Translations under genes and position numbers: made by a program
Shown here: in pieces, positions 1-64,000 of the stretch
How positions within the stretch are numbered: position 1 is the first letter of the stretch
Layout: every line of letters starts with the position of its first letter
Notes under the pieces: generated by a model
Databases searched by the model: none
What the model saw: the letters and a program-made list of their open reading frames with translations, nothing else
Told to the model about the DNA's origin: nothing
From: Aquitalea aquatica
GTDB taxonomy: Bacteria > Pseudomonadota > Gammaproteobacteria > Burkholderiales > Chromobacteriaceae
DNA: 64,000 bases
NCBI RefSeq assembly: GCF_013911085.1
Contig: NZ_JACERN010000022.1
Span: 1 to 64,000, forward strand
Direction of reading: 5' to 3'

Positions 1-1
1 G

Positions 2-3000
2 GCTGTGGATACCGCCGCACCGGGTACCCCGACTGTAGTCATCGCCACCGATGCCAACAACGACGGCTTCATCAACAAGGCCGAGCAGGGCAGCGCGACG
101 ACAGACACCGTCAACATCGGCCTGCCGGCAGATGCCAAGGCGGGTGACACGCTGAACGTCACCATTAACGGTACGGCTCAGCCGGGTCATGTACTGACTG
201 CAGCTGAAATTACTGCAGGTCAGGTCGTTCTCACCCCGACCGCTCCGGCCGAGGGCGGCACGCTGACGGTGGCCGCTACCATTACCGATGTGGCTGGTAA
301 CACCTCGGCCAGCGCCAGCGACAGTGCGGTTCGAGACACCACCGCGCCGTCGGCACCGACCGTGGTCATCGCCACCGACGCCAACAATGACGGCTTCATC
401 AACAAGGCCGAGCAGGGCAGTGCCACGACTGACACCGTCAATATCGGCCTGCCGGCAGATGCCAAGGCGGGTGACACGCTGAACGTCACCATTAACGGTA
501 CTGCCCAGCCGGGTCACGTACTGACCGCTGCTGAAATCACTGCAGGTCAGGTCGTTCTCACTCCGGCTGCACCGGCCGAAGGCGGCACGCTGACGGTGGC
601 TGCTACCATCACCGATGTGGCTGGTAACACCTCGGCCAGCGCCAGCGACAGTGCAGTACGCGACACCACCGCCCCGTCGGCCCCGACTGTGGTCATTGCC
701 ACCGACGCCAATAACGACGGCTACATCAACAAGGCCGAACAAGGCAGCGCCACGACTGACACCGTCAACATCGGCCTGCCGGCAGATGCCAAGGCGGGTG
801 ACACGCTGAACGTCACCCTCAACGGCGTGGCCCAGCCGGGTCATGTACTGACTGCAGCTGAAATTACTGCAGGTCAGGTCGTTCTCACCCCGACCGCTCC
901 GGCCGAAGGCGGCACGCTGACGGTGGCTGCCACCATCACCGATCCGGCTGGTAACACCTCGGCTCAGGGTAGCGACAGCGCCAAGCTGGACACCACCGCG
1001 CCGTCCGCCCCGACCGTGGTGATCGCCACCGATGCCAACAACGACGGCTTCATCAACAAGGCCGAGCAAGGCAGTGCGACCACTGACACCGTCAACATCG
1101 GCCTGCCGAGCGATGCCAAGGCTGGCGACACGCTGAACGTCACCCTCAATGGCGTGGCGCAGCCGGGTCATGTGCTGACCGCTGCTGAAATTACTGCAGG
1201 TCAGGTTGTATTGACCCCGGCTGCCCCGGCCGAAGGCGGCACGCTGACAGTCGCCGCTACCATCACTGACGTGGCCGGTAACACCTCGGCACAGGGCAGC
1301 GACAGTGCCGTCCGGGATACCTCGGCACCGACCATTGTTATCGCCACCACCCTGGCTGGCGACAACATCGTCAACGCCGCCGAACACAACCAGCCGCTGA
1401 CCATCAGCGGTAGCACTACGGGTGTGGAAGACGGCCAGAAGGTGGACGTGGTGCTGAATGGCACTCACTACAGCGCTACGGTGACCAACAACAGCTGGAC
1501 GCTGGATGTGCCGGCGACCGACGTGGCCAAACTGGCCAATGGTCAGAGCTACACCATCACCGCCGATGTCAGCGACAAGGCTGGCAACCCGGCACCGGAA
1601 GCCAGCCACGGCCTGGCTGTGGATACCGCCGCACCGGGTACCCCGACCGTGGTGATTGCCACCGATGCCAACAACGACGGCTTCATCAACAAGGCCGAGC
1701 AAGGCAGTGCCACGACAGATACCGTCAACATCGGCCTGCCGAGCGATGCCAAGGCTGGCGACACGCTGAACGTCACCCTCAATGGCGTGGCCCAGCCGGG
1801 TCATGTCCTGACTGCTGCTGAAATCACTGCGGGCCAGGTGGTACTGACGCCGACCGCGCCGGCCGAAGGCGGCACGCTGACGGTGGCTGCTACCATCACC
1901 GATGTGGCTGGTAACACCTCGGCCAGCGCCAGCGACAGTGCAGTACGCGACACCACCGCCCCGTCGGCCCCGACTGTGGTCATTGCCACCGACGCCAATA
2001 ACGACGGCTACATCAACAAGGCCGAACAAGGCAGCGCCACGACTGACACCGTCAATATCGGCCTGCCGGCAGATGCCAAGGCGGGTGACACGCTGAACGT
2101 CACCCTCAACGGCGTGGCCCAGCCGGGTCATGTACTGACTGCAGCTGAAATCACTGCAGGTCAGGTCGTTCTCACTCCGGCAGCGCCGGCAGAAGGCGGC
2201 ACGCTGACGGTTGCCGCTACCATCACCGATGTGGCAGGTAACACCTCGGCTCAGGGCAGCGACAGCGCCAAGCTGGACACCACCGCCCCGTCGGCCCCGA
2301 CCGTGGTCATCGCCACCGATGCCAACAACGACGGCTTTATCAACAAGGCCGAACAGGGCAGCGCGACGACCGACACCGTCAATATCGGCCTGCCGAGCGA
2401 TGCCAAGGCTGGCGACACGCTGAACGTCACCCTCAATGGCGTGGCCCAGCCGGGTCATGTACTGACTGCTGCTGAAATCACTGCAGGTCAGGTCGTTCTC
2501 ACTCCGGCTGCACCGGCCGAAGGCGGCACGCTGACAGTCGCCGCTACCATCACTGACGTGGCTGGTAACACCTCGGCACAAGGCAGCGACAGCGCGGTTC
2601 GCGACACTACCGCGCCGTCGGCACCGACCGTGGTCATCGCCACCGATGCCAACAATGACGGCTTCATCAACAAGGCCGAGCAGGGCAGTGCCACTACCGA
2701 TACGGTGAACATCGGCCTGCCGGCAGATGCCAAGGCGGGTGACACGCTGAACGTCACCATCAACGGTGTGGCACAAGCTGGTCATGTACTGACTGCTGCT
2801 GAAATTACTGCAGGTCAGGTGGTATTGACGCCGACCGCGCCGGTTGAAGGTGGCACGCTGACGGTGGCCGCTACCATCACTGACGTGGCCGGAAATACCT
2901 CGGCCAGTGCCAGCGACAGCGCGGTTCGCGACACCACCGCACCGTCGGCCCCGACCGTGGTCATCGCCACCGATGCCAACAACGACGGCTTCATCAACAA

Positions 3001-6000
3001 GGCCGAACAAGGCAGCGCCACCACCGATACGGTGAACATCGGCCTGCCGAGCGATGCCAAGGCTGGCGACACGCTGAACGTCACCATTAACGGTACTGCC
3101 CAGCCGGGTCACGTACTGACCGCTGCTGAAATTACTGCAGGCCAGGTGGTGATCACCCCGACCGCGCCGGTTGAGGGCGGCACGCTGACGGTGGCTGCCA
3201 CCATCACCGATGTGGCTGGTAATACCTCGGCACAAGGTAGTGACAGCGCCGTTCGGGATACCTCGGCACCGACCATTGTTATCGCCACCACCCTGGCGGG
3301 CGACAACATCGTCAACGCCGCCGAACACAACCAGCCGCTGACCATCAGCGGTAGCACTACGGGTGTGGAAGACGGCCAGAAGGTGGACGTGGTGCTGAAC
3401 GGCACCCACTACAGCGCCACCGTGACCAACAACAGCTGGACGCTGGACGTACCGGCGACCGACGTGGCCAAACTGGCCAATGGTCAGAGCTACACCATCA
3501 CCGCCGATGTCAGCGACAAGGCTGGCAACCCGGCACCGGAAGCCAGCCACGGCCTGGCTGTGGATACCGCCGCACCGGGTACCCCGACCGTGGTGATTGC
3601 CACCGATGCCAACAACGACGGCTTCATCAACAAGGCCGAGCAAGGCAGTGCCACGACAGATACCGTCAACATCGGCCTGCCGAGCGATGCCAAGGCTGGC
3701 GACACGCTGAACGTCACCCTGAATGGCGTGGCCCAGCCGGGTCATGTACTGACTGCTGCTGAAATCAGCGCTGGCCAAGTCGTACTGACGCCGACCGCGC
3801 CGGCCGAAGGCGGCACGCTGACGGTGGCTGCTACCATCACCGATGTGGCTGGTAATACCTCGGCGCAAGGTAGTGACAGCGCCAAGCTGGATACCACCGC
3901 GCCGTCCGCCCCGACCGTCGTTATCGCCACTGACGCCAACAATGACGGCTACATCAACAAGGCCGAGCAGGGCAGCGCGACGACGGATACCGTCAACATC
4001 GGCCTGCCGGCAGATGCCAAGGCGGGCGACACGCTGAACGTCACCATCAATGGCGTAGCGCAAGCTGGTCATGTACTGACCGCAGCTGAAATTACTGCCG
4101 GTCAGGTCGTTCTCACTCCGAGCGCACCGGCTGAAGGCGGCACGCTGACGGTGGCCGCCACCATCACCGATGTGGCTGGTAACACCTCGGCCCAGGGTAG
4201 CGACAGCGCCAAGCTGGACACCACCGCCAGCATTGCCATCAGCAGTGACGGCAGCGGCAGTGATCATGTTTACAACAAGACCGAAAGCGCTGCCGCTGTG
4301 GTTAGCGGCACCACCACGGGTGTGGACGCTGGTCAGACGGTCACCGTCACCTTTACCGACAGCGCCAATCACGTGGTCACCGCTACGGCGACCGTGGCGG
4401 CCAATGGTAGCTGGACGGTTCCGGCCAGCAGCCTGAGCGGTCTGCTGGATGGTCCGGTGACAGTGAAAGCCAGCGTTAGCGATGTAGCCGGCAACCCGGC
4501 CAGCGCCAGCGTCAGCGAAGTCAAGGACACCACCGCCACCATTGCCATCAGCAGTGATGGCAGCGGCAGTGACGGTGTATTCAACAAGACCGAAAGCGCT
4601 GCGGCAGTGGTCAGCGGTACCACCACGGGTGTGGAAGCAGGTCAGACGGTCACCGTCACCTTCACCGACAGCGCCAACCACGTGGTCACCACCACGGCGA
4701 CCGTAGCAGCCAATGGCAGTTGGACCGTTCCGGCCAGCAGCCTGAGCGGTCTGGTGGATGGCGCGGTAACGGTCAAGGCCACGGTCAGCGATGTGGCCGG
4801 CAATACCGCCACCGCCAGCAATACCGACAGCAAGGATACGGTTGCCACCATTGCCATCAGCAGTGACGGCAGTGGCAGCGATCATGTCTATAACAGCACT
4901 GAAAGCAGTGCGGTGGTGGTGAGTGGCAGTACCGGCAGCGTGGAAGCCGGCCAGACCGTCACTGTCACCTTCACTGATAGCCAGGGCCATACCGCCAGCA
5001 GCACCGCCACCGTTGATAGCAATGGCAACTGGACGGCCAACCCGGCCAACCTGTCCGGCCTGACTGACGGCAGCGTCAGCGTCAGCGCCAGTGTCAGCGA
5101 CAAGGCCGGCAATACGGCTAACGCCAGTGCGGCCGAAGGCAAGACTGCCACCTTGCCGGATGCGCCGGTGGTCAGCTTCCTGTCGAATGGCTTGACCAGC
5201 CAGTACTACAACGTGAACGACAGCAAGATATCCAGCCCGCCTAGCGGCTCCACGTCCTTGAGCGTGGTGCAGGCCGACCTGCAGACGCTGAAGGCAGCTG
5301 CCACCTTTATCGCCACCAATCTGAACTATGGCGATGTGGGCGGGGTATGGCATGGCACTGCCGACTTCACCAATAACCTGGGGGCGACCGGCAATCTGTC
5401 CACCTTCCTGGGCAGCAATGCCACCAATCTGCAGCTAAACAGCAATTACACAAGTACCACGCAGTCGATCATCCAGATGAGCGGTGCCTTCAGCGCAGCA
5501 GCTGGCACTTACTATCTGAACGTAAATGCCGACGATGGCTATCAGATCATGATCGATGGCCAGATCGTGTCCTCGATGACCGGCATCCAGTCGCAGAATG
5601 CGGCACCGGCCTCGGTGACTCTGGCTGCGACGGCGGGCAACCTGCATACCATCCAGATCCTGTACTGGGATCAGGGAGGGGCGGCTGTGTTCCAGGCGGC
5701 CTTGTCCACCCAGCAGCTGGGCAATACCACAACGACAGGCGTGCAGACCATCAGCCTGACCACCAACAACACCCTGACCGCGACCGTGACGCTGGATAGT
5801 ACGGACCAGACCGATCTGAGCAAGGGTGGGGCGGTGACGATCAGCAGCAATACCGGCACCAATGTCACGCTGCACCTCAGTGGCAGCAATCTGGTGGACT
5901 CTAGCGGCACGGTATACACCTACCAGAACGGCGTGATCTACCTGCCGGTGGTGGAACCCAGCACCGGCCAGACACTGACGGTGACCGCCATGGTCAGCGA

Positions 6001-8467
6001 TGTGTACGGCAATGTCTCCAATCCGGGCAGCGGCAGCTATGCGCTGCCGACTACACCGCCGGTCAGCATTGTTGCCGACGCCAACCACGACGGCTATCTG
6101 AATGCGGCGGAAATTACCGCAGCGGGCAGCACCATCAGTTCGACGGTGCAGCTTGATCCGGCGCTGATCAGTGCTGGTGGTAGTGCCAGCATCGTGGTGG
6201 TGGATGCCGGTACCACGACAACGCTGCAAGTCGGCTCCGGCGGTACGGTAACGGGGGCTGCCAATAATGTTTCTGGTAGCTACAACGCCACGACCGGCCT
6301 GCTCACCCTGACCATGAATGCTCCGGGTGATGGCAAGGCGGTCAATGTGACCGCCACGCAGACCGACCACTACGGCATCACTTCATCGAATGGTGCTGCC
6401 GCAGCCACCGAAGACATCACCGGCCCGTCGGCACCGACCGTGGTGATTGCCACCGATGTCAACAACGATGGCTACATCAACAAGGCGGAGCAAGGCAGTG
6501 CCACCACCGATACGGTAAATATCGGCCTGCCGAGCAATGCCAAGGCTGGCGATACGCTGAATGTCACCATCAATGGCGTGGTGCAGAGCGGCCATGTACT
6601 GACGGCGGCTGAAATTACCGCAGGCAAAGTGGTGCTGACCCCGGCCGCACCGGCTGATGGCAGCACGCTGACGGTGACTGCTTCGGTCAGCGACCCGGCT
6701 GGCAATACCTCGGCCAGTGCCAGCGACAGTGCCAAGATTGATCTGACGGCACCGACCATTGCCATTGCCACCACGCTGTCCGGCGATGATGTAATCAATG
6801 CCGCCGAACACAATCAGTCGCTGCTGGTCAGCGGTAGTACGGTAGGTGTGGAAGATGGTCAGAAGGTGGATGTGGTGCTGAACAATATTCACTACAGCGC
6901 GACGGTAAGCGGGAATAGCTGGTCGGTAACCGTACCGGCTACCGATGTGGTCAAGCTGGCAGATGGCAGCGTCACGGTAACCGCGAATGTCAGCGATGCC
7001 GCCGGCAATGCCGCCACACCGGCTACCCATGGCCTGACCGTGGATACCAGCTTGCCGACCATCAACCTGGTATCGAACATCACGACGACCCAGTTGTTCA
7101 ATACCACCTGGGAAGCCACCAACCAGACAACCTCCTCGACAACTGCCGAGGGCTGGACGCTGGTGACCAGCAACGACGTTGCCCCTGGCGGTATCAATGG
7201 TTTCGAAATCTGGACCTCCAGCGACACCATGACCACGGCCAGCGGCAGCACCATTACCCCGACTTCGTCTACCGGTACTGGTAATACCCACTGGATTGAG
7301 CTGAACAACTCGACGACCAACATTATCCAGACGCTGGGCATTACCCGTACCGTTGCCACGGTGGCTGGGGCGGAATACCAGTTGTCCATGGATTTTGCCG
7401 GTCGGCCGGGTTACTCCACCGATATCAACAAGATTGGTATCTATGTGGATGGCAAGCTGGTGGCTGAATATTCGGCGACATCGGGCAGTACGCTGGATTG
7501 GCGCAATATTTCCTTCGACTTTACCGGCACCGGTGGCAACCAGGTCATTACCATTCTGACCGATACCCCGGCCAGTGCGGTTGACTCCAGTGGCCGTGGT
7601 GCCATGGTGGACAATATCGTGCTGACCCAGGGCGGTTTCCAGGCCAGCGATGCGGCAATCACCACCATTGCCCTGTCCAGCCTGATGACGGCTTCGCATC
7701 CGGTAGCGGTCAGCACGGAAACCCTGACGTTGAATATCAGCGGCCTGACCTCTGCCGAAGGAACGCCGTCACTGGTACTGCATGGCACAACCTACACGCC
7801 GGATGCTTCGGGCAACCTGACGGTAACCGGTCTGAGCCTGAGCGATCTGCAAAGCGGTTCCTTGCAGTTGTCCGGTAGCTACCATGGACAGGTCAGCTTC
7901 AATGCCACCGTGACCGCGATTGAAAGCAATGGCAATACGGCGACTTCGTCGACCGTGCCGGTGTCTTTCCTGGTGGGAGCAGGTAATGAGGTGCATGGCA
8001 CTGCAGGTACCGACTATCTGTACGCCGGCACCGGCGCCACCTTGCTGCATGGAGGGGCGGGCAACGACACCATGACCAGTGGCAGCACCGGTGTGGATAC
8101 CTTCAAGTGGGTGCTAGGTGACCAGGGCACGGTGGCAACACCGGCGGTGGATACCATCATCAACTTCAAGACCGCAGCCGTGGCCAGTGGTGGTGACAAG
8201 CTGGATCTGCGTGATTTGCTGGTAGGTGAAAGCCATAGCGGTACCGATGTCGGCAACCTCAGCAATTACCTGCACTTCACCACCAGTACCAGCAATGGGG
8301 TAACCAGCACGGTGATTCATGTCAGCGAAACCGGTAATCTGGCATCGCATGAGACCCAGCAGATTGTGCTGCAGAATGTCGATCTGACCCATAGCGGCAC
8401 CACGCTGTTGTCGGATACCCAGATCCTGCAAAACCTGCTGGGGAATGGCAAACTGATCACTGACTAA
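2..8467 (+). CDS. Giant repetitive type I-secreted adhesin (LapA/BapA-like), 5' partial
   Basis: Surface adhesin; the frame is open at the left edge, so the N-terminus (retention module and LapG cleavage site in this family) is outside the window. About 2,820 residues are visible. Seen in order: 12 type-A Ig-like units of about 109 residues (11 between nt 5 and 4220, one near 6420-6745), 3 type-B units (near 1315-1615, 3257-3556, 6750-7045), 3 type-C units (4220-5150), a PA14-like segment (about 5165-5720), a DUF642-like carbohydrate-binding-like segment (about 7080-7640), one RTX motif GGAGNDTM (near 8055), and a C-terminal VCA0849-type secretion domain ending at 8467. Each A unit contains DANNDGFINKAE or a variant, matching a 12-residue EF-hand loop. 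Neighbouring lapD, lapG and a tolC-like gene support a Lap-type biofilm adhesin. The family and C-terminal signal are clear; the ligand is unknown. Confidence 0.93.
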   Translation, partial: AVDTAAPGTPTVVIATDANNDGFINKAEQGSATTDTVNIGLPADAKAGDTLNVTINGTAQPGHVLTAAEITAGQVVLTPTAPAEGGTLTVAATITDVAGNTSASASDSAVRDTTAPSAPTVVIATDANNDGFINKAEQGSATTDTVNIGLPADAKAGDTLNVTINGTAQPGHVLTAAEITAGQVVLTPAAPAEGGTLTVAATITDVAGNTSASASDSAVRDTTAPSAPTVVIATDANNDGYINKAEQGSATTDTVNIGLPADAKAGDTLNVTLNGVAQPGHVLTAAEITAGQVVLTPTAPAEGGTLTVAATITDPAGNTSAQGSDSAKLDTTAPSAPTVVIATDANNDGFINKAEQGSATTDTVNIGLPSDAKAGDTLNVTLNGVAQPGHVLTAAEITAGQVVLTPAAPAEGGTLTVAATITDVAGNTSAQGSDSAVRDTSAPTIVIATTLAGDNIVNAAEHNQPLTISGSTTGVEDGQKVDVVLNGTHYSATVTNNSWTLDVPATDVAKLANGQSYTITADVSDKAGNPAPEASHGLAVDTAAPGTPTVVIATDANNDGFINKAEQGSATTDTVNIGLPSDAKAGDTLNVTLNGVAQPGHVLTAAEITAGQVVLTPTAPAEGGTLTVAATITDVAGNTSASASDSAVRDTTAPSAPTVVIATDANNDGYINKAEQGSATTDTVNIGLPADAKAGDTLNVTLNGVAQPGHVLTAAEITAGQVVLTPAAPAEGGTLTVAATITDVAGNTSAQGSDSAKLDTTAPSAPTVVIATDANNDGFINKAEQGSATTDTVNIGLPSDAKAGDTLNVTLNGVAQPGHVLTAAEITAGQVVLTPAAPAEGGTLTVAATITDVAGNTSAQGSDSAVRDTTAPSAPTVVIATDANNDGFINKAEQGSATTDTVNIGLPADAKAGDTLNVTINGVAQAGHVLTAAEITAGQVVLTPTAPVEGGTLTVAATITDVAGNTSASASDSAVRDTTAPSAPTVVIATDANNDGFINKAEQGSATTDTVNIGLPSDAKAGDTLNVTINGTAQPGHVLTAAEITAGQVVITPTAPVEGGTLTVAATITDVAGNTSAQGSDSAVRDTSAPTIVIATTLAGDNIVNAAEHNQPLTISGSTTGVEDGQKVDVVLNGTHYSATVTNNSWTLDVPATDVAKLANGQSYTITADVSDKAGNPAPEASHGLAVDTAAPGTPTVVIATDANNDGFINKAEQGSATTDTVNIGLPSDAKAGDTLNVTLNGVAQPGHVLTAAEISAGQVVLTPTAPAEGGTLTVAATITDVAGNTSAQGSDSAKLDTTAPSAPTVVIATDANNDGYINKAEQGSATTDTVNIGLPADAKAGDTLNVTINGVAQAGHVLTAAEITAGQVVLTPSAPAEGGTLTVAATITDVAGNTSAQGSDSAKLDTTASIAISSDGSGSDHVYNKTESAAAVVSGTTTGVDAGQTVTVTFTDSANHVVTATATVAANGSWTVPASSLSGLLDGPVTVKASVSDVAGNPASASVSEVKDTTATIAISSDGSGSDGVFNKTESAAAVVSGTTTGVEAGQTVTVTFTDSANHVVTTTATVAANGSWTVPASSLSGLVDGAVTVKATVSDVAGNTATASNTDSKDTVATIAISSDGSGSDHVYNSTESSAVVVSGSTGSVEAGQTVTVTFTDSQGHTASSTATVDSNGNWTANPANLSGLTDGSVSVSASVSDKAGNTANASAAEGKTATLPDAPVVSFLSNGLTSQYYNVNDSKISSPPSGSTSLSVVQADLQTLKAAATFIATNLNYGDVGGVWHGTADFTNNLGATGNLSTFLGSNATNLQLNSNYTSTTQSIIQMSGAFSAAAGTYYLNVNADDGYQIMIDGQIVSSMTGIQSQNAAPASVTLAATAGNLHTIQILYWDQGGAAVFQAALSTQQLGNTTTTGVQTISLTTNNTLTATVTLDSTDQTDLSKGGAVTISSNTGTNVTLHLSGSNLVDSSGTVYTYQNGVIYLPVVEPSTGQTLTVTAMVSDVYGNVSNPGSGSYALPTTPPVSIVADANHDGYLNAAEITAAGSTISSTVQLDPALISAGGSASIVVVDAGTTTTLQVGSGGTVTGAANNVSGSYNATTGLLTLTMNAPGDGKAVNVTATQTDHYGITSSNGAAAATEDITGPSAPTVVIATDVNNDGYINKAEQGSATTDTVNIGLPSNAKAGDTLNVTINGVVQSGHVLTAAEITAGKVVLTPAAPADGSTLTVTASVSDPAGNTSASASDSAKIDLTAPTIAIATTLSGDDVINAAEHNQSLLVSGSTVGVEDGQKVDVVLNNIHYSATVSGNSWSVTVPATDVVKLADGSVTVTANVSDAAGNAATPATHGLTVDTSLPTINLVSNITTTQLFNTTWEATNQTTSSTTAEGWTLVTSNDVAPGGINGFEIWTSSDTMTTASGSTITPTSSTGTGNTHWIELNNSTTNIIQTLGITRTVATVAGAEYQLSMDFAGRPGYSTDINKIGIYVDGKLVAEYSATSGSTLDWRNISFDFTGTGGNQVITILTDTPASAVDSSGRGAMVDNIVLTQGGFQASDAAITTIALSSLMTASHPVAVSTETLTLNISGLTSAEGTPSLVLHGTTYTPDASGNLTVTGLSLSDLQSGSLQLSGSYHGQVSFNATVTAIESNGNTATSSTVPVSFLVGAGNEVHGTAGTDYLYAGTGATLLHGGAGNDTMTSGSTGVDTFKWVLGDQGTVATPAVDTIINFKTAAVASGGDKLDLRDLLVGESHSGTDVGNLSNYLHFTTSTSNGVTSTVIHVSETGNLASHETQQIVLQNVDLTHSGTTLLSDTQILQNLLGNGKLITD
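5..4220 (+). repeat. Tandem Ig-like repeat array (about 327-bp units, near-identical DNA)
   Basis: Eleven type-A units of about 327 bp follow each other, interrupted by two type-B units. Identity holds at the DNA level as well as the protein level; the stretch starting ggctgtggataccgccgcac recurs at about 1, 1612 and 3553. This gives a higher-order pattern: 4 A units plus B, then 5 A units plus B, then 2 A units. Such arrays can change length by recombination and are often misassembled. Confidence 0.9.
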
Positions 8468-8485
8468 GCCAGCCCTAGTCTCAAC

Positions 8486-8517
8486 AGCCGACAGCCTGAC
8501 ACGCTGTCGGCTTTTTT
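8486..8517 (+). terminator. Rho-independent terminator of the adhesin gene
   Basis: A perfect 10-bp stem, agccgacagc (8486-8495) and gctgtcggct (8503-8512), has a 7-nt loop and runs into a T tract at 8512-8517. It lies 19 bp after the adhesin stop codon. Confidence 0.93.
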
Positions 8518-8555
8518 ATTGCAGTCAGTATTGACTGCGCCCTATCACGGATATG

Positions 8556-8589
8556 AAAAACCCCCGCGTCCAGTGGCTGGAGGCGGGGG
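8556..8589 (-). terminator. Rho-independent terminator of lapGD
   Basis: Stem cccccgc (8561-8567) pairs with gcggggg (8583-8589). On the minus strand it is followed by five T residues (A at 8556-8560). It sits 27 bp downstream of the lapD stop and faces the adhesin terminator, separating the convergent units. Confidence 0.88.
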
Positions 8590-8616
8590 GTTGATTGCTG
8601 GGCCTGGTGAATGGAC

Positions 8617-10545
8617 TCAGCTGATGGCCGGCCCGGTCAGGCAGTGCACGCCCATCTCGATAAGGGCTGTTGCGTCGGCCGTATCGTTGACGCCCTTGGC
8701 CTCCAGCCATACGCCCATCAGCGAGGCCATGCGCAGCAAACCACGCAACAAGGCAGCACGGCCTTCATCGCTGTGCATGCCCTGGGTGAGCGTGTTGTCC
8801 AGCACCAGGTAGCTGATGCTGGCTTCATGTGTTCGCGCCACCAGCGCCATATTGTGGCCCTGAATTTCTACCGCCAGTTGATGGCCTGCCGGGCGAATGG
8901 CGCGGCTGAAGGCGATGAAGTGCTCCCAATGCTCGTCCAGCCCGGTTTCGTGAAACTCGAAATTGATCTGGCGCTGCGGGTGCTGCTGCAGCAAGTGCAG
9001 GATGGTGGGCAGGAATTCGGGATGATGCAGCGAGGCCGGTGACATATTCACCGCCAGTACCCCCTGTGGCCCCTGCTGCAATGCCAGCGTCAGGGTATTG
9101 ATATCCAGCCGGTGGATCAGCCCCAGCCGGGCGGCCTGGGATACCAGTCGCAGCGCACTCATGGCCGGAACCAGTCCGCTGGCTGGGCGGAACAGCATGC
9201 CCTCGTGCCACAGTACCTGCTTGTCCGGGTCGCATACCGGATACCAGCGCAGCTGCAGCGAATTGTCCTGGCAGACGGTTTCCAATAGCTGTTTCCAGTC
9301 GAAATCGCTGGTTTGCTGTGGATTGCCGGCCCCGTCATCCAGCTTCCAGCTGTTGAGCGGCTGGGCTTCGGCCACGCTCAGGCTGTTGCTGGCACGAGTC
9401 AGGACTTCGCCCAGCTTGTCGCCGCTCTGGAAGTGGGTGATACCAATATGGCCAAGGCCGGGCTGGTCGGACAGCTCCATCGTCCAGTACACCGGCCATA
9501 GCAGGCAGAGCTCATCGGCCAGCTTGCAGGCTTGCTCGACACCCAGTTCGGGACAGAACAGGGCAAAGTCGGCACCGCGCAGGCGGGTGGCCATCCAGCC
9601 ACGGTTGTGCTGGCACTGGGTGGACAGATCGTCTGCCACCCGTTTGAGCAGGGCATCGGTACGGCGGCCACCCAGGCGCTGGTTGAGCTCGGCCAGACCG
9701 GCGATGCGAATCAGCAGCAGATGTCCGTTGGCCGGGTCGGCTTGTGGGTCGAGCAGGCTGGAGAAGCGCTGCTCGAAGGCTTCGCGGTTGGGCAGGCCGG
9801 TGCTGCTGTCGGTCAGCGCGGCACGCCGCAGCTGATCTACCTCGTCGCGCAGGCCAAGCAGGTAGTTTTGCAGTCGCTCTACCATGGTGTTCATTGCCGT
9901 GGCGACTTCGGCCAGTTCGGGGATGCCGGGAATGGGAATACGCATGAAGCGCTGTTCGCTGATGGCATGGGCCTGTTCGACCACCGCATGCAGTTGTCTG
10001 CGCAGGCTGCGAATATCGAAAAAGCCAAGCAGGCCGGCCACCAGGCCAATGACGACCAGCCAGAACACGGTTTGCAGCGCCCCCAGCCAGAGCGAGTTGT
10101 AGGCATAGCCCAGGTGGGCCACCACCACGATGCGGCCGGCCTGCAGCCAGCCATTGCTGACCTGGGCCTGGCCGCTTTGCGGCCTGAGCGGCAGCAGGCG
10201 GTGAAACCAGGTGGGCGTGTCTTCCAAACCGTTGCTATTGCGTAGGCGGATGGCGGCATCGGCCGGTACGCCTTCCCAGCGGACCTCGGCGAAATGCCCT
10301 TGTTCGAAGGCGGCGCTGAGCAGGGTTTGCGCCATGACCGGATCAGCCTTGTACTGGGTGACCATCAGTGCCAGCGAGTTGGCGGTATCGGCGCTTTGGG
10401 CGCTCAGTTGCTGCTCCAGGTAATTGCGGGCATTCAGCAGATTGGCAATCAGCGCGCCGCCAATAGACAGGGTGACCAGCAGCAGCAGCAGCAGCCACAG
10501 GCGCTGCACCAGAGAAAGTTTGCGTGTAATCACGGGCATGCTCAA
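8617..10545 (-). CDS. lapD: c-di-GMP receptor LapD (degenerate GGDEF-EAL)
   Basis: Inner-membrane receptor that, in the known Lap systems, binds c-di-GMP inside the cell and sequesters the protease LapG in the periplasm, keeping the adhesin on the surface. The 642 residues show TM1 (about 10-33), a LapD/MoxY-type periplasmic domain with the late GW motif (near 137), TM2 (about 152-176), HAMP (about 177-230), a GGDEF domain and an EAL domain. Both catalytic signatures are degenerate: RGADF replaces RGGDEF and EGML replaces EALL. This fits a receptor rather than an enzyme. The start overlaps the lapG stop by 4 bp, indicating translational coupling. Confidence 0.93.
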   Translation of the reverse strand: MSMPVITRKLSLVQRLWLLLLLLVTLSIGGALIANLLNARNYLEQQLSAQSADTANSLALMVTQYKADPVMAQTLLSAAFEQGHFAEVRWEGVPADAAIRLRNSNGLEDTPTWFHRLLPLRPQSGQAQVSNGWLQAGRIVVVAHLGYAYNSLWLGALQTVFWLVVIGLVAGLLGFFDIRSLRRQLHAVVEQAHAISEQRFMRIPIPGIPELAEVATAMNTMVERLQNYLLGLRDEVDQLRRAALTDSSTGLPNREAFEQRFSSLLDPQADPANGHLLLIRIAGLAELNQRLGGRRTDALLKRVADDLSTQCQHNRGWMATRLRGADFALFCPELGVEQACKLADELCLLWPVYWTMELSDQPGLGHIGITHFQSGDKLGEVLTRASNSLSVAEAQPLNSWKLDDGAGNPQQTSDFDWKQLLETVCQDNSLQLRWYPVCDPDKQVLWHEGMLFRPASGLVPAMSALRLVSQAARLGLIHRLDINTLTLALQQGPQGVLAVNMSPASLHHPEFLPTILHLLQQHPQRQINFEFHETGLDEHWEHFIAFSRAIRPAGHQLAVEIQGHNMALVARTHEASISYLVLDNTLTQGMHSDEGRAALLRGLLRMASLMGVWLEAKGVNDTADATALIEMGVHCLTGPAIS

Positions 10546-11249
10546 AAAGAAAAGCCTTCAGTTTTCAGTTTATCCAGCAGCTGTTTCCAGCGGGTCAGCC
10601 GGTTGACATTGTTGTTCTGCGTAGTGCCGACCCAGATGCTTTCCATATTGAAGCTGAATACCGGGATCAGGTCGGGGCGTTGCGAGGCAGGCTGGATGCT
10701 GGTGATCAGGTTGTCCAGAATCAGCGGCTCCACCGTGGGCGTCGGATAGTATGCCAGTACCATGTGTGCCTGGGTGATATTGCTGCTAGGGCCACCTATG
10801 CGTGCCTTGACATAGGTCAGACGAATCTTGTCCGGCGACATGCCAAGCAGTCGCAGCGACACATATTTGCCGATGACAAAGCCTTTGCAGTCAGCCATGC
10901 CCTTGCCGAAGGTTTCCAGTGGCGTGGCCCAGTAGTCTTCCTGTCGCCATACCTGGCTATTTTCAGCATAAGTGATGCGGCGATTGAAAAACTCGTTGAC
11001 GTCTTTCAGGCGCTGGCTGTCGCTGCTGCCCGCGGTATTCAGCATGCTCTGCCATTCGCGATACAGGCGCTGTGCCTGTGGCCCGTAGCGCGATACCGTC
11101 TGTTCGCTGGGCAGACTGCTGCCGGTGACGCCAAGGCAGAGAAACCACAGCAGCAAGGGCAGCAGTAACAGGCGTAACGCTGCGGCCGAGAGTGAACTCA
11201 GCAGCGGGCGACGCAAGCGTAAGGTTCTGGCTGCACAAAGCTGGGGCAT
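10542..11249 (-). CDS. lapG: Periplasmic cysteine protease LapG (transglutaminase-like)
   Basis: Bacterial transglutaminase-like cysteine protease (DUF920 family). Homologues cut the N-terminal region of LapA-type adhesins to release them when c-di-GMP is low. The 235 residues begin with a basic region and a hydrophobic export segment. The catalytic triad is visible: Cys in GMADCKG, His in QAHMVLAYY, Asp in LILDNL. The residue after the catalytic Cys is Lys, where characterised LapG proteins have the calcium-binding Glu (usual context DCED). The ATG at 11249 was chosen; a TTG at 11267 would add six residues, and neither has a strong ribosome binding site. It overlaps lapD by 4 bp. Confidence 0.9.
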   Translation of the reverse strand: MPQLCAARTLRLRRPLLSSLSAAALRLLLLPLLLWFLCLGVTGSSLPSEQTVSRYGPQAQRLYREWQSMLNTAGSSDSQRLKDVNEFFNRRITYAENSQVWRQEDYWATPLETFGKGMADCKGFVIGKYVSLRLLGMSPDKIRLTYVKARIGGPSSNITQAHMVLAYYPTPTVEPLILDNLITSIQPASQRPDLIPVFSFNMESIWVGTTQNNNVNRLTRWKQLLDKLKTEGFSF

Positions 11250-11369
11250 GATCTTGATCTGGAACAAAAAATTGCAGCGTTCGGAAATTTCCGTGTGTAT
11301 AATTTTGTATATATTGTGTTTTAGTTTTTAATTATAAATAAACAAGATATTTGATATGGGGTAGTATTC
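11250..11369. promoter_or_regulatory. Divergent lapG / tolC-like intergenic promoter region
   Basis: An AT-rich 120-bp gap separates divergent genes. It has a perfect 12-bp palindrome cggaaatttccg (11282-11293) followed by TATAAT (11298-11303), which could be the -10 element of the plus-strand channel gene. No good -35 at standard spacing is visible; TTGCAG at 11272 is 20 bp away. An activator or repressor site at the palindrome is an inference. Confidence 0.4.
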
Positions 11370-12908
11370 ATGAGAAGTCTACATAAATCCATCAGATTGT
11401 CGGCAGCATTGGCTCTCAGCGGTATTGCTGCAGTACTGCCACAGCATGCTTTGGCGATCGATGTAGATAATGCTGTTCAGCAGGCAGTGCTGAACAACCC
11501 GGAAGTGCTGGCCAAGCTGCACCAGTTCCGTGGGGCGGGACAGGATGTGAATGTAGGCCGTGCCGGTTATATGCCGACTGTCGATCTGGGCTATGAATCA
11601 AATCGTCAGCGTTATGACTACCCCAACAATGCGGGTGTGGCCGATCAGAATTACACCACCCGTGGCTGGAAACTGAGCCTGAGTCAGAATCTGTTCCAGG
11701 GTCTGCAAACCTATAACACGGTCAAGCAGCTGGGTTACGATCAGCAAGTGCGCTATTTCGACCTGCTTGATACATCGGAAAGCATTGCCCTGCAAACCAT
11801 CCAGGCCTATCAGGATGTGCTGCGCTATCGCCAGCTGGTGAACAGCGCGCAGGAAAACTATGCCATCCACAAAGGCATTTACGAACAGATCGAACAAAAA
11901 GTACAAGCCGGCGTGGGCCGCCGTGTCGACCTGGAGCAGGCTGCCGGCCGTCTGGCCCTGGCCGAAACCAACCTGCTGACTGACACCTCCAATCTGCATG
12001 ATGTGTCTGCCCGCTATACCCGTCTTACCGGCAGCGAACCGCCGGCACAGCTGAACGAGCTACCGGCGTTGACCGAAGCCTTGCCGCGTAATGGCGACTT
12101 GATCAAGGACGCGGTCTTGCACAATCCGGCTTATCTGGGTGCATTGGCCAATATCCGTTCTGCCGCTGCCGAGGTGAATGTCCGCCGTGGTGCTTTCTCG
12201 CCTACGCTGGACTTGCAGGCCAGCAAGGCACCCACCAATAACTATGACGGCTACAATGGTCGTACCAATCTTTCATCGACGGCCATCATCTTCAACATGA
12301 ACCTGTTCCGTGGCGGCGCTGACCGTGCGCGTCTGGGTTCGGCTGCCGAGAAGCTGAATACCACCAGAGACCTGCGCGACAAAGTTTGCCGTGACATGCG
12401 CCAGACGCTGAGTATTGCCAACAACAATATCCTCAAGCTCAAGGTTCAGATGAATTCGCTGCGTCAGCATCAGCTGTCCACCGAGAAGGCACGTGATGCC
12501 TATCGCAAGCAGTTCGATATCGGCCAGCGTACCCTGCTGGACGTTCTGGACAGCGAGAATGAATTGTTCGACGCCCAGCGCGCTTACATCAATGCCCAGT
12601 CCGATTACAAGCTTGCCGAAGCCACTGTGCTGGGCAACTCCGGTCGCCTGCTGGAAACGCTCAGACTGAAACCGGTGGAAAGCTTCCAGACGGACAACAG
12701 TCTGAGTGATGAAGAGCAGAATGCCTGCAGCACGACGTATACCGCACCCACCCTGATCGATGTGCAGTCGATCCAGGCGCGGCACTACGAAGCCGCCAGC
12801 GCTGAACCCGCTCTTGCAGCGGCGGCTCCTCTTGCCGCACCGGCTCCGGCCAAGCTGCCACAGCAAAAAGCCAAAAAGAAGAAAATCGCGGCATCGATGG
12901 CCAATTAA
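11370..12908 (+). CDS. lapE: TolC-family type I secretion outer-membrane channel (LapE-like)
   Basis: Outer-membrane channel for type I secretion, presumably exporting the neighbouring adhesin. The 512 residues begin with a clear signal peptide (cleavage after QHALA, about residue 29) and show the two homologous TolC halves, with LSQNLFQG (about 108) and FNMNLFRGGAD (about 307) as the repeated strand motifs. The C-terminal tail is Ala/Pro/Lys-rich and ends KKKKIAASMAN, beyond the usual OEP domain. Whether this is lapE proper or a general TolC is judged from context only. No ABC or membrane-fusion partner is in the window. Confidence 0.9.
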   Translation: MRSLHKSIRLSAALALSGIAAVLPQHALAIDVDNAVQQAVLNNPEVLAKLHQFRGAGQDVNVGRAGYMPTVDLGYESNRQRYDYPNNAGVADQNYTTRGWKLSLSQNLFQGLQTYNTVKQLGYDQQVRYFDLLDTSESIALQTIQAYQDVLRYRQLVNSAQENYAIHKGIYEQIEQKVQAGVGRRVDLEQAAGRLALAETNLLTDTSNLHDVSARYTRLTGSEPPAQLNELPALTEALPRNGDLIKDAVLHNPAYLGALANIRSAAAEVNVRRGAFSPTLDLQASKAPTNNYDGYNGRTNLSSTAIIFNMNLFRGGADRARLGSAAEKLNTTRDLRDKVCRDMRQTLSIANNNILKLKVQMNSLRQHQLSTEKARDAYRKQFDIGQRTLLDVLDSENELFDAQRAYINAQSDYKLAEATVLGNSGRLLETLRLKPVESFQTDNSLSDEEQNACSTTYTAPTLIDVQSIQARHYEAASAEPALAAAAPLAAPAPAKLPQQKAKKKKIAASMAN

Positions 12909-12961
12909 GCAGCAGTTGGTCTGCGGCAGTACAAGCAGCAGACTAGACTTTGCCTGACAAG

Positions 12962-12990
12962 AACGGGACAGCAATGTCCCGTTTTTCTTT
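12962..12990 (+). terminator. Rho-independent terminator of the tolC-like gene
   Basis: A perfect 9-bp stem, aacgggaca (12962-12970) and tgtcccgtt (12975-12983), has a gcaa loop and is followed by a T-rich tract. Confidence 0.92.
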
Positions 12991-13264
12991 GGAACAGGCG
13001 TAACCCAGCGGCCGCCATGAATGGTATGCCGGCTGCTATGTTGCATTGCATCGTGGGGGAGCTGACTGGCGGTATGGGGCTGGCGTGACAGCCAAGCTGC
13101 AAGGGCAGGGTAGGTAGTGCGGAAAGTATGGCCGACAGGAGAACGGCGTGCTGCCCGCTGGCACATGCAGCAGGCACGACAGCACCGTTCCCGTTCCGGT
13201 ATTACAGTATTTTCCTGTCAGGCAATGACGCACTCAGCAGTGCGTTTTCGACATTGCCTGCTGA
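12991..13264. other. Intergenic region with a long imperfect hairpin after the KfrA-like gene
   Basis: No gene is supported here. Immediately after the KfrA-like stop (minus strand) is a two-part hairpin: outer arms caggcaatg (13219-13227) and cattgcctg (13252-13260), inner arms acgcact (13228-13234) and agtgcgt (13239-13245), with a 6-nt bulge. There is no clear T tract on the minus strand, so it may be a 3'-end stabiliser rather than a classical terminator. Confidence 0.55.
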
Positions 13265-13939
13265 TCAGGACATCTTGACGAACTTGCTCACGCGATCTGC
13301 AGCGTCCAGCGACTCGGCTTCCGCGCCATTTGCCAGGTCGGCAGCTTGCGGCGGATTGAAAGACGACTCCTGCGGTTCGGTACGCAGGCGGTTTTCCAGT
13401 TGCTGTACGGTTTCTTCCAGCACGGTAACCTTTTCCTGGGCGCTGACCGCCTTGGTGCCGAATTCATGCAGCTTGGGCAGCATCTGGTTCAGCTTGTTTT
13501 CGTTTGTCGTGTTGATGCTCAACTGATGCGACAACTGCTTCTGGGTCGCGATCAGCTCCTGGGTCTGGCGGTCATAGGCCATGGACAGTTCCAGACGCAG
13601 GCGTTCCAGTTCGTCGCGTTCCTGTTCCCAGGATTTTTGGGCGGCGTAAAGATTCTGGTTGGCGATTTTCTTGGCGCATTCCCAGACGCTAGATAGCATC
13701 TCATTGTAGGTTTTCGACAGTTCTTCCGGTGTATTGCCGCTCAGCTGGGCAGCGGAAGCCGGCAGGACCTTGCGCCATTCTTTCAGAACCTGGCTGGCGG
13801 TCACCATGTCGATACCGGCGAGTTCGCGGACCTTGTCAAGCGCCGGCATTTCGCTTCTCCCCGATTGCTCGTACAACAGATTGGCAATAGAAAAAATCCG
13901 ATCCCTGACTTCAGTCGGCACTTGCATCCGATTATCCAT
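13265..13939 (-). CDS. KfrA-like N-terminal DNA-binding, coiled-coil protein
   Basis: The 224 residues start at ATG 13939, which has a strong GGAGAG ribosome binding site; a longer frame to 13963 lacks one. Residues about 5-75 resemble the KfrA N-terminal DNA-binding domain (VPTEVRDRIFSIANLLYEQ ... LAGIDMVTASQVLKEWRK). Residues about 100-190 are a long Glu/Gln/Leu-rich predicted coiled coil. KfrA proteins are mostly plasmid regulators and architectural proteins; several chromosomal homologues exist. No plasmid partition or replication gene is adjacent, so its target is unknown. Confidence 0.78.
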   Translation of the reverse strand: MDNRMQVPTEVRDRIFSIANLLYEQSGRSEMPALDKVRELAGIDMVTASQVLKEWRKVLPASAAQLSGNTPEELSKTYNEMLSSVWECAKKIANQNLYAAQKSWEQERDELERLRLELSMAYDRQTQELIATQKQLSHQLSINTTNENKLNQMLPKLHEFGTKAVSAQEKVTVLEETVQQLENRLRTEPQESSFNPPQAADLANGAEAESLDAADRVSKFVKMS

Positions 13940-14312
13940 TTTAACTCTCCTGTCTAATTGCACTCCACCCTGGCTTATCAGAATACCATTGTCGGAAGTG
14001 CTAAAATTGCTTACCTACAGTTTACCACCCAAAGTGCCCAAAGTGAGGCAACGCCATAAACGGTACACGAACACATTAAATCCGCCTGCGCCGTACCCGG
14101 GCTCGCTATTCAATTGCGATCCTGTTCTATGGGCAGGGTAAATCCATTTCCTGTACATGCTCTGTTCAGTTCAGTCCGTCTTTTACAAGCAAGATGGTGG
14201 CGGTTGATTTGACCGGCACCATCTTCATGATTAGGCACATTGATATCCGGATAGATTATTAAGGCGCCGTGTTTTATTGCAGATGATTGCCTGGTGGCGG
14301 CAATCAGTCTGG
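13940..14312. other. Intergenic region upstream of the KfrA-like gene
   Basis: No coding region is supported. It contains a strong hairpin: aagatggtg (14191-14199) pairs with caccatctt (14217-14225), extended inside by cggt/accg across a single G-G mismatch. There is no T tract on either side. A second small dyad, gattgcc/ggcaatc, lies near 14285-14308 just after the FimV-like stop. Confidence 0.5.
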
Positions 14313-15527
14313 CTAATTCTTCAACTGTTGTTGCAGCTTTTCGATCCGCTTGTTCAGGCCATCCATTTTCGTCATCGCTTCGTCAATGGAGTGCAGTTTC
14401 TTTTGCAGCTCTTCGATACGCAGGTCGTCGTTGCTCGTGCTGGCCGGTGCGACTACTGGTTTGCCTACCGGGGCCGGCCTGGTGTCGACAGCTGGCTTGG
14501 CAAATGTCTTGCCAGTCGGCTTGCTGGCCGGTTTCAACATGAGTTTGGTCTTGGTGGGCAGTTTGTCAGAATGCAGGATTTTATCAATCTGGCCTTTTGA
14601 TACCGCCTTGATACGGGCGGTTGCGGGCAGCTGGAGCAAGGCACCCTGTTTGAGCCGGTTGGGGTTGCCACCGACAAAAGCATGTTTGTTGGCCAGATAC
14701 AGAGCAGCCATGGTCTGGTTGATACTGGTATTGGCCGGTTTCAGCTGGCGGGCCAGGCGCCACAGGCTGGTGCCACGGTTGGCTCTGATGTGCTGCAGCA
14801 CTGCGGCCGGCTTCGGCTCTGGTTTGCTGGCGGCTACCGGGGCACTGAGCGGCTCGCTACGTACCACTGCCTCTGCTGCAGGCGGCTGCGACGGGACAGG
14901 AGCGGGAGTGGCTGCCTGCGCGGCGACAATGCTTGCCACGGGCGCGGCTACCGGTGTCGCCTCCGAGACCACTACAGGGTTTGCCACCGGGGCCGGCTGG
15001 GCCGGCGCGGCGACAATGCTTGCCACGGGCGCAGCTACAGGTGTCGCCACCGATGCCACTACAGGGTTTGCCACCGATGCCGGCTGTGCCGGCGCAGGCG
15101 TGGCATTAGCCAGCGGTTTGCTGGTCGCCGGTGCAGTGGTCGGGCTCAGAACTGCGGTGTATTCGCGGACCTGCCACTTGGATAAAGCCTCGATTTTAAT
15201 GGCAAAGCGCAGAGAAGGTTCATCAATAGGCTGATTCGAACTGATATGAATCATGCCGCCCTGATCGGAAGAAAGCAGGGTAAAGCGCAGGGATGACAGA
15301 AAGCGGGAAGAATAAAGATCGGGGTCGCGGACTTCGGTATCACCGGCCAAGGCGATTCTGGCATTATCCAGTTCCTCGGCGGAGAATCCGACCAGATTAA
15401 TATCAGCCTGAAACGGTTCGCCCAGGTGTGATTTGACCTGTAAATCTCCCAAGCCAGCCAGTGCATTGGCCGAAAGGAAGGAAGATACAATCATGCTCCC
15501 CAGCTTGATTTTATCGCAACCCGACAT
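14313..15527 (-). CDS. FimV-like protein (N-terminal FimV domain, Ala/Pro linker, C-terminal coiled coil)
   Basis: The 404 residues start at ATG 15527, preceded by GTGGAG; a TTG 15 bp upstream is less likely. A signal peptide (SSFLSANALA) is followed by the conserved FimV opening GLGDLQVKSHLGEPFQADI. An Ala/Pro/Val-rich low-complexity linker (about 130-235) includes an imperfect 29-residue duplication. Next comes a LysM-like/FimV core (SLWRLARQLKPANTSINQ) and a C-terminal coiled coil. FimV-type proteins bind peptidoglycan and organise polar type IV pili or twitching factors. It is much shorter than full FimV and lacks its cytoplasmic TPR domain and a clear transmembrane segment, so an exported partial homologue is the safest call. 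Confidence 0.82.
   Translation of the reverse strand: MSGCDKIKLGSMIVSSFLSANALAGLGDLQVKSHLGEPFQADINLVGFSAEELDNARIALAGDTEVRDPDLYSSRFLSSLRFTLLSSDQGGMIHISSNQPIDEPSLRFAIKIEALSKWQVREYTAVLSPTTAPATSKPLANATPAPAQPASVANPVVASVATPVAAPVASIVAAPAQPAPVANPVVVSEATPVAAPVASIVAAQAATPAPVPSQPPAAEAVVRSEPLSAPVAASKPEPKPAAVLQHIRANRGTSLWRLARQLKPANTSINQTMAALYLANKHAFVGGNPNRLKQGALLQLPATARIKAVSKGQIDKILHSDKLPTKTKLMLKPASKPTGKTFAKPAVDTRPAPVGKPVVAPASTSNDDLRIEELQKKLHSIDEAMTKMDGLNKRIEKLQQQLKN
14919..15092 (-). repeat. Two imperfect 87-bp tandem repeats in the FimV-like linker
   Basis: The segment beginning cgcggcgacaatgcttgcca at about 14919 recurs at 15006, a period of 87 bp or 29 codons. The copies differ at scattered positions. 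They encode the Val/Ala/Pro linker of the FimV-like protein. Confidence 0.8.
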
Positions 15528-16245
15528 GATATTGCTCCACAAATGATTTCCATATACAGGCTATGGAAGCGGTCATTGCACAGTGGCTGGCCGCTGGAAA
15601 TTTTGATTTATTAGTTTGCACTGCCGTTTATTATTTGCCTGGCAATGATTGTTTTGCTGCTGTAAAACAACTCTGCGGCTATTGCTCTGGCAGAGTAATT
15701 ATTTGCGGCTTTATTTATTATGTTCAGTGCGCTATCCTGTTTCGGTCTTGCCTGAAACGCTAAGCTGCGTACTGTATGCCAGAACCAGCTACGCGTCATC
15801 GGCAGCCTGCAGGGCCACATTGCTGGCACCCTGTCATGCGTACTGGCTACTTTCAGACACCGCCCGTCATCCTGCGCGCACCTTGCTGCCAGCGACTGCC
15901 CTGGCGCTGTTGCAGCATAAACAGATAATAAAGCTGTTTTATTGCGTCTCGCCGCTCGGTTTGCCAGTGCCACATCGTTTTTTCAATGTTTTGCCTGTCA
16001 TTTTCCCGATTCTAGTAGCGATTTTTCCTTTAAAACAGCTCATAAATCTGTTGAGTTTGTAGGCATTGTACTGTCCTGTCAATCGCAGACGTGCTTGTCA
16101 TGTCCGGGCCTGGATTCCGGTCAGAAAACAGCAGCGGCAGGCCAGCTTGGCAAGGCTGGTGGGGCGACCCTGCTTTATGGTGATTCCTGCCCGATTTGTC
16201 AGCCCCGGATGGCCAGCGCTACTTGCTGGCGCTGCCGCAAGCAGG
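15528..16245. other. Long non-coding gap (about 720 bp)
   Basis: No convincing gene is seen on either strand. The part from about 15600 to 15760 is more AT-rich than the surroundings and could hold the promoter of the FimV-like gene. The rest is GC-rich with only short unsupported frames. No tRNA, terminator or repeat family is recognised. Confidence 0.5.
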
Positions 16246-16271
16246 AAAAAGGCCGCTCGAAGAGCGGCCTT
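16246..16271 (-). terminator. Rho-independent terminator of the chemoreceptor gene
   Basis: A 10-bp perfect stem, aaggccgctc (16249-16258) and gagcggcctt (16262-16271), has a 3-nt loop. On the minus strand a T tract follows (A at 16246-16250). It lies 21 bp after the chemoreceptor stop. Confidence 0.93.
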
Positions 16272-16292
16272 GCAGAGGGGAGGGCGGGTGTG

Positions 16293-17942
16293 TCAGACGC
16301 GGAAGCGGTTCAGGCTATCGTTGAGGGCGGCCGACAAATCTTTCAGTTGCTGAGCCAGCTGATGCGATTCCTGTACCGAGCGGTTGGTGTTGTCGTTCAT
16401 CTGGGCGATTTGCTCGACATTGCGTGCCACATCCTGGCTGGCCTGGCTTTGTTCCTTGATGGCCCCGGCGACATCACCAATCTTGTCTACCGAGCGTTGT
16501 GACAGATCACGGATCAGTTGCAGCGAGGTGGCCACCTGCTGGGTGCTGCGGACACCGGTTTCGATGCGGGCATTAGCCTGCTGCATGCTGTGGAAGGCTT
16601 GCTGGGTGTCGGTTTGTACCCCGGAAATGCGCGAGGAAATTTCAGCGGTGGCCACGCTGGTGCGTTCGGCCAGCTTGCGCACCTCATCGGCCACCACGGC
16701 AAAGCCACGACCCATTTCACCGGCACGTGCTGCTTCGATGGCGGCATTCAGAGCCAGCAGATTGGTCTGGTCGGCGATATCGCGTATCACCTTGACGATG
16801 TCGCCGATTTCACCGGAGCGCTGGTTGAGCTGGTCGATGACCCGCGAGGTTTCGGTAATGCTGCTGGCAATCTGGCGAATTTCGGCGGCTGCCTGGATCG
16901 CTAGCTGGCTGCTTTGGGTGGCTTCGCTGGTGGCGTGGCGTGCCTGTTCTTCCACGCCCTGGGTGTTGTCCGACACCATGTGGATGCTGACCGTCATCTG
17001 CTCGATGCTGGCGGCACAGGCGGAGGCGGCTTCCGATTGCTGGTGCGAGGCCTTGGCCACGTAGTCGCTGACATTGCCCAGTTGGTCGGCCACACCGACC
17101 AGCTGCGAGGAATAACCGTGCGATTCCTGGATCAGCGTGCGTACCGTACCCACCAGATCGGCTACCGAGCGGCCCATGCTGCCCAGTTCATTACGGCCCA
17201 GATCGGGAAACTGGTGCGTCAGGTCGCGGCTTTGTGCCAGGTGCTGGCTGCTGTCGCGCATGCTGTTGAGCGGGTGGCGAATGGAACGGATGATGAGCCA
17301 GGACAGGGCAATACCCAGTAGCAGGGCAATGGCCAGCAGCGCCAGGACCGCGGTGCGTACCGAGGTTGAAGTGGTATTGATCTGGCTGCCCAGTGCATCC
17401 ACGGCTTCCACGGCCGACTTGCTGATGGTCTGCAGCATGTCTTCCATCTGGTGCACGTTTTCCTTGTACTTGCCGATGGCGGCATTGCCATCGGCCGGTG
17501 TGGTGATGCTGCCGGCCTCAACCTGGCTGCTGACTGCGGTGAAACCATCAGCATAGGCTTGCAGTAATTCACCTTGCCGGGTAACCGGGCCGGTGAGCGT
17601 GGCGCTCAGGCTGTTATTGCCTGCGTTCAGCTCTTGCAGCAGCACCTTCACAGTTTCCTGTGCCTTGCCATAGGTGTCTTTCCATTTGCCCAGGTATTCG
17701 CTGCGTTTTTCCGCCGAGGTGACATTAAGGAAATAGTCTTTCTCGAAGCGGCGCAGATTGCCCATGTGTACGCGTAGCTGCGATACATCGCGGAAAAACA
17801 CCAGTTCGTGGCTGGAGACGTTCTCGACACGTTGGTCGATGCGGCCCAGCCCTTGCAGGGTGATGCTGCCGATGATGGCCAGTGCCACCAGCAGCAGGCT
17901 GAAGCCTGCGGTGATGCGCGTGGCGATGGATAGATTTTTCAT
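16293..17942 (-). CDS. Methyl-accepting chemotaxis protein
   Basis: Inner-membrane chemoreceptor of 549 residues. ATG 17942 has a GGGGAG ribosome binding site; an 18-residue upstream extension is not supported. It has TM1 (about 10-31), a periplasmic four-helix-bundle-like sensor with the [11 protein letters not shown] motif (about 60), TM2 (about 192-213), HAMP, and a full signalling domain with the hairpin tip [19 protein letters not shown]. It ends NDSLNRFRV without a CheR-tethering pentapeptide. The ligand cannot be read from the sequence. It is monocistronic, with its own terminator. Confidence 0.95.
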
Positions 17943-18159
17943 TGAACTCCCCGAACCTCGTAGCCAGACAGATAGATGGCGGATGGGTACTTGCATGCGG
18001 TTGTCAGCAACAGTCAGTCATCAGGATGACCAACTGATGACGGCAGGGGTCAGCCCGGTTTTTATTGTTGTCGCTGCCTACCATCGTGACCATGCCAGCC
18101 ACATCCGGCCGGCACATTAGCATGGACTAGCTTAACAATCACCCCTTGGTACTGCATTG

Positions 18160-18954
18160 TTAGCTTGGCAAAGCCAAACCAACTGCCTGATAGGTATTGG
18201 ACCAGAGGGCAGGTGTTAATGTATTCAAGTCCATATTTCTTAATTCGGCCATGATCATGGCGAATTTTTGCAGATTAGCGGGTGTGTTGGGCTGTTGCGT
18301 GGCCCATTGTGGGCGGATGTCCGGGGCATCGGTTTCCAGTACCAGCGCCTCCAGCGGCAGGGTGGCGGCCAGTTCACGGATACGGCGCGAACCGCTATAG
18401 CTCATGGCGCCACCAAAGCCCAGTTTGAAACCGAGCCGGATAAAGGCATCGGCCTGCTGCCGGCTGCCATTGAAGGCATGGGCAATACCACCCGGTACGG
18501 GAATCTGGCGCAGGTATTTCAGGATGCGGTCCTGTGCACGGCGCACATGCAGCAGCACGGGCAGATTGTATTTGCGTGCCAGTTTCAACTGTTCCACCAG
18601 CAATTGCTCCTGGCGGGTGGCATCCAGTCCCGGCACATAGTAATCCAGCCCGATTTCTCCCACGGCAACCGGCGCATGCTGTTGCAAGTGTTGTTCCAGC
18701 GTGTGCAGGTGGTCATCCAGATGGCGTTGCAGATAGATGGGGTGCAGGCCGAAGGCAATCCAGCAGCCATAGCGCTCGCGCATGGTCAGGCTGTCGGCAA
18801 AGCTGTCGCTGTGGATGGAGGGCAGCAGCAACTGGCCAATGCCGGCGGCTTGTGCGGCGGCGACGATGGCATCGCGCTGGCCGTCGAATTCCGGCGCATC
18901 CAGATGGCAGTGCGAGTCGATCAGACAGTGGCCGGGTGCAGGCTGAAAGCGCAT
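18160..18954 (-). CDS. TatD-family metal-dependent hydrolase
   Basis: TatD/YcfH/YjjV-type hydrolase of 264 residues; family members are metal-dependent DNases or putative esterases. ATG 18954 follows GCGGAG at good spacing and was preferred to the start nine codons upstream. Metal ligands are visible: HCH in LIDSHCHLDAPEF, Glu in VGEIGLDYY, His in LLHVRRAQD and GIAHAFNGS, Asp in LETDAPDIRP. Its role is best described as a metal hydrolase; the physiological substrate in this clade is uncertain. Confidence 0.92.
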   Translation of the reverse strand: MRFQPAPGHCLIDSHCHLDAPEFDGQRDAIVAAAQAAGIGQLLLPSIHSDSFADSLTMRERYGCWIAFGLHPIYLQRHLDDHLHTLEQHLQQHAPVAVGEIGLDYYVPGLDATRQEQLLVEQLKLARKYNLPVLLHVRRAQDRILKYLRQIPVPGGIAHAFNGSRQQADAFIRLGFKLGFGGAMSYSGSRRIRELAATLPLEALVLETDAPDIRPQWATQQPNTPANLQKFAMIMAELRNMDLNTLTPALWSNTYQAVGLALPS

Positions 18955-19146
18955 GGCAGGCTCCGCAGGGTGAGGCCGCATTTTGTAACACGATCTGGCG
19001 GCTGTCGGCTATGCGGCGCGTGCGCTACTGCCCCGCGCCGCTATCAAAAAAACTGCGACTGCGTTGCGCCTTCTTGCCGTACACCTTGTACTGTCTGCGC
19101 CGGCAGGCCTGGTCTCAGGGACGCTACGCTATTTTATTAGCCGCAG

Positions 19147-22100
19147 TCAGCGGCTGGTCAGCAGCCGCATGAAATGGCCAATCGACATCGGCTTGCCGAA
19201 CAAATAGCCCTGGAAGGCGCGGCAGTGCTGTTGTAGCAGAAACTGGCGCTGGCTGGCGGTTTCCACCCCTTCGGCAATCACTTGCAATTGCATGCTGCCG
19301 GCCAGGGCGACAATGGTGCGGATGATGGAGACATCGTTCACATTACTGTCGATGTCGCGGACGAAGGACTGATCGATTTTCAACTGGTCCAGCGGCAGGC
19401 GCTTGATATAGGACAGCGAGGAATAGCCGGTGCCAAAGTCGTCCAGCGAGAAGCCCACGCCATCCTGTTTCAGTGCCTGCATCTTGCGCACGGTGTCGTC
19501 TACATCCTGCAGCAGCAGGCTTTCGGTCAGCTCCAGTTTCAGCTTGCGCGCCGGGGCGCCACTTTGCTGCAGCGCCATCCTGACCATGGCCACGAAGCCG
19601 GGCTGATGAAACTGGCGGGCGCTGACATTGACCGACAACTCCAACTGGGCGGTAGCCGGATCAGCGGCCCAGGCTGCCAGCTGGCGACAGGCGGTGTGCA
19701 AGACCCACTCGCCCAGCGGCACGATCAGGCCGGACTCTTCGGCCAGCGGGATAAAGCTGGCCGGTGTCACCAGGCCGTATTCCGGCCGCTGCCAGCGCAG
19801 CAGGGCTTCGGCACCGGTAATGTGGCCGTCGGCATCCACCTGTGGTTGATAGAATAGCTGGAACTCTTGCTGTTGCAGGCCACGGCGCAGGTCGGCCTCC
19901 AGTTCGGCGCGGGCGGTGACCGCCTGCTGCATTTCCGGATCGAAAAAGCGCAGCGTATTGCGCCCGGCAGCCTTGGCCTGGTACATGGCCAGGTCGGCCC
20001 GCTTCAGTAGCTCTTCCACCGTGGTGGTATTGCCGAAGAACAGTACCGCACCCAGGCTGCAAGTATTGTGGTGGGTGCCTCCCAGCATGGGGTAGGGGCG
20101 GGCGAGCGAGTCCAGGATGCGCTGGCCCAGCTCGCGGGTTTGTTGCGCGGCCAGCTGTTGCAACGGGCTGAGCCTTTCCAGCATGACCACGAATTCATCA
20201 CCGCCCAGCCGTGCCACGGTGTCGCCGCTGCGCAGGCACTCATTCAGGCGTACCGCCACTTCCTGCAGTAGCCGGTCGCCCATGTCATGGCCCAGGGTGT
20301 CGTTGAGGGTCTTGAAGTTGTCCAGGTCGATAAACAGCAGGGCGCCGGTTTGCTGGTGGCGTGCGCTGCTGTCCAGCGCGACCTGTAGCTGGTCCAGCAG
20401 CAGGCGACGGTTGGGCAGCTGGGTGAGCGGGTCGTAAAAGGCCAGCCGCTTGATTTTGTCTTCGGCGGCCTTGCGCTGGGTGATGTCGCTCATGGTGCCA
20501 ACATAATGACTGACTTCGCCATTGTCGCCCTGCACCGCGCTGATGCTCAGCCACTCCGGGTAGATTTCGCCGTTCTTGCGGCGGTTCCAGATTTCGCCCT
20601 GCCAGGCTCCTTGTTCGCGCAGGCTGAGCCACAGGCGGCGGTAGAAGGCGGCGTCGTGCCGGCCAGATTGCAGGATGTTGATCTTGCGGCCCACAACATC
20701 TTCAGCCTGGTAGCCGGTGATTTTGCTGAAGGCGCTGTTTACGCGCAGGATGACGGTGTGGCAGTCGGTCACCACCATGCCTTCCTGTGCTTCGAAGGCG
20801 GTGGCGGCGATGCGCAGCAGCTGCTCGGCATGCTTGCGCTCGGAGATGTCGCGCGAAGAAGCATACAGATAGCGCCGGCCACCAATATTCATCGCCTTGG
20901 CATTCACCTCCACCTCGATCTGGCTGCCATCCTTGCGGCGATGGCGGGTTTCCAGGCAATAGCCTTGTCCACTTTCGTCTTGCAGCAGCTGCTCGAACAA
21001 GCCCGCCGGCACGGTATCGTCCCAGTCGGCCAGTTGTAATTGGCGCTGGCGCAGTTCGTCCGGGGTATAGCCCAGCATGCTGGCGAACGAGTCGCTGAAT
21101 TCGGTGAGCTGGCCGTGTTCATTCAGGATATGGATGCCGTCCGATGCGGTTTGCAGCAGGGCAGCTTGGCGTATGGTTTCTGCCAGCGCCGCGTGTTCGG
21201 CAGCCTGACGATCCGAGGTTTCCTGTGCCAGCGCACGGGTACGCAGCGCTACCAGCAGGGCCAGCTCGGCGCGGTGGCGACGCAGCTCCAGCATTTGCCA
21301 GGCCAGCCAGCCCAGCAGAAAGCTGATGACCAGCACCAGCGCACTGTTGATGACGATGCGGTGCTGGTCGCGCCAGCCATCCTGTGGCTGCACATCCAGC
21401 GTCCATATCCCGTTCGGCATATTGATGTGGTAATGCACCGGGTCGCTTAGTTGCTTGTTTTTGCTGTCTGCGCCAGCAATGATCTGCACCTGCTTGGTGT
21501 CCGGATGCTGCCGCCACAGGCGATATTGATAACCGCGCTGCGGCAGCCAGTTCAGCCCGGCCCCTTGCAGTACATCGGGAAACCGCACCAGAGCGATGGC
21601 AAAGCCCCAGAAGTGCGGTTTGCCGTTGTTGTCGCGGCCGATGAAGATGGGCAGCCGGCCAACGGCACCGGTGCCGCCCTGCAAAAGCGGAAAGGGTCCG
21701 GCCAGTGTCATCTGGCCGGTATCGCGCGCCATGAAGGCTTCCTTGTTGCGCGCCGGGTCGGCCAGCAGATTGTGGCCGATGGCCTTTTCATTGCCCTTGA
21801 GCGGATAAATCTGCTGCACTACGCCGGAGGGAGCCAGTTGCAGCGACATCACGCCAGGGTAGTAAATGATGAGCGGGCGGGCAAAGGTATCAAACTCATC
21901 CAGCTGGCCACGGCCCTGCCGCACCATGGCGCCAAGGGCATAGGTGGAGGACAGGGCGTGGTCGATGGCAACCTTGACCGCATTGCCACGGTCGCTGGCG
22001 TCGGCCAGCGCCTGGGAGCGGACGATGTTTTCGTCTTGCCGCGCAGTGAAATACACCACGCTCATGCCGATAAGGCAGGCAAGCAGGGCGACCAGCAGGC

Positions 22101-22212
22101 TGATCAGCCAGGAGCGCCAGATTTTATTCACGGTAGCCAGTGCAGATGAGTGGAAAATGGCAGCGCAGCAACCGGACCGTTGTGCTTCCAGGCCATGGCA
22201 GGCTGCCTGCAC
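19147..22212 (-). CDS. CHASE-PAS-PAS-GGDEF-EAL c-di-GMP turnover protein
   Basis: Membrane sensor of about 1,021 residues. TM1 (about 33-55), a periplasmic CHASE domain (about 75-255), TM2 (about 288-312), two PAS domains (about 345-590), GGDEF with intact RLGGDEFVV (about 690) and EAL with intact GAEALLRW and DDFGTGYSSLSY are present. Both catalytic signatures look functional, so it may be bifunctional or act mainly as a phosphodiesterase. The start is uncertain: the frame opens at GTG 22212, no ATG exists before TM1, and GTG 22131 would give a protein beginning about 5 residues before TM1. No good ribosome binding site distinguishes them. Confidence 0.93.
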   Translation of the reverse strand: MQAACHGLEAQRSGCCAAIFHSSALATVNKIWRSWLISLLVALLACLIGMSVVYFTARQDENIVRSQALADASDRGNAVKVAIDHALSSTYALGAMVRQGRGQLDEFDTFARPLIIYYPGVMSLQLAPSGVVQQIYPLKGNEKAIGHNLLADPARNKEAFMARDTGQMTLAGPFPLLQGGTGAVGRLPIFIGRDNNGKPHFWGFAIALVRFPDVLQGAGLNWLPQRGYQYRLWRQHPDTKQVQIIAGADSKNKQLSDPVHYHINMPNGIWTLDVQPQDGWRDQHRIVINSALVLVISFLLGWLAWQMLELRRHRAELALLVALRTRALAQETSDRQAAEHAALAETIRQAALLQTASDGIHILNEHGQLTEFSDSFASMLGYTPDELRQRQLQLADWDDTVPAGLFEQLLQDESGQGYCLETRHRRKDGSQIEVEVNAKAMNIGGRRYLYASSRDISERKHAEQLLRIAATAFEAQEGMVVTDCHTVILRVNSAFSKITGYQAEDVVGRKINILQSGRHDAAFYRRLWLSLREQGAWQGEIWNRRKNGEIYPEWLSISAVQGDNGEVSHYVGTMSDITQRKAAEDKIKRLAFYDPLTQLPNRRLLLDQLQVALDSSARHQQTGALLFIDLDNFKTLNDTLGHDMGDRLLQEVAVRLNECLRSGDTVARLGGDEFVVMLERLSPLQQLAAQQTRELGQRILDSLARPYPMLGGTHHNTCSLGAVLFFGNTTTVEELLKRADLAMYQAKAAGRNTLRFFDPEMQQAVTARAELEADLRRGLQQQEFQLFYQPQVDADGHITGAEALLRWQRPEYGLVTPASFIPLAEESGLIVPLGEWVLHTACRQLAAWAADPATAQLELSVNVSARQFHQPGFVAMVRMALQQSGAPARKLKLELTESLLLQDVDDTVRKMQALKQDGVGFSLDDFGTGYSSLSYIKRLPLDQLKIDQSFVRDIDSNVNDVSIIRTIVALAGSMQLQVIAEGVETASQRQFLLQQHCRAFQGYLFGKPMSIGHFMRLLTSR

Positions 22213-22299
22213 ATAGAGTCGCTAGTTTACTGAGCAATTTCCTGGCTTGTCATGCCAATTGCAAGCCATCTCACACTCTTTTGCGCGATATCAGGCTGT

Positions 22300-22635
22300 T
22301 TACACGAACAGGGCCGCCACGACCCCGCTGAAGGCCACCACGATGGACAACATATAGAGCTGGAAGGTGTGCTGATAGTAATGACCGGCCCGCTGCAGCG
22401 GATAGCGGTTATTCAGCAGCCGGTACAGCACCAGCAGCATCATGCTGATGGCGGCAACCAGCGTGAGCGCCACCACCCAGTCGGCGCGGCTCTGGATGGC
22501 GGATTCACCATTGTCATTGGTGGCCCACTGGCCAAGAAAGCCAAGCAGAAAGCCGAGAATGATGCCGAGCGAGGTCACCATGGGCTGGCGGAAATCGCGA
22601 ATATCCTGGTTCATGTCTGGTGTGGGTTCGGTCAT
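22300..22635 (-). CDS. Small conserved-type membrane protein, function unknown
   Basis: The 111 residues contain three predicted membrane segments: about 20-36 (VTSLGIILGFLLGFLGQ), 54-70 (VVALTLVAAISMMLLVL) and 93-110 (MLSIVVAFSGVVAALF). The first two are separated by a hydrophilic stretch containing a Trp-Ala-Thr-Asn motif. ATG 22635 is preceded by a weak AGCAGG site. It is monocistronic between the GGDEF-EAL gene and a divergent secreted protein. No function is recognised. Confidence 0.72.
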   Translation of the reverse strand: MTEPTPDMNQDIRDFRQPMVTSLGIILGFLLGFLGQWATNDNGESAIQSRADWVVALTLVAAISMMLLVLYRLLNNRYPLQRAGHYYQHTFQLYMLSIVVAFSGVVAALFV

Positions 22636-22730
22636 GGCGTGCCTGCTGTTGTTTGTCCGCCAGACAGTGTAATTTGTCCTTCCAGGCCCGGCCAGTCAGC
22701 TCTGCCGGGTAGCCTACGTGGAGCAAATCG

Positions 22731-23342
22731 ATGCGCGGTCTGCCGGTATTGTTGCTATGGTTCGCGGGCTTGTCATGCGCAGCGCCGGTGCGTGCTGCGG
22801 TGGTGTCAATCAGTGTGGCGGATAGCGCTGGCCCGGCTTGCGAGCTGCTGGCCGTGGCGCTGACGCAGCACACGCAGAGCCATTCGGTGTGGGATGCGCT
22901 GGGCGGCTGGGGGCCGGGCGCTGCGCACCTTACCGCTAACCGGGCAGATTTCTACCTGTTCCGGCCATCCAGCGGCCAACTGCGCAAATTACTGAGCCTG
23001 GATGCGCCCGCACGCTGGCGGCAGTCGGATCGCTATCAGATGCGCCCGCGCATTCTGCCGGATGGCAGCTTGCTGTTCAGCCTGCACGGCTGCCCGCCGC
23101 AGCAGGAAAACTGCACCGAGCAGCAATACTACCAACTGTCGGCCGACGGGGCTTACCAGCAAATTACGGCCTGGCCTGCGGCATCGGCTAAGGAGTCGGC
23201 CAATCTGCGGCAATGCACCAGTTTGCAGAGCTATCAGGGCGGCAAGACCCTGATCAATATCGGCCCAAGCGGCGGCCCCTGGCGGCCGGTGCTGCAACTG
23301 GAAGGCAGCGTACTGCGGCCATTTGCCGCGCCTGCACCCTGA
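22731..23342 (+). CDS. Putative secreted protein, function unknown
   Basis: The 203 residues start with a signal peptide (LPVLLLWFAGLSCAAPVRA, cleavage near residue 22). The mature part has four cysteines (ACELL, HGCPPQQENC, RQCTS), which could form disulfides in the periplasm, and no membrane segment. It lies 260 bp upstream of a copper-type TonB receptor on the same strand, so a shared role in metal uptake is possible but not shown. No family is recognised. Confidence 0.7.
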   Translation: MRGLPVLLLWFAGLSCAAPVRAAVVSISVADSAGPACELLAVALTQHTQSHSVWDALGGWGPGAAHLTANRADFYLFRPSSGQLRKLLSLDAPARWRQSDRYQMRPRILPDGSLLFSLHGCPPQQENCTEQQYYQLSADGAYQQITAWPAASAKESANLRQCTSLQSYQGGKTLINIGPSGGPWRPVLQLEGSVLRPFAAPAP

Positions 23343-23601
23343 ACCGGGCGGCAATCCCTGCGCTGCCACGGCCCCCTCTGTCTGGCTGCATCACTCTCCC
23401 TGCGACAATTGGTCACATCCCAAGCGGGTAGCAAATTGCTAATCTCGCCCCGGCTGTTAAGCAAACAACTGTTTGTTGGCAGCGCCTGCAAGCCTGTTTT
23501 GTGTTCCCCTCCAGCCGGAATGGGCTTGCCAACAAGATGGCAGGCAAGTTGCGCCTTTGACCTGGCCCGCATTCCATTCCGTTGCTCACTTGGGAAACAT
23601 C

Positions 23602-25833
23602 ATGCAATACCATCAGAAGCCTGCCGTACTGGCAGTTGCCCTGGCCATGGCCGCGCTGTGTCAAAGCGCGCTGGCAGAAGACACGAATGCGCTGCAAAGC
23701 ATGCCGGAGGTGGTGGTGCACGGCACGCGCCCGGCTAATCTGGCCGATGGCAGCACGCTGGACGCGACCCAGCTGGCCACCCAGAAAGCCCGCAGCAGCG
23801 ACAGCGCCCAGCTGTTGCAGGATATTCCCGGCCTCAGCCTGCATGGTGCGGGTGGTTTTTCCAGCCTGCCGGTATTACGTGGCCTGGCCGATGACCGCCT
23901 GCTGATCAAGACCGACGGCATCAGCCTGGTGTCTTCCTGCCCCAATCACATGAACTCGCCGCTGTCCTATATGGATGCCAGCAAGGTGGACAGCGTGCAG
24001 GTGTATAACGGCAGCGCCCCGGTCAGCGCCGGTGGCGATCATATCGGTGGCGTCATCGTGGCCAAGGCCGCCGCCCCGCGCTTTGCCGAAACCGGACAAA
24101 CCCTGCTGACCGGCCAGATGGGCGCCTATTACCGCAGCAATGGCGATGCCAGCGGTGCCAATCTGTCCGCCACGCTGGCCAATGACCATGTCAGCATCAA
24201 CTACAGCGGCTCTACCGCCCGCTCCGGCAATTACGATGCCGCTGCCGCATTCAAGAGTGCCGGTGCCTCCACCGGCCGCGCCTGGCTGGATGGCGACACA
24301 GTAGGCTCCAGCGCTTACCACACCCAGAACCACGAAGTCAGCGTGGCCTGGCGCGACAGCTACCAGCTGCTGGAAGCCAAGGTGGGCGTGCAAAACACCC
24401 CGTACGAAGGCTTTGCCAACCAGCGCATGGACATGACCGACAACAGCAGCAGCCAGTTCAACCTGCACTACAACGGCCAGTTTGGCTGGGGCGAGCTGGA
24501 TGCACGGCTGTACAACCAGTATGTGCGGCACAGCATGGACTTTGGCGATGACAAGCAAACCGTATACGGCAGCTATGGCGGCATGCCGATGGACACCGCC
24601 AGCCACACCCTGGGCGGGGCGCTGGTGATTGATCTGCCACTGAGCCCGCGCGACCAACTGAAGCTGGGGGCCGAATTCCTGCGTTATGGCCTGAATGACT
24701 GGTGGCCTGCCGCCGGCAGCGGCATGGGCATGATGAGCCCCAATACCTTCTGGAACATTAAGGACGGCACGCGCGACAAGCTGGATGTGTTTGCCGAATG
24801 GCAGGCCGACTGGACACCGCAATGGCGCAGCATTCTCGGCCTGCGTGCATCCCAGGTAAAGAGCAATGCCGGCAATGTGGCGGGCTATAACAGCATGGCC
24901 TCCTATGCCACCGATGCCGCTGCCTTCAACGCGCTGAACCATCAACAGACCGACCACAATATCGACCTGTCCGCCCTGGTACGCTACACCCCGTCGGCCG
25001 GGCAGCAGTACGAACTGGCCTATGCCCAGAAAACCCGCTCGCCCAATCTGTACGAGCGCTATACCTGGTCCAGCATGGGCATGGCCGCCATCATGAATAA
25101 TTTTGTCGGTGATGGTAACGGCTACTTCGGCAACCCCAACCTGAAGCCGGAAGTGGCGCATACCCTCAGCAGCAGTGCCGACTGGCGCGCCGCCGATGGC
25201 AAGGCCTGGGGCCTGAAAATCAGCCCCTACTACAGCTATGTGCAAAACTACATCGATGCCCAGCGTTGCGGCACCAGCCTGTGTGGGGGTAGCAGCAACC
25301 TGAGCAGCACCAACAGCTATGTCACCCTGCAATACGTCAATCAGAACGCCCAGCTATACGGCGTGGATGTCAGCGGCAAGCTGCGGCTGGCCAATGGCCC
25401 GCAATACGGCAGTGTCGATGCCACCGCCCAGCTCAGCTACACCCGTGGCGAAAACCTGACTACCGGCGACAATCTGTACAACATTATGCCGCTGAATGCC
25501 AAGCTGGCGCTGGTGCACACCCTGGGCCAGTGGAGCAATACCGCCGAACTGCAGCTGGTGCGTGCCAAGACCGCTGTCTCGGCCGTGCGTAATGAAATCA
25601 AAACGCCGGGCTACAGCCTGTTCAACCTGCGCAGCCGCTATGAGTGGAAGCAGTTCAGCGTGGATGTGGGCGTGGACAATGTGTTCAATCGCTACTACGT
25701 ACAGCCGCTGGGCGGGGCCTATACCGGCCAGGGCCGGACCATGGCGAAGAACCCCAGCGGGATGGGTGAATGGGGAACTGGCGTGCCGGGTGCAGCCCGC
25801 TCGCTGTATACCGCGCTGAATTACCAGTTCTGA
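23602..25833 (+). CDS. oprC: TonB-dependent receptor, OprC/NosA-like copper receptor
   Basis: Outer-membrane beta-barrel receptor of 743 residues. ATG 23602 gives a clean signal peptide (VALAMAALCQSALA); the frame extends 43 codons upstream without one. The plug domain (about 30-160) has VVVHGTRP as a TonB-box-like region. Copper-type features are the CxxxM motif in SSCPNHMNSPL (about residue 113) and an HxM motif in VRHSMDFGDD (about 310), as reported for copper coordination in OprC. Met-rich loops occur near GSGMGMMSP and WSSMGMAAIM. The barrel ends in YTALNYQF with the terminal Phe. Copper specificity is inferred from these motifs. Confidence 0.87.
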   Translation: MQYHQKPAVLAVALAMAALCQSALAEDTNALQSMPEVVVHGTRPANLADGSTLDATQLATQKARSSDSAQLLQDIPGLSLHGAGGFSSLPVLRGLADDRLLIKTDGISLVSSCPNHMNSPLSYMDASKVDSVQVYNGSAPVSAGGDHIGGVIVAKAAAPRFAETGQTLLTGQMGAYYRSNGDASGANLSATLANDHVSINYSGSTARSGNYDAAAAFKSAGASTGRAWLDGDTVGSSAYHTQNHEVSVAWRDSYQLLEAKVGVQNTPYEGFANQRMDMTDNSSSQFNLHYNGQFGWGELDARLYNQYVRHSMDFGDDKQTVYGSYGGMPMDTASHTLGGALVIDLPLSPRDQLKLGAEFLRYGLNDWWPAAGSGMGMMSPNTFWNIKDGTRDKLDVFAEWQADWTPQWRSILGLRASQVKSNAGNVAGYNSMASYATDAAAFNALNHQQTDHNIDLSALVRYTPSAGQQYELAYAQKTRSPNLYERYTWSSMGMAAIMNNFVGDGNGYFGNPNLKPEVAHTLSSSADWRAADGKAWGLKISPYYSYVQNYIDAQRCGTSLCGGSSNLSSTNSYVTLQYVNQNAQLYGVDVSGKLRLANGPQYGSVDATAQLSYTRGENLTTGDNLYNIMPLNAKLALVHTLGQWSNTAELQLVRAKTAVSAVRNEIKTPGYSLFNLRSRYEWKQFSVDVGVDNVFNRYYVQPLGGAYTGQGRTMAKNPSGMGEWGTGVPGAARSLYTALNYQF

Positions 25834-26027
25834 GCGCAGCCCGGCAGCAGGCCGCGTTATCACCCACTGGGTGACTGGCCGCTACTGGCCAGCGCCTGTG
25901 GGGGGGATGTCTTGTATGGTCAGCCGCCAGCCTGGAAACGGGTTGGCACAGCCAGCCCAGCCGCCAAGCGTGCAAAACCTCATGAAAAGGGCAGTTGAAC
26001 CCCTGGCTAGCTGCGGTGGCGCATGTT

Positions 26028-26708
26028 TCAGCGCTTGGCATCGCGTAGCAGCAGGTCTTCATAAAACGCACCATACGGCAGCGTGGGGTGGCGAATCTGG
26101 ATTTCCAGAATCCACACCCCGGTATCCGGGCAGGCGGCAAAATCCCCCAGCGAACCGGCCTGGTAAATGGCGTGCGGAAAATCACAAACCCGGTGCCCCT
26201 TGATATCCAGATTCAGCTTCCAGCCCATGGCCGCAGCCTGCTCCGCCGCATAGTCGTACAGCGCACTGCCGGCGCAGCCATCCTGCTGCCACTTTTCGCT
26301 GACCAGCTGCCACAGCGTGCGGGCCGCTGCCGCGCAGGCATGCATGTCCGCATCCTGCCCCACTACAAAGGTAGCGCCGGCATCGCCCTCGTGGCCATCC
26401 CACACCACCCCCAGGTCGATAAAGAAAATATCGTGCTCACCCAGCACATTGTCTGGGTCGATTTTCTGCTTGAAGGTTTTTAGCGTTGAATGGCCAAAAC
26501 GGATGATGATGCCATGCCAGATCCGCTCCATCCCCATGCGCGCCAGCGTCGCCCGCGCCAGGTCCTTGGCCTGCTGCTCGTCCATGCCGGGACGAATCTG
26601 CGCCGCAATCAGCCGCACCGCCTCGAAGGTCTTGTCACGCGCATGGCGCATTTTGGCAAGGGAAAAACGGGAACCGACAGCTTCCTGCTGGGCCAGGGCA
26701 TCCGACAT
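26028..26708 (-). CDS. M24-family metallopeptidase (Xaa-Pro peptidase-like)
   Basis: The 226 residues cover only the pita-bread catalytic domain, without the N-terminal creatinase-like domain of full Xaa-Pro aminopeptidases. Candidate metal ligands are Asp in FFIDLGVVWDGHEGDAGATF (two Asp), His in KGHRVCDFPH, Glu in ILEIQIRHP and Glu in GAFYEDLLL. ATG 26708 follows a strong GGAGGG ribosome binding site. It is probably cytoplasmic. Peptidase activity is likely, but some M24 proteins of this size are non-peptidase homologues. Confidence 0.88.
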   Translation of the reverse strand: MSDALAQQEAVGSRFSLAKMRHARDKTFEAVRLIAAQIRPGMDEQQAKDLARATLARMGMERIWHGIIIRFGHSTLKTFKQKIDPDNVLGEHDIFFIDLGVVWDGHEGDAGATFVVGQDADMHACAAAARTLWQLVSEKWQQDGCAGSALYDYAAEQAAAMGWKLNLDIKGHRVCDFPHAIYQAGSLGDFAACPDTGVWILEIQIRHPTLPYGAFYEDLLLRDAKR

Positions 26709-27453
26709 GGCAATCCCTCCAAGGGTGGTGGCTGAAAAATGAATTCATCATATCCATGATGCCGCTGAACGCAAGAGTCATGAACAAAAACCACCCAGAC
26801 GGGCAAGCTGGTGACAGCGCCGGCCAGCTGCGCTGGTGGGAAGATGCGGACAAGCGTCAGGCGGGGATGTGTGCTGGATGGCAACTGCGCTGTGCCTCAA
26901 TACCCGCACGCCCGGAGTAGACCGGCGGCAACGGGGTAGAGCGACTGGTTCACACCGGATTGGACTTGCCGGATCGCACAGGACAATAAAAACCCGCAGA
27001 GCATGGTGCTGTGCGGGGTTCTGGGCTTATTAGGCGGGGTCTCTATCGAAGTGTGGCTGGAAAGCCAATACAGGTTGTGATTTTTAGTTTGTGGAAACTT
27101 GATCTGTACACAAATCTATACACAGCTTGTAGGTGCCGTGAGCTACAGGATGGGGATAATGGTAATCGGTTCAGCCATGTCCGTAGCTCTTCGATAGCGA
27201 CTCAGTTCTATTGGCGAGCGGCAACATTCGATTCAAATCAGATGTTTGGGCAACATCCACTTATAGTTGCTTTTCTGCAAATGAGGCCAGACGCTAGCAT
27301 GGGGGACACTGTATCCGTATCAAGTGTATAGCTGACAACGCTGCACCTATTCACAGCTCAAAATCCACAATTTCGGTAACTCGCTATTTTTCATCGATAG
27401 CTATTGAAAATTTATAATGGGAATTGCCATATATAGAAAAGAAAGAAGAATCA
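26709..27453. other. Gap between the M24 gene and the AT-rich island cassette
   Basis: No gene is supported in about 745 bp. The left part is GC-rich like the core genome. After about 27050 the composition falls to AT-rich, marking the probable left edge of the accessory island. An imperfect minus-strand terminator lies at 26988-27020. The sequence contains a short repeated tacaca motif near 27110-27125. A plus-strand frame at 27011-27331 has no coding signature. Confidence 0.5.
26988..27020 (-). terminator. Imperfect terminator-like hairpin on the minus strand
   Basis: aacccgcagagca (26991-27003) pairs with tgctgtgcggggtt (27007-27020), with one mismatch and one bulge. On the minus strand it runs into T residues (A at 26988-26992). 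No gene lies close upstream on that strand, so it may belong to an ancestral transcript cut by the island insertion. Confidence 0.6.
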
Positions 27454-27876
27454 TTATTGTTTATTTCTTATTATTAATAGAGCTGCAAATCCATCTTTGA
27501 AGTGAAAGAAACTTGCGATTAGGAAAAGAAATATTTGAGAAAAAGCTAGGCTAAGCGAGGGTTTTGCAATCATTCCAAAATATACAGCTAGAGATGCTAC
27601 AATTAATAAAAATCTTTTGGCGGTATACCAACCGAAATTTTGCTCGACTATCATATTTTTAGAAGCTACTGCGGCTCGTGATAATTTTGACGCACTTTGG
27701 CCAAATATTAAGCAGGATGCGAGTGACCAGTCAGTACTGAGGATTACATCCCGCCACTCTCCCATGTATAGCTTAATTGCAATTAGAAGCAAAAAAGGAA
27801 TTGCGATATATAAATAGTCAGTTTTTAATTCGGTGAATATAACTGATTTCTCTCTATTGATTTCCACCGAATTCAT
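27454..27876 (-). CDS. Multi-pass membrane protein of unknown function (island cassette gene 2)
   Basis: The 140 residues (ATG 27876; a GTG four codons upstream is an alternative) contain about four hydrophobic segments: DYLYIAIPFLLLIAIKLYM (about 20-38), DWSLASCLIFG (about 49-59), FLLIVASLAVYFGMI (about 89-103) and LAFSQIFLFLIASFF (about 110-124). The start lies 23 bp inside the end of the upstream gene, so the two are likely translated together. Base composition is AT-rich compared with the core genome, with codons such as AAA, TTA and ATT frequent. No family is recognised. The pairing with a soluble partner resembles small accessory or defence cassettes, which is inference only. Confidence 0.65.
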   Translation of the reverse strand: MNSVEINREKSVIFTELKTDYLYIAIPFLLLIAIKLYMGEWRDVILSTDWSLASCLIFGQSASKLSRAAVASKNMIVEQNFGWYTAKRFLLIVASLAVYFGMIAKPSLSLAFSQIFLFLIASFFHFKDGFAALLIIRNKQ

Positions 27877-28717
27877 ACTGGTATCCACTCTGGTTGCGAA
27901 TTATTTGAATTACATCAATTATTTTTGCATTTCTTATTGTTGGATTTCCTCGTCCTTTGGGAGGGGTGTAAATGTCATATGCAACGCGTGCCTTTATAAC
28001 ATCTTTGGGGCCAATAGGCTGAATGAGACCATTTTGATATCTACTCAGCCAATCTTTGTGTGTAATGGTAGCATGTATTCTGCGATTCATCTCAATGCTT
28101 TTAAAACACCACAAAGCATTTCCCTCATTAACTGCCATAACGGCATAGAAGCTACCCTCTACATCATGATGCTCGATATCACCTTGAAACATTTCAGCCG
28201 GATTTCCAGTAAAGCGCCAATCTGTGTCCAAGTGATAAATATTCGATCTCTCATCCTTCGAATGAAAGCTTACTTTTTCTCCTTTGTTTAGCTTCTCATT
28301 TGCTTGAGAGAACTCCCTTAGTACAAAGGCTAATTTGGTTCGGTCAATCATAGGTGAAGCTATTTCTCCTGATATCCTCTTGGCTATATCGGCTTCCAAT
28401 TCCGCGCCCAAACTCTCAACATCTTCTTCTGTGCTAGTTTGCCCTTTTAATTTTGCCATTGTTCTATTTCCAGCTGCGTAGAATATTTCTTCTAGTCCCT
28501 TGTCTATCAAGCCAGGTAAGGCTGATAGTTTGCTAAGAATAGAGCCTTCTTTGATATCGTCAAGCTGAAATTCAAAGTCTGCTTTAATTCCAACTGAGCT
28601 GATTAATAGCTGACTAAAGTCTTGGTATGCCTCAATGTATTGAGCCATGGCCTCAAAAACTGCGGCTGGCTTTTTGCGGTTATTTTCATATTCTATTTTT
28701 ATAGATAATTCAGACAT
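27854..28717 (-). CDS. Soluble protein of unknown function (island cassette gene 1)
   Basis: The 287 residues have no signal peptide or membrane segment. The N-terminal third (MSELSIKIEYENNRKKPAAV ... DDIKEGSILSKL) looks like a compact alpha/beta domain with a helical pair. The C-terminal half is beta-rich and charged (KVSFHSKDERSN, GSFYAVMAVNEGNALWCF). It overlaps the downstream membrane protein gene by 23 bp. The AT-rich composition marks it as transferred. No catalytic motif is obvious and no function is assigned; a role as the cytosolic sensor or effector of a two-gene accessory system is speculation. Confidence 0.72.
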   Translation of the reverse strand: MSELSIKIEYENNRKKPAAVFEAMAQYIEAYQDFSQLLISSVGIKADFEFQLDDIKEGSILSKLSALPGLIDKGLEEIFYAAGNRTMAKLKGQTSTEEDVESLGAELEADIAKRISGEIASPMIDRTKLAFVLREFSQANEKLNKGEKVSFHSKDERSNIYHLDTDWRFTGNPAEMFQGDIEHHDVEGSFYAVMAVNEGNALWCFKSIEMNRRIHATITHKDWLSRYQNGLIQPIGPKDVIKARVAYDIYTPPKGRGNPTIRNAKIIDVIQIIRNQSGYQYEFGGNQ

Positions 28718-28764
28718 TTTATAGCCTATCGTGCTAATAAAGATAAAATAAATTTAAATGGCTA

Positions 28765-28887
28765 ATGCCAGATGAGGAACGAATTGCTTCAGATTTTCTG
28801 GATGCTTGGGCTGTCTCCATCAGGCAGATATGCTCATCTTTAGATCGCACCAAGCATGAATATTCCACTTCAACTCTTAATTGTTAG
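28765..28887 (+). other. Small open frame, possible gene remnant
   Basis: A 40-codon frame (MPDEERIASDFLDAWAVSIR start, ending TSTLNC) lies in the AT-rich gap between the cassette and the 200-residue gene. Its composition is protein-like, but it has no ribosome binding site. It could be the start of a truncated island gene or chance. The rest of the gap 28718-28965 holds nothing recognisable. Confidence 0.2.
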
Positions 28888-28965
28888 GAGTTTCATTTTC
28901 ACAGTTTTACTCATCACTGAAATTAATGGTTTCGCTCTGCTTGTATCATTTCTATCTTAATTAAT

Positions 28966-29568
28966 TTAGTTTAGCCAATAACTAAAACCAGCATTGATTT
29001 TTAATAAAGAAGGTGCTGGGTACTGATTTAAAAGATCCAGCGCAACATCCTCACCAAATTGACTGTGAGCTTGGTCTGGCGAGGAATTCAGATAGTGGGC
29101 GGTGTATTCAGCAAGGCCAGGGTGATGCAGGAATCCCAGCGGTTTCTTGTGATCGATCCCATCCCAAACAGAGCGGGCGTAGTGCATAGCAATGACGCGT
29201 TGAGCAGATTGGATACGTTGAGCCAAGGACGCGCTGACGTTTTGCAGTTGCGACCTGGCGGCGGTCTTCTCGGCTTCGCGCTCGTGGTAGGTCGATAGGG
29301 TAATGCCAGGATGCAGCATTTCGAATAGCATCCGTTGCAGTGATAGGCCCTTGACCAAGGTTTGGTCGGCCTGTCGCTTCGGGTCGTAGTCGATGCCGGT
29401 CAGTGGATCCGGAGTCTCACCGCTTAAGGTCAAATCCTTGGCTTTGCGCTTGAGGGTGCTGACCAACAGTTCTTCTAGTTTCTCGTCGCTCAAGTTGTTG
29501 GGCCATTCTTCACCAATCAGCGCTTTTGCGCGGTTCAGTTGCTCGCGGGTGTAGCGTAGCTTTGCCAT
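28966..29568 (-). CDS. Hypothetical island protein, 200 residues
   Basis: ATG 29568 follows AAGGACG at good spacing. The protein is soluble, helical and charged. The N-terminal part is Lys/Glu/Leu-rich (TREQLNRAKALIGEEWPNNL); a central segment (about 95-125) is coiled-coil-like (EREAEKTAARSQLQNVSASL). The C-terminal region has several His/Trp residues (HYARSVWDGIDHKKPLGFLH). No family is recognised. Composition is closer to the core genome than that of the neighbouring cassette. It lies 100 bp from the iteron-like repeats, which fits a mobile-element accessory gene. Confidence 0.65.
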   Translation of the reverse strand: MAKLRYTREQLNRAKALIGEEWPNNLSDEKLEELLVSTLKRKAKDLTLSGETPDPLTGIDYDPKRQADQTLVKGLSLQRMLFEMLHPGITLSTYHEREAEKTAARSQLQNVSASLAQRIQSAQRVIAMHYARSVWDGIDHKKPLGFLHHPGLAEYTAHYLNSSPDQAHSQFGEDVALDLLNQYPAPSLLKINAGFSYWLN

Positions 29569-29667
29569 GCAACGTCCTTGTATCTAGGCTGGCACAATTA
29601 GGCTTAAATGATATGCCGATTGATTTTAAACAGCGCTTCTTTTTTCTCACGTATGTAGCAAAAACCG

Positions 29668-29901
29668 CCGCCAATGCCGCCAACACCGCCAACTCGTGTC
29701 TAAGTTATTGATCTGTAATGATTAAGTTGTTGGCGGTTGCGCCAATTTTGCCGCCAACAGCCACCCTGAAACCGCCAACTGGGCGGGAGGGGGTGGATTT
29801 CAGACGTGACTACCGCCAACACCGCCAACTCACCGCCAACAAATAAACCTATATAAATCAATAGAGTTACATAAGAATTGGCGGGTTGGCGGTGTTGGCG
29901 G
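29668..29901. repeat. Iteron-like CCGCCAAC cluster in both orientations
   Basis: Exact CCGCCAAC copies on the plus strand begin at 29677, 29686, 29751, 29772, 29813, 29822 and 29833. Inverted copies (GTTGGCGG) begin at 29729, 29885 and 29894, with another at 30211. A one-base variant (CCGCCAAT) is at 29668. Pairs are spaced 9 bp apart (29677/29686, 29813/29822, 29885/29894). TGTTGGCGG (29728-29736) and CCGCCAACA (29751-29759) form a palindrome around an AT-containing centre. The cluster lies in a 356-bp stretch without genes, next to a primase-like remnant, and resembles a replication or regulatory origin of a mobile element. Confidence 0.8.
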
Positions 29902-29924
29902 CAGTTTTTTCCTTACGTGAGAAT

Positions 29925-30155
29925 TTACCCCCCTTCTTCCTCCTCGCCCGGCATGACTTGGTACAGGTGCATGCGATACACCTGGCCAATGCTTTTTCCG
30001 CCGTTCACCGTCCAGGCATCGCGGCCTTTGGGGCGGTCCAGCATTTCCGCCTTGTGCAGCACTTCGCAGGCTCTGCGCGCCTTGTATCCGGCAATCACTT
30101 CCGGCTTGAAGGGACCAGGAGACACCATGAAGATGGGCTTTTGCCGGGCGGAACG
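29925..30155 (-). pseudogene. C-terminal remnant of a primase/helicase-like (DUF927-type) protein
   Basis: An open minus-strand frame of 77 codons (including the stop) reads RQKPIFMVSPGPFKPEVIAG, then KARRACEVLHKAEMLDRPKG, and ends in a normal stop after GEEEEGG. The pattern (Pro-Glu-Val start, two helices, then a beta-rich GxxGQVYRMHL end) resembles the C-terminal tail of DUF927/primase-helicase proteins of phage-like islands. It is closed upstream by a TGA at 30156, and no primase core follows, so it appears truncated. A small intact gene from ATG 30128 (67 residues) is the alternative. The family match is from memory of the pattern only. Confidence 0.5.
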
Positions 30156-30308
30156 TCAGTGAGAAATGGACGTGGAGATGGTAGATAGCACACAGCACGC
30201 ATAGGGGGATGTTGGCGGTATGCAGGCCGTGATGACGGCAGGTGTTCGGGCGCAACTAACATGATCTGCGCTCGGTGTGCTGGGGAGGCTTGCGAAAACG
30301 ACAGGCAA

Positions 30309-30330
30309 CAAAAAAGCGCCTTGCGGCGCT
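30309..30330 (-). terminator. Terminator downstream of tRNA-Leu
   Basis: agcgcc (30315-30320) and ggcgct (30325-30330) form a 6-bp stem with a 4-nt loop. On the minus strand it is followed by a run of T (A at 30309-30315). It lies 39 bp after the tRNA 3' end. Confidence 0.85.
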
Positions 30331-30368
30331 GTTTTGATTCTTGCGGAAATCCTTATCTGGTAAGGACT

Positions 30369-30453
30369 TGGTGCCCGGGGTCGGACTCGAACCGACACAC
30401 CTTGCGGCGGGGGATTTTGAATCCCCTGCGTCTACCGATTTCGCCACCCGGGC
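30369..30453 (-). tRNA. tRNA-Leu (anticodon CAA)
   Basis: The minus strand folds into a class II tRNA of 85 nt with encoded CCA. The acceptor stem GCCCGGG (5' end at 30453) pairs with CCCGGGC, followed by A and CCA ending at 30369. The anticodon loop TTCAAAA between AGGGGA and TCCCC gives CAA. The long variable arm and the T loop GTTCGAGTC are present. Its strand matches rsmI, but it has its own downstream terminator. Confidence 0.97.
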
Positions 30454-30498
30454 ATCGCAAGAGGAGGCAAGTCTATCTGATCTGCCTGCCCTTGTAAA

Positions 30499-31380
30499 TC
30501 ACTCTGCGGCGTCCTTTTTCAATTTCAGCGCATGGTCATAAAGTTGCTTGCGGTTGGCTCCGCTGATCTGGGCGGCCAGGGTGGAGGCCTGTTTCATCGG
30601 CAGTTCGGCGCTGAGGATGTTCATGATGCGCACCGCTTCTTCCGGCAGCGCTTCGTCGCTGTCAGGCTGCGGGGCGGCGTCGATGATCAGCACGATTTCG
30701 CCGCGCTGCTGGTTGCTGTCGGCCTTGACCCATTCCAGCAGTTCGCCGGCGGGCAGGCTGTGGAAGGTTTCAAAGGTTTTGGTCAGCTCTCGCGCCAGCA
30801 TCAGCCGGCGTTGCGGCCCCAGCTCGGCCACGATGTCCTGCAGGGTGTCGACGATGCGGTGCGGGGCTTCGTAGCACACCACCAGGTGGTCGGCACTGAG
30901 CCATTGCTGCAGGGTGCGGCGGCGTTCGCCGCTTTTGGGCGGCAAAAAGCCGTGAAACAGAAAGGCATTATTGGTAAAGCCGCTGGCGGACAGGGCGGTG
31001 ATGACGGCGGATACGCCGGGAATGGGGCGTACCGGGTGGCCGGCAGCGCGCACGGCTTCTACCAGCCGGGCGCCGGGGTCAGACACGGCAGGGGTGCCGG
31101 CATCGGATACTTGCACCACGATCTGGCCTTCGGCCAGCCAGCGGATGACTTGTTCGGCCATGCTGCGTTCGTTGTGTTCGCGCAGGCTGACCAGTTTGTT
31201 GGCGTGAATGCCGTATGCTGTCAGCAGGCTACCGGTGACGCGGGTGTCTTCGGCGCACACCACATCGGCCACGCCAAAGGCAGTCAGCGCACGCGCGGTA
31301 ACATCTCCCAGGTTTCCAATGGGGGTGGCCACCACATATAATGTGCCGCGACAGAAACTTTCCCGTGCAGATTCAAGCAA
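30499..31380 (-). CDS. rsmI: 16S rRNA (cytidine(1402)-2'-O)-methyltransferase RsmI
   Basis: SAM-dependent methyltransferase of the tetrapyrrole methylase fold, acting on C1402 of 16S rRNA. The 293 residues match the family size (E. coli about 286). Motifs: TLYVVATPIGNLGD near residue 13, CAEDTRVTGSLL, QVSDAGTPAVSDPG, PGVSAVITALSASGF and FHGFLPPKSGERR. No ATG precedes the first motif; TTG 31380 gives the best-aligned N-terminus. The frame stays open far upstream, but that part overlaps the divergent LpoA-like gene and is not coding. The start directly abuts the divergent gene. Confidence 0.93.
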   Translation of the reverse strand: MLESARESFCRGTLYVVATPIGNLGDVTARALTAFGVADVVCAEDTRVTGSLLTAYGIHANKLVSLREHNERSMAEQVIRWLAEGQIVVQVSDAGTPAVSDPGARLVEAVRAAGHPVRPIPGVSAVITALSASGFTNNAFLFHGFLPPKSGERRRTLQQWLSADHLVVCYEAPHRIVDTLQDIVAELGPQRRLMLARELTKTFETFHSLPAGELLEWVKADSNQQRGEIVLIIDAAPQPDSDEALPEEAVRIMNILSAELPMKQASTLAAQISGANRKQLYDHALKLKKDAAE

Positions 31381-31395
31381 GTGAGCGAACGAAGT

Positions 31396-32517
31396 ATGCA
31401 AAGACTGGCTCCGCTGTTGGTTGGCGTCATGATGACATGGTTGACGGCTGCGCAGGCGCAGGCACCGGACTATATCATCCAACTCAATGCCGCGCCGCTC
31501 AATAGCGCGGCTGGTGCGGCGGTTCGGGCGCAGACTGCGCCGGCATCTGCGCCAGCCATGGCACCGCAGGCCAAGCCCCTGCCCGCACCGGGCAAGATGG
31601 CGTCGCGGGTGAAAATAGGCCTGTTGCTGCCTACCGAGTCGCGCCTGCTGGGCGAGGCGGCGGCGGTGGTGCGCAGCGGGGTGGAAGCAGCGCATGAGGT
31701 TGATCCACAGGCCGAGGTGGTGGTGATTGATGCGGATGAGCACAATGCCGCCCAACGTTATCGGGAGGCGGTGGCCGGCGGGGTGAATGTGATGATCGGC
31801 CCGCTGTCGCGCACCGGCATTGCTGCGGTGGCTCCCTATGTCAGCGTGCCGACGCTGGCGCTGAATGCGGTGGGGCGCGATGTGCCCACCAGCCCCAAGC
31901 TGTTTACCCTGGCCTTGAATGTGGAAGTGGAAGCCCGGCAGATTGCCCGGCTGATGCGCGATGATGGCCGGGCCAATCCGCTGATCATTACCGATGGCGA
32001 AGTGCTGTCCAGCCGGCTGAAGCAGGCTTTTGCCGACGAATGGCGCAGCCAGGCAGGCAAGGATGCACAGCAGATGGAAGACAACGGCCACAATCTGTCT
32101 GAGCTGGCCGTGGCGGCCGGGCGGGCGGATGCGGTGTTTCTGGCAGTGGAGCCGGCCGAGGCCGCACGGCTGAAGCCTGCGCTGTTGCCCGAGCTGGCGG
32201 TGTATGCCACCTCGCAGATCAGCACCCGCACACCAGACCGGCAACTGGCCGGTATCCGTTTTATCGACATGCCCTGGTTCCTGATGCCGCAGCATCCGGC
32301 GGTGAAGCGTTATGCGCGGCCGGCCAGTACGCTGACCTTGCAAACCGAGCGGCTGTACGCGCTGGGGATTGATGCCTATCGCCTGGCCTTGCAACTGGCG
32401 ACCAGCCGTAATCCGGCCAGCATCAAGCTGGATGGCGTGACCGGTGATTTGAAACTGGGGCGCGACCGTGTGTTCGACCGCCAGTTGCCGGTGTCGCTGA
32501 TTGGCGAGGGCGAGTAA
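31396..32517 (+). CDS. LpoA-like periplasmic-binding-fold protein (penicillin-binding protein activator family)
   Basis: Family members stimulate the peptidoglycan synthase PBP1a from the outer membrane. The 373 residues from ATG 31396 (GTG 31381 is possible) have a signal peptide ([17 protein letters not shown]) and then the type I periplasmic-binding-like domain starting [16 protein letters not shown], with [12 protein letters not shown] and [12 protein letters not shown]. It lacks the N-terminal TPR domain of E. coli LpoA (about 678 residues) and has no lipobox Cys. It may therefore be a free periplasmic protein rather than a lipoprotein. The order rsmI/lpoA/yraN/diaA/dolP matches enterobacteria and supports the family call. 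Confidence 0.82.
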
Positions 32518-32522
32518 ACCCC

Positions 32523-32858
32523 ATGAATGAGCAGGGCAGGCTGGCGGAAGAGCGGGCCTTGTCCTTCCTGTTGCGACAGGGGCTGCAACTGGTGGAGCGC
32601 AATTGGCTGTGCCGGGGTGGCGAAATCGATCTGATCATGCGTGATGGCCGCAGCTGGGTGTTCGTCGAGGTGCGCCATCGTGCCAGCGCCCGCTTTGGCG
32701 GTGCCGCTTACAGCATTACCGCAAACAAACAAAGGAAACTCATGCACGCGGCGGCAGTCTACCTGTCCGATAGGGTAGTAGACGCACCTTGTCGTTTTGA
32801 TGCTGTGCTGAGTGAAGGCGAGCAGCCGCTACAGTGGCTGAAAAACATTTTTGCATAG
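32523..32858 (+). CDS. yraN: YraN family protein (UPF0102, endonuclease-like fold)
   Basis: The 111 residues have the UPF0102 pattern: [37 protein letters not shown] and WVFVEVRHR. The Glu-Ile-Asp and Glu-Val-Arg positions resemble the PD-(D/E)XK core of Holliday-junction-resolvase-like nucleases. Cellular function is unproven in the family. It starts 5 bp after the LpoA-like stop, so the two are co-transcribed. Confidence 0.93.
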
Positions 32859-32889
32859 CAGCCCCCGGTTGGCTGCTACGAGGAAAAGC

Positions 32890-33480
32890 ATGGACCTGAT
32901 TGAACGCGTCAACGGACATTTTCTGGAAAGCATCGCTGCCAAGCAGGAGGCAATGGAGTTGCTGTCGCCAGCCGTGGCACTGGCGGCCGAGCGCATGGTG
33001 ACCTGCCTGATGAACGAGGGCAAGATTTTGGCCTGCGGCAATGGCGGCTCGGCAGCAGATGCCCAGCATTTTGCCGCAGAGATGCTGGGACGCTTTGAAA
33101 AAGAGCGCCCGGGTCTGGCGGCCATTTCTCTGGCAACCGATACCTCGGCCCTTACCGCCATTGGTAACGACTACGATTTCGACATGATTTTTTCCAAGCA
33201 GGTACGTGCGCTGGGGCATACCAACGACCTCTTGCTGGCCATTTCCACCTCGGGCAATTCTGCCAATGTGATCGAAGCCATCTATGCCGCCCACGAACGC
33301 GGCATGGGCGTGATTGCCCTCACCGGCAAGGACGGCGGCAAGATCAGTGAAATCCTGTCGCCGGAAGACATTCAGCTGAATGTGCCGGTATTGCGTACTG
33401 CGCGCATTCAGGAGGTGCATATCCTGCTGGTGCATGCACTGTGCGATGCGATTGACTACATGCTGTTGGGAGGCGAGTAA
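32890..33480 (+). CDS. gmhA: SIS-domain phosphosugar isomerase (GmhA/DiaA family)
   Basis: The 196 residues from ATG 32890 (GAGGA ribosome binding site, 6-nt spacing) form one SIS domain: [34 protein letters not shown] and [18 protein letters not shown]. GmhA converts sedoheptulose 7-phosphate to a heptose phosphate for LPS; the closely related DiaA promotes DnaA assembly at oriC. The position between yraN and dolP is that of diaA in E. coli. In Neisseriales the same gene is usually named phosphoheptose isomerase. Both roles remain possible. Confidence 0.9.
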
Positions 33481-34068
33481 ATGAAACACACAGTCCTGAC
33501 CCTGTTGCTGGCTGCTGGTTTGTCCAGTGCCTTGTCCGGTTGCTTTGCCCTGGCGGCTGGCGGTGTGGCCGGCGGTGCGCTGGTGGCTACCGACCGTCGT
33601 TCCAGTGGTGCCTATGTGGATGACCAGAGCATCGAAGTGAAGGTATCGCACCAGATTGGCGACAAGCTGCCATCTGCCCATGTCAACGCCACCAGCTACA
33701 ACCGCGCCGTGCTGCTGACCGGTGAGGTACCGACGGCCGAGGCCGGCCAGCAGGCCGAGCTGATTGCCCGCGGCATGCCCAATGTCCGCCGGGTGTACAA
33801 CTACACGGTGGTGGCACCGGCGTCCGGCCTGTCCGAGCGTAGCAACGATACCTGGATCACCAGCAAGGTGCGTACCCGCATGCTGGATGGCAAGGGCTAT
33901 TCGCCCAATCAGGTAAAGGTAGTGACCGAGCGTGGCGTGGTATACATGCTGGGCCTGGTAACGCCGGCCGAGGGCCAGGCCGCTGCACAAGTGGTGAGCG
34001 AAACCGCAGGGGTGCAGAAGGTGGTTACCCTGTTTGAAAACATCACCGAGATTGCCCCGGCGCAGTAA
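33481..34068 (+). CDS. dolP: BON-domain outer-membrane lipoprotein DolP (YraP-like)
   Basis: The 195 residues have a lipoprotein signal peptide with lipobox LSGC (Cys about 20). Two BON domains follow: about 47-115 (IEVKVSHQIGDKLPSAHVNA, VLLTGEVPTAEAG) and about 120-190 (WITSKVRTRMLDGKGYSPN, VYMLGLVTPAEGQ). DolP binds phospholipids and supports outer-membrane integrity at the division site. The ATG at 33481 immediately follows the gmhA stop codon. Confidence 0.93.
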   Translation: MKHTVLTLLLAAGLSSALSGCFALAAGGVAGGALVATDRRSSGAYVDDQSIEVKVSHQIGDKLPSAHVNATSYNRAVLLTGEVPTAEAGQQAELIARGMPNVRRVYNYTVVAPASGLSERSNDTWITSKVRTRMLDGKGYSPNQVKVVTERGVVYMLGLVTPAEGQAAAQVVSETAGVQKVVTLFENITEIAPAQ

Positions 34069-34085
34069 GCCGGCAGCTGGAAACG

Positions 34086-34112
34086 AAAAAGGACCGCGTG
34101 CGGTCCTTTTTT
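34086..34112. terminator. Bidirectional terminator between dolP and the EAL gene
   Basis: ggaccg (34091-34096) and cggtcc (34101-34106) form the stem with a cgtg loop. Runs of A before and T after (34107-34112) extend the stem and allow termination from both strands. It lies 18 bp after dolP and 20 bp after the convergent EAL gene. Confidence 0.92.
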
Positions 34113-34131
34113 ATTGCTGCTTTTGCCGTTT

Positions 34132-35340
34132 TCAGCCGTGGCTGCTGTGTACACGCGGGGCGAGTACGTCGGCACACAGCACGTGCATGGCTTCGTCGAT
34201 TTCAATCGCCATCGACAGCGTCACGCAGGAGCGGGTGTCGGTCATCGACAGATAAGGCTCGCTCATGTACAGCACGCCGGGCTGGTCGATGGCGTGCTGG
34301 AAATAGGCCCGGCGCGACCACACGGCACCGGTGGTGTCGGCTAGCGGGGCAAATTTCAGGTTGCTGGCCACGGTGTTGTGGCGGCTGTTGAGGTTGCGGC
34401 CAATCTGGCGGCCCTCGCTGTCCAGCAGGAAGCAGCGGATTACGTCTGGCATGGCCAGCATCGGTGTGGCCGCCTGATCAAACGGGGTGCCCTGCATCAG
34501 CGAAATGGCTGATTGTACAAAAGCCTGCCGTGCCAGCTCGATCTGGCGGCGGGTGATCTTGCGCTTGAGCAAGTCGCGCACCATCAGCTCGTCCCAGCGC
34601 GAATCCAGCCGTTTGGTGATGATGTCGTCCGGGTCCGGGGTCAGGCTGGGCCGTGCCACATAGTAGCCCTGTACCAGATCGCAGCCGGATTCCAGCGCCA
34701 CCAGTACGTCGTTTTCGGTTTCGATGCCTTCTTCCACCACTAATGCACCAATTTCGTGCATCAGACGCACCAGTCTGGACAGTAGATTGCGGGTGCGTGG
34801 CTGGCTCACCGCGCTGCGCAGCAAGTCCTTGTCGAATTTCACCAGGTCCGGCTCCAGCTGGCAGACCCGGTCCAGGTTGGAATGGCCGACGCCGAAGTCG
34901 TCGATGGCGATCAGAAAACCGGTTTTCTTCAGCAGATTAACGCCTTCGATCAGCGCTTCATCCACTTCCAGCACATGTTCCAGCACTTCCAGTACCACAT
35001 TGCCAGGCTGCAAGCCGGCTTCGCGGATGGAGTTGGCCAGCGCCATGGCGCGCTCGGGGCGCGACAGCGAGGCGGCATCGACATTGAGGAACAGCCAGTG
35101 CGGATGGGCTTGTTCCAGCTGGGAAAAATGCTGGACATGCGCCTGGCTCACGGCCAGATCAAGCCCGTGACGCCGTTCTGGCGACACCATGGCGTAAAAG
35201 GCCTCGGCTGGGGAGAGTGGCAGCTGGTTCTGCTCGGCGCGCAACAAGGCCTCCACCCCTACCGTGCGGCGATGCGCCAGGCTGTAGATGGGCTGAAAAT
35301 GGCTGCCAAGGGTCAGACCGGCATGCTCGAAACGTTTCAT
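34132..35340 (-). CDS. EAL-domain c-di-GMP phosphodiesterase with C-terminal sensor-like domain
   Basis: The 402 residues begin with an EAL domain (about 10-240). Signatures present are HFQPIYSLAHRRTVGVEALL, EVLEHVLE, IDDFGVGHSNLD and VVEEGIETENDV, so catalysis is plausible. The FLNVDA stretch stands where NVS is common. The C-terminal part (about 270-395: AISLMQGTPFDQAATPMLAM, WSRRAYFQHAIDQPGVLYMS) looks like a PDC/Cache-type sensor but has no membrane segments, so it would act inside the cell. This EAL-then-sensor order is less usual than sensor-then-EAL. It is monocistronic. Confidence 0.88.
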   Translation of the reverse strand: MKRFEHAGLTLGSHFQPIYSLAHRRTVGVEALLRAEQNQLPLSPAEAFYAMVSPERRHGLDLAVSQAHVQHFSQLEQAHPHWLFLNVDAASLSRPERAMALANSIREAGLQPGNVVLEVLEHVLEVDEALIEGVNLLKKTGFLIAIDDFGVGHSNLDRVCQLEPDLVKFDKDLLRSAVSQPRTRNLLSRLVRLMHEIGALVVEEGIETENDVLVALESGCDLVQGYYVARPSLTPDPDDIITKRLDSRWDELMVRDLLKRKITRRQIELARQAFVQSAISLMQGTPFDQAATPMLAMPDVIRCFLLDSEGRQIGRNLNSRHNTVASNLKFAPLADTTGAVWSRRAYFQHAIDQPGVLYMSEPYLSMTDTRSCVTLSMAIEIDEAMHVLCADVLAPRVHSSHG

Positions 35341-35433
35341 TACAGTACATTCCTTCCTGGAGTGGGGCTCTTGCTGGCCCGTAAGCCAATCTCTCTAGCA
35401 ATTGGCATTCCAGTGTAGAGCATGGCCGGATAA

Positions 35434-35460
35434 TAAAAAACGGGCCCGACTGGGCCCGTT
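35434..35460 (-). terminator. Rho-independent terminator of the Tim44-domain gene
   Basis: aacgggccc (35439-35447) and gggcccgtt (35452-35460) form a perfect 9-bp stem with loop gact. On the minus strand it is followed by T residues (A at 35434-35440). It lies 28 bp after the stop. Confidence 0.93.
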
Positions 35461-35487
35461 GAGATAAATCCGCATAAAAGAAGGAAA

Positions 35488-36423
35488 TTACTCCTGCTGA
35501 ATGCCTGCCACCAGCCATTTGCCGCCGGTGCTGCCATCCTTGATGTAGTGCCAGTATTCGCTAAACGGCACTGCCGGGGCGTTGACCGATTCGCTCACCG
35601 TGCCGGAGAAGCGCACGGTGGCGATATAACGACCGGCCTCTTCCACGGCTTCGGCCAGCTGGCAGTCCAGCTGCGGGAAGTCCGCCACATCACCATTGCC
35701 GGCGATGTCGTTGCGCAGGCCTTCGAACAGATCCGGCGTCATGTACTTGCGTACTTCTTCCAGGCTGTCCGGTGAGTTAAGGCTTTGCAGATGCAGGAAA
35801 GTGGCTTTGGCCTGGCGCAGGAAGTTCGGCGTTTCCGTGCCATCCGGCAGGCGGGCGGGTGCACCGCCTGCCATGGCTGCCGCAGCGCCGCCGTAAGACG
35901 GTGCCTGACCCAGGCCGGAGCCGATCTTGGGAATCGGATCGAAGCGGGCGGCATCCTGGCTGCTGCTATTGAATACAGGAGCGTTACCAGCCGGCATCGG
36001 GGTGTTCATCGGTGCTGCCGTGGCGGCATTCTTGCGGCGGAACCACATCAGGCCACCAATGCCCAGCAGGCCCAGCAAGGCCAGTGTGCCCCATGGGAAG
36101 CTGGAGCCGCTGGCGGCTTCTGATGCATTACCGGAGGCGTGATTGCTGTTCATGGCCGAACCCAGCATGTAGCCGGCTGCTGCGCCAGCGGCACCGGCGG
36201 CAATGGCCGTGCCTACGCCCGGACCTTTCTTGGGCTGTGCTTGCGGAGCAGCTTGCGGTGCGGGTGCCGGCATCGGGGTGGGCTGCTGGTAGCTCTTGGT
36301 CGGGGCCGAGCGGCGCATGCCGGCGCTCTTGCCTCCGCCCAGGCGAGCGGCTTCCGCGAACGGTGCCGCCAGGACAGAAACCAGGGTGAAGGCGAGCATG
36401 ATCGTCTTCGCGCGAGGTGTCAT
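35488..36423 (-). CDS. Tim44-like domain protein, exported/membrane-anchored
   Basis: The 311 residues have a signal-peptide-like start (TIMLAFTLVSVLAAPFAEA). A Pro/Gln/Ala-rich linker (about 40-70) is followed by a Gly/Ala-rich segment, a hydrophobic segment (WGTLALLGLLGIGGLMWF, about 111-128) and a C-terminal Tim44-like domain (about 195-308: LRQAKATFLHLQSLNSPDSL, YMTPDLFEGLRND, FSEYWHYIKD). Bacterial proteins of this type are widespread, but their role is not established. The domain probably lies on the cytoplasmic side if both hydrophobic segments insert. Confidence 0.87.
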   Translation of the reverse strand: MTPRAKTIMLAFTLVSVLAAPFAEAARLGGGKSAGMRRSAPTKSYQQPTPMPAPAPQAAPQAQPKKGPGVGTAIAAGAAGAAAGYMLGSAMNSNHASGNASEAASGSSFPWGTLALLGLLGIGGLMWFRRKNAATAAPMNTPMPAGNAPVFNSSSQDAARFDPIPKIGSGLGQAPSYGGAAAAMAGGAPARLPDGTETPNFLRQAKATFLHLQSLNSPDSLEEVRKYMTPDLFEGLRNDIAGNGDVADFPQLDCQLAEAVEEAGRYIATVRFSGTVSESVNAPAVPFSEYWHYIKDGSTGGKWLVAGIQQE

Positions 36424-36473
36424 GATTTTATTCTCCAGAGTAAAGGGCCCCGGTGTGACTGGGGCATGTGACT

Positions 36474-37175
36474 TTAGTTCGGGGCAAGCCGCTGTATTTC
36501 AAGCACGCGGGCATGGTTATCCGCCACGCTGAAGCGGATGTTGTAGTCATACAGCCGCACGCCATAGATGCGCTGCGGGTCGTCCTGATAGGCCGGTCGG
36601 GGGTCTTGCGCCAGTACTTGTTCGATCAGGGCGGCCAGGGTGGGCGGCGGGGAGGGCAGGGCGGCCAGCTGTTGCAGCGCTGTGCTAGTCCAGTCCACCT
36701 GCAGGCAGGCCGGCGGGCCGTCGACAAAGCCGCCACGGGCTTCCGGCCGGGCTTCCACAAAGGGAATGTAGGGTTTGATGTCCAGCACCGGCGTGCCATC
36801 CAGCAGGTCGGCGCCGGCTAGTTGCAGGCGTACGCCGTCGTGAAAGTCGATGCCGCGCAGCTCCACCAGCGACAGGCCTAGCGGATTGGGCCGATGCGTG
36901 GAGCGGCTGGCAAACACGCCCACCTTGGCATTGCCGCCCAGGCGCGGTGGCCGCACCAGTGCTTGCCAGCCGCGGCGGGCAGTCTGGTGGAACACGAAAC
37001 TGATCCAGACATGGGAAAAGGCTTCCAGCCCGCGCACGGTGTCCGGATGATTGAATGGCGGCAGTAATTCCACACTGACGTCGGCGGCCGGGGCCAGCGA
37101 AGGTTGGCGCGGGATGCCGAATTTTTCCTTGTAGGGCGAGTGGACGATGCCGACTGCTGCAAACGGGTAGCTCAT
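36474..37175 (-). CDS. trmO: tRNA (adenine(37)-N6)-methyltransferase TrmO (TsaA/YaeB)
   Basis: Methylates N6 of t6A at position 37 of tRNAs using SAM. The 233 residues match E. coli TrmO (235). Motifs: GIVHSPYKEKFGIPRQPSL, GLEAFSHVWISFVFH, FASRSTHRPNPLGLSLVEL, LDGTPVLDIKPYIPF and a C-terminal IYGVRLYDYNIRFSV. ATG 37175 was chosen because the family starts just before the YPFAAVGIVHSP strand; a 33-codon upstream extension is unlike the family. Confidence 0.94.
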   Translation of the reverse strand: MSYPFAAVGIVHSPYKEKFGIPRQPSLAPAADVSVELLPPFNHPDTVRGLEAFSHVWISFVFHQTARRGWQALVRPPRLGGNAKVGVFASRSTHRPNPLGLSLVELRGIDFHDGVRLQLAGADLLDGTPVLDIKPYIPFVEARPEARGGFVDGPPACLQVDWTSTALQQLAALPSPPPTLAALIEQVLAQDPRPAYQDDPQRIYGVRLYDYNIRFSVADNHARVLEIQRLAPN

Positions 37176-37229
37176 CTGGCGGATTGTAGCAGCCAGCTGC
37201 CGGGCTGGGCGGCAGCTTGAAAGCAGAAC

Positions 37230-37261
37230 AGCCCGGACGAGCGGGGGGTTTCGTCCGGGCT
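37230..37261 (-). other. Stem-loop after the OlsB-like gene
   Basis: An 11-bp perfect stem, agcccggacga (37230-37240) and tcgtccgggct (37251-37261), has a G/T-rich 10-nt loop. It sits 33 bp downstream of the acyltransferase stop on the minus strand and lacks a T tract, so it is a possible factor-dependent terminator or mRNA 3' stabiliser. Confidence 0.6.
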
Positions 37262-37293
37262 GATGACACAGCAAGGCTGCGGCAGGCTGTGAA

Positions 37294-38043
37294 TCAGCCT
37301 ACGAAGTGACGGTTGTAGCGGCCGGTGAGGCGGCTCATCGGCAACAGCATGAAGAAGTCGGCGCAGTTGAAATCAGGGTCCCAGGCCGGTTCGCCGCAGA
37401 TGAAGGCACCGGCGCGCAGATAGCCTTTGATCAGCGGTGGCATCGGCGAGGAGGCGGCATCGTCCTGAATGCGGTCCAGCGGCAGCGGCAGGTGCGGAAA
37501 CACGCGCCATTCGGCCGGGGACAGGTGGCTGGCTTCCAGCTGGCGATACAGGCTGACGGCCTGGTGGCCACCATCGGCCAGGCTGACGCTGGCGCAACCG
37601 GCCAGATATTCGCCGCCTTTTTTCTGTACATAGTCGGCCAGGCCAGACCACAGCAGGGCAATCACGCCACCGCTGCGGAAATCCTTGTGGACGCAGGAGC
37701 GGCCGACTTCGATCAGGCCATCGCGCAGATTGTCCAGGCGGGTGAGGTCGAATTCGTGTTCGGAATACAGCGAGGGGGCGCGCCGTGCCATGTCCGGCGG
37801 CAGCATGCGATAGGTACCCACCACCAGGCCGCTGTTGGCGTCTTCCACAATCAGGTGGTCGCACAGCGCATCGTATTCGTCGCAGTCTATGCCCAGTTGC
37901 TGCGAGGACAACTCGGCCCCCATTTCACCGGCAAAGACATCAAAGCGCAGTTTCTGGGCGCGGCGGATGTCTTCGGCGGTTTCAGCGACACGTACTCCCA
38001 GTTTCAGCTGGCGGCGGGCGGAAACGCTTTCGTTCAGTTGCAT
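37294..38043 (-). CDS. GNAT-like N-acyltransferase (OlsB / hemolysin-type family)
   Basis: The 249 residues belong to the acyl-homoserine-lactone-synthase-like GNAT family that includes ornithine N-acyltransferase OlsB (ornithine lipid synthesis). Seen: LRFDVFAGEMGAEL, DCDEYDALCDHLIVED, VGTYRMLPP, IEVGRSCVHKDFRSG and VIALLWSGLADYV, ending with PPLIKGYLRAGAFICGEPAW typical of the group. ATG 38043 follows GGGGAG. No olsA-like partner is adjacent, so the exact substrate is inferred from family only. Confidence 0.87.
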   Translation of the reverse strand: MQLNESVSARRQLKLGVRVAETAEDIRRAQKLRFDVFAGEMGAELSSQQLGIDCDEYDALCDHLIVEDANSGLVVGTYRMLPPDMARRAPSLYSEHEFDLTRLDNLRDGLIEVGRSCVHKDFRSGGVIALLWSGLADYVQKKGGEYLAGCASVSLADGGHQAVSLYRQLEASHLSPAEWRVFPHLPLPLDRIQDDAASSPMPPLIKGYLRAGAFICGEPAWDPDFNCADFFMLLPMSRLTGRYNRHFVG

Positions 38044-38284
38044 GACTTACTCCCCTCGGAACATGCGTGGCATGCTAGTTTTGTCAGCAAGGAATGTCGC
38101 TCGGGCTTTCGTCTAGTCGGGCCGGTCGTTGCGGCAACTCCTTCATTTGGCAGCAGCTTTTTGGCCTGCTGTCCGTCCAAAACATGCTAATCATCCTGTT
38201 TGACGAAGACATTTCCGTCATATGACTTGTGGATGACCTGCGTTTTAACGCCGGGTTACAACAGGGGCGAAGTAAATCAATGAC

Positions 38285-38313
38285 TTACACGGTTATCGGT
38301 TTTGCCGTAGAAT
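38285..38313 (+). promoter_or_regulatory. Probable sigma-70 promoter of mnmG
   Basis: TTACAC (38285-38290), 17 bp, then TAGAAT (38308-38313), about 65 bp before the mnmG start. The whole gap 38044-38379 otherwise holds no gene. It has a single DnaA-box-like tgtggatga near 38227, not enough to call an origin. Confidence 0.65.
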
Positions 38314-38379
38314 AGGCCGTTTTTCCTGCACGCATCACCCATGCGTCGTTCGCATGCACGGGGTTCCGAGTACAGCCAG

Positions 38380-40272
38380 ATGATTTATCCCACACAATTT
38401 GACGTGATCGTGGTCGGCGGCGGTCACGCCGGCACCGAGGCCGCACTGGCCGCAGCCCGCATGGGGCGCGCCACGCTACTGCTTACCCACAATATCGAGA
38501 CCCTGGGTCAGATGTCGTGCAATCCGTCGATTGGTGGCATCGGCAAGGGTCACCTGGTGAAAGAGGTGGATGCACTGGGCGGCGCCATGGCGCTGGCCAC
38601 CGATATCGGCGGTATCCAGTTCCGCACCCTCAATGCCTCGAAGGGGCCGGCGGTGCGCGCTACCCGCGCCCAGGCCGACCGCATCCTGTACAAGGCGGCC
38701 ATTCGCGAGATGCTGGAAAACCAGCCCAATCTCACGCTATTCCAGCAGCCGGTGGATGATCTGCTGATCGAAGGTGATCACGTGGCCGGTGCCATCACCG
38801 CCATCGGCATCACTTTCCGTGCCCGTACCGTAGTGCTGACTGCAGGGACCTTTTTGTCCGGTAAGATTCACGTCGGTCTGGAAAACTACACCGGTGGCCG
38901 CGCCGGCGATCAGGCAGCGTCCACCTTGGGTGCGCGTCTGCGTGAGCTGGCCTTGCCGGTTGGCCGCCTGAAAACTGGCACGCCGCCGCGCATTGATGGC
39001 CGCAGCATCAATTTTTCGGTGATGGAAGAGCAGCCGGGTGATACTCCGGAACCGGTGTTCTCCTATCGTGGCCAGCGCAGCATGCATCCCAAGCAGCTGC
39101 CGTGCTGGATTACCCATACCAATCAGCAAACCCACGACATCATCCGTTCCGGCTTCGAGCGCAGCCCGATGTTTACCGGGGTGATCGAAGGCGTCGGCCC
39201 GCGTTATTGCCCGTCCATCGAGGACAAGATCAACCGCTTTGCCGACAAGGACAGTCATCAGGTCTTCCTGGAGCCGGAAGGCCTGACCACGCACGAGTTC
39301 TACCCCAACGGAATTTCCACCAGCCTGCCGTTTGATATCCAGCTGGCAGCGGTGCGTTCGATTCGCGGCATGGAAAACGCCCATATCCTGCGCCCCGGCT
39401 ATGCCATCGAATACGATTACTTCGACCCGCGTGGCCTCAAGTCCACGCTGGAAACTAAGGCTATCAAGGGCCTGTTCTTTGCCGGGCAGATCAACGGCAC
39501 CACCGGTTATGAAGAGGCGGCCGCACAAGGCCTGCTGGCCGGCCTGAATGCCGGCCTGTATTCACGGGATGAAGAGGGCTGGTGTCCGCGCCGCGACGAG
39601 GGCTACCTGGGCGTGCTGGTGGACGATCTCATCACCAAGGGCGTGTCCGAGCCTTACCGCATGTTTACTAGCCGTGCCGAATTCCGCCTGCAGCTGCGCG
39701 AAGACAATGCCGACTTGCGCCTCACCACCATGGGCCGCAAGCTGGGCCTGGTAGGCGATGCGCAGTGGGATGCCTTCTGCCGCAAGCGTGATGCAGTGGA
39801 AGCCGAAACCACGCGCCTGAAAACCACCTGGCTGCATCCGGCCAAACTGCAGGATGCTGCTGCGCTGGAAACCTTGCTGGGCAAGGGCATTGAGCGTGAA
39901 TACAACCTGTTTGACCTGCTCAAGCGCCCCAATGTCGCCTACCGCGACCTGATGACCCTGCCTGAGGCCGCTGGCGGTGTGGCGGACGACGTGGTTGCCG
40001 AGCAAGTAGAAATTCAGGTCAAATATCAAGGCTATATCAACCGCCAGAACGAAGAACTGGCGCGGCGTGACAATCTGGAAGACATCCGCCTGCCGGCCGA
40101 CATCGACTTTGCTCTGGTCAAGGGTCTGTCCAAGGAAGTGCAACAAAAACTGAATCAGCAGCGCCCGGAAAACCTGGGCCAGGCATCGCGCATCCAGGGC
40201 ATCACCCCGGCGGCCGTTGCGCTGCTGATGGTGCATCTGAAACGCGGTTTTACCGACGCCAAAATTGAATAA
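38380..40272 (+). CDS. mnmG: tRNA uridine 5-carboxymethylaminomethyl modification enzyme MnmG (GidA)
   Basis: FAD-dependent enzyme that, with MnmE, modifies wobble U34 of several tRNAs. The 630 residues equal the family length when started at ATG 38380; the open frame extends 13 codons upstream without homology. FAD site [20 protein letters not shown] is at the N-terminus, followed by [55 protein letters not shown] and a C-terminal MnmE-binding domain. It is the first gene of the mnmG-rsmG-parAB block. Confidence 0.97.
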
Positions 40273-40288
40273 TTGCCAAGCCAAGCGC

Positions 40289-40915
40289 ATGACACATACT
40301 GCAGAACTGAAAAACGGGCTGGATCAACTGGCCCTGGGATTGAATGAACAACAGCTGGCCTTGCTGGATGGCTATCTGACGCTGCTGGCCAAATGGAACC
40401 ACACCTATAACCTGACTGCCGTGCGCGAAGAACAGCGCATGGTCAGCTACCACCTGCTGGACAGCCTGTCGCTGGTGCCACACCTGAATGGCGGTACCCG
40501 TCTGCTGGACGTAGGCTCAGGCGGCGGCATGCCCGGCATTCCGGCGGCCATTGCCCGGCCGGATCTGCAGGTGGTGCTGCTGGACTCCAACCACAAGAAA
40601 ACCACCTTCCTGCGTCAGGCGGTCATCGAGCTGGGTTTGCCCAATGTCGAGGTCATCACCAGCCGGGTGGAAGCCTACCAGCCGGAGCAGAAGTTCGACC
40701 GCATCACCAGTCGCGCCTTTGCCGAGCTGGCCGAGTTCGTCAAGCTCACCCCGCACCTGCTGGCCGAGGGTGGTCAGTACCTGGCGATGAAGGGTGTCTA
40801 TCCCTACGAAGAAATCTCGCTGCTGCCAGAGACGGTGGCAGTTGCCGAAGTATTGCCGGTGTCGGTGCCCGGTCTGGACGCCGAACGCCATCTGGTGAGA
40901 ATGGTGGCTAAATGA
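40289..40915 (+). CDS. rsmG: 16S rRNA (guanine(527)-N7)-methyltransferase RsmG (GidB)
   Basis: SAM-dependent methylation of G527 in 16S rRNA. The 208 residues match the family (E. coli 207) from ATG 40289; a TTG eight codons upstream is unlikely. Motifs: KWNHTYNLTAVRE, HLLDSLSLVPHL, LLDVGSGGGMPGIPAAIA (SAM site), LDSNHKKTTFLRQA and ITSRAFAELAEFV. The stop overlaps the parA start as ATGA. Confidence 0.96.
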   Translation: MTHTAELKNGLDQLALGLNEQQLALLDGYLTLLAKWNHTYNLTAVREEQRMVSYHLLDSLSLVPHLNGGTRLLDVGSGGGMPGIPAAIARPDLQVVLLDSNHKKTTFLRQAVIELGLPNVEVITSRVEAYQPEQKFDRITSRAFAELAEFVKLTPHLLAEGGQYLAMKGVYPYEEISLLPETVAVAEVLPVSVPGLDAERHLVRMVAK

Positions 40916-41703
40916 ATGCAAGGGTGATCGCGGTCGCCAACCAGAAAGGTGGGGTCGGCAAGACCACCACCGTGGTCAACCTGGCAGCAGGTCTGGCTGA
41001 GTTGGGGCGGCGGGTACTGATAGTGGATCTCGACCCGCAGGGCAATGCCACCATGGGTAGCGGCATTGCCAAGCAGGCGCTCGAGCAGTCGGTGTATCAC
41101 GTGCTGCTGGGCGATGCCTCGGTGGAAGAGGTGCGCCAGCCCGCCAAGCAGGGCGGCTATCACGTACTGCCCGCCAACCGCGACCTGGGTGGAGCCGAGC
41201 TGGAACTGGTGAATGAGCTGGCCCGCGAAGCCCGTCTGAAAAACGCACTCAGCCTGGTCGACGATCAGTACGACTATGTGTTGATCGACTGCCCGCCCTC
41301 GCTCAATCTGCTGACGCTCAATGGCCTGGTGGCCGCCAATAGCGTGCTGATTCCCATGGTGTGTGAATACTATGCGCTGGAAGGGCTGTCCGATCTGGTC
41401 ACCACCCTGCGCAAGGTGCGCGCAGCGGTGAATCCGCGCATTGAAATCATGGGCCTGCTGCGTACCATGTTCGATGCACGTAGTAATCTTTCACAGCAGG
41501 TGTCCGAGCAGCTGGCCAGCCATTTTGGCAGCAAGGTGTTCGAAACCGTCATCCCGCGCAATGTGCGTCTGGCCGAGGCCCCCAGTCATGGCCTGCCCGG
41601 TCTGGTGTACGACCGCAATGCTCGCGGTGCACAGGCCTATCTCGCGCTGGCGCAGGAACTGACTGCCCGCCTCGAATCCGCAACCGCAACTCCATCTGTC
41701 TGA
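40912..41703 (+). CDS. parA: Chromosome partitioning ATPase ParA (Soj)
   Basis: Deviant-Walker ATPase that moves ParB-bound origins along the nucleoid. The 263 residues show Walker A KGGVGKTTTVVNLAAGLAEL (about 11-30), Walker A' LIVDLDPQGNATMGSG and Walker B YVLIDCPPSLNLLT. The start overlaps rsmG by 4 bp and parB follows after 4 bp. The size and location indicate the chromosomal, not plasmid, type. Confidence 0.96.
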   Translation: MNARVIAVANQKGGVGKTTTVVNLAAGLAELGRRVLIVDLDPQGNATMGSGIAKQALEQSVYHVLLGDASVEEVRQPAKQGGYHVLPANRDLGGAELELVNELAREARLKNALSLVDDQYDYVLIDCPPSLNLLTLNGLVAANSVLIPMVCEYYALEGLSDLVTTLRKVRAAVNPRIEIMGLLRTMFDARSNLSQQVSEQLASHFGSKVFETVIPRNVRLAEAPSHGLPGLVYDRNARGAQAYLALAQELTARLESATATPSV

Positions 41704-41707
41704 CAAC

Positions 41708-42565
41708 ATGGCCAAACTCAAAGGACTCGGGCGCGGTCTTGACGCGCTCCTCGCCACCAGCGCCGCGGTAGACGACCGTCTCACCACGCTTTCCATCGAC
41801 CTGATCCGTCCCGGCAAATACCAGCCGCGCAGTCATATGAATGAAGTGGCGCTGGATGAGCTGGCCGCGTCGATCCGGGTGCAGGGCATTATCCAGCCGG
41901 TGGTGGTGCGCGAAGTGGGCCTCGGTGAATACGAACTGATCGCCGGCGAACGACGCTGGCGTGCCGCGCGCAAGGCGGGTCTTGCCGAAGTGCCGGCCGT
42001 GGTGAAAACCGTAGCTGACGAAGCTGCCCTGGCCATGGCGCTGATCGAGAACATCCAGCGCCAGGAACTGGACCCGATAGAAGAGGCGCAAGGTCTCAAG
42101 CGGCTGATCAGCGAATTCGGTCTGACACATGAAACCGCTGCCGATGCGGTGGGCCGTTCGCGCAGCGCCGTGTCCAATCTGCTGCGCCTCTTGGCGCTGC
42201 CGGAGCCGGTACAGCACATGTTGCATCAGGGTCTGCTGGAAATGGGCCATGCCCGTGCCTTGCTGGCGCTACCGGTGGTGCAGCAGCTGGAGCTGGCGCA
42301 GACGGCGGTGGACAAGGGCTGGTCGGTACGCGAAGTCGAGCGCCGGGTACAACAATTGTCTGACCAAAAAACCACAGTGGCGACCGTGGATAAGCGCGTA
42401 GATCCGGACATTGCCCGGCTGGAACAGGAAGTCTCGGAATGCATCGGAGCCAAGGTCAGCATCCGTCATGGCGCACGCGGGCAGGGCCGTTTGCAGGTGG
42501 AGTATGCCAATCTGGACGATCTGGAACGGCTGCTGGAAAAACTTCAAGCAAAATCAAGCAAATGA
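41708..42565 (+). CDS. parB: Chromosome partitioning protein ParB (Spo0J)
   Basis: CTP-dependent DNA clamp that loads at parS sites. The 285 residues include MAKLKGLGRGLDALL, the N-terminal CTPase region with YELIAGERRWRAARKAGL, ALIENIQRQELDPIEEAQGL, the HTH SRSAVSNLLRLLALP and a C-terminal dimerisation helix. It forms an operon with parA. No canonical parS (TGTTTCACGTGAAACA) was noticed within this window. Confidence 0.96.
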   Translation: MAKLKGLGRGLDALLATSAAVDDRLTTLSIDLIRPGKYQPRSHMNEVALDELAASIRVQGIIQPVVVREVGLGEYELIAGERRWRAARKAGLAEVPAVVKTVADEAALAMALIENIQRQELDPIEEAQGLKRLISEFGLTHETAADAVGRSRSAVSNLLRLLALPEPVQHMLHQGLLEMGHARALLALPVVQQLELAQTAVDKGWSVREVERRVQQLSDQKTTVATVDKRVDPDIARLEQEVSECIGAKVSIRHGARGQGRLQVEYANLDDLERLLEKLQAKSSK

Positions 42566-42603
42566 TTATATGTTGCACTGCAATGGTGCGGGTGATGTTC
42601 AGT

Positions 42604-43850
<1,247 letters not shown>

Positions 43851-43863
43851 AGAGTTCGTAGTA

Positions 43864-43899
43864 TTTGTTTTAGTTTGAGCTTTACCTTTGTTTTAGTTT
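43864..43899 (+). repeat. 13-bp direct repeat in the U-rich atpB-atpE leader
   Basis: tttgttttagttt occurs at 43864-43876 and again at 43887-43899 (23-bp period), inside the 89-bp gap before atpE. E. coli atpE has a U-rich translation enhancer in the same position, so an analogous role is plausible. The ribosome binding site TTAGGAG follows near 43926-43932. Confidence 0.7.
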
Positions 43900-43936
43900 T
43901 TTTACCAACCATCCTTGCATAAGTCTTAGGAGATAA

Positions 43937-44221
<285 letters not shown>

Positions 44222-44274
44222 TTTTTAGTCAGTAAACGGTTGGTGTAGAAGTCATTCTCTGGAGGAAAACAAGC

Positions 44275-44745
44275 GTGGAATTTAACGTAACACTACTGGG
44301 CCAGGCGATCACGTTCGCCATCCTGGTATGGTTCACCATGAAGTTTGTTTGGCCTCCGCTTACCAATATGATGGAAGAGCGTGCCAAGCGTATTGCAGAC
44401 GGCCTGGCCGCTGCAGAACGTGGCAAGCAAGATCTGGAAGCCGCTGAAAAGCGCGTTGCGGACGAAGTTCGCAAGGCCAAGCAGCAAGCAATGGAAATCA
44501 TTGCTTCTGCCGAGAAGCGTGCTACCCAGATCGTGGACGAAGCCAAGGACAATGCCAGCACTGAAGGTGCCCGTATTGTGGCTGACGCCAAAGGTCAGAT
44601 CGATCAGGAAGTGATGCGTGCCAAGGAAGCCCTGCGTGAGCATGTGGCCCAGCTGGCCGTAGTCGGCGCAGAGAAGATCCTGCGCAAAGAGATCGATGCA
44701 GCCAAGCACGCCGACCTGCTTTCCTCCATCAAAGCGGAGTTTTAA
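44275..44745 (+). CDS. atpF: ATP synthase F0 subunit b
   Basis: Peripheral stalk subunit of 156 residues: one N-terminal membrane helix (about 5-25, [20 protein letters not shown]) and a long charged helix that dimerises and binds delta. The GTG start at 44275 is preceded by GGAGG. Length equals E. coli AtpF (156). Confidence 0.97.
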
Positions 44746-44752
44746 TTAACTC

Positions 44753-45289
44753 ATGGCAGAACTCATTACCGTCGCAAGGCCCTACGCCGAAGCGGTATAC
44801 AGCCTCGCCACCGAAACGCGTACGCTGGACCAGTGGTCCGATGCGCTTGCGTGGCTGGCTGCCATGGTGAACAACCCGGATATGGTCGAAGTTGTCACCA
44901 ATCCGAAACATACCGCAAAAGAGGTTGAGGCGCTGATGCTGGATGTCCTCGGCGAGCGTGCCAATGAAAGCGTGAAAAACTTTCTGGTCGCCCTGATCGA
45001 GAACCACCGCCTGATGCTGCTGCCGCATATCGCCAGTCAGTTCGAACTGTACAAGGCCGAAGCGGAAAACATCGTTGATGCGCAAGTTGAAACGGCGTTC
45101 CCGCTGACCGAAGAACAGAAAGCCGAACTCACCAGCACGCTTTCCAAGAAATACGGCAAAACCGTACGTCTTGATGTGCGTGACAATGCCGATCTGATCG
45201 GTGGTGTGCGCGTACTGGTAGGTGACGATGTCATCGACAGTTCCGTGCGCGGCAAGCTGCAAGCGATGGCGGCAAGCCTCAAGAATTAG
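44753..45289 (+). CDS. atpH: ATP synthase F1 subunit delta
   Basis: Connects the F1 head to subunit b; 178 residues. It has the N-terminal helical domain ([16 protein letters not shown]) and the conserved C-terminal stretch [20 protein letters not shown]. It starts 7 bp after atpF and ends 8 bp before atpA. Confidence 0.96.
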
Positions 45290-45297
45290 GAGAGATC

Positions 45298-46842
45298 ATG
45301 CAGTTGAACCCCTCTGAAATCAGCGATCTGATCAAGGCCAAGATTCAGAACCTGGCTGAAGGCGCTGAAGTCCGTACCAAAGGTACGGTCATTTCCGTGA
45401 CCGACGGTATCGTTCGTATCCACGGTCTGGCAGACGTGATGCAGGGCGAAATGCTCGAGTTCCCGGGCAACACCTACGGCCTCGCCATGAACCTGGAGCG
45501 CGACTTTGTCGGCGCCGTGATTCTGGGCGAGTACGAACACATTTCCGAAGGCGACGAAGTCAAGTGTACCGGTCGCATTCTGGAAGTGCCGGTAGGTCCG
45601 GAACTGGTGGGCCGTGTTGTCAATGCTCTGGGTCAGCCGATCGACGGCAAGGGTCCGGTTAACGCCAAGCTGTCCAGCCCGATCGAAAAGATCGCGCCGG
45701 GCGTGATTGCGCGTCAATCCGTATCCCAGCCGATGCAGACCGGCCTGAAAGCCATTGACTCCATGGTTCCGGTTGGCCGTGGTCAGCGTGAGCTGATCAT
45801 TGGTGACCGCCAGACCGGCAAAACTGCCGTTGCTCTGGACGCCATCATCAATCAAAAGGGAACTGGCGTTGTTTGTATCTACGTAGCCGTAGGTCAAAAA
45901 GCCTCGTCCATCGCCAACGTGGTTCGCAAGCTGGAAGAGCACGGTGCACTGGGTCACACCATCATCGTTGCTGCTACCGCTTCGGAAGCTGCTGCGCTGC
46001 AATTCATTGCACCGTACTCCGGCTGCTCCATGGGCGAATACTTCCGCGACCGCGGCGAAGATGCACTGATCGTATACGATGACTTGTCCAAGCAAGCCGT
46101 TGCCTATCGTCAGATCTCCCTGCTGCTGCGTCGTCCCCCGGGCCGTGAAGCCTACCCTGGCGACGTGTTCTACCTCCACTCCCGTCTGCTGGAACGCGCT
46201 TCCCGCATCAACGAGGACGAAGTAGAAAAACTGACCAAGGGCGAAGTGAAGGGCAAGACCGGTTCGCTGACCGCACTGCCTATCATCGAAACCCAGGCTG
46301 GTGACGTTTCCGCCTTCGTTCCGACCAACGTGATTTCCATCACTGACGGCCAGATCTTCCTGGAATCCGACCTCTTCAACGCAGGTATCCGTCCGGCCAT
46401 CAACGCCGGTATCTCGGTATCCCGCGTGGGTGGTGCGGCCCAGACCAAGGTCATCAAAAAGCTGGGTGGTGGTATTCGTCTGGCCCTGGCTCAGTATCGT
46501 GAACTGGCTGCGTTCTCGCAGTTCGCTTCCGACCTGGACGAAGCAACCCGCAAGCAGCTGCAACACGGTGAAGTGGTTACCGAACTGATGAAGCAGAAGC
46601 AGTTCGTGCCGCTGGCCACCGCTGAAATGGCGCTGACCCTGTGGGCTGTGAACAAGGGTAGCTACGAAGACGTTCCGGTGAAGAAGGCCCTGGCATTCGA
46701 AGCCGAGTTCCTCGCCTACGTGCGTGCGAACCACGGCGATGTACTGGCAGCCGTTAACGCTTCGGGCGATCTGTCCGGCGACAACGAGAAGCTACTGGCC
46801 AAGGCGATGGAATCGTTCAAGGCTGGCTACAGCTTCAACTGA
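45298..46842 (+). CDS. atpA: ATP synthase F1 subunit alpha
   Basis: Non-catalytic nucleotide-binding subunit, 514 residues. P-loop [13 protein letters not shown] (about 170), the arginine-finger region near [20 protein letters not shown] and [12 protein letters not shown], and the N-terminal [14 protein letters not shown] are visible. The ribosome binding site AGGAGA lies just before ATG 45298. Confidence 0.98.
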
Positions 46843-46881
46843 GCCTTTCGACTCACGTCGTAGCTAAAGAAAGGTTCAGGA

Positions 46882-47748
46882 ATGGCAGTCGGTAAAGAGA
46901 TTCTCACCAAGATCCGAAGCGTGCAAAACACGCAGAAGATCACTCGCGCGATGCAAATGGTGTCAACCTCCAAGATGCGCAAAACGCAAGAGCGTATGCG
47001 CGCTGCCCGTCCTTATGCTGAGAAGGTGCGCACTGTTATGGCGCACCTTGCTCAGGCAAACGCGGATCTTGGTCATCCACTGCTTGCACGCCGTGACGTT
47101 GTCAAGCGCGCTGGTATCATCCTGGTTTCTTCTGACAAGGGCCTGTGTGGCGGCCTGAACGTAAACTCGTTCAAGCGCTTCTATGCCAAAGTCAAGGAGC
47201 TGCAGGATCAAAACGTCGAAATCGACGTGTGCTGCCTGGGTCAAAAGGCCCTGGCTGCTACCCAGCGTGCTCGTCTCAATGTTGTGGCTAGCGCTGTCCA
47301 GCTCGGTGATATTCCGAAGATGGACAAACTAATTGGCCCGCTTACAGTGCTGTTCAAGCAGTACGCTGAAGGCGAACTGGACGCGGTTTACATCGTCTAT
47401 TCCGGTTTCATCAACACGATGAAGCAGGAACCGACAATCGAACAGCTCCTGCCGTTGACTCCGCATCACATGGTGGTGGAGCACTCGCATTCGTGGGATT
47501 ACCTCTACGAACCGGATGCCCCCAGCCTGATGGAGTTCTTGGTCAAGCGTTACCTGGAGTCGGTGGTGTATCAGGCTCTGGCCGAAAATATGGCTTCCGA
47601 ACAGGCAGCGCGTATGGTGGCCATGAAAGCCGCAACCGACAACGCGGGTAATACGATCAAGCAGCTGCGCCTTGTGTACAACAAGGCCCGTCAAGCGGCG
47701 ATTACCACTGAGCTGTCTGAGATTGTGGCTGGTGCCGCAGCGGTGTAA
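46882..47748 (+). CDS. atpG: ATP synthase F1 subunit gamma
   Basis: Central rotor shaft, 288 residues. Terminal coiled-coil helices are conserved: EILTKIRSVQNTQKITRAMQ with MVSTSKM at the N-terminus, and MKAATDNAGNTIKQLRLVYN with KARQAAITTELSEIV at the C-terminus. The Rossmann-like middle contains LVSSDKGLCGGLN. Length equals the E. coli form. Confidence 0.97.
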   Translation: MAVGKEILTKIRSVQNTQKITRAMQMVSTSKMRKTQERMRAARPYAEKVRTVMAHLAQANADLGHPLLARRDVVKRAGIILVSSDKGLCGGLNVNSFKRFYAKVKELQDQNVEIDVCCLGQKALAATQRARLNVVASAVQLGDIPKMDKLIGPLTVLFKQYAEGELDAVYIVYSGFINTMKQEPTIEQLLPLTPHHMVVEHSHSWDYLYEPDAPSLMEFLVKRYLESVVYQALAENMASEQAARMVAMKAATDNAGNTIKQLRLVYNKARQAAITTELSEIVAGAAAV

Positions 47749-47781
47749 GCCGTACACAGACTGTAAAAGTTAAATGTTTAG

Positions 47782-49185
<1,404 letters not shown>

Positions 49186-49200
49186 TTAAGGAGAGGGCTT

Positions 49201-49623
49201 ATGTCCAAGATGCATGTGGAAGTGGTGAGCACCGAACAACTCATCTACTCTGGCGAAGCCGAGTTTCTGGTCGCTCCGGCGCTGGAAGGTGAGATCGGTG
49301 TCTATCCGCGACACGTGCCGCTCCTGACCCGTATCAAACCCGGTGTACTGCGCATGACAGTACCCGGCAGCAAGGAAGAAGTGTTGGTGGCTGTCTCCGG
49401 CGGCATGCTGGAAGTGCAGCCCACCCACATCACCGTGCTGGCTGATACGGCGATCCGCGGCGAGGATCTCGACGAAGCTCGCGCCAATGAGGCCAAGCGC
49501 GCTGCAGAGGAATCTCTGCAGCATGCTACCGATGACCTGAGCACGGCAAAGGCGCACGCTGCCCTGGCAGTAGCCATTGCCCAGCTCAAGGCACTGGATT
49601 ACCTCAAGAAGCGTGTGCACTAA
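49201..49623 (+). CDS. atpC: ATP synthase F1 subunit epsilon
   Basis: Rotor and inhibitory subunit, 140 residues. The N-terminal beta-sandwich (MHVEVVSTEQLIYSGEAEFL, GEIGVYPRHVPLLTRIKPG) and the C-terminal two-helix domain (ALAVAIAQLKALDYLKKR) are complete. It is the last operon gene, with a GGAGAGG ribosome binding site and a terminator 30 bp downstream. Confidence 0.96.
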   Translation: MSKMHVEVVSTEQLIYSGEAEFLVAPALEGEIGVYPRHVPLLTRIKPGVLRMTVPGSKEEVLVAVSGGMLEVQPTHITVLADTAIRGEDLDEARANEAKRAAEESLQHATDDLSTAKAHAALAVAIAQLKALDYLKKRVH

Positions 49624-49653
49624 AAGCGCGAGAACGAATCGTGTATAGTTGCA

Positions 49654-49682
49654 GGCTGCCACTTTTGTGGCAGCCTTTTTCA
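49654..49682 (+). terminator. Rho-independent terminator of the atp operon
   Basis: ggctgccac (49654-49662) and gtggcagcc (49667-49675) form a perfect 9-bp stem with a tttt loop, followed by T at 49676-49681. Confidence 0.95.
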
Positions 49683-49716
49683 TTTCTGCATTATTTTTGA
49701 CCAGTAAAGAGCTCGC

Positions 49717-51081
49717 ATGGACAGCCTCAGCATTGTCATTCTGGCGGCAGGCAAGGGTACCCGCATGTACTCCGCCAAACCCAAGGTTTTGCATCCCATC
49801 GGCGGTGCGCCCATGCTGGCGCGTGTCATTGCCACCGCCCGCACGCTCAAGCCGACACGGCTGGTGGTGGTGTACGGATTTGGCGGTGAACAGGTGCGTC
49901 AGGTCATCAAGGATGAAGACATCATCTGGGCCGAGCAGGCCGAGCAGCTGGGCACCGGCCACGCGCTGAAAATGGCGCTGTCGGCACTACCACAAGATGG
50001 CAAGACCCTGGTGCTGTACGGTGATGTGCCGCTCACCCGCAGCGAAACGCTGCAGCAGCTGATTGCCGCTGCTGGCGATGGCATGGCGGTGCTGACCGAC
50101 GTACTGGACGACGCCACAGGCTATGGCCGCATGCTGCGCGGAGCCGATGGCAAGCTCAAGGCCATTGTCGAACACAAGGACTGCACGCCGGAGCAGCTGG
50201 CCATCCGTGAAATCAATACCGGCATGATGGTGCTGCCCAACCGCCATCTGGGCGACTGGCTGCATGCCTTGCGTAATGGCAATGCCCAGGGCGAATACTA
50301 TCTGACTGACGTGCTGGAACTGGCCGTCGCCGCTGGCATCCCGGTGGAAAGCGCCAGCGTGTCGGCCTCCTGGGAAGCCGCTGGGGTCAACAACAAGCTG
50401 CAACTGGCCGAACTGGAACGCATCCTGCAACTGAATCAGGCGCGTGCCCTGCTGACTGCCGGTGTCACCTTGGCCGACCCGGCCCGCATTGATATCCGTG
50501 GCAGCCTGCAACATGGCCGCGATGTCAGCATCGACGTCAATTGCGTGTTCGAAGGCGTGGTGGAGCTGGGCGACAATGTCGAAATCGGTGCCAACTGCGT
50601 GCTGAAAAACGTCAAGATCGCGGCAGGCACCCGTATCGCTGCGTTCTCGCATCTGGAGGATGCCGTGGTCGGGGCAGATTGCCGCATCGGCCCGTATGCC
50701 CGCCTGCGTCCTGGTGCGGCTCTGGCCGACGAAGTGCATATTGGCAATTTTGTCGAAATCAAAAAGAGCACGGTTGGGCTGGGTTCCAAGGTCAATCACC
50801 TCACCTATATTGGCGATGCCGAGATTGGCAGCAAGGTGAATGTGGGTGCCGGCTCGGTAACCTGCAATTACGATGGCGTGAACAAATTCAAGACCGTGAT
50901 TGGCGACAATGTGTTTGTCGGCTCCGGCACGCTGATGGTGGCTCCGGTCACGCTGGAAAGCGGCGCAACCGTCGGTGCCGGCTCGGTGATCAGCCGCACC
51001 GCTCCGGCCGATGCCCTGACCGTGGCCCGTGCACGGCAGGTGACAATTGCCGGCTGGAAGCGACCGCAGAAAAAGAGCTGA
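49717..51081 (+). CDS. glmU: Bifunctional UDP-GlcNAc pyrophosphorylase / GlcN-1-P acetyltransferase GlmU
   Basis: Makes UDP-GlcNAc for peptidoglycan and LPS. The 454 residues hold the N-terminal uridyltransferase domain ([51 protein letters not shown]) and a C-terminal left-handed beta-helix acetyltransferase ([47 protein letters not shown]). It lies between atpC and glmS, and its own terminator separates it from the DeoR gene. Confidence 0.97.
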
Positions 51082-51105
51082 AGCGGCTGGCCAGTGCTCT
51101 GCTGA

Positions 51106-51143
51106 AACCCGGTGTGTTTCCTGTAGGAAGCCACCGGGTTTTT
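51106..51143 (+). terminator. Rho-independent terminator of glmU
   Basis: aacccggtg (51106-51114) pairs with caccgggtt (51132-51140), with an inner ttcc/ggaa extension (51118-51129), followed by T through 51143. It lies 25 bp after the glmU stop. Confidence 0.85.
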
Positions 51144-51171
51144 GCTGGGGGCTTTCTTTCAGTGTTGTCGT

Positions 51172-51270
51172 TTTTCTTTCGAAACGAAAGAAAATTGCCT
51201 AATTTGTTGTTTTGCTTCATTGCCAAGGATTTTTCGCCTTGCTATCATCGGCAAACTTTCGAAACGAAAC
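51172..51270 (+). promoter_or_regulatory. Promoter with twin DeoR-type operators upstream of the DeoR-glmS pair
   Basis: Operator 1 is a near-perfect palindrome with core ctttcgaaacgaaag (51176-51190; arms tttctttcg and cgaaagaaa around aaa). Operator 2, ctttcgaaacgaaac, lies at 51256-51270 and matches at 14 of 15 positions. Between them is a promoter: TTGCCA (51220-51225), 17 bp, TATCAT (51243-51248). Operator 2 would lie just after the transcription start and 6 bp before the DeoR ATG. The layout suggests autoregulation, possibly by DNA looping over the 80-bp centre-to-centre distance. Confidence 0.75.
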
Positions 51271-51276
51271 CACGGC

Positions 51277-52068
51277 ATGACCAAACGAAACACCCAGCAG
51301 CGCCGCCATGCCATTGCCACCCTGGTGCAAGAACAGGGCGAGGTGAGCGTGGACGAGCTGACCCGCCGCTTTGCCACCTCTGAAGTGACCATTCGCAAGG
51401 ATCTGGCCCTGCTGGAAACCGGCGGCCTGCTGCTGCGCCGCTATGGTGGTGCGGTGTCCTTGCCCAGCGAAATGATGGCCGAACCGGATGCTGGCCAGCT
51501 GTCCGACCGCAAGCTGGATATCGCCCGTGCCGCTGCCGAACGCATTCGCGACCATAACCGCATCATCATCGATAGCGGCACCACCACCAGCGGCATGATT
51601 CCCCTGCTGGGCAACAAGCGCGGCCTGGTGGTGATGACCAATTCGCTCAATGTGGCCGCTGCGCTGCGCGAGCTGGAAAACGAACCCACCCTGCTGATGA
51701 CGGGTGGCACCTGGGACCCGCACTCCGAATCCTTCCAGGGCCAGGTGGCCGAGCAGGTACTGCGCTCCTACGATTTCGACCAGCTGTTTGTCGGTGCCGA
51801 CGGCATCGATCTGGAACGCGGCACCACCACCTTCAACGAACTGGTGGGGCTGTCGCGGGTCATGGCCGAGGTGGCGCGCGAAGTCATCGTGATGGTGGAG
51901 TCGGACAAGATAGGCCGCCGCATTCCCAATCTGGAATTGCCGTGGCACAGCATTCACACCCTGATTACCGACGAGGCCCTGCCCGCCGCATCAGCGGACA
52001 TGATCAAAGCGAAGGGCATCACGCTGATCTGCGCGCCCTCGAACAGTGATAGTGCAAGGAGAAAATAA
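51277..52068 (+). CDS. DeoR/GlpR-family transcriptional regulator (probable glmS regulator)
   Basis: The 263 residues from ATG 51277 (the frame runs 45 codons further up through the operators but without homology) start with a winged HTH (about 5-60: [40 protein letters not shown]) followed by the DeoR sugar-phosphate sensor ([44 protein letters not shown]). The stop TAA shares its last A with the glmS ATG, so the two are translationally coupled. A role sensing an amino-sugar phosphate and controlling glmS is inferred from position and the two matching operators. Confidence 0.9.
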
Positions 52069-53897
52069 TGTGTGGCATCGTCGGCGCCATTGCGGCGCGT
52101 AATGTGGTTTCCATCCTGGTAGATGGCCTGAAACGACTGGAATATCGCGGTTATGACTCCGCTGGCATCGCCGTGCATACCGGTACGGCGATCAGCCGCG
52201 TGCGCCGTGTTGGCCGCGTGGCCGAAATGGAAGCCGCTGCCGCTGCCGAAAATCTGCAGGGCATGCTTGGCATCGGCCATACCCGCTGGGCCACCCATGG
52301 CGGTGTAACCGAGCCCAATGCCCACCCGCATGTCTCGCACGACAGCATTGCCGTGGTGCACAACGGCATCATCGAGAATCACGAAGAACAGCGCCAGCAA
52401 CTGAAGGCACTGGGCTACCAATTCACCTCGCAGACTGATACCGAAGTCATTGCCCATCTGGTACATCACTACTACCAAGGCGGTGTCAGCCTATTCGATG
52501 CGGTCAAGCAAGCCACCCGCCAGCTGACCGGCGCTTACGCCATCGGCGTGATCGCGCTGGACCGCCCGGACGAACTGGTGTGCGCCCGCATGGGCTGCCC
52601 GCTGCTGGTGGGCTTGGGCGAAGGCGAGCACTTCATTGCTTCCGACGTGTCTGCCATCCTGTCCGCCACCCGTCGCGTCATCTTCCTGGAAGAGGGCGAT
52701 ATCGGCCTGCTTACCCGTGACAGCGTGCTGCTGCATGACAAGAACGATCAGGTCATCGAACGCGCCGTGCATGTGTCCGACGTCTCGCTGGCCTCGCTGG
52801 AACTGGGCCCGTACAGCCACTTCATGCAGAAGGAAATCCACGAGCAGCCCAAGGCCCTGTCCGACACCATCGAAGCGGTGCTGGAAAACGGCTTTGTCGC
52901 CGAACTGTTCGGCACGAACGCCGCCAAGCTGCTGCCGCAGGTAGAGGGCGTGAAAATTCTGGCTTGCGGCACCAGCTTTTATGCCGGCCTGACCGCCAAA
53001 TACTGGATTGAAAGCATTGCCGGCATCAGCTGCGATGTGGAAATCGCCAGCGAATATCGCTACCGCGATGCCTTTGCCAATCCCAAGCATCTGGTGGTGA
53101 CCATCTCCCAGTCCGGCGAAACGCTGGACACTATGGAAGCGCTGAAATACGCCAAGGAACTGGGCCATACCATGGCCCTGTCCATCTGCAATGTGCGTGA
53201 ATCCGCCATTCCGCGTGCCAGCGAACTGGTGTTCTACACCCGCGCCGGTGCCGAAATCGGCGTGGCCTCCACCAAGGCCTTCACCACCCAGCTGGTCGGC
53301 CTGTTTGCGCTGGCCGTCACCCTGGGCAAGCAGCGTGGCCGGGTGGATGCCGCTGCCGAGCATGGCTATCAGGAAGCGCTGCGTCAGCTGCCGGGTTCAG
53401 TACAGCATGCGCTCAACCTGGAGCCGCAAATCAAGGCCTGGTCCGACAAGTTTGCCGCCAAGCAAAACGCCCTGTTCCTCGGCCGTGGCCTGCACTACCC
53501 GATTGCGCTGGAAGGCGCGCTCAAGCTCAAGGAAATCTCCTACATCCACGCCGAAGCCTACCCGGCCGGCGAGCTGAAACACGGCCCGCTGGCGCTAGTG
53601 GATGAAAGCATGCCGGTGGTGGTGATTGCCCCCAACGACGCCCTGCTGGAAAAAGTGAAGTCGAACATGCAGGAAGTGCGCGCCCGTGGTGGCGAGCTGT
53701 TCGTGTTTGCTGATCTGGACAGCCATTTCAGCGAATCCGACGGCGTACACGTCATCCGCACCCCGCGCCATGTCGGCGTGCTGTCCGCCATCGTCCACAC
53801 CATTCCGGTGCAGATGCTGGCCTACCACGTCGCCCTGGCCCGCGGCACCGACGTCGACAAGCCACGCAACCTGGCCAAGAGTGTGACGGTGGAGTAA
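52068..53897 (+). CDS. glmS: Glutamine-fructose-6-phosphate aminotransferase GlmS
   Basis: First step of amino-sugar synthesis: fructose 6-phosphate plus glutamine gives glucosamine 6-phosphate. The 609 residues show the Cys nucleophile at position 2 ([10 protein letters not shown]), the class II glutaminase domain ([20 protein letters not shown]), two SIS domains ([35 protein letters not shown]) and the C-terminal [13 protein letters not shown]. It is coupled to the upstream DeoR gene rather than to glmU. No glmS ribozyme is expected or seen. Confidence 0.97.
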
Positions 53898-53926
53898 GCA
53901 AGTCTGAGTGGTGTGTGACTAGAGTA

Positions 53927-53962
53927 AATAAAGTTCGTCGGATCCGAATAAAGTTGGTCGGA
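53927..53962 (+). repeat. Two 16-bp direct repeats, 20-bp period, after glmS
   Basis: aataaagttcgtcgga (53927-53942) and aataaagttggtcgga (53947-53962) differ at one base. They lie between the glmS stop and its terminator; no function is known. Confidence 0.8.
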
Positions 53963-53971
53963 GTCTGAGCA

Positions 53972-54004
53972 AGGAGAAGGGGCCATTGGCCCCTTCTCCT
54001 TTTT
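53972..54004 (+). terminator. Strong Rho-independent terminator of glmS
   Basis: A 13-bp perfect stem, aggagaaggggcc (53972-53984) and ggccccttctcct (53988-54000), has a 3-nt loop followed by T at 54001-54004. Confidence 0.94.
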
Positions 54005-54144
54005 CAGTTGGCGGGTGTGCAGGGTCACCAGAGGTGAGCGCATGTGGGGTGAGTGCTTCTCAGCCAAAGCGGCCGGTCAGCATCATTGGAAGCAAGGACC
54101 GTTTTACACGGAGTTCCGGGCAGGCCCGAACCCGGATTGCTCAT

Positions 54145-55119
54145 CTATTGCCCGTGCAAACAGATTTGGCTGACTTTTTCATGGGCAGTGGCAAGTTCCT
54201 GCTCTGACAGAACCAGTTCCGGGCTGTCCCGCAACTTTTCCAGCGTCAGATCTAGAAACGCCCTGACCCGCACCGGGAGTGCCTGTCGACTGCCGTAGTA
54301 CAAATGCAGTGCAAACGGCGTGCTCAGTTGCGACAGCAGCAAGGGAATCAATCTGCCGGAGCGGATGTGTGGTGCTGCGGAAAGATTGGCCACTTGCCCT
54401 ATCACCTGCCCCGAAAGCACGGCTTGCAGTTCCAGCTCAGTATCGTTGCTGTAAAAGGCGGGGGGAAAATGGCGCTGCTCCACCTTGCCATCCACCGTGA
54501 GATACCAGGGCAATACCTTGCCGCTTACCGGGTGTCGGAACACACTGCAGCGGTGAGTACTGAGTTCTTCTATGGTTGTCGGTATGCCGTAGCGCGCAAG
54601 ATATTCTGGTGCTGCGCAAACGATTAACTGGATGGGAAACAGCCGGCGGCTGATCACGCCATCCTGTGCCGATGCGCCAATGCGAAATCCCACATCCACC
54701 CGGTCCAGCACCCAGTCCCCAATACCATCATCCAGCGCGACATCCGGTCGCACTTCAGGATGTGCCTGACAGAATGCATCCAGCAGCGGCATCAAAATAC
54801 CGGCAAATGATGACTTGGGCCCAACAATCCGCAGTGGTCCGGCAATCCCTTCTTTCCCTGCCCGTGCGGTATTGACTGCACGCTCCAGCGTCGCCAGCGC
54901 AGGCTGTGCATCTTCCAGAAACTGCTGCCCTTCCTCGGTCAGTGCCAGGCTACGCGTGGTGCGGTGCAGCAGTCGTACGCCCAGGTGTTTTTCAAGCATG
55001 GCGATGGCCTGGGTGGCCGCCTGTGCCGACACCCCTTGCGCCTGGGCAGCCTTGCGGATACTGCCCAGCTCGACAGCCTTGGCAAACATGGAAATGGAAC
55101 GTAACTCGTTAATGGGCAT
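54145..55119 (-). CDS. LysR-family transcriptional regulator
   Basis: The 324 residues start at ATG 55119 (MPINELRSISMF); ATG 55158 is a longer alternative. The N-terminal HTH (FAKAVELGSIRKAAQAQGVS, AQAATQAIAMLEKHLGVRLL, HRTTRSLALTEEG) is followed by a LysR substrate-binding domain (GPLRIVGPKSSFAGILMPLL). Divergent to an SDR-led gene set across a 133-bp AT-rich gap, it probably controls that set. The inducer is unknown. Confidence 0.93.
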   Translation of the reverse strand: MPINELRSISMFAKAVELGSIRKAAQAQGVSAQAATQAIAMLEKHLGVRLLHRTTRSLALTEEGQQFLEDAQPALATLERAVNTARAGKEGIAGPLRIVGPKSSFAGILMPLLDAFCQAHPEVRPDVALDDGIGDWVLDRVDVGFRIGASAQDGVISRRLFPIQLIVCAAPEYLARYGIPTTIEELSTHRCSVFRHPVSGKVLPWYLTVDGKVEQRHFPPAFYSNDTELELQAVLSGQVIGQVANLSAAPHIRSGRLIPLLLSQLSTPFALHLYYGSRQALPVRVRAFLDLTLEKLRDSPELVLSEQELATAHEKVSQICLHGQ

Positions 55120-55252
55120 GGGGCTGCATCGCAGATTAATGGCGTGATGAATTATCAATATAAAGTTGCTACTTATGCAATTTTTTATCGGCTATTCGCT
55201 TGATATTTAATTTCCTATAGTAGCGGCATACAAACAAGCAGGAGTCTTGATC

Positions 55253-56095
55253 ATGCAAAAAGAAGTCGTCGTCGTCGTTGGAGCCGGACTGATCGGCCAG
55301 GCCATTGCCCGGCGCATTGGTGTGGGCAAGCAGATCTTGCTGGCATCACTGAGCCTTCAGGATGCAGAACAAGCCAGTGCCGTTTTCCACAATGCAGGTT
55401 TCACGGCCACCGCCGCCAGCGTGGATGTGAGTTCGCGCGAATCGGTCCTGGCCCTGGTCAAGCAAGCTGAACAATTAGGCCCGATCACCGGGCTGATTCA
55501 TGCCGCCGGGGTTTCCCCGTCGCAAGCGCCGGTGGAAACGATCTTGCGTGTTGACCTGTACGGCACGGCGCTGGTGCTGGAGCTGTTCGGCAATGTCATG
55601 GCCAGGGGTGGTTCTGCCGTGGTCATCGCTTCGCAATCCGGTCATCGCCTGCCTGCCCTGACCCAGGAACAGGACCGTGCACTGGCCATGACACCCACCG
55701 AACAGCTGCTTGAGCTGGATTTTCTGCAGCCATCACAAGTGGTGGATACCCTGCATGCCTATCAGCTGTCCAAGCGCGGCAATTCACTGCGGGTGATGGC
55801 CGAGGCCGTACGCTGGGGTCAGCGTGGCGCCCGGGTCAATACCATCAGCCCCGGCATCATCATCACCCCGCTGGCCAATGACGAACTGAATGGCCCGCGC
55901 GGTGCCGGTTACCGTCGCATGATTGAAGGCAGCCCGGTAGGACGAGCCGGCACGCCGGATGAAGTGGGCCATGTCGCCGCCCTGCTGATGGGGCAGGATG
56001 GCACCTTTATCACCGGTAGCGACATCCTGATGGATGGCGGCGTGACTTCTGCCTTCCGCTTTGGCGATATCCAGCAGCCGGTCGTGCAGTCCTGA
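55253..56095 (+). CDS. SDR-family oxidoreductase
   Basis: The 280 residues from ATG 55253 (GGAG eight bases upstream) have a Rossmann start VVVVGAGLIGQAIARRIG, catalytic YxxxK in AYQLSKRGNSLRVM, the Ser region VVIASQSGHRLPA, and the C-terminal PVGRAGTPDEVGHVAALLMG ending DILMDGGVTSAF. The usual TGxxxGxG is replaced by VGAGLIG. NAD(P)-dependent; substrate unknown. It is the first gene of the LysR-linked set. Confidence 0.92.
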   Translation: MQKEVVVVVGAGLIGQAIARRIGVGKQILLASLSLQDAEQASAVFHNAGFTATAASVDVSSRESVLALVKQAEQLGPITGLIHAAGVSPSQAPVETILRVDLYGTALVLELFGNVMARGGSAVVIASQSGHRLPALTQEQDRALAMTPTEQLLELDFLQPSQVVDTLHAYQLSKRGNSLRVMAEAVRWGQRGARVNTISPGIIITPLANDELNGPRGAGYRRMIEGSPVGRAGTPDEVGHVAALLMGQDGTFITGSDILMDGGVTSAFRFGDIQQPVVQS

Positions 56096-56206
56096 AGCGG
56101 AACTCAGGCCCACAGAACGCTAACCGCTCACACCAGCATGGGCTGCCACCGCCCCCGGCGACTGGCAGCCCTTGCCAGACATCAAGTATTCAGGAAGAAA
56201 CAGCGT

Positions 56207-57265
56207 ATGAACTATCGCGTCAAAAGTTACGCCGCTCAGTCATCCGGCAGCCTGCTGGCACCATTCCAGATCGAACGCCGCAGCCCGCGCGCAGATGATG
56301 TGGTGATCGAAATCCTCTACTGCGGCGTCTGCCATTCTGATGTGCACAATGTGCATAACGACTGGGGCAATGCCAATTATCCGATGGTGCCCGGCCATGA
56401 AATCATCGGCAAGGTGCTGGCTGTAGGTTCCGGCGTAAGCCGTTTCCAGATCGGCGACCGGGTGGGCGTGGGTTGCCTGGTGGCCTCCTGCAAACACTGT
56501 GCGCCCTGTGAGCACGGCCAGGAACAGTATTGCCAGAACGGGGCAACCTATACCTACAACCATCAGGACCCGATTGATGGCAGCCGTACCTATGGCGGCT
56601 ATAGCGAGACAATCGTCGTGGCGCAGGACTTCGTGCTGAAAGTGCCGGATAGTCTGGATCTGGCTGGCGCGGCTCCGCTGCTGTGCGCCGGCATCACCAC
56701 CTATTCGCCGCTACGCCATTGGCAGGTCGGCCAGGGCAGCAAGGTGGCCATCGTCGGCCTGGGTGGCTTGGGCCATATGGGTCTGAAGCTGGCCAAGGCC
56801 ATGGGGGCCGAGGTCACGCTGTTCAGCCGTTCACCCGGCAAGGAGGCCGATGCCCGCCGCCTGGGCGCTGACCATGTGGTGATGTCCACCGATGCCCCGC
56901 AGATGACTGCAGTAGCCGGAAAATTCGACCTGATCATCAACACCGTGCCCTACCAGCATGATGTGAATCCCTACATTCCGACGCTGGCATCCGGCGGCAC
57001 CATGGTGATGGTGGGCTACCTGGGACCGCTGGATGATTTCAATACCGGCCCGCTGGTGTTTAGCCGCAAGGCGCTGGCCGGCTCGCTGATTGGCGGCATC
57101 GCAGAAACACAGGAAATGCTGGATTTCTGTGGCCAGCACGGCATTCACTCCGATATCGAACTGATCCGCATCCAGGATATCAATCACGCCTTCGCCCGCC
57201 TGCTCAAGGCCGATGTGAAATACCGCTTCGTCATTGATATGGCTTCTTTGAAAGAACCGGCATGA
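56207..57265 (+). CDS. Zinc-dependent NAD(P) alcohol/aldehyde dehydrogenase (YahK/CAD-like)
   Basis: The 352 residues from ATG 56207 (GGAAG site) have catalytic zinc ligands in EILYCGVCHSDVHNVHNDWG and MVPGHEIIGKV, a structural zinc loop CKHCAPCEHGQEQYC, and the cofactor fold VAIVGLGGLGHMGLKLAKAM. Similar enzymes reduce a broad range of aldehydes with NADPH. The stop overlaps the next gene as ATGA, so they are co-translated. The open frame upstream to 56138 lacks homology. Confidence 0.95.
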   Translation: MNYRVKSYAAQSSGSLLAPFQIERRSPRADDVVIEILYCGVCHSDVHNVHNDWGNANYPMVPGHEIIGKVLAVGSGVSRFQIGDRVGVGCLVASCKHCAPCEHGQEQYCQNGATYTYNHQDPIDGSRTYGGYSETIVVAQDFVLKVPDSLDLAGAAPLLCAGITTYSPLRHWQVGQGSKVAIVGLGGLGHMGLKLAKAMGAEVTLFSRSPGKEADARRLGADHVVMSTDAPQMTAVAGKFDLIINTVPYQHDVNPYIPTLASGGTMVMVGYLGPLDDFNTGPLVFSRKALAGSLIGGIAETQEMLDFCGQHGIHSDIELIRIQDINHAFARLLKADVKYRFVIDMASLKEPA

Positions 57266-57729
57266 ACACCAACACGCAAACGGGTAGCGACGCCGGGGCT
57301 GAAGGATTGCTGATTTCCCATTCCAGCACACGCGCCACGGTAGCCGTGCCAGCCGAATGGTTTACCGGCCTGGTTCAACTGGAGATGCTGTTCTCCCCGG
57401 CTGGCCCCGACCGGGCTTCTGCCGGTCTGGTGACCTTTCCTGCCGGAGCACGCACCCACTGGCATAGCCATCCGCTGGGGCAGACCTTGCTGGTTACCGC
57501 CGGGGCTGGCTATGTACAACGCGCCGGCGGCCCGCTGCAGGAAATTCGCCCGGGCGATGTGGTGCGCATTCCGCCCCATACCCGACACTGGCATGGGGCA
57601 ATGCCTGAGAGCAGCATGAGCCATATTGCCATCCAGGAGGCGCTGGACGGCAAATCGGCCGACTGGATGGAGGCCGTGAGCGATGCTGACTATGCCGCCA
57701 GCGGAGAGGGTAGCGCATGCGGCGGGTGA
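57262..57729 (+). CDS. Cupin-domain protein
   Basis: The 155 residues include one cupin: GLVTFPAGARTHWHSHPLGQ (His-rich motif 1) and IRPGDVVRIPPHTRHWHGA (motif 2). This group includes carboxymuconolactone-associated and (R)-mandelonitrile-lyase-like cupins. It overlaps the dehydrogenase by 4 bp and the next gene by 13 bp. A metal site is likely; the reaction is not known. Confidence 0.9.
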   Translation: MNTNTQTGSDAGAEGLLISHSSTRATVAVPAEWFTGLVQLEMLFSPAGPDRASAGLVTFPAGARTHWHSHPLGQTLLVTAGAGYVQRAGGPLQEIRPGDVVRIPPHTRHWHGAMPESSMSHIAIQEALDGKSADWMEAVSDADYAASGEGSACGG

Positions 57730-58310
57730 TGATTATTGGTGCCCATGGCCAGATTGCCCGCGTCGTCACCCGGCTGTTACTGGAGCACGCTGATGTGGCA
57801 TTGACGCTCTACCTGCGCCGTGCGCAGCGGCTGCAATCACTCGCCACGCATCCACGGGTGACGCTGGTAGAGGGTGACGCCCGCGATGTAGCGCAGTTGA
57901 GCGCGGCCATGCCCGGGCAGGACCTAGTCTATGCCAACCTGTCCGGCGAGATGGCAAGCCAGGCCAAGGCCATTGTCGCAGCCATGCAGCACACTGGCCT
58001 GCACCGGCTGGTATTCATCAGCTCAATGGGTATTTACGCTGAGGTTCCGGGCGAAAAGTATCGCAACATCCTCGACCCGTATCGGGACTCTGCCGCCATT
58101 GTTGAAGCATCCGGGCTGGAATACACCCTGTTGCGCCCCGCCTGGCTCAATGACGAAGATATCGCCGCATATGGCCTGACGCGCAAAGGCGAGCCATTCA
58201 AGGCTGCGCACGAGGTGGTATCCCGGCGTAGCGTGGCAGAAATTGTCCGGGCCATTTGCCTGGACCCTGCCCTGCATGTCGGCGAAAGCCTGGGCGTACA
58301 CCGGCAATGA
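57717..58310 (+). CDS. NAD(P)-binding Rossmann-fold protein (atypical SDR, YwnB/SDR_a5-like)
   Basis: The 197 residues start RRVMIIGAHGQIARVVTRLL (nucleotide-binding GAxGxIA) and contain LVYANLSGEM, LVFISSMGIYAEVPGEKY and YTLLRPAWLND. The catalytic Tyr-Lys pair of classical SDRs is not evident. It may be a redox sensor or flavin/NADPH reductase-like protein. It begins inside the end of the cupin gene, so the operon is tight. Confidence 0.88.
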   Translation: MRRVMIIGAHGQIARVVTRLLLEHADVALTLYLRRAQRLQSLATHPRVTLVEGDARDVAQLSAAMPGQDLVYANLSGEMASQAKAIVAAMQHTGLHRLVFISSMGIYAEVPGEKYRNILDPYRDSAAIVEASGLEYTLLRPAWLNDEDIAAYGLTRKGEPFKAAHEVVSRRSVAEIVRAICLDPALHVGESLGVHRQ

Positions 58311-58404
58311 GCACAGCGCAGCCCATGTACCGACGGGCCGCGCCGAGCTTGATCTTTGCGGTCAGACATCTCTGCATTTTTTATCTACTCTTCTCCACTA
58401 CCCC

Positions 58405-59610
58405 ATGACACAGCAACGTGATCTGCGCCTGATGCTGATTCTCAGCGCGCTGATGTCTTTCGCCTCCATCTCCACTGATTTATACCTGCCCGCCCTGCCA
58501 AGCATGCAGCATGCCTTGCACGCCAGCCGTGCCGGTATCGAGCTGACCTTTTCTGCCTTCCTGGTGGGCTTCAGCATGGGGCAACTGTTTTGGGGACCCT
58601 ACAGCGACCGTGTCGGACGGCGCAAACCAATTGCCATTGGTATTGTCCTGTTTGCCCTTGGTTCGGCAGGATGCGCACTATCGGATACCGTGTGGCAGAT
58701 GATGCTGTGGCGTGTCATCCAGGCAGTTGGCGCCTGTGTCGGACCGGTACTGTCGCGCGCCATGGTGCGGGATCGCTACGGGCGGGAACAGTCGGCTCAC
58801 AAGCTCTCCACGCTGATCCTCATCATGGGGGTGGCTCCCTTGCTTGGGCCGCTGCTGGGAGGGCAGATTCTACTGGTCTGGTCCTGGCAAGGCATTTTTT
58901 GGCTGCTGACCATCGTGGCGGCACTTTTGTTATTTTGCTTGCGCTATTTGCCAGAAACACTGGCCAGGAAAAACCGTAACACGCAGCCGGCCCAACAGGT
59001 GTTCAGGGAGTATCTGTCCCTGCTGCAAGATAAAAGCTTGTTGGTCTATGCGCTGGCAGGTGCATTTTTTTATGCCGGTGCTTATACCTTCATCGTGGCA
59101 ACCCCGTTTGCCTATATCGAGTATTTTCATGTCTCGCCACAGGGATATGGTTATCTGTTCGGTATCAATATTGCCGGCATGATGCTGGCTAATGCAGCCA
59201 ACCGCCACCTGCTGGGACGATTCTCCAGCAAGCATTTATTCATGGCCGGGTGCTTGGTCCTGGCACTGTCCGGCCTTGTACTGATGATGGATGTGCATTG
59301 GTCAATCGGTGGTTTGGCCGGCGTGGTGTTACCCATCTTTTTCTATATGTCGATGAATGGCTTCATTGTGGCCAATTCGGTGGCTGGCGCTCTGGAGCAT
59401 CTGCCACACAAGGCAGGCACTGCCTCTTCACTGCTTGGCGCCATGCACTACGGCAGTGGAATTCTGAGTGCTGCATTAGTGGGATGGTTTGCCGATGGCA
59501 CACCATGGGCGATGGCCTGGCTGATGGGGCTATGTGGATTGGCCAGTTTGCTGGTGGCGATTCTGTCAGTGATTCCATTGCCAATGCAGGAGAGATGGCG
59601 CGTCTTGTAA
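58405..59610 (+). CDS. Bcr/CflA-type MFS drug efflux transporter
   Basis: The 401 residues from ATG 58405 form 12 predicted membrane helices. MFS loop motif WGPYSDRVGRRKPIAIG (between helices 2 and 3), the family start LILSALMSFASISTDLYLPA and helix-5 motif GVAPLLGPLLGG match the Bcr/CflA family. It follows the NAD(P)-binding gene by 94 bp on the same strand, so it may belong to the same transcript. Substrate unknown. Confidence 0.93.
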   Translation: MTQQRDLRLMLILSALMSFASISTDLYLPALPSMQHALHASRAGIELTFSAFLVGFSMGQLFWGPYSDRVGRRKPIAIGIVLFALGSAGCALSDTVWQMMLWRVIQAVGACVGPVLSRAMVRDRYGREQSAHKLSTLILIMGVAPLLGPLLGGQILLVWSWQGIFWLLTIVAALLLFCLRYLPETLARKNRNTQPAQQVFREYLSLLQDKSLLVYALAGAFFYAGAYTFIVATPFAYIEYFHVSPQGYGYLFGINIAGMMLANAANRHLLGRFSSKHLFMAGCLVLALSGLVLMMDVHWSIGGLAGVVLPIFFYMSMNGFIVANSVAGALEHLPHKAGTASSLLGAMHYGSGILSAALVGWFADGTPWAMAWLMGLCGLASLLVAILSVIPLPMQERWRVL

Positions 59611-59821
59611 ATGGCCGCAAGCAAATGATCAGCGGCTGGCATGGTATGTTGGTATTTGTCCGCTATGGCCGAATTACCGTCGGCCAGGCTGACACATCGG
59701 CTGTTGGTCGGCCAAAGCTGTCTTTTGACAGGTGAGTGGGGAAGGTCTGGTTTACACAAAATGCTGGACATGCCCGGACGTCGGTCATCTGGCGTTAGCC
59801 GGCATTGGCCCCTGTTTTTTG

Positions 59822-60736
59822 CTACACGCCAGACTCGCGCCGCTCGCTCCATTCGGCGGCGGACTGCTGCAGATGCTCAAGGAATACCGCCGCAATCGGG
59901 GAAAGCTTTTTGCCGCGCGGATACAGGGTGAACCAGTGCGACTGCAGCGGGAAGCCGGCGACATCGAGAACGGTCAGTTGATCGTCCTCTGGCCGGGCGG
60001 CCAGTGCATGACGCGAGATCACGGCTAGACCCAGGCCACCGGATACGGCCTGCTTGATCGCCTCATTGCTGCCCAGCTCCAGCCGCACCGCTGGTACGAA
60101 GCCGCATTGCGCGAAGTAAGCGTCACCGGCCAGGCGCGTGCCAGAACCGCGTTCGCGCAGGATGAATCGTTCCGCCTGCAGCTCGGTCAGTTCCAGCTGG
60201 CGGCCTTGCAGCGGGTGTGCTGCCGGGGCGATCAGAACCAGGGGGTTGTGCAGGAAGGCATGCTGCTCAAGCTCAAGGCTCTCGGGCGGCATCGACATGA
60301 TGTAAAGATCATCGCGGTTCTCACGCAGGCGTGCCACGACGCCATCGCGGTTGAGAATCTCCAGCGAAATCTCGATATTTGGATGCTGCGCGCAAAAACT
60401 GCCCAGCAGACGCGGGACAAAGTACTTGGCCGTACTGACCAGGGCGACGCGCAAGCGCCCTTGCTCCAGCCCCTTCATCGCATTGATGTCCTGTTCGAAT
60501 TCCCGCCATTGCTCCAGCATGGCCTGTGCTGTCCTGGCGAGCGTTTCGCCAGCCTCGGTCAGGTGCAGGCGCTTGCCGATCTGTTCGTAGAGCGGCAGGC
60601 CGACGGTGTCCGCCAGTTCGCGCAATTGCATCGATACGGTGGGCTGGGTGACATGGCAAGCCTTGGCGGCAGCGGTGATGCTGCCGTGTTCGGCCAAGGC
60701 CAGAAACAGGCGTAGCTGGCGAAAAGTGGCATTCAT
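59822..60736 (-). CDS. LysR-family regulator (CbbR/CysB-type), linked to carbonic anhydrase
   Basis: The 304 residues start at ATG 60736: FRQLRLFLALAEHGSITAAA and KACHVTQPTVSMQLRELAD (HTH), followed by a LysR effector domain (GRLRVALVSTAKYFVPRLLG, NPLVLIAPAAHPLQ, EAIKQAVSGGLGLAVISRHA). The sequence resembles CbbR-like LysR proteins. It is divergent to a beta-carbonic anhydrase, so control of inorganic-carbon use is a reasonable inference. Confidence 0.93.
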   Translation of the reverse strand: MNATFRQLRLFLALAEHGSITAAAKACHVTQPTVSMQLRELADTVGLPLYEQIGKRLHLTEAGETLARTAQAMLEQWREFEQDINAMKGLEQGRLRVALVSTAKYFVPRLLGSFCAQHPNIEISLEILNRDGVVARLRENRDDLYIMSMPPESLELEQHAFLHNPLVLIAPAAHPLQGRQLELTELQAERFILRERGSGTRLAGDAYFAQCGFVPAVRLELGSNEAIKQAVSGGLGLAVISRHALAARPEDDQLTVLDVAGFPLQSHWFTLYPRGKKLSPIAAVFLEHLQQSAAEWSERRESGV

Positions 60737-60841
60737 AGGTTTTTTACTATGGATTGAATAACTATTATCGATTATTAATTATTTTATGCTGCGCTTACCA
60801 TGGCGACCACATCCCATTGTCGCCATCAAGATACGCCCGCC
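60737..60841. promoter_or_regulatory. Divergent LysR / carbonic anhydrase control region
   Basis: This AT-rich gap includes ataactattatcgattatta (about 60758-60777), centred on ATCGAT, and several T-N11-A arrangements typical of LysR binding. No single promoter could be fixed. Confidence 0.45.
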
Positions 60842-61519
60842 ATGAAAACGCACACCTCTGAAACACAAGCCACTTGCAGCCCAGAACTTGCCTTGCAGTT
60901 GCTCAAGGAAGGCAATGCCCGCTTTGTGAACAACCTGCGCGCCAGCCGTGATTTGCTTCAGCAGGCCAACGAAACACGCGACGGCCAATGGCCATTTGCC
61001 ACCATTGTCAGCTGTATTGACAGCCGCACCTCGGCCGAGTTGATCTTTGACCAGGGCCTGGGCGACATCTTCTCGGTGCGCATTGCCGGTAATGTCATCA
61101 ACACCGATATCCTCGGCAGCCTGGAATTCGCCTGCCACGTGGCGGGATCGAAACTCATTGTCGTGCTCGGACACAGCTCATGTGGTGCGATAAAGGGGGC
61201 TTGTGACCATGTGGAGCTGGGCAATCTGACTGAGCTGCTGTCGAAGATCCAGCCTGCGGTGTACGAAGAGAGCCATACCCTGGACCCGGCCAGGCGCAAT
61301 TCGCAGAACAGCACCTTTGTGGAGAATGTGGCCGACCTGAATGTACGCCGCTCGGTGCGTTCCATCATCAACCGCAGCTTCATCCTTGGGCAGATGATCG
61401 CCGCCGGCGAGATCGGCATTATTGGTGCCAAACACAATCTGGCCAGTGGCGAAGTCAGCTTCTTTGCCGACACCTGGTTCCACGATGAGGCAACAATGCA
61501 GCGCATCGTTACCGGATAG
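60842..61519 (+). CDS. can: Beta-class carbonic anhydrase
   Basis: Interconverts CO2 and bicarbonate. The 225 residues from ATG 60842 (an upstream ATG at 60800 is possible) contain the zinc ligands and dyad: CIDSRTSAELIFDQGLGDIF (Cys, Asp, Arg) and VVLGHSSCGAIKGACDHVEL (His, Cys). Its own divergent LysR-type regulator suggests conditional expression. No signal peptide is seen, so it is cytoplasmic. Confidence 0.95.
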   Translation: MKTHTSETQATCSPELALQLLKEGNARFVNNLRASRDLLQQANETRDGQWPFATIVSCIDSRTSAELIFDQGLGDIFSVRIAGNVINTDILGSLEFACHVAGSKLIVVLGHSSCGAIKGACDHVELGNLTELLSKIQPAVYEESHTLDPARRNSQNSTFVENVADLNVRRSVRSIINRSFILGQMIAAGEIGIIGAKHNLASGEVSFFADTWFHDEATMQRIVTG

Positions 61520-61622
61520 TGATGCTGCGCGGCCGTGCGTAACGGTGTTTCGCCGCCTTGCTGGCCGGTGTGCGGCGAAGTGGTCAGGAGGTGGGCTGGT
61601 TGTTTGCCTGACGCTGGGTAAG

Positions 61623-61648
61623 CCATGCCGGAGGGTTCTCCGGCATGG
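61623..61648. other. Stem-loop between carbonic anhydrase and the DUF4865 gene
   Basis: ccatgccgga (61623-61632) and tccggcatgg (61639-61648) form a perfect 10-bp stem with a 6-nt loop between convergent genes. Neither side has a T tract, so termination would be weak or factor-dependent. Confidence 0.65.
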
Positions 61649-61660
61649 TGCTGCTGTGCC

Positions 61661-62224
61661 TTATCGCTTTGTCGCCACATAGCCAATCTGATAGCTGGTG
61701 TGGTGGCTTGTCTGGCGCAGGCAATCTTGCTCGGCATCCCAGGCCGACATCCGCAAAATGCGCCATTGTTGCGGGTCGTAAGCGCTTAGCACACACAAGG
61801 CACCTTGCTGGTGTAGCTTGGTGGCCTGCTGCTGTTCTTGTTGGCGTAGTGCGGCGAGCGATGTCCCTGGTGCAATCGCTTGCGTTTGTTCATAGCAAAC
61901 GGTGGCCGCAGGCATGGTCTGGCTGCCCAGGCAAGCCCATACCGACCAGATATCGACTTGCGGCCGGCCGAAGTCTGCGCAAACGGCAGCAAAGCCGGGG
62001 CTGGCCAGAAACTGGTTGATGCCGTCGTTGTCCTGCCACAGATAAAGCGGGGCATAGGCATTGACCGCGCCCTGGTGCTGGCCATCCCGTTCCGACCAGA
62101 GGTAGGCCTTCCATTCCAGCTGGGGAAAGCCATCCAGCAGATGGCCACGTTGCTGGATGCGCTGCCTGATGATGGCCATATCGTAGTCGGCTGGCAGGGT
62201 AAAACGGTATTGCATGGCGAGCAT
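61661..62224 (-). CDS. DUF4865 family protein
   Basis: The 187 residues from ATG 62224 (AGGAG seven bases upstream) match the DUF4865 pattern: MQYRFTLPADYDMAIIRQRI, GHLLDGFPQLEWKAYLWSE, NAYAPLYLWQDNDGINQFLA and GRPQVDIW. It looks like a ferredoxin-like alpha/beta monooxygenase-type fold, but no activity is established. It follows tautomerase and CMD genes, an association often seen in proteobacteria. Confidence 0.85.
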   Translation of the reverse strand: MLAMQYRFTLPADYDMAIIRQRIQQRGHLLDGFPQLEWKAYLWSERDGQHQGAVNAYAPLYLWQDNDGINQFLASPGFAAVCADFGRPQVDIWSVWACLGSQTMPAATVCYEQTQAIAPGTSLAALRQQEQQQATKLHQQGALCVLSAYDPQQWRILRMSAWDAEQDCLRQTSHHTSYQIGYVATKR

Positions 62225-62300
62225 GGGCTTACTCCTGAGATCCTCTGACAACACCCCGCTGTAGCGATGCGCTTTGGCCTGGGTGTGCTGCGAGGTGTTG

Positions 62301-62702
62301 TTAGCGGTGGGAAAACGAATGGTCTGGCAGGGCGGATTTGCCGTTGCCAAATGACCAGTCTTCCAGTTCCGTGGTGGTGATCACCACCATGATGTCTTCT
62401 TGGCGCAGGCCGGGGCTGGCCGCCAGGCGTTCTGCCAGGCGGGCAAAAAAGGCGCGTTTGCACGCGGCGCTGCGTGGGCGGCCTGCCGTGATGTGAAACA
62501 GGATGAAATCGTCACTGCGGCCGCCTGAAAAATAGTCCCGATCAAACACCAGTTCCCCCGCCTGACATTGCTGGAAAACCTGAAAGCAGTCACCGGCCGG
62601 TACTTCAAAGCTTTCTTCCAAAGCCTGTTGCAGGCTGGCCGAGATGGACGAGAGCCAGGCTGGCGGCTTGCCTGCCGCAAGCGCGATACGGACATAGGGC
62701 AT
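62301..62702 (-). CDS. Tautomerase-family protein (4-oxalocrotonate tautomerase-like)
   Basis: The 133 residues start MPYVRIALAAGKPPAWLSSI; Pro2 would be the catalytic base after Met removal. It is longer than 4-OT (about 62) and similar to the two-motif MSAD/cis-CaaD-type members: HITAGRPRSAACKRAFFARL is followed by EDIMVVITTTELEDWSFGNG. Part of an operon with CMD and DUF4865; substrate unknown. Confidence 0.88.
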   Translation of the reverse strand: MPYVRIALAAGKPPAWLSSISASLQQALEESFEVPAGDCFQVFQQCQAGELVFDRDYFSGGRSDDFILFHITAGRPRSAACKRAFFARLAERLAASPGLRQEDIMVVITTTELEDWSFGNGKSALPDHSFSHR

Positions 62703-62709
62703 GGCGGGC

Positions 62710-63030
62710 TCACTTTGCTTGTGGGATGTCGGCCAGCCTGTCCACTGCCGATACCGCAGCTGGCCAGCCGGCGTAAAAGGCCAGATGGGTGATCAGCTCG
62801 CCCAGTTCGGCCCGACTGACGCCGTTATCCATGGCCAGCTGCAAATGAAAGGGCAGCTGCTCCAGCCGGTACAGTGCGACCAGTGCCGCTACTGTCGCGA
62901 TACTGCGCTCGCGTGGGCTGAGTGGCGTACGTTGCCAGATGTCGCCAAATAACAGGGATTCGGTCAGCTCGGCCAGCTTGGCCGCTTCGGTGGCCATGTT
63001 CTGCATGCTGTTTGACGAGGAGGTGGGCAT
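62710..63030 (-). CDS. Carboxymuconolactone decarboxylase family protein
   Basis: The 106 residues show the CMD/AhpD fold: FGDIWQRTPLSPRERSIATV and ELGELITHLAFYAGWPAAVS. The CxxC of AhpD is absent, so a peroxidase role is unlikely; a decarboxylase or redox-neutral role remains open. It is the first gene of the CMD-tautomerase-DUF4865 operon, divergent from a LysR gene. Confidence 0.92.
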   Translation of the reverse strand: MPTSSSNSMQNMATEAAKLAELTESLLFGDIWQRTPLSPRERSIATVAALVALYRLEQLPFHLQLAMDNGVSRAELGELITHLAFYAGWPAAVSAVDRLADIPQAK

Positions 63031-63088
63031 GCTTTACTCCCTTGCAGGTTTTGACAGAAGCCAGCTTAGCCAGTCAGAATGGTTTTGA

Positions 63089-63109
63089 TAATCAAAATTT
63101 TTTTGATTA
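63089..63109. promoter_or_regulatory. Perfect 9-bp palindrome between CMD and LysR genes
   Basis: taatcaaaa (63089-63097) and ttttgatta (63101-63109) are exact reverse complements separated by 3 T. The site lies in the 103-bp divergent gap and is a likely LysR operator. Confidence 0.7.
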
Positions 63110-63133
63110 ATTGTTCATTTTTTCAGGACTATT

Positions 63134-64000
63134 ATGGCGAGTCGTATCAGCCTGGATCTGGATGTGCTGCGCAGCTTTGTGGCTGGCGTGGAGATGGGCA
63201 GCTTTGCCCTGGCTGCACAGCGTATGAACCGGTCGACATCAGCCATCAGTGCGCAATTGAAAAAGCTGGAAGAACAGGCAGGACAAGCGCTGATGCGCAA
63301 GGCGGGCAGGGGCCTGGTGCTGACGCCTGCCGGGGAAGTCATGCTGGCCTATGCGCGCCGCTTGCTGGCGCTGAATGACGAGGCTGTGCAAGCGGTGCAG
63401 GGCAGTGGACTGGAGCAAGGCTGGATACGCTTCGGCATGCAGGAAGACTTTGGCGAGTCGCTGTTGCCGGAGATTCTTGGGCAATTCACGCGGGCCCATC
63501 CGCAGTTCCGGCTGGATGTGAAAGTGGCGCGCAATCAGCCATTGCTGGATGGCCTGGCCAAAGGGGAGCTTGATCTGGTCTTGGCCTGGGATGGTGGTCA
63601 GCCATGGCCATATCAACAGGTGATGGGGACGCTGCCGCTGTGCTGGATAGACAGCAAGTCCAGCCCGGTGGCCCATGTACCAGACAGCGCCATTCCCTTG
63701 GTGGCATTCGAGGCCCCCTGTCTGATGCGCACCGCTGCTTGTAGCGCGTTGGAGCAGGCGGGCCTGGGCTGGCGGCAGGCATTTTGCAGCAGCAGCCTGA
63801 GCGGGATATGGGCTGCCGTGGCAGCGGGGCTGGGGCTTACCGTGCGCACCCCGCTTGGCCTGCCGGATACGCTGCAGCTGCGTCACGATCTACCGGCACT
63901 GCCGGATATCCGGCTCATGCTCTATCGGGCAGAGTCAGCGGCGGCCACCGGTTGTGAGCGCTTGGCGGAAGTGGTCAGCCATGCCCTGGATGGCTATCTG
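63134..64000 (+). CDS. LysR-family transcriptional regulator, 3' partial
   Basis: The frame starts at ATG 63134 and stays open to the window end (289 codons). The HTH region is LDVLRSFVAGVEMGSFALAA then QRMNRSTSAISAQLKKLEEQ, followed by a LysR effector domain (QGWIRFGMQEDFGESLLPEI, WAAVAAGLGLTVRTP). It probably lacks only a few C-terminal residues. Its divergent position points to control of the CMD-tautomerase-DUF4865 operon. Confidence 0.93.
   Translation, partial: MASRISLDLDVLRSFVAGVEMGSFALAAQRMNRSTSAISAQLKKLEEQAGQALMRKAGRGLVLTPAGEVMLAYARRLLALNDEAVQAVQGSGLEQGWIRFGMQEDFGESLLPEILGQFTRAHPQFRLDVKVARNQPLLDGLAKGELDLVLAWDGGQPWPYQQVMGTLPLCWIDSKSSPVAHVPDSAIPLVAFEAPCLMRTAACSALEQAGLGWRQAFCSSSLSGIWAAVAAGLGLTVRTPLGLPDTLQLRHDLPALPDIRLMLYRAESAAATGCERLAEVVSHALDGYL

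Follow-up and report, generated by a model that had tools for sequence, protein, structure and literature searches.

Organization of the locus

The window (the whole 64,000-nucleotide stretch of Aquitalea aquatica DNA that was analysed) carries an array of short repeats, here called iterons, next to a predicted helicase remnant. Both belong to a mini-island of ~3.3 kb that adjoins a tRNA-Leu gene and consists of three cargo ORFs, the iteron block, the helicase stub and a right end of ~200 bp. The features are the following:

27035-27070, plus strand: left end of the mini-island (GGGTCTCTATCGAAGTGTGGCTGGAAAGCC...), recognized by its likeness to two island ends of the related genome G002
27454-27888, minus strand: cargo ORF, 144 aa, no Pfam (E ≤ 1), PADLOC or NCBIfam match, best PHROG match at E = 0.025
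27854-28717, minus strand: cargo ORF, 287 aa, phage family of unknown function (phrog_27740, E = 8.8e-95)
28966-29568, minus strand: cargo ORF, 200 aa, the next gene past the array, weak match to phrog_264 (major head protein, E = 5.6e-4)
29644-29662, plus strand: left outer inverted repeat (TTCTCACGTA...), 79% over 19 nt against 29905-29923
29668-29693, plus strand: iteron triplet (29668, CCGCCAAT; 29677; 29686)
29694-29728, no strand: AT-rich segment 1, 71% AT by composition
29729-29779, both strands: inner iterons 29729 (minus), 29751 (plus) and 29772 (plus)
29813-29840, plus strand: iteron triplet (29813, 29822, 29833)
29841-29877, no strand: AT-rich segment 2, 81% AT by composition
29877-29901, minus strand: iteron triplet (29877, 29885, 29894)
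29905-29923, minus strand: right outer inverted repeat, pairing imperfectly with 29644-29662
29925-30155, minus strand: predicted C-terminal stub of a DUF927 helicase, 76 codons (29928-30155) plus stop codon (29925-29927)
30211-30218, minus strand: isolated 11th copy of CCGCCAAC, beyond the stub and outside the array
30282-30368, no strand: right end of the mini-island, one copy of a sequence present twice in G002
30369-30453, minus strand: tRNA-Leu (CAA), adjoining the island (ARAGORN; Rfam tRNA)

The 8-mer CCGCCAAC occurred 14 times in the window, compared with a mean of 4.42 and a largest count of 12 in 100 shuffles. Eleven exact copies lie at 29677-30218, seven on the plus strand (29677, 29686, 29751, 29772, 29813, 29822 and 29833) and four on the minus strand (29729, 29885, 29894 and 30211). 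A preliminary description of this DNA had listed these 11 copies, together with pairs at 9-bp spacing and an inverted (palindromic) arrangement, and all of this was recovered. The 7-mer CCGCCAA has further sites at 29668 and 29878, and the core of the array comprises 12 CCGCCAA within 234 bp (29668-29901); elsewhere in the window no 240 bp contained more than three. When 29601-30300 was shuffled 2000 times (mononucleotide shuffles), at most two copies were obtained, so the excess over shuffled sequence that the preliminary description had proposed to compute is real. Its worry that clusters of the motif might be common elsewhere in the genome was not borne out. The tandem pair CCGCCAACNCCGCCAAC occurs three times in the 4.46-Mb genome, all three inside the array, and neither a second cluster nor tandem pairs of the iteron were found elsewhere in these 4.46 Mb.

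Read on the plus strand, the layout is three forward iterons, 35 bp of AT-rich DNA, one reverse and two forward iterons, three forward iterons, 37 bp of AT-rich DNA and three reverse iterons. Both AT-rich segments (29694-29728 and 29841-29877) thus sit between iteron sets. The whole block is weakly palindromic, with 50% identity to its own reverse complement as opposed to at most 39% in shuffles. In relatives, the ACGTA core of the left outer inverted repeat is kept, and CTATATAAATCA in AT-rich segment 2 is conserved in an alignment of seven arrays. The 11 copies had been described as a single array, which holds for the dense block and not for the copy at 30211: it lies alone beyond the stub, fits no array position and in our judgment does not count toward the origin. 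In G002, a one-base variant of this copy is present at the aligned place. The miRNA-type Rfam matches over the array were discarded, their scores being far below the gathering thresholds.

A helicase stub in an island lacking an integrase ORF

The 76-aa frame next to the array was found by a C-terminal profile, which was built from the last 130 residues of DUF927 proteins with the stub itself excluded (E = 7.7e-7 among 35,082 frames). It shares 62% identity over 69 aa with residues 523-590 of an intact DUF927 protein (locus L356, described below) and 76% identity with a corresponding stub in G002. Judged by sequence, the frame is the C terminus of a DUF927 replicative helicase, the rest of the gene being gone. 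A non-replication protein, named in the preliminary description as the finding that would speak against its reading, was rejected on the basis of the profile match and the identity to the L356 protein. The stub gave no Pfam match at E ≤ 1 and no PHROG match; the DUF927 domain (PF06048) itself is absent from it, and its homology to DUF927 proteins runs through the C terminus. Searches for relatives of the stub by tblastn among phages and plasmids returned none of use, none was confirmed in the genome_contigs and viral_contigs collections, the stub profile had zero matches among solved structures (PDB), and the predicted fold was poor (pLDDT 52.5). No match to PF06048 or DUF927 was obtained in the genome to which the window belongs. 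The helicase C terminus had been said to overlap the right end of the array; in fact, the stop codon of the stub begins 23 bp past the last iteron base (29901).

The left end of the mini-island is 84% identical over 76 bp to positions 6801-6876 of the G002 stretch L011 and 91% identical over 33 bp to positions 10092-10124. These are the left ends of two G002 islands at the same tRNA. Within a set of 10 genomes of the genus, TCTATCGAAGTGTGGC occurred once in the genome of the window and once in G002; the exact crossover point at the left end is a putative one. As regards the right end, 30282-30332 matches L011:9333-9383 and 30302-30382 matches L011:10019-10098, the two L011 copies being direct repeats. 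Among the cargo ORFs, the 287-aa product additionally matched NCBIfam NF053583 (E = 9.6e-5), with 21.9 bits against a cut-off of 60; the 200-aa product had no Pfam, PADLOC or NCBIfam match. PADLOC detected no defence genes among the three. No integrase or helicase ORF was present among the ORFs listed for 27035-30368, and the nearest relative of the G002 integrase in the genome of the window is 37% identical. Cis-mobilizable elements (CIMEs) consist of island ends and cargo, have no integrase and are moved in trans. The mini-island is like them in having ends and cargo without an integrase, but it also keeps a probable replication origin.

Intact relatives in the sister genus

Of 61 genomes of the family that were searched at the DNA level, seven contained the block with a strong score, namely the genome of the window, G002 and five genomes from a second genus; the search also returned two self-inverted matches and three weak ones, 35-67 bp long. 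The preliminary description had suggested looking for the array beside full DUF927 genes, and four genomes of the sister genus (G021, G012, G015 and G026; loci L356, L358, L359 and L360) have exactly this, the block following directly on the 3' side of a complete DUF927 frame (590-610 aa).

In L356, the order toward tRNA-Leu(CAA) is block, DUF927 gene, Toprim-type primase gene, an ORF over a C4 antisense RNA, a transposase-like ORF, integrase gene and tRNA. The Toprim-type primase is 90% identical to the Pfam-confirmed primase of L358. Pfam matches in L358 comprised DUF927, a DUF7146/Toprim_3 primase, DUF1484, an Ogr_Delta zinc finger of the Delta type (PF04606), a P2-family capsid protein, AlpA (PF05930), an integrase (PF00589, partial because it is cut by the end of the stretch) and an IS transposase. 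C4 antisense RNA (Rfam RF01695) scored above the gathering threshold in all four loci. Neither psu nor sid was matched among the 10 ORFs of L358 that were scanned, a set leaving out the smaller ORFs. Primase and DUF927 protein are encoded by separate genes in L358, with no alpha-type fused primase-helicase. Of the primase/helicase-like remnant of the preliminary description, the helicase part therefore stands, and the primase part does not, primase being a separate gene in the parent element. By sequence, the L358 DUF927 protein is similar to SaPI Rep (8tch, E = 1.2e-10) and to SCCmec Cch (5dgk, E = 1.2e-4). Going by their predicted gene set, the parent elements are P4/PICI-like satellites of P2-type phages.

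An intact DUF927/primase/integrase element also occurs beside a tmRNA in G006, a member of the same genus as the window (L012:8790-10934); its helicase gene is followed by a TGTTCCCA-type array.

Concerted iteron change, orphaned blocks and branch-wise decay

The seven blocks align site to site. Position 2 of the iteron is C in the window and T in the five sister-genus sequences (the four intact loci and L357) at 11 of the 11 sites present in all; one iteron site of L358 bears a further change. All iterons have changed together while the layout stayed constant, as would be expected of sites that are read by one protein. This difference between the window and the sister genus amounts to a natural experiment on the joint change of an initiator and its sites.

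G002 and the window have the block, the stub, the break point and the island ends in common (81% identity over 587 bp), and no cargo protein of one matched the other at E ≤ 1e-3. G002 retains the C4 block, and the window has no C4. When changes were polarised with the sister genus, the window branch had changed at 0 of 87 iteron columns, 2 of 168 spacer columns and 13 of 200 stub columns, whereas the G002 branch had changed at 9 of 87, 13 of 168 and 13 of 200, respectively. The array and the stub thus differed on the window branch (p = 0.0008) and not on the G002 branch (p = 0.48). This suggests, for one of the two branches only, a longer-lasting constraint on the array than on the stub; the counts are small, and the same picture would result from recombination with an intact origin.

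A second orphan was found in G016 of the sister genus (L357, 9649-10593). It lies beside tRNA-Leu, retains 12 CTGCCAAC sites as in the intact relatives, and has a 101-codon frame with a DUF927 C terminus; a different DUF927 gene is located elsewhere in that genome. The L357 stub starts from DUF927 residue 501 and that of the window near residue 523, which points to separate deletions. Orphaned blocks such as those of the window and G016 could show whether selection keeps an origin after loss of the helicase.

Further islands at this tRNA were observed in G002 and G007. G002 carries tandem islands at tRNA-Leu (L011:6801-15933). The first is a mini-island that holds C4 RNA, a decayed origin and a cargo ORF whose sequence reads as endonuclease-like; the second carries an integrase that is 71% identical to the L356 integrase. 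G007 (L361:8452-11093) has a reduced island at the same tRNA-Leu site, with the ends and C4 kept and no origin block.

Comparison with known origins and satellites

Excerpts of the work on Gram-negative PICIs (Fillol-Salom 2018, PMC6092414) place the GN-PICI origin immediately 3' of rep, describe an AT-rich region between two sets of iterons and report that rep plus ori maintained a plasmid in E. coli. GN-PICI and SaPI origins as described there resemble the family of the window in that repeats lie immediately 3' of the initiator/helicase gene, iteron sets flank AT-rich DNA, iterons vary by element, and the parent is a satellite with AlpA and integrase. The position is that of a GN-PICI/SaPI-type origin, with 23 bp from iteron to stub stop in the window and the block directly 3' in the four intact loci. 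Unlike the origins in these excerpts, the helicase here is a DUF927 protein with a separate Toprim primase gene, and the block numbers about twelve sites, contains two AT-rich segments and is bounded by an outer inverted repeat; the initiator of the window is gone. With only 76 codons left and no PF06048 in the genome, the intact initiator of a functional PICI-type replicon is missing.

According to the consulted part of PMC7581432, the isolated C-terminal domain of SCCmec Cch2 binds repeats downstream of its gene. SCCmec Cch/Cch2 thus has a related helicase with repeats just downstream of the gene, as found here, and Cch2 differs in its three AAGTG iterons, its polymerase-type rather than Toprim primase and its Gram-positive cassette. 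L358 reached 46.6 bits against NCBIfam NF047345 (Cch1; cut-off 700) and is a distant relative rather than a member. A DUF927 protein is cited as a true helicase in an excerpt of PMC5862659. In the portion of PMC8628076 used, P4-like satellites share AlpA, an Ogr/Delta zinc finger and an integrase with L358, and C4 antisense RNA with L356, L358, L359 and L360; the separate Toprim primase and DUF927 genes and the P2-type capsid gene of L358 set the latter apart. The Pseudomonas satellite phiAH14b (KU708005), which was shown to be packaged with helper phage proteins (PMC4936722, in excerpt), has an integrase, AlpA, a Toprim primase and then a DUF927 relative, like the parent elements. In its sequence (L316), we found 11 GGGGAACA-type sites after the DUF927 relative. 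It differs in host and iteron and in being intact, and the excerpted text of PMC4936722 makes no mention of repeats. Initiator-binding repeats downstream of a helicase gene are published for SaPI/PICI and SCCmec, and the kind of origin is therefore known; our searches of the open-access literature turned up no publication about the origins of such DUF927 satellites for this bacterial group.

A probable orphaned replication origin and alternative explanations

Taken together, the array, the helicase stub, the corresponding array at the same location in intact relatives and the lack of a DUF927 match in the genome indicate that 29644-29923 is very probably the replication origin of a P4/PICI-like satellite beside tRNA-Leu(CAA), now orphaned. 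In the intact element, the C-terminal domain of the DUF927 AAA+ helicase would attach the enzyme to the iterons; the enzyme would melt the AT-rich stretches that separate the iteron sets and load itself, with primers coming from the neighbouring Toprim primase. Binding, melting and firing are proposed by analogy with the work on SaPI Rep, SCCmec Cch/Cch2 and GN-PICIs. A deletion that is also present in a sister species took away the helicase except for its last ~70 residues; with helicase, primase and integrase all missing, the origin is left an orphan. The preliminary description had likewise supposed an origin, left in a mobile island after most of the replication gene was lost; the comparison with relatives supports this view, origin firing being presumed from the analogy. 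An unannotated array is thereby placed in a known mechanism.

That the array arose by chance or from base composition, or that it is an intergenic repeat dispersed through the genome, was rejected as next to impossible. The window is GC-rich, and three TTGGCGG at 9-bp spacing also occur in coding repeats of unrelated organisms, but the shuffles, the lack of a second genomic cluster and the orthologous conservation in seven aligned loci contradict this. That the array serves the satellite as a copy-control, partition or transcription-control site and not as the start of replication is very unlikely. Iteron arrays can have any of these roles, and phage P4 has a cis site besides ori, which is named in passing in the excerpts of PMC6092414; the position 3' of the helicase gene, the AT-rich segments and the inverted outer iterons nevertheless fit the GN-PICI and SaPI origins as published there.

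The orphan origin might still work in trans, either as part of an island of cis parts and cargo that is replicated and moved by an incoming related satellite or with its iterons acting as a decoy; this is possible but unlikely. The unchanged iterons on the window branch favour it, as do the ends, origin and stub common to the window and G002 around cargo without a match, the second orphan in G016, whose genome has a different DUF927 gene, and the second G002 island at the same tRNA, with its integrase related to that of L356. Yet the G002 array has decayed like its stub, the genome of the window offers no DUF927 match and only a distant relative of the G002 integrase, the counts are small, recombination with an intact origin would leave the same pattern, and cargo at tRNA sites turns over by ordinary recombination as well. 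Carried further, the mini-island could be a second-order parasite or counter-parasite, which has shed helicase, primase and integrase, keeps a selected origin and ends and, together with exchangeable cargo, is replicated and moved by an incoming satellite of its own family, or starves that satellite of initiator through the orphan iterons. The conserved array on the window branch, the second orphan and the shell shared with G002 around different cargo would fit this proposal, which we regard as distinctly improbable.

Arrays after other DUF927 genes

Arrays were sought within 600 bp after the stop codon of other DUF927 genes and were defined as at least six copies of one 8-mer with at most one mismatch, of which at least four stood in 8-11-bp tandem. 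Three samples were used. The order sample (300 genomes) comprised 45 of 46 DUF927 stretches (G269, below the cut-off, was left out) plus L012, and 45 of these 46 were analysable. For the class sample, 25 of 31 rows were taken, leaving out G151 (already covered), three broken pieces of G546, the second piece of G392 and G703; 24 were analysable. L274 and L343 could not be analysed. Six records, small and mostly environmental or cryptic, were picked by hand from the matching records, 15 of phages and 61 of plasmids. As controls, up to four stretches per locus were drawn from the same loci, and those that may touch a real array were kept in.

An array followed 48 of the 75 analysable DUF927 genes, compared with 9 of 263 other ORF ends and 1 of 750 shuffles; L298/L299 and some other loci are close relatives, and the 75 loci are therefore not all independent. 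By sample, the counts were 30 of 45 (order), 13 of 24 (class) and 5 of 6 (plasmid and phage records). The remaining 27 loci had no array by the same measure; one of them is a plasmid, pTAO100 (L313), which also has repM. The rule that iterons lie just 3' of the helicase gene is hereby extended to DUF927 genes of one bacterial class. Most of the DUF927 genes examined can be expected to lack an annotated origin.

The iterons vary between elements (e.g. GGGGACA, GTAACAA, GGTGAAAC and GTGCCAC). By eye, two layouts recur. The short layout consists of two direct copies, an inverted copy and three more direct copies; the long layout is like that of the window. When the 12 sites of the window were compared with 26 arrays of at least nine copies, 7-8 sites matched in nine loci. 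In six of these, which have unrelated iterons, the shift measured from the stop codon was -2 to +6 bp, and the single-locus match was reached by the following numbers of 200 block permutations: L300, 2; L325, 3; L301, 9; L272, 10; L302, 32; L267, 62. The match summed over the 26 arrays was reached by 13 of 200. Given these outcomes, the likeness in layout is suggestive only.

Iteron similarity was weakly correlated with C-terminal identity (Mantel r = 0.125, 18 of 500 permutations) and with identity of the ATPase part (r = 0.150, 3 of 500), the C terminus thus doing no better. In L298 and L299, both from the genome G257, the DUF927 genes are the same in 30 of 32 60-nt blocks and differ at the last dozen residues, and their arrays are unrelated (ATAACAACC versus GTGGGTATG). 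This pair argues against a strict lock between iteron and helicase.

A Photobacterium plasmid (L317, NZ_AP024859.1) has a 13-site GGTTACAC-type array after its DUF927 gene. It is annotated with a protelomerase and is therefore perhaps linear with closed ends. A scan for triple repeats gave 98 stretches in viral_contigs and at least 120 in genome_contigs; 11 loci were inspected, L034 closely, and the inspected matches were mostly coding repeats. In L034, a viral contig (2068-4087), a gene for an AAA_25 (RepA-like) helicase is followed from 6 nt past its stop codon by a TTGGCGG array in two orientations, with motif and place as in the window and a helicase of another family.
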